Source: Candidatus Rokuibacteriota bacterium (GTDB lineage Bacteria; Methylomirabilota; Methylomirabilia; Rokubacteriales; CSP1-6). Taken from it: a stretch of 12,282 nt of DNA. Each line of letters starts with the position of its first letter. Position 1 is the stretch's first letter. This document shows positions 1 through 12,282 of this stretch, piece by piece. Both the position numbers and the translations under genes were made by a program. The notes beneath the pieces are model-generated. The model had not been told where the DNA came from. It searched no databases and worked only from the letters and a program-made list of their open reading frames with translations. The DNA lies in assembly GCA_016201575.1 (NCBI GenBank), contig JACQCN010000292.1, forward strand, positions 1-12,282. Direction: 5' to 3'.

Positions 1-295
1 CGATCGAGACCCCCAGCACCTCCGCGTTCAGCGCCTCGAACTTCTTGCTGTCATCCCGGTACCGGGTGAACTCCTGTGTTCACCCCGGGCTGTCGGCCTG
101 GATGTAGAACGCGACGACCACGGCGTCCCGGCGGGCGAGCACGGCCGAGAGCGTCACGGGCTTGCCGGCCTGGTCCCGGAGCGTGAACTCGGGCGCGCGG
201 TCACCCACCGCGAGCGGCGTGTCGCGCCCGACGGCCGGCGCGCTCAGCGTCACCACCACCGCGAGGACCGCGAGGAGCAGGAGGAGCCGGCTCAC
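1..295 (-). CDS. Selenocysteine peroxiredoxin (AhpC/TSA-redoxin family), exported, 5' part only
   Basis: Probable thiol/selenol peroxidase that reduces H2O2 or organic peroxides. The start is GTG at 295-293, overlapping the stop of the upstream PDO gene by 4 nt (GTGA). Residues 1-23 are a basic-then-hydrophobic signal peptide or anchor (VSRLLLLLAVLAVVV...SAPAVG), so the enzyme should act outside the cytoplasm. The redoxin fold follows: AVGDRAPEFTLRD at 29-41, then VAFYIQADSPG at 61-71. An in-frame UGA then stands where the family has its peroxidatic Cys (PGCT). Reading continues in frame as TQEFTRYRDDSKKFEAL and ...EVLGVSI, which is normal peroxiredoxin sequence, to the window edge. UGA is therefore read as Sec72. 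Standard gene callers would stop here and miss it. A resolving Cys would lie beyond the window. Nonsense mutation is the alternative, but the exact Cys position and the intact downstream frame argue against it. Confidence 0.85.
51..69 (-). promoter_or_regulatory. Candidate bacterial SECIS hairpin of the peroxiredoxin gene
   Basis: Counting the U of UGA as nt 1, nt 14-32 fold as follows: UCA pairs with UGA, one A bulges on the 3' side, and CCCG pairs with CGGG under a GUAC apical loop at nt 21-24. A stem 10-20 nt downstream of UGA, with a loop starting in G and holding U, fits the known bSECIS pattern recognised by SelB. I folded it by eye and ran no energy calculation. Confidence 0.55.
80..82 (-). 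other. In-frame UGA (Sec72) at the peroxidatic position of the peroxiredoxin
   Basis: The codon on the minus strand is TGA, between GGG (Gly71) and ACA (Thr73). The motif PG-U-TQE aligns with PG-C-T-x-E of the bacterioferritin-comigratory/AhpC peroxiredoxins. Selenocysteine peroxiredoxins with this replacement are a known bacterial selenoprotein family. Confidence 0.85.
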
Positions 296-966
296 GCCGG
301 CGCCTGCCCGTCCGACTCCACCGCCTCCAGCACCTTGCGCAGGAACTCGCGCTCGGGCAGCGCGCCCTCGAACTGCACCCGGTCGTTGATCACGACCTTG
401 GGCACGGCCATCACGCGGTACTTGCGCGCGAGGTCGGGGAACTCGCCCGCCTCGACGCAGTCCGCCCGGACGTGCGGCGAGGCGACCGCCATGTGCTGCG
501 CCAGGCGCACGGCCCGGGGGCAGTACGGTCAGGTCGGCGTCGAGAAGACCTGGATGTGGACCGGCTCCGGCAGCTCCTCGAGCGCGGTCCGCGTCTCGGC
601 CGTGAGCGCCGGCTCGCCCGTCGACGCCACGATGATCGCGTCGATCAGGTTCGTGAACTCGTAGCCCGCCGGGATCCCGAAGAAGCGGATGCCGTAGTCG
701 CGGGCGCCCTCGACCGCGATCGCGGGCACCTCCTCGACCCCGTAGGCCTCGGCGCGCTCGCGATCGATGACGGGATTGAGCACCTCGACCGAGATCTTGT
801 CGGAGAGCTCCGAGACCTCGCGCACGAGCTGCTCGTTCTGGCGGCACAGGTCTCCGGCCACCAGCTCCTGCGAGAAGACGACGAGCTTCACGGGACCGCC
901 GATCTTCTCGAACTCCTTGCGGACCGCGGCTTGATCGCTGGCTGTCAGGATGGGCATGACACTCAT
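292..966 (-). CDS. Selenocysteine protein disulfide oxidoreductase, two thioredoxin folds (glutaredoxin-like)
   Basis: A 224-residue thiol:disulfide oxidoreductase made of two thioredoxin folds, probably cytosolic because no signal peptide is seen. ATG at 966-964 overlaps the stop of the upstream TPP-enzyme gene (ATGA); Met4 is an alternative start. In the N-terminal fold the usual CxxC is GDLC (residues 38-41), so only Cys41 remains; cis-Pro is at 81. The C-terminal fold holds VHIQVFSTPT-U146-PYC149-PRAVRLAQHMA. UGA thus stands for the first Cys of CPYC, and normal sequence continues (DLARKYRVMAVPKVVIN, second cis-Pro; EGALPE) to a TGA stop at 294-292. Its likely job is to transfer electrons to a partner such as the peroxiredoxin gene that overlaps its 3' end. 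Conventional annotation would split it into two fragments. The two-fold architecture, length and second active site fit the family; Sec reading is inferred. Confidence 0.87.
488..513 (-). promoter_or_regulatory. Candidate bacterial SECIS hairpin of the PDO gene
   Basis: Counting the U of UGA as nt 1, nt 19-44 fold by eye as follows: GCC pairs with GGC, AU bulges on the 3' side, GTGC pairs with GCAC, and a 10-nt loop (nt 26-35) begins with G and contains GG and U. Distance and loop content fit bSECIS rules. A competing fold, TGCGC with GCGCA over a CTG loop, exists in the same segment. Confidence 0.5.
529..531 (-). other. In-frame UGA (Sec146) in the UPYC active site of the PDO
   Basis: TGA on the minus strand lies between ACC (Thr145) and CCG (Pro147) and is followed by TAC TGC (Tyr, Cys149). 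It takes the place of the nucleophilic Cys of a CPYC motif, and the frame stays open for 78 further codons of recognisable family sequence. Cys-to-Sec at the attacking position of a CxxC is the classic selenoprotein pattern. Confidence 0.87.
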
Positions 967-2453
967 TGTAGCGCGGCCGGCAACGCCGGGACAGCCTCTG
1001 GCCGCGCGGCGACGCGGGCGTGGACCAGCGCGGGGCCGCGGCCGCCGAGCGCGGCCAGCAGGGCCCGCCGCGCGCCCGCCTCGTCCGCGGCCGGGAGGGC
1101 CGGCACGCCGAAGCCGCGGGCCAGGGCCACCAGATCCAGGGAGGCCGGCTCGTCGTCGAGCGCCACGATCACGATGGGCAGCGCCAGGCTCACCGCCGTC
1201 TCGAGCTCGGCGACCGCCCGGAGCAGGCCCGCCGGGCGCGCGACGCAGAGCACGCGGCGTCCCGGGCGCGCGAGCGCGGCGGCGATCGCCGCGGGCAGCG
1301 CGAAGCCGGCCGTGGCGAGCGCGTTCGGCACGAGGCCCTCGCCGCGCGCGACCGCCGGCCAGGCGAGCGCGGCGCCGAGCATTCCCTCGCCGCCGTCGAT
1401 CGCGGCGATCGTGCCTGCCTCCGTCAGCTCGCGCGCGATCCCGACGACCGCCGCGGCCGTGAAGCCGGGAGCCCGGAGGCGCGCGCTCCACTCGCGCTTG
1501 AGCCGATCCACCTCCGCCACGTCCCAGTCCGCGCGCGCCTTGCCCCGGAGCCGCGGCGCCAGCTCTTCCAGGATCAGCCCGGGCTCGCCCACGACCTCCG
1601 CGGTCGGGCGGAACGACTCGCCCGCGTGGGGCGCGCGGCCGATGTGCAGGACCGGCGCCGTCGCGGGCCAGGGCCGCCCGCCGAGCTCCGCGTCGTCGAC
1701 GCCGACCGCGATGATCAGGTCCGCGCGCCCGAGGACCGACGGTGCGGGCTCGATCCCGACCACGCCGAGCGAGAGGGGATGGGGCTCCGGCATGGCCCCC
1801 TTCGCCTTCAGGGTGGACAGAACGGGGGCCGGCAGCGCCTCGGCGAACGCGCGGAGCCAGCCGGCGTCGTCCGGCCGGCATCCGAGCCCGGCGACGACGA
1901 GCGGGCGGCTGGCGGCCACGATCACGGCAGCCGCCGTGTCGAGCGCCGCGGGCTCGGGCGCCGGCAGCGGGGCGGGACGCGGGCTCGTCGCGAGGGGAAC
2001 AGCCATCGCCTCGGCGGCGCGGGCGTCCAGCGCGAGGTGCACCGGACCTCGCGGCTCCTTCATCGCGAGCCGGGCGGCGTGGGCGATCCCGTGCGAGGCC
2101 GAGTCGGCGGTCACGACCTGGGTCTGCTTGACGACCGCGGGGAACGGCTCGGCGCCGTCGGGATCGGCGCCGGTGAGCACGATCATCGGGGCGCGATCGC
2201 GCCGGGCGTGGGCGACGCCCGGCAAGGCGTCGACCAGACGGCCGACGACGGCGGCCCCCGGGGCCTCGCTCAGCTCACCGGTGACCGCGGCCATGAGGCA
2301 CGCGGCGGTCTCGGAGCGCGCGCGGATGACGGGGAGATTGTAGGCCTCCGCCGCGGCCAGGAGCGGCCGGGACGCGGCGCCGGGGACGGCGAAGACGCGG
2401 TCGGCGCCGGCCTGCCGCAGCCCCTGGATCAGGAGGTCTGCGACCGTCGGCAC
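963..2453 (-). CDS. Thiamine-pyrophosphate enzyme-like protein with degenerate cofactor motif
   Basis: A 496-residue homologue of the acetolactate synthase/benzoylformate decarboxylase superfamily. GTG at 2453-2451 is chosen because a GAGGAA Shine-Dalgarno lies 8 nt upstream (2462-2467) and MPTVADLLIQGLRQAGADRV is the standard N-terminus. The PYR domain (about 1-160) keeps the activating Glu48 (ARSETAA). The middle domain (170-300) keeps VVAGLGCRPDDA. The PP domain (340-485) keeps the ATAGFALPAAI lead-in, but the Mg-TPP motif GDG-x(25-30)-N is missing: VLCVARPAGLL (401-411) stands for GDG and DD (433-434) for the Asn region. I therefore doubt ordinary TPP catalysis. It may bind something else or act as a non-catalytic partner. 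It is translationally coupled (ATGA overlap) to the Sec-PDO gene, so its product is probably needed with that redox pair. The substrate is unknown. Confidence 0.8.
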   Translation of the reverse strand: MPTVADLLIQGLRQAGADRVFAVPGAASRPLLAAAEAYNLPVIRARSETAACLMAAVTGELSEAPGAAVVGRLVDALPGVAHARRDRAPMIVLTGADPDGAEPFPAVVKQTQVVTADSASHGIAHAARLAMKEPRGPVHLALDARAAEAMAVPLATSPRPAPLPAPEPAALDTAAAVIVAASRPLVVAGLGCRPDDAGWLRAFAEALPAPVLSTLKAKGAMPEPHPLSLGVVGIEPAPSVLGRADLIIAVGVDDAELGGRPWPATAPVLHIGRAPHAGESFRPTAEVVGEPGLILEELAPRLRGKARADWDVAEVDRLKREWSARLRAPGFTAAAVVGIARELTEAGTIAAIDGGEGMLGAALAWPAVARGEGLVPNALATAGFALPAAIAAALARPGRRVLCVARPAGLLRAVAELETAVSLALPIVIVALDDEPASLDLVALARGFGVPALPAADEAGARRALLAALGGRGPALVHARVAARPEAVPALPAALQ

Positions 2454-2461
2454 GCCGGAGC

Positions 2462-2467
2462 TTCCTC
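2462..2467 (-). promoter_or_regulatory. Ribosome-binding site of the TPP-enzyme-like gene
   Basis: GAGGAA reads on the minus strand 8 nt before the GTG start at 2453. It sits directly beside the GC hairpin of repeat copy 1 and decides this start, since the frame is open far upstream. Confidence 0.6.
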
Positions 2468-2534
2468 GGAGGGGGGCTCCGCCCCCCTTCCGAACCTCCC
2501 CCCGGGATGGCGCCGGCAAAGCCGGCACTCGACC
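2467..2534. repeat. Modular GC-hairpin repeat, copy 1 (modules A and B)
   Basis: Module A at 2468-2491 has GGGGGGC and GCCCCCC arms around TCC. Module B at 2512-2526 has GCCGGC-AAA-GCCGGC. The 20-nt segment at 2481-2500 is identical to 5636-5655 in copy 2. This copy lies in the gap between the aminotransferase end and the TPP-enzyme start and may act as a terminator or mRNA-stabilising stem. Confidence 0.7.
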
Positions 2535-2575
2535 AGGCTGATCACGTTCACGAGGGAAGGGAACAGAGGGAGAGG

Positions 2576-3745
2576 TCAGGAGGCGAGGCGCGCGAGGACG
2601 GGCGCCATGCGGTCGAGGGCCTTCCGCAGGTTCGCCTCGGAGTTCGCGTAGGAGAGCCGCAGGTAGCCCTCGCCGTGCTCGCCGAACGCGGTGCCGGGCA
2701 GCACCGCGACGCCGGCCTCCTGCATGAGCCGGTCGGCGATCTCCGACGACGGACGCCCGAGCTTCTTCACGTTGGGGAACACGTAGAAGGCGCCGCGCGG
2801 CGACCGGCAGCTCACGCCGGGCAGCCGGTCGAGCCCCTCCACGACGAGGTCGCGGCGCCGCTTGAACTCCGCCACCATCCGCGCCACCGGCGTCTGGTCG
2901 CCCTCGAGGGCGGCGATGCCGGCCAGCTGCGAGAACGAGGCGGTGCACGAGGCGGAGTTGACCATGAGCCGGGTCAGGTGCTCGGCGAGCGGGACCGGCA
3001 TGACGCCGTAGCCCAGCCGCCAGCCGGTCATCGCGTACGACTTGGAGAAGCCATCGAGCAGGATCGCGTGCTCGCGCATCCCGGGCAGGCTCATGATCGA
3101 CACGAACTCGCCGTCGTAAAGGAACTGGCGGTACACCTCGTCGGTCAGCACCGGGATGCGGAGCGTACGGGCGATGTCGGCGATCCGCTCGATCTGCGCC
3201 CGCTCCAGCACGCCGCCCGTGGGGTTCTGCGGCGAGTTGACGATGATGAGCTTCGTCTTCTTCGACACCCTCCGCTCGAAGACCTCGAGGTCGAAGCCGA
3301 AGCCGGTCTCCTCGAGGAGCGGGATCGGCACGGGAACGCCGCCGACGAAGTTGATCACGGACTCGTAGATGGGGAAGCCGGGGTTCGGATAGATCACCTC
3401 GTCGCCGCGGTTGGCGAGCGCGAGGATCACGAAGAACATGATCGGCTTCGCGCCCGGCGTCACCACGACCTCCTCGGGCGTGACGGGAGTCTCGCGCGTC
3501 TCCGTGATGTGCTTGGCGATCGCCGTCCGCAGCTCGGGCAGGCCCGCCGACGGCCCGTAGTGCGTGGCGCCCGCGTCGAGCGCGCGCTTGGCCGCGTCGC
3601 GGATGTGCGCGGGCGTGTCGAAGTCGGGCTCGCCGATCTCGAGGTGGACGATCTCCTGGCCCTGGCGCTCCAGCGCCTTCGCGCGCGCGAGCACCTCGAA
3701 GGCCGACTCGGTCCCCAGCCGTCCCATGCGGTCCGCGAAGTTCAT
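2576..3745 (-). CDS. Class I/II pyridoxal-phosphate aminotransferase (aspartate aminotransferase-like)
   Basis: A 389-residue cytosolic fold-type I aminotransferase that moves an amino group between an amino acid and a 2-oxo acid. Visible landmarks are IGEPDFDTP (37-45), the PLP-phosphate region TPGAKP (96-101), SPQNPTGG (171-178, Asn174), TDEVY (201-205, Asp202 and Tyr205), the Schiff-base Lys235 in DGFSKSYAMTGWRLGYG, and the carboxylate-binding Arg363 in YLRLSYANS. All key residues are present, and length is normal. The best fit is the AspC/AlaA-like Ia subgroup; exact substrates cannot be read from the sequence. ATG at 3745 has no Shine-Dalgarno, but a perfect TATAAT lies 7 nt upstream, so a leaderless mRNA is likely. 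The gene diverges from the SUMF1-like gene and is followed by the repeat copy 1 gap. Confidence 0.93.
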   Translation of the reverse strand: MNFADRMGRLGTESAFEVLARAKALERQGQEIVHLEIGEPDFDTPAHIRDAAKRALDAGATHYGPSAGLPELRTAIAKHITETRETPVTPEEVVVTPGAKPIMFFVILALANRGDEVIYPNPGFPIYESVINFVGGVPVPIPLLEETGFGFDLEVFERRVSKKTKLIIVNSPQNPTGGVLERAQIERIADIARTLRIPVLTDEVYRQFLYDGEFVSIMSLPGMREHAILLDGFSKSYAMTGWRLGYGVMPVPLAEHLTRLMVNSASCTASFSQLAGIAALEGDQTPVARMVAEFKRRRDLVVEGLDRLPGVSCRSPRGAFYVFPNVKKLGRPSSEIADRLMQEAGVAVLPGTAFGEHGEGYLRLSYANSEANLRKALDRMAPVLARLAS

Positions 3746-3752
3746 GCGGGTG

Positions 3753-3758
3753 ATTATA
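3753..3758 (-). promoter_or_regulatory. -10 box of a leaderless aminotransferase promoter
   Basis: TATAAT reads on the minus strand with a 7-nt spacer (CACCCGC) to the ATG at 3745, so transcription should begin at or next to the start codon. No good -35 box is visible. It overlaps the opposite-strand TATACT. Confidence 0.6.
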
Positions 3759-3760
3759 CT
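3755..3760 (+). promoter_or_regulatory. -10 box of a leaderless promoter for the SUMF1-like gene
   Basis: TATACT on the plus strand is followed by a 7-nt spacer (GGACCGC) and GTG at 3768, mirroring the geometry on the other strand. No clear -35 box is seen. Confidence 0.5.
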
Positions 3761-3767
3761 GGACCGC

Positions 3768-4445
3768 GTGGAGTTCGTGGAGGTGGCCGCGGGCCCCTTC
3801 TGGATGGGCTGGGGCGAGGGGCTTCCCGGCGAAGGGCCGCGGCACCGGGTGGTCGTCGACGGCTTCGAGATCGCGCGCGCGCCGATCACGCGGGCCGAGT
3901 ACGCCGAGTATCTCCGCGCCGCCGGCGCCGCCCCGCCGCCGTTCTGGGACGACCCGCGCTTCGCCGATCCCCGCCAGCCCGCCGTCGGCGTCTCCTGGCC
4001 CGACGCGGTCGCCTTCTGCCGCTGGCTCGGGCCCGGCTATCGCCTGCCCACCGAGGCCGAGTGGGAGAAGGCCGCGCGCGGCGGCCTCGACGGCGCGCGC
4101 TTCCCGTGGGGCGAGGACCGGCCCGACGGCCGGCTCGACCGCCCGCCGCTCGTCGGCTCCACGCCCGCCAACCCGTTCGGCCTCACCGACCTCTCCGGCG
4201 TCTGCCACGAGTGGTGCCTGGACTGGGACGCCGACGACTACTACCGGCGCTCGCCGCCCGCGAACCCCACGGGCCCCGAGTTCGGCACGCGTCGGGTCTC
4301 GCGCGGGGGCGCCTGGCGGCACGCGGACCCGTGGAGCCCCGTCGCCCATCGCTCGTCGCTGCCGCCGCAGCTCCGCTACTCCGACTACGGCTTCCGCGTC
4401 GCGCGGGGCGCGCCGCCCTTGCCGCGCCAGGTGGACGGACGCTAA
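3768..4445 (+). CDS. SUMF1/formylglycine-generating-enzyme-fold protein
   Basis: A 225-residue single-domain protein of the FGE-sulfatase (SUMF1/EgtB C-terminal) fold. Landmarks in order are VEVAAGPFWMGW, PRHRVVVDGFEIARAPIT, VGVSWPDAVAFCRWLG, the signature YRLPTEAEWEKAARGG, FPWGED, NPFGLTDLSGVCHEWCLDW, RRVSRGGAWRH and YGFRVAR. The paired C-terminal active-site Cys of true formylglycine-generating enzymes are not present: the stretch from RGGAWRHADPW to YGFRVAR has no Cys. Sulfatase activation is therefore unlikely. GTG at 3768 is preferred because the protein then starts as family members do and fits the leaderless promoter; ATG 3744 and GTG 3750 are in-frame alternatives. Its TAA stop at 4443-4445 is part of the CTAA duplicated by the adjacent MITE. 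The gene was probably 13 bp from the downstream membrane gene before the insertion. Confidence 0.85.
   Translation: MEFVEVAAGPFWMGWGEGLPGEGPRHRVVVDGFEIARAPITRAEYAEYLRAAGAAPPPFWDDPRFADPRQPAVGVSWPDAVAFCRWLGPGYRLPTEAEWEKAARGGLDGARFPWGEDRPDGRLDRPPLVGSTPANPFGLTDLSGVCHEWCLDWDADDYYRRSPPANPTGPEFGTRRVSRGGAWRHADPWSPVAHRSSLPPQLRYSDYGFRVARGAPPLPRQVDGR
4442..4445. repeat. Left CTAA target-site duplication of the MITE
   Basis: CTAA, whose TAA is the stop codon of the SUMF1-like gene. It abuts the left terminal inverted repeat and matches 4657-4660. Confidence 0.7.
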
Positions 4446-4656
4446 CCCGCATTATTCACGAACGGCGATGGCGCGACCGGGCGGGTGGCGCAGGGAGCGG
4501 TCCCCGCGGGGCCGCGCGCAGTGGGCCCCCCTCGTCCCGTCCGCCGCGCGCAGCGCGGCGTTCGGGCGAGTGGGTGACGGAGCCGGACCCGCGGGGGCGG
4601 CGCCCTGCGACAGGACCCGCCCGCCACCCGCAACTACCGTTTGTGAATGATGCGGG
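4446..4656. mobile_element. 211-bp MITE-like non-autonomous element with 21-bp TIRs and CTAA target duplication
   Basis: The left end (4446-4466, beginning CCCGCATTATTCAC) and the reverse complement of the right end (4636-4656, beginning CCCGCATCATTCAC) match at 18 of 21 positions. CTAA flanks both sides (4442-4445 and 4657-4660), as expected of a 4-bp target-site duplication. Inside are subterminal inverted repeats (GCGGGTGGCG 4481-4490 with 4622-4631; CGCAGGG 4489-4495 with 4603-4609) and a central hairpin (CGCCGCGC 4542-4549, GCA, GCGCGGCG 4553-4560), so one strand can fold end to end. There is no transposase and no credible gene. The parent transposon family is unknown; the 4-bp duplication and CC-ends would suit an IS1380-like element, but that is a guess. 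Confidence 0.8.
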
Positions 4657-4660
4657 CTAA
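4657..4660. repeat. Right CTAA target-site duplication of the MITE
   Basis: CTAA abuts the right terminal inverted repeat, 13 nt before the ATG of the membrane-protein gene. Confidence 0.7.
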
Positions 4661-4673
4661 GATACGGGCTGCC

Positions 4674-5615
4674 ATGAGCGAAGAGCGCCCGGTTCTCCGC
4701 GACGGCATCATCGCCGGCCTGATCGGCGCCGCCATCGTCGCGGTGTGGTTCCTGATCTTCGACGTCGCCCGCGGCCGCCCGCTCCTGACGCCGGCGCTGC
4801 TGGGCAGCGCCGTCTTCCAGGGCATCACCGACCCCGCCGCCGTCACCATCTCCCCGGGCCCCGTCTTCTTCTACACGATCCTGCACGGGCTGGCCTTCGT
4901 CGGCTTCGGCGTGGTGGCGGCGAGCCTCGTCATGGCCGCCGAGCGCGAGCCCGCCCTGCTCATCGCCTTCGTCATCCTCTTCGTCGGCTTCGAGGCCTTC
5001 TTCATCGGCGCGGTGGCGGCGCTCGGCAAGTCAATGCTGGGCGCGCTCGTGTGGTGGGCAATCCTGGCCGGCAACCTCCTCGCCTCCATCGGCATGATCT
5101 GGTACTTCTTCGCCACCCACCGGCGGCTCCCCGAGATGCTGGTCGGGAGCTGGGGCGGCGTGCTGAAGGAAGGGCTGAGCGCGGGCCTCCTGGGGGCGGC
5201 GGTCGTCGCCGTCTGGTTCCTCGTGATCGACCTCGCCGAGGGCGAGCCGTTCCGCACGCCCATCCTGCTCGGCAGCACGATCTTCGGCGCCAACCAGCCC
5301 GTGGCCGTCACCGTCACCCTCTACACGATCGCCCACGGGATCGCCTTCGTCGTCTTCGGTATCGTGGCCGCCTCGCTGATCTCAGGGGCGGAGCAGCAGC
5401 CGCTGCTCGTGCTCGGGTTGGCGATCCTCTTCACCGCCTTCGAGGTGTTCTTCTTCGGCGCCATCGTGATCGCGGCGAAGTGGGTGCTGGACGAGGTCTC
5501 GGGGTGGGCTCTCTTCCTCGGCAACGTCTTCGCGGCCACGGCGATGCTCTGGTACTTCTTCGCCCGGCATCGCGCGCTGGCGACCCGCCTCATCGGCACC
5601 TGGGAGGACGACTAG
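4674..5615 (+). CDS. Integral membrane protein with internal tandem duplication (2 x 4 helices), unknown function
   Basis: A 313-residue inner-membrane protein that I do not recognise. Residues 9-160 and 165-310 are clear copies of each other: GLIGAAIVAVWFLIFD against GLLGAAVVAVWFLVID; TPALLGSAVF against TPILLGSTIF; YTILHGLAFVGFGVVAASL against YTIAHGIAFVVFGIVAASL; ILFVGFEAFFIGA against ILFTAFEVFFFGA; WYFFATHR against WYFFARHR. Each half has about four helices (roughly 11-30, 67-90, 96-117, 125-147; 168-186, 216-237, 243-267, 276-297). A conserved Tyr-Thr-Ile-x-His and a Phe-Glu occur inside helices, giving possible polar sites. ATG 4674 is chosen because the upstream in-frame ATGs (4647, 4650) lie inside the MITE end. 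No Shine-Dalgarno is seen; a TAAGAT at 4658-4663 is a weak -10 candidate. Confidence 0.85.
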   Translation: MSEERPVLRDGIIAGLIGAAIVAVWFLIFDVARGRPLLTPALLGSAVFQGITDPAAVTISPGPVFFYTILHGLAFVGFGVVAASLVMAAEREPALLIAFVILFVGFEAFFIGAVAALGKSMLGALVWWAILAGNLLASIGMIWYFFATHRRLPEMLVGSWGGVLKEGLSAGLLGAAVVAVWFLVIDLAEGEPFRTPILLGSTIFGANQPVAVTVTLYTIAHGIAFVVFGIVAASLISGAEQQPLLVLGLAILFTAFEVFFFGAIVIAAKWVLDEVSGWALFLGNVFAATAMLWYFFARHRALATRLIGTWEDD

Positions 5616-5620
5616 ACACT

Positions 5621-5756
5621 CGGAAGGGGGGCTGCGCCCCCCTTCCGAACCTCCCACCGCAAAGCTTGCGCCGGCGAAGCCGGCGCTCGAACGAGGACCC
5701 CCGCGCAATTCCGTTCTGGGGGAGGCATCGGAGGGGGCCGTCGAGGCCCCCTCCGA
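5621..5756. repeat. Modular GC-hairpin repeat, copy 2 (modules A, B and C)
   Basis: The fullest copy, between two convergent genes. Module A: 12-bp perfect stem, 5621-5632 with 5636-5647, TGC loop. Module B: GCGCCGGC-GAA-GCCGGCGC, 5668-5686. Module C: 12-bp perfect stem, 5728-5739 with 5745-5756, GTCGA loop, one base short of touching the kinase stop. Stems that work in both directions between converging genes suggest a bidirectional terminator, although no U-tract is present. Confidence 0.75.
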
Positions 5757-5759
5757 GGT

Positions 5760-8159
5760 CTAAAGCGCGGCGATCGCCTGCTGGAGCTTCTCCGCCGAGA
5801 AGGGCTTGGCCAGGACGAAGTCCACGTGCTGCGATTCCGCGGGGCCCGCGTCCGGCATGTCGCCCCATCCCGTCACCATTCCGACCCGCAGGTGCGGCCA
5901 GCCCGTCTTCACCGCGCTCGCCACCTGCCAGCCGTTCATGTCCGGCATCCCGAGGTCCGTGAGGACCAGGTCCACCGCGGTCCCGCCGGCCAGCGCGGCC
6001 AGAGCTTCCGGTCCGCCCGCCGCCTGGGTCACCGCGTGGCCCTGCTCGGTCAGGAGCGCCGCCAGCATCTCGCGCACCTCGGCGCTGTCGTCGACGACGA
6101 GGATGCGGAGCCCCCCGCCGCCGGCGGGGAGGGCCGGCGCGGGCGCGGCCGCGGGCGGCGCGCTGTCGACCGGCAGCCGCAGGGTGACCGTCGTCCCGCG
6201 GCCCTCGGCGCTGTCGATGGCCAGCTCGCCACCGTGGCGCAGCAGCACCCCGTGGCTCACGCTCAGCCCGAGCCCGGTGCTCTTCACCCCCTTGGTAGTG
6301 AAGAAGGGCTCGCGGGCCCGCCGCAGCACCTCCGGCGACATCCCCACGCCGGTGTCCGTCACCGCGAGCGCGACTATCCCGTCCTCGACCCGCGAGGCGA
6401 GCGTGATGCGGCCGCCGCCGGGCAGCGCGTCGACGGCGTTGATCACGACGTTGACGATCACCTCGCGGAGGGCCACCGCGTCGCCGCACACGAGCGGGAC
6501 CTCGCCCCGCTCGAACGCGACCTCGATCATGACTCCCCGGGCCAGCGCCAGGTCGTGCCAGCGCACGCGCGTCATCTCGAGGGCCTCGCCGGCCAGCGCG
6601 TCCAGGTTCACCCGCTCCACGCGGTCGGCCGGCTCCGTGTGCGCGAACTGCTGGAGCCGGCGCACGACGTCCGCGGCGTCCTTGGTGGCGCGCTCCACGA
6701 TCTCGAGCGAGCGCCGGCGGGCGGCGTCCTCCTCGCGCCGCAGCAGGAGTTGCACCCGGCCCCAGACGACGGCGAGCAGGTTGTTGAGGTGGTGGGCGGC
6801 GCCGCCCGCGAGCTCGCCCAGCGCCCGGAGCGTCTCGCCGCGCACAAGGTGGTCCTGGGCGGCCTTGATCTCGACCAGCGCGCGCCCCGCCTGCTCGCGG
6901 AGCCGCGCGCCCTCCCGCGCGGCGCGCAGCGCGAGCGCGGCGTGATCGGCCAGCCGCGCGAGCGTGCGCTCGTCAGCGTCGGTAAAGGGGCGCGGCGCGC
7001 GGCTGGCTACGACGAGCGCGCCCTGCACGACCTCCCCGCTCCGGATCGGCACGGCGAGCAGCGCCACCACGCCCTCCGCCAGCGCGGCGAGGTCATCGGG
7101 CGTGAACCGTGGATCCCGGGGGCACTCTTCGGCGCGGAACACCTGGCCAGCCAGCAACGCCTCAACGAGGACGCCGAGTCCGGACTCGGTCGAGACCCCC
7201 CCCACCGAGCCCGTCCCCGCCCCGTAGCGGATCTCCAGCGCCTCGCGCCCGGCGTCGCGGATCGCGACGTCGGCCTGGTCGGCCCGGCAGAGCTCGCGCG
7301 CGGCCGCGGCGATGCGGGGCATCAGCGTGTCCAGGTCGGATGACTCGTTGAGGCCCCGCGCCAGCTCGGCGAGCAGGTCGGCCTCGCGGCGTCCGCGCAC
7401 GGCCTCGCCCTGGAGCCGCGCGCCCGCGATCGCGGCCGCCGCCTGCAGCGCCAGCGACTCCAGAACGCTCACCTCGTCGCGGGCGAACTCCTGGCGCACG
7501 CGCGTGAACAGGTTCAGCGTCCCGTAGAGGCGCCCGCCGTGCAGGAGCGGCAGCAGGATCGCCGAGACGAGACCCTCGGCGATCAGCCACTCCTTGTGGC
7601 GCACGCGCGCGTCTTCTCCCAGATCCGCGATCGTGACGGGCCCGCGGGCCAGCGCCACCAGCCCGGCGAGGCCGTCGCCCGCGAGGGGCTGCTCCGCGCC
7701 CTCGCGCTCGTGGAACCCCCGCGCCTCGATGAGGCGGCGCCCGCCCGCGTCGGGCAACACCTCCCAGAGCTGACCGGCGCAGCCGGGGAAGAGGATCTCG
7801 GCCACGTCCAGGACGACTTTCCCGAGGTCCCGCCGGTCGACCGCGCCGGTGACCGCGCGGTTGATCTGGTCGAGCGCGGCCAGCGCGCCGGAGGCGGGCG
7901 AGATCGCGCGAGCGCCGACGATGCCCCGCCCGGCCTCGCGACGCTCGGCCGGCGCGCGGCGTGGGAAGCCATACGCGGCGCTGAACCGCTGGAACTCGTC
8001 GGGCGCCACGCGGAAGTGGCCGCCCGGAGTCCGCGTCGCGTCGAGCTTGCCCTTCCGGATCCACTTCTTCACCGCGCCCACCGAGACGTCGCACTGCGCA
8101 GCAATCTCGCCCGTGGTGAAGAACCGCTTCTCCTGAGTGCCTGTAGTGACAGAAGTCAT
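5760..8159 (-). CDS. Cytosolic hybrid histidine kinase: HTH - GAF - GAF - HisKA/HATPase - receiver
   Basis: A 799-residue two-component sensor without membrane helices. Residues 13-52 (FFTTGEIAAQCDVSVGAVKKWIRKGKL...TPGGHFRV) are a MerR/excisionase-type DNA-binding helix-turn-helix. GAF-like domains span about 95-250 and 270-415. The kinase core has His456 in the H-box (GELAGGAAHHLNN), the N-box around Asn574 (NVVINAVDALP), G1 DTGVGM (602-607), F-box REPFFTTKG and G2 STGLGLS (627-633). The C-terminal receiver has acidic Asp690/691, phospho-acceptor Asp735 (LVLTDLGMPDMNG), Thr763 and Lys785 (LAKPF), all intact. It probably senses a cytosolic ligand or redox state through GAF and autophosphorylates; joining a DNA-binding domain to a hybrid kinase suggests direct action on DNA. 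No separate response regulator is adjacent. It lies behind a sigma-54 promoter. Confidence 0.92.
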   Translation of the reverse strand: MTSVTTGTQEKRFFTTGEIAAQCDVSVGAVKKWIRKGKLDATRTPGGHFRVAPDEFQRFSAAYGFPRRAPAERREAGRGIVGARAISPASGALAALDQINRAVTGAVDRRDLGKVVLDVAEILFPGCAGQLWEVLPDAGGRRLIEARGFHEREGAEQPLAGDGLAGLVALARGPVTIADLGEDARVRHKEWLIAEGLVSAILLPLLHGGRLYGTLNLFTRVRQEFARDEVSVLESLALQAAAAIAGARLQGEAVRGRREADLLAELARGLNESSDLDTLMPRIAAAARELCRADQADVAIRDAGREALEIRYGAGTGSVGGVSTESGLGVLVEALLAGQVFRAEECPRDPRFTPDDLAALAEGVVALLAVPIRSGEVVQGALVVASRAPRPFTDADERTLARLADHAALALRAAREGARLREQAGRALVEIKAAQDHLVRGETLRALGELAGGAAHHLNNLLAVVWGRVQLLLRREEDAARRRSLEIVERATKDAADVVRRLQQFAHTEPADRVERVNLDALAGEALEMTRVRWHDLALARGVMIEVAFERGEVPLVCGDAVALREVIVNVVINAVDALPGGGRITLASRVEDGIVALAVTDTGVGMSPEVLRRAREPFFTTKGVKSTGLGLSVSHGVLLRHGGELAIDSAEGRGTTVTLRLPVDSAPPAAAPAPALPAGGGGLRILVVDDSAEVREMLAALLTEQGHAVTQAAGGPEALAALAGGTAVDLVLTDLGMPDMNGWQVASAVKTGWPHLRVGMVTGWGDMPDAGPAESQHVDFVLAKPFSAEKLQQAIAAL

Positions 8160-8174
8160 GGTTGTGCTGTGAGC

Positions 8175-8190
8175 AGCAACGGTGGTGCCA
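8175..8190 (-). promoter_or_regulatory. Sigma-54 (RpoN) -24/-12 promoter of the kinase gene
   Basis: TGGCACCACCGTTGCT reads on the minus strand: TGGCAC, five bases, TTGCT, with the GG and GC exactly 12 bases apart as required. Only one conserved consensus base (G after TGGCAC) differs. Transcription should start near 8164, only about 5 nt before the ATG at 8159, leaving no room for a Shine-Dalgarno. Confidence 0.6.
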
Positions 8191-8253
8191 GCTCGACAAG
8201 TAGCTGAAATGTCGGCGTTGGGCGCGCCGGCCGATACGGGTCCTGGGACTCAC

Positions 8254-8274
8254 TGGCACGAAGTTACCGTGCCA
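8254..8274. promoter_or_regulatory. Dyad TGGCACG-N7-CGTGCCA, candidate activator or operator site
   Basis: A perfect 7-bp inverted repeat (8254-8260 and 8268-8274) around AAGTTAC, about 90-110 bp upstream of the predicted sigma-54 start. That is the usual distance for an enhancer-binding-protein site. It could also be bound by the kinase's own HTH domain. Confidence 0.5.
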
Positions 8275-8330
8275 CTCCGTCGCGCGTACCCGTGGCGCCG
8301 CCAGCTCTGAACCGCTGTCCGGGCTCTGTT

Positions 8331-8402
8331 CGAGCGCCGGCTACGCCGGCGCAACTCCGTTCTGGGGGAGGAATCGGAGGGAGCCGTCGAGGCCCCCTCC
8401 GA
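8331..8402. repeat. Modular GC-hairpin repeat, copy 3 (modules B and C)
   Basis: Module B: GCGCCGGC-TAC-GCCGGCGC at 8334-8352. Module C: 12-bp stem with one A-C mismatch at 8374-8402, with the same GTCGA loop as copy 2. The 16-nt linker TCCGTTCTGGGGGAGG (8356-8371) is identical to 5710-5725. It ends 3 nt after the stop of the LLM oxidoreductase gene, a terminator position. Confidence 0.75.
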
Positions 8403-8404
8403 CG

Positions 8405-9277
8405 TTATCCCTTCGCGGCGATCTCCTTGAAGCGGCGGAGCACCTCGATGTGGTCGTCGGGGCGCTTGAGCCCGATCCCCACCGTGTGGACACAGAGGTG
8501 CGTGATCCCGCGCATCGCGCGCCACGCCGCCAGCTCGGTCGCCCACTGCGCCTCGGGCACCTGCGAGATCGTCAGGCGCCCCTCGATCCCGAAGGCCGCG
8601 GGATCGCGCCCGGCCTCGCGGACCATCGCGTGGAGGCGATCGACGATCACCTGCGATTGCGGGCCCGGGCGGAAGTGCGGGAGCCAGCCGTCGGCCAGGC
8701 GCGCGGCGCGGCGGAGCACGGGCTCGCTCTCCCCGCCCATCCACACGGGAATCGGACGCTGCACCGGGAGCGGATTGATGCCCGCGTCGGGAACGCGGTG
8801 CCACTTGCCCTCGTGGGTGACCAGCTCGCGCGTCCACAGCGCGCGCAGCACCTCGATCTGCTCCTCGATGCGCCGGCCGCGCGTGTGGAAGTCCTCGGCG
8901 AGGGCCTCGAACTCCACGGGGTTCCAGCCGACGGCCACGCCGAGGCGCAGCCGGCCGTTGGACAGCACGTCGACCGCGGCCGCCTGCTTCGCCACGAGCG
9001 CGGTCTGGCGCTGGGGGAGGATCAGGATGCCCGTGACCAGCTCCACGCGGCGGGTGACGGCGGCGAGGAAGCCGAAGAGCACGAACGGCTCGTGGAACGC
9101 GTGGCGGTACGTGTACGGCCCTTTCCAGCCGCCGGGGCGCTCGGGGTTCGCGCCGAGCACGTGATCGAAGGCGAGGATGTGCGTGTAGCCCATGGCCTCG
9201 ACGGCCTGGGCGTAGTCGCGGATTCCGGCGGAGTTGGTCCCGATCTCGACCTGGGGGAAGACGGCTCCGATCTTCAT
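8405..9277 (-). CDS. LLM-class, probably F420-dependent, oxidoreductase
   Basis: A 290-residue luciferase-like monooxygenase-superfamily TIM barrel, closest in pattern to the Rv2161c-type F420-dependent group. Landmarks are MKIGAVFPQVEIG at the N-terminus, AQAVEAMGYTHILAFDHVLG, FLAAVTRRVELVTGILILPQRQTALVAKQAAAVDVLSNGRL split across 70-110 (strand-loop with the cofactor bulge), GVAVGWNPVEFEAL, PIPVWMGGESEPVLRRAARLADGW and a C-terminal DDHIEVLRRF. It is probably a cytosolic hydride-transfer enzyme; flavin use instead of F420 cannot be excluded, and the substrate is unknown. Its ATG shares one base with the TGA of the upstream enoyl-CoA hydratase (TGATG), so the two are co-translated and may act on the same acyl-CoA or aromatic pathway. 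Confidence 0.88.
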   Translation of the reverse strand: MKIGAVFPQVEIGTNSAGIRDYAQAVEAMGYTHILAFDHVLGANPERPGGWKGPYTYRHAFHEPFVLFGFLAAVTRRVELVTGILILPQRQTALVAKQAAAVDVLSNGRLRLGVAVGWNPVEFEALAEDFHTRGRRIEEQIEVLRALWTRELVTHEGKWHRVPDAGINPLPVQRPIPVWMGGESEPVLRRAARLADGWLPHFRPGPQSQVIVDRLHAMVREAGRDPAAFGIEGRLTISQVPEAQWATELAAWRAMRGITHLCVHTVGIGLKRPDDHIEVLRRFKEIAAKG

Positions 9278-10065
9278 CAGCGCCCCCTGAACGTGGGCGT
9301 CCGCTTGCTCGCGAACGCCGTCACGCCTTCACGGAAGTCCTCGGTGTGGCCGCTCGCCGCGATCGCCTGCGACTCCAGCTCCATCTGGGTCTCGAGGCTC
9401 TCGTGCGTCGACTGGTGGAAGAGCAGCTTGGCGCCGCCGAACGCGCGGGTGGGCCCCTGCGCCAGCTCCCGGGCCAGGGCCGCCGCCGCGCCGGCGAGCT
9501 CGCCGTCGGGCACGACGCGCGTCACCAGCCCCCACTCGAGCGCCTCCTTGGCGGTGAGCACGCGGTTGGTGAGGTACAGCTCCATCGCCCGCCGGAGGCC
9601 GATCAGCCGCGGCAGGAAGTAGGACGACGAGCCGTCGGGCGTGGCCGCGATCTTCGAGTACGCCATCGTGAGCTTCGCGGACTCCCCGGCGAGGACGAGA
9701 TCGCCGGCGAGCGCGAGGGAGAGGCCGCCGCCGGCGGCCGTGCCGTTGACGGCGACGATGACGGGCTTGGGGCTCCGCACCAGGCGCGACACCGCGCCGT
9801 GCACGTACGTCGTCAGCTCCTTGACGAGCACGCCGATCCGGTCCAGGCTCCCGGCGAAGTCCTTCACGTCGCCGCCCCCGCAGAAGGCCCGGCCCGCGCC
9901 CGTGATCACCACGGCGCGGACGCCGGGGTCCTCGTCGACCTCGAGCACCGCGTGGAAGAGGTCCCGTCCGAGCGCGAGATTGAGGGCGTTGTAGGCGTCG
10001 GGGCGGTTCAGGGTGATGGTGGCGACGGCGTCGGCGCGCTGGAGCAGAATGGTGTCGTACGGCAT
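9277..10065 (-). CDS. Enoyl-CoA hydratase/isomerase family protein, PaaG-like
   Basis: A 262-residue crotonase-fold enzyme acting on an acyl-CoA thioester in the cytosol. The oxyanion-hole segments are visible as RAFCGGGDVKDF (59-70) and NGTAAGGG (107-114). The first hydratase Glu is replaced (GGLSLALAGD), while Asp144 in ATPDGSSSYFLPRLIG matches the catalytic Asp of PaaG-type isomerases. Double-bond or epoxide isomerisation, as in phenylacetate degradation, is therefore more likely than hydration. The start has an AGAGGA Shine-Dalgarno 4 nt before ATG 10065. It is the first gene of a two-gene unit with the LLM oxidoreductase. Confidence 0.9.
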   Translation of the reverse strand: MPYDTILLQRADAVATITLNRPDAYNALNLALGRDLFHAVLEVDEDPGVRAVVITGAGRAFCGGGDVKDFAGSLDRIGVLVKELTTYVHGAVSRLVRSPKPVIVAVNGTAAGGGLSLALAGDLVLAGESAKLTMAYSKIAATPDGSSSYFLPRLIGLRRAMELYLTNRVLTAKEALEWGLVTRVVPDGELAGAAAALARELAQGPTRAFGGAKLLFHQSTHESLETQMELESQAIAASGHTEDFREGVTAFASKRTPTFRGR

Positions 10066-10186
10066 GGCGTCCTCTCGTCTGGGCCCACGGGGCGGGCGGG
10101 GTCGTTACTCGCATCGATCCTATCTCAAAGCGCGGGAGACCGGTAGCGGCGTCTCGCCGGATCCTCGGTACGATGGCGTCCACCGT

Positions 10187-10193
10187 GGGAGGA
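10187..10193 (+). promoter_or_regulatory. Ribosome-binding site of the severed Tat gene
   Basis: GGGAGGA, 5 nt before ATG 10199, is one of the best Shine-Dalgarno matches in the window, although no full gene follows it. Confidence 0.5.
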
Positions 10194-10198
10194 CACCC

Positions 10199-10222
10199 AT
10201 GAATCGCCGCCACTTCCTCGGG
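10199..10222 (+). pseudogene. Severed 5' end of a Tat-exported protein gene (MNRRHFLG...)
   Basis: A strong Shine-Dalgarno (GGGAGGA, 10187-10193) precedes ATG 10199 by 5 nt, and the peptide begins MNRRHFLG, a textbook twin-arginine signal start. After Gly8 the frame gives no hydrophobic signal core and runs antisense into the pyruvate-kinase gene. This looks like a gene start left behind by a rearrangement or deletion. A TACGAT (10169-10174) could be its -10 box. The exact break point cannot be fixed. Confidence 0.45.
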
Positions 10223-10233
10223 CGCGAGGCGCC

Positions 10234-11652
10234 TTACCGGCGCTCGCCGATCCGGTGGAGCTTCAAGAGGTTGGTGCTGCCGGTCACCCACATGGGCGCG
10301 CCGGAGATGATCACGATCGTGTCTCCCGGCCGCACCGTGCCGTCGGCCAGGAGCGTCGCCTCCGCCTCCGCGAGCATCTCCTCGGTGGTCTCGACCTTCC
10401 GGCAGAGCCGGGAGCCCACGCCCCAGCTCAGCCCGAGGCGCCGCTGCACCTCGACGGACGGCGTGAGCGCGATGATCGGCACCGCGGGCCGCTGGTGGGA
10501 CATGAGCCGCGCCGAGAAGCCGGACTGGGTGAAGGCCACGATGGCGCGGGCCTGCAGGTCCCGCGCGGCGTGACGGGCGGCATCGGCGATCGCCTCGGGG
10601 AACTCGACGATCTCCTGGCGCCGGCGCGCGTCCTCGGGGCGGCGGCCCCCGCGCTCCGCGCGCTCGGCGATGCGCGACATGATCTCCACCGCCTCCACCG
10701 GATACCGGCCCGTCGCGGACTCCGCCGAGAGCATGATCGCGTCGGCGCCGTCGAAGATCGCGGTGGCCACGTCCGAGACCTCGGCGCGCGTCGGGCGCAC
10801 GTGGATGATCATCGACTCGAGCATCTGGGTGGCCACGATCACCGGCACCTTGGCCTGCCGCGCCTGCCGGATCACCTCCTTCTGGATGATCGGCACGTCC
10901 TCGAGCGGCACCTCGAGGCCGAGGTCGCCGCGGGCCACCATGACGGCGCCGACGCGGGCGAGGATGCCCGGGAGGTTGGCGAGCGCGTCGGCGCGCTCGA
11001 GCTTGGCCACGACGGGCACCGCGGCGTGGTGCTCGGCGAGGAAGGCCTGCACCTCCTCGATGTCGGCCGCCGAGCGCACGAAGGAGATCGCCACGAAGTC
11101 CACGCCGGCCTCGATGCCGAAACACAGGTCCTCGCGGTCCTTCTCCGTCAGGCACGACTCCGAGATGGGCACCCCGGGGATGAAGATGCCCTTGTGGTCG
11201 CTCACGATGCCGCCCGCGGTGACGCGGCAGCGCGCCTCGTCGGCGCCGACCGACTCGACCTTGAGCCGGATCATGCCGTCGTCCATCCAGATCTCGTCCC
11301 CGGCCCGGGCCGCCCGCAGGTACTCGGGATGGCTGATCGAGGCGTGGGTCGCGTCGCCGATCGTGGGCCGCGTCTGCAGCGTGAAGGGCGCGCCCGTGGG
11401 CAGGTCCACGCGCCCGTCCGTGAAGGTCCCGAGGCGCACCTTCGGGCCCTGGAGGTCTTGAAGGATCGTGACCGGGCGCCCCCAGCGCGCCTCGCCGGCG
11501 CGGAGCCGGCGGATCACGGCGGCGTGCTCCTCGTGCGTGCCGTGCGAGAAGTTGAGGCGCGCGACGTCCATACCCGCCGCCACGAGCCGGTCGAGGACCT
11601 CCGCGCTGGCGCTGGCGGGGCCGATGGTGCAGACGATCCGGGTACGGCGCAC
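10234..11652 (-). CDS. pyk: Pyruvate kinase
   Basis: A 472-residue glycolytic enzyme making pyruvate and ATP from phosphoenolpyruvate and ADP in the cytosol. It has RRTRIVCTIGPAS at the N-terminus, MDVARLNFSHG, LQDLQGPKVRLG, IWMDDGMIRL, the active-site strand VPVVAKLERADAL with the catalytic Lys, MVARGDLGLEVP, VATQMLESMI, PTRAEVSDVATAIFDGADAIMLSAESATGRYPVEAV and the allosteric C-terminal domain ending GAPMWVTGSTNLLKLHRIG. Length is normal (about 470). GTG at 11652 is chosen because it puts the protein at the usual N-terminus, 8 nt after the uvrA stop; no strong Shine-Dalgarno is visible, so coupling with uvrA is likely. The stop is TAA at 10236-10234, beside the Tat-gene relic. Confidence 0.96.
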   Translation of the reverse strand: MRRTRIVCTIGPASASAEVLDRLVAAGMDVARLNFSHGTHEEHAAVIRRLRAGEARWGRPVTILQDLQGPKVRLGTFTDGRVDLPTGAPFTLQTRPTIGDATHASISHPEYLRAARAGDEIWMDDGMIRLKVESVGADEARCRVTAGGIVSDHKGIFIPGVPISESCLTEKDREDLCFGIEAGVDFVAISFVRSAADIEEVQAFLAEHHAAVPVVAKLERADALANLPGILARVGAVMVARGDLGLEVPLEDVPIIQKEVIRQARQAKVPVIVATQMLESMIIHVRPTRAEVSDVATAIFDGADAIMLSAESATGRYPVEAVEIMSRIAERAERGGRRPEDARRRQEIVEFPEAIADAARHAARDLQARAIVAFTQSGFSARLMSHQRPAVPIIALTPSVEVQRRLGLSWGVGSRLCRKVETTEEMLAEAEATLLADGTVRPGDTIVIISGAPMWVTGSTNLLKLHRIGERR

Positions 11653-11660
11653 GGCGAGAC

Positions 11661-12282
11661 TCAGGCGAGCGCCGCCCTCAGGAACTGCCCGGTGTAGGAG
11701 GCCTCCGCGCGAGCGACGTCCTCGGGGGTGCCGGTGGCGACCACGCGGCCGCCCTCGTCGCCGCCCTCGGGCCCGAGGTCGATGATCCAGTCCGCGGTCT
11801 TGATCACGTCGAGGTTGTGCTCGATGATCACGACGGTGTTGCCCTGCTCGACGAGCTGGGCCAGCACGTCGATGAGCCGCTGGATGTCGGCGAAGTGGAG
11901 GCCGGTGGTGGGCTCGTCCAGGATGTAGAGGGTCCGGCCCGTGGCCCGCCGCGACAGCTCGGTGGCGAGCTTGATGCGCTGGGCCTCGCCGCCCGACAGC
12001 GTCGTCGCCGCCTGGCCGAGGCGGATATAGTCGAGCCCGACGTCGTGCAGCGTCTGGAGCTTCTGCCGGATCATCGGCACCGCGTCGAAGAACCCGAGCG
12101 CCTCCCGCACCGTGAGGTCGAGCACGTCGGCGATGTTCCGGCCCTTGTAGTGGATGTCGAGGGTCTCGCGGTTGTAGCGGCGGCCCTTGCTCACCTCTCA
12201 CGTCACGTAGACGTCGGGCAGGAAGTGCATCTCGATCTTCACGAGCCCGTCGCCCTGGCAGGCCTCGCAGCGACCGCCCTTG
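11661..12282 (-). CDS. uvrA: UvrA excinuclease ABC subunit A, 3' part, with in-frame UGA in the zinc finger
   Basis: C-terminal part of the UvrA ATPase that finds DNA lesions for UvrB in nucleotide excision repair. The visible sequence starts [20 protein letters not shown], then LPDVYVT, an in-frame UGA (12198-12200), then [19 protein letters not shown]. It continues with the second ABC half: [22 protein letters not shown] (signature), [17 protein letters not shown] (Walker B and D-loop), [27 protein letters not shown] (H-loop) and the normal C-terminus. The zinc site CxxC-x19-CxxC is here CEAC-x19-UGA-EV-S, so both Cys of the second pair are changed. Everything else is conserved, so either UGA is read (Sec or another residue) or the gene is a recent null with another UvrA elsewhere. 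A GTG at 12194 could restart a fragment, but no normal domain begins there. pyk follows 8 nt later. Confidence 0.88.
12198..12200 (-). other. In-frame UGA at a zinc-ligand Cys of UvrA
   Basis: TGA lies between ACG (Thr) and GAG (Glu), exactly 19 residues after the first CxxC, where other UvrA proteins have Cys. The next ligand position is AGC (Ser). I see no convincing hairpin in the 45 nt after it; only a 3-bp CGC/GCG stem. Confidence 0.8.

Follow-up and report, generated by a model that had tools for sequence, protein, structure and literature searches.

The window analysed here, a stretch of 12,282 nucleotides that makes up the whole of contig C380 in a Candidatus Rokuibacteriota genome estimated at 77% completeness, carries overlapping genes for a protein disulfide oxidoreductase (PDO) and a peroxiredoxin on its minus strand, and in both of them the codon at the catalytic position is an in-frame UGA. 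Sequence comparison makes us nearly certain that both are predicted correctly as selenoproteins, and it is very probable that the two genes form one operon. As an overall frame we consider it fairly probable that these are two selenocysteine (Sec) genes in one operon whose products reside in two compartments and are not joined by a direct relay. In the view that we favour, the two proteins are translated together and serve as two branches of a Sec-based defence against peroxide.

The PDO and peroxiredoxin genes

The features of the locus are listed in Table 1. The PDO frame, read from translation of the minus strand, opens with ATG at 966 and closes with a UGA terminator at 292-294, while the peroxiredoxin frame opens with GTG at 293-295 and exits the contig at its first bases. 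The four-nucleotide overlap named in the preliminary description of this DNA is confirmed, as is its placement of a UGA at the catalytic position of each gene. Its reading of an adjacent gene pair stands as regards the overlap and the two UGAs, but the peroxiredoxin is not a complete gene, being cut by the contig end.

Table 1. Positions of the PDO and peroxiredoxin features in the window
Feature	Positions	Strand	Remarks
Peroxiredoxin gene, first 98 codons	1..295	minus	AhpC-TSA, AhpE/PrxQ-like; contig end cuts gene
Peroxiredoxin bSECIS-like hairpin	52..68	minus	GUAC loop; spacing 17 nt as in PDO
Peroxiredoxin UGA codon, predicted Sec	80..82	minus	Peroxidatic position, SPG-U-TQEF, residue 72
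Signal-peptide-like N-terminus of peroxiredoxin	227..295	minus	VSRLLLLLAVLAVVVTLSAPAVG; end approximate, by eye
GTGA overlap	292..295	minus	PDO terminator UGA and peroxiredoxin start GUG
PDO gene	292..966	minus	224 aa, one predicted Sec (residue 146), tandem thioredoxin folds; TIGR02187 (PDO_seleno_TRX)
PDO bSECIS-like hairpin	501..517	minus	CCGGGC-CGUGC-GCCUGG; apical loop 17 nt past UGA
PDO UGA codon, predicted Sec	529..531	minus	C-terminal UPYC site (TPT-U-PYC), residue 146
Lone Cys of PDO N-terminal CxxC site	844..846	minus	Residue 41; alignment: CQYC in P. furiosus PDO

The folds of both proteins were settled by sequence matches to solved structures. The whole PDO belongs to TIGR02187 (263.8 bits, curated cut-off 185), and the P. 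furiosus PDO (1a8l) aligns to its residues 6-216 (E 1.6e-47), with UPYC in the window protein where P. furiosus has its C-terminal CPYC. For the single-Cys site in the N-terminal half the sequences of relatives were also consulted. Archaeal-type PDOs are defined by two CxxC sites in the excerpted text of PMC7465337, and the window protein, with UPYC and one N-terminal Cys, is not of that type.

The peroxiredoxin fragment matches PF00578 (AhpC-TSA) with 61.1 bits against a cut-off of 26, and AhpE is the best solved relative of the family profile (E 1.7e-31); a wider protein search (338 hits, best 120 used) served for names only. With respect to the PxxxTxxC motif, Thr or Ser is found at -3 in 12/12 sequences and Pro at -7 in just 2/12, and a full-length relative (P0004) stays at 69.5 bits against NCBIfam PrxU (NF040737), whose cut-off is 270. 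The part present in the window has one predicted Sec and no Cys. A Cys after the Sec is absent in 13 of the 14 peroxiredoxins found paired with a PDO, the window copy being readable to the contig end only, and L051 has one.

Decoding of the UGA codons

The source genome contains a tRNA-Sec (72.4 bits, above the gathering score, anticodon tca (UCA)), selB on the same contig as that tRNA (368.8 bits, over cut-off), a selA-like ORF beside them that was named by eye, and selD (335.4 bits, over cut-off), within which lies one in-frame TGA. Of the 57 genomes in the family of the window, 51 have a selB above its cut-off and 46 have a tRNA-Sec.

A search of 95 genomes of the phylum (E <= 1e-20) gave 52 that bear a PDO. 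The match contains a TGA in 51 of these and a TAA or TAG in none of the 52. Where the site was read directly (30 sequences and 6 more), U is present in all 36; the remaining 15 of the 51 are known from the TGA count alone. Eight matches have a second TGA, which is the terminator in every case. All 14 PDO-adjacent peroxiredoxins carry UGA at the peroxidatic position, and homologues with Cys exist for both genes. A pN/pS of 0.28 downstream of the PDO UGA shows that protein constraint persists past this codon. The preliminary description had staked its claim on a Sec machinery in the same genome and on relatives free of random stop codons, and both are borne out, the latter for the PDOs. The one PDO lacking a TGA, in G023 (L076:3948-4601, minus strand), has Arg at the Sec site (TPTRPHC); in this genome, which is 78% complete, no selB reached its cut-off and the search for tRNA-Sec at E 1e-9 gave nothing.

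Conserved hairpins downstream of the UGA codons

The PDO hairpin spans bases 14-30 after the UGA and is paired in 180/180 cells of an alignment of 30 sequences. In the six fourfold codons from +4 to +9 the third base is kept in 177/179 cells, and the synonymous difference pS is 0.022 for the hairpin codons compared to 0.447 for codons +12 to +65. Mean codon entropy is 0.26 over the seven codons scored between +3 and +10 versus 0.94 over 50 others (permutation p 1e-5), where the range was picked after the hairpin had been seen and codon +42, outside the range, is equally frozen. There is no covariation signal in the pairs of this hairpin because five of the six are invariant. Against Rfam the window gave a single match, which at 18.5 bits falls far short of its gathering score of 49.

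According to the available part of PMC13188914, a bSECIS has a loop of 3-9 nt, a stem of 4-16 bp, a spacing of 16-37 nt, G in the first two loop positions and an energy of <= -7.5. The PDO hairpin lies within these limits (6 bp stem, 5 nt loop, 17 nt spacing, -8.9 kcal/mol). The peroxiredoxin hairpin is paired in 70/78 cells over 13 sequences, compared to at most 65.4% of cells when it is slid; its loop, stem and spacing are within the limits, and the contiguous stem without bulges, at -4.9 kcal/mol, is short of the energy limit. Fit to the model was rejected as standalone proof: because the window is rich in GC and 59 of its 231 TGAs pass the model as well, the evidence lies in the conservation of the hairpins rather than in the fit. 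Of the two genes, the PDO has the stronger evidence of this kind.

Distribution of the pair within the phylum

The peroxiredoxin of a pair in G033 was used as query against the same 95 genomes (E <= 1e-24), 16 of which matched. The 14 best matches all lie directly downstream of a PDO in one gene arrangement. Thirteen of these genomes belong to the family of the window and one, G094, to another family within the same taxonomic order; together they cover 10 genera and 2 families. The genome search for the pair that the preliminary description had proposed thus finds it adjacent in 14 of the 52 PDO-bearing genomes, with UGA in 14/14 peroxiredoxins, and within the limit of E 1e-24 a peroxiredoxin neighbour was not found in the other 38. 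Paired and unlinked peroxiredoxins are separated by a narrow gap in score (98.5 to 95 bits). Below it come the unlinked matches, which have Cys in G007 and G019, whereas those in G094 and G047 are paralogues with Sec.

The four-nucleotide overlap recurs in eight of the 14 pairs, in one case only if CTG is taken as the start, and the two genes are separated by a small ORF in G045 and G047. The paired peroxiredoxins of 11 named genomes form a single clade (support 100/99). Divergence of the PDOs is correlated with that of the peroxiredoxins (r 0.57, Mantel p 1e-4), a correlation that is also expected from shared species history. Some of the paired peroxiredoxin copies look damaged: in G052 the frame is broken ahead of the Sec codon, and in G051 there is an internal gap.

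Several of these loci show further features. At L033 and L026 a small ORF lies between PDO and peroxiredoxin, and at L024 one follows the PDO; its start overlaps the end of the PDO gene in the letters ATGA, and its product begins MTWSD or MTWTD and reads LPRFGVPT up to a UGA, after which SREEPKD is conserved in 3/3. It possibly encodes a third, membrane-anchored small selenoprotein, and it reaches the cut-off of no NCBIfam model. Downstream of the PDO at L016 (G011) are apparent remnants of a decayed peroxiredoxin copy. At L013, L014 and L027, where the peroxiredoxin is absent, the PDO is followed by a gene with the motif FAYGTLMRG, similar pieces of which occur at further loci, and which resembles a gamma-glutamylcyclotransferase.

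Relatives outside Rokubacteria

In named genomes 415 loci of the peroxiredoxin family were confirmed and 80 were kept, of which 78 are Sec and 2 Cys forms. A PDO adjoins the peroxiredoxin in 11 of the 80, all from Candidatus Rokubacteria or Rokuibacteriota, and in 0/69 of the others (among L118-L188), which are mostly from Acidobacteria and also from Myxococcota and further groups. The unlinked proteins are Sec forms in 67/69 cases, and many have a signal-like N-terminus. A second Cys near the C-terminus is present in 67/69 unlinked proteins versus 0/11 PDO-linked ones; in five unlinked proteins read in sequence it lies 99 residues past the Sec. Two members of this unlinked group, L127 and L118, were scanned and pass no NCBIfam cut-off, so automatic annotation may cut such genes at the UGA. 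A search for common neighbours around the 69 unlinked genes gave no recognisable shared redox partner, and the representative of the widest neighbour cluster (13/69 loci), which is the one inspected, resembles the C-terminal portion of another peroxiredoxin.

PDOs were found outside the phylum in 18 of the 50 genomes searched, taken from the 69 with unlinked peroxiredoxins. The match contains TGA in 16 of the 18, one of the 16 also having a TAA. Among ten of these loci that were read, eight have TPTUP and two TPTCPYC (the Cys orthologues L202 and L204), Acidobacteria having both Sec and Cys orthologues; such a peroxiredoxin neighbour is absent at 10/10.

Predicted location of the two proteins

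All 13 readable paired peroxiredoxins and none of 30 PDOs have a signal-peptide-like N-terminus. The best 12-mer hydropathy is 2.05-3.60 in the 13 peroxiredoxin N-termini, the window copy reaching 3.60, compared to <= 1.67 in the 30 PDO N-termini. Export was called from hydropathy and by eye with hand-chosen peroxiredoxin starts, and with automatic start choice 48 of the 80 peroxiredoxins from named genomes pass a hydropathy mark of 1.6. The preliminary description had noted the puzzle of a PDO without and a peroxiredoxin with a signal peptide; the puzzle is real, and it counts against the relay which that description had inferred.

The PDO is probably a cytosolic thioredoxin-like reductase acting via its single C-terminal UPYC site, and the peroxiredoxin an exported one-Sec peroxidase of the AhpE/PrxQ type that lacks a second Cys. 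Without a second Cys, its oxidised Sec would need another thiol or selenol molecule as reductant. Because the two proteins seem to be on opposite sides of the membrane, we propose a path via a membrane carrier, in which electrons would pass from a cytosolic donor (PDO or thioredoxin) to a carrier of the CcdA/DsbD type, then to an envelope thiol protein and finally to the peroxiredoxin. The role of the operon would be the joint production of both proteins.

As to candidate carriers, DsbD_TM proteins occur in 55 of the 57 family genomes; the window's own genome, 77% complete, gave no DsbD_TM match. In both other genomes of the genus, G033 and G032, a paralogous Sec-peroxiredoxin lies just upstream of a DsbD_TM gene, an arrangement that was noticed by eye and carries no chance estimate. 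These paralogues, with their DsbD_TM genes, are at L196:1135-2535 and L197:1060-2535 and have FTPTUTTEV and a signal-like start. The DsbD_TM neighbour scanned (L196) passed no NCBIfam cut-off, and calling it 'CcdA-like' is our reading of PF02683. Elsewhere, a DsbD_TM-like membrane protein at L198:2060-3055 (minus strand) has an in-frame UGA at CVPU and a Sec-redoxin nearby on the opposite strand, and TGA is also seen inside the DsbD_TM matches of G006, G007, G051 and G052, the last two being under the Pfam cut-off.

That the PDO is in fact linked to the peroxiredoxin across the membrane is no more than a tentative possibility, and less likely still is its strictest form, a Sec-to-Sec path from cytosolic Sec-PDO over a CcdA-type carrier to the exported one-Sec peroxiredoxin. 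On this stricter version the second Cys would have been lost and the PDO neighbour gained on the branch of the paired peroxiredoxins, and the loss would make the peroxiredoxin dependent on delivered electrons.

Could the two genes simply be expressed together? A shared transcript would then answer the same stress, and envelope thiols unconnected with the PDO would reduce the peroxiredoxin. We give this about an even chance: none of the 69 non-Rokubacterial members of the peroxiredoxin family has a PDO neighbour, and none of the ten non-Rokubacterial PDO loci read has such a peroxiredoxin beside it. On the other hand, within the phylum the 14 top-scoring peroxiredoxins are all PDO-adjacent over 10 genera and 2 families, and the unlinked matches rank below them, although the step is small (from 98.5 to 95 bits) and the query came from a pair.

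The reading of the preliminary description, in which the PDO hands electrons directly to the peroxiredoxin within one compartment, is improbable. It draws on the S. solfataricus PDO, which in the excerpts of PMC7465337 reduces Bcp peroxiredoxins and owes its thiol-transferase activity mainly to the C-terminal site that the window PDO has retained, on the translational coupling of the two genes, and on the paired peroxiredoxins being without the second Cys that 67/69 unlinked ones have, which implies a partner. The partners of such a relay would share one compartment, however, and by hydropathy the signal-like segment is on the peroxiredoxin only; since the N-termini differ in this way, a direct relay would need an unusual location of one partner. 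Nor is the missing second Cys proof of a relay, because the unlinked Rokubacterial Sec-redoxins L107 and L108 and the DsbD_TM-adjacent L196 and L197 lack it too. With export-like N-termini in 13/13 paired peroxiredoxins, no peroxiredoxin neighbour found in 38/52 PDO-bearing genomes and a PDO neighbour at 0/69 loci outside Rokubacteria, the direct path is not supported; what endures of the 'dedicated relay' is two Sec genes, a conserved order, coupling and the precedent of PDO-peroxiredoxin systems.

Finally, that the UGAs are true stops in truncated or decaying genes, or assembly errors, has very little in its favour beyond the default meaning of UGA and the apparently decayed or damaged copies at L016, G052 and G051, and we rejected it in view of the TGA in 51/52 PDO matches (36 of them were read, and there it occupies the catalytic site), the protein constraint past the UGA, the synonymously frozen hairpin, the Sec machinery of the genome and the existence of Cys orthologues.

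Comparison with known systems

Both selenoprotein families are already known; their combination in this pair is new. TIGR02187 with UxxC and Prx with TxxU are listed as selenoproteins in the available part of PMC13188914, TIGR02187 also appears as a selenoprotein family in that of PMC9312934, and the excerpt of PMC1794560 names an 'AhpF N-terminal domain' selenoprotein in Carboxydothermus and Symbiobacterium. The window PDO resembles this TIGR02187 or 'homolog of AhpF N-terminal domain' family, as excerpted there, by its score over the cut-off and its Sec in UxxC, and differs in that its N-terminal site is down to one Cys and that it is coupled to a Sec-peroxiredoxin.

In S. solfataricus, an NADPH-Tr-PDO system reduces Bcp1, 3 and 4 directly; the same excerpted review describes PDOs as exclusive to thermophiles (PMC7465337). 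The likeness to the window is a PDO together with a Bcp-type peroxiredoxin and retention of the C-terminal PDO site, whereas that system, as excerpted, is Cys-based and the window pair has predicted Sec at both sites and an export-like peroxiredoxin.

AhpE, a one-Cys enzyme with solved structures (MT2298/Rv2238c), shares with the window peroxiredoxin a single catalytic residue and is its best profile match, but has Cys in place of the predicted Sec. AhpE is not known to carry a signal peptide. Its reductant is mycoredoxin or mycothiol according to PMC8945050.

Two-gene selenoprotein clusters of Prx with a SelW-like protein and of Prx-like with an AhpD-like protein are described in the excerpts of PMC13188914. 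They too consist of neighbouring selenoprotein genes for redox proteins; judged against those excerpts, the window locus is set apart by its PDO partner and by one export-like protein. The Sec-peroxiredoxins of Acidobacteria and Myxococcota belong to the same family as that of the window and differ by the second Cys (67/69) and the lack of a PDO neighbour. In a limited search of partly available texts, no mention of a PDO-peroxiredoxin selenoprotein pair was found.

Rokubacteria are assigned to the phylum Methylomirabilota. The locus adds a conserved two-selenoprotein operon in this uncultured lineage, for which groundwater is named in some record titles. The excerpted PMC13188914, citing its reference 66, mentions that 63 selenoprotein genes are predicted in one genome of Methylomirabilota. 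Our survey further indicates that Acidobacteria and other groups have a large family of Sec-peroxiredoxins (78/80 loci Sec), and the PDO-peroxiredoxin pair makes it testable how exported selenoenzymes get re-reduced.
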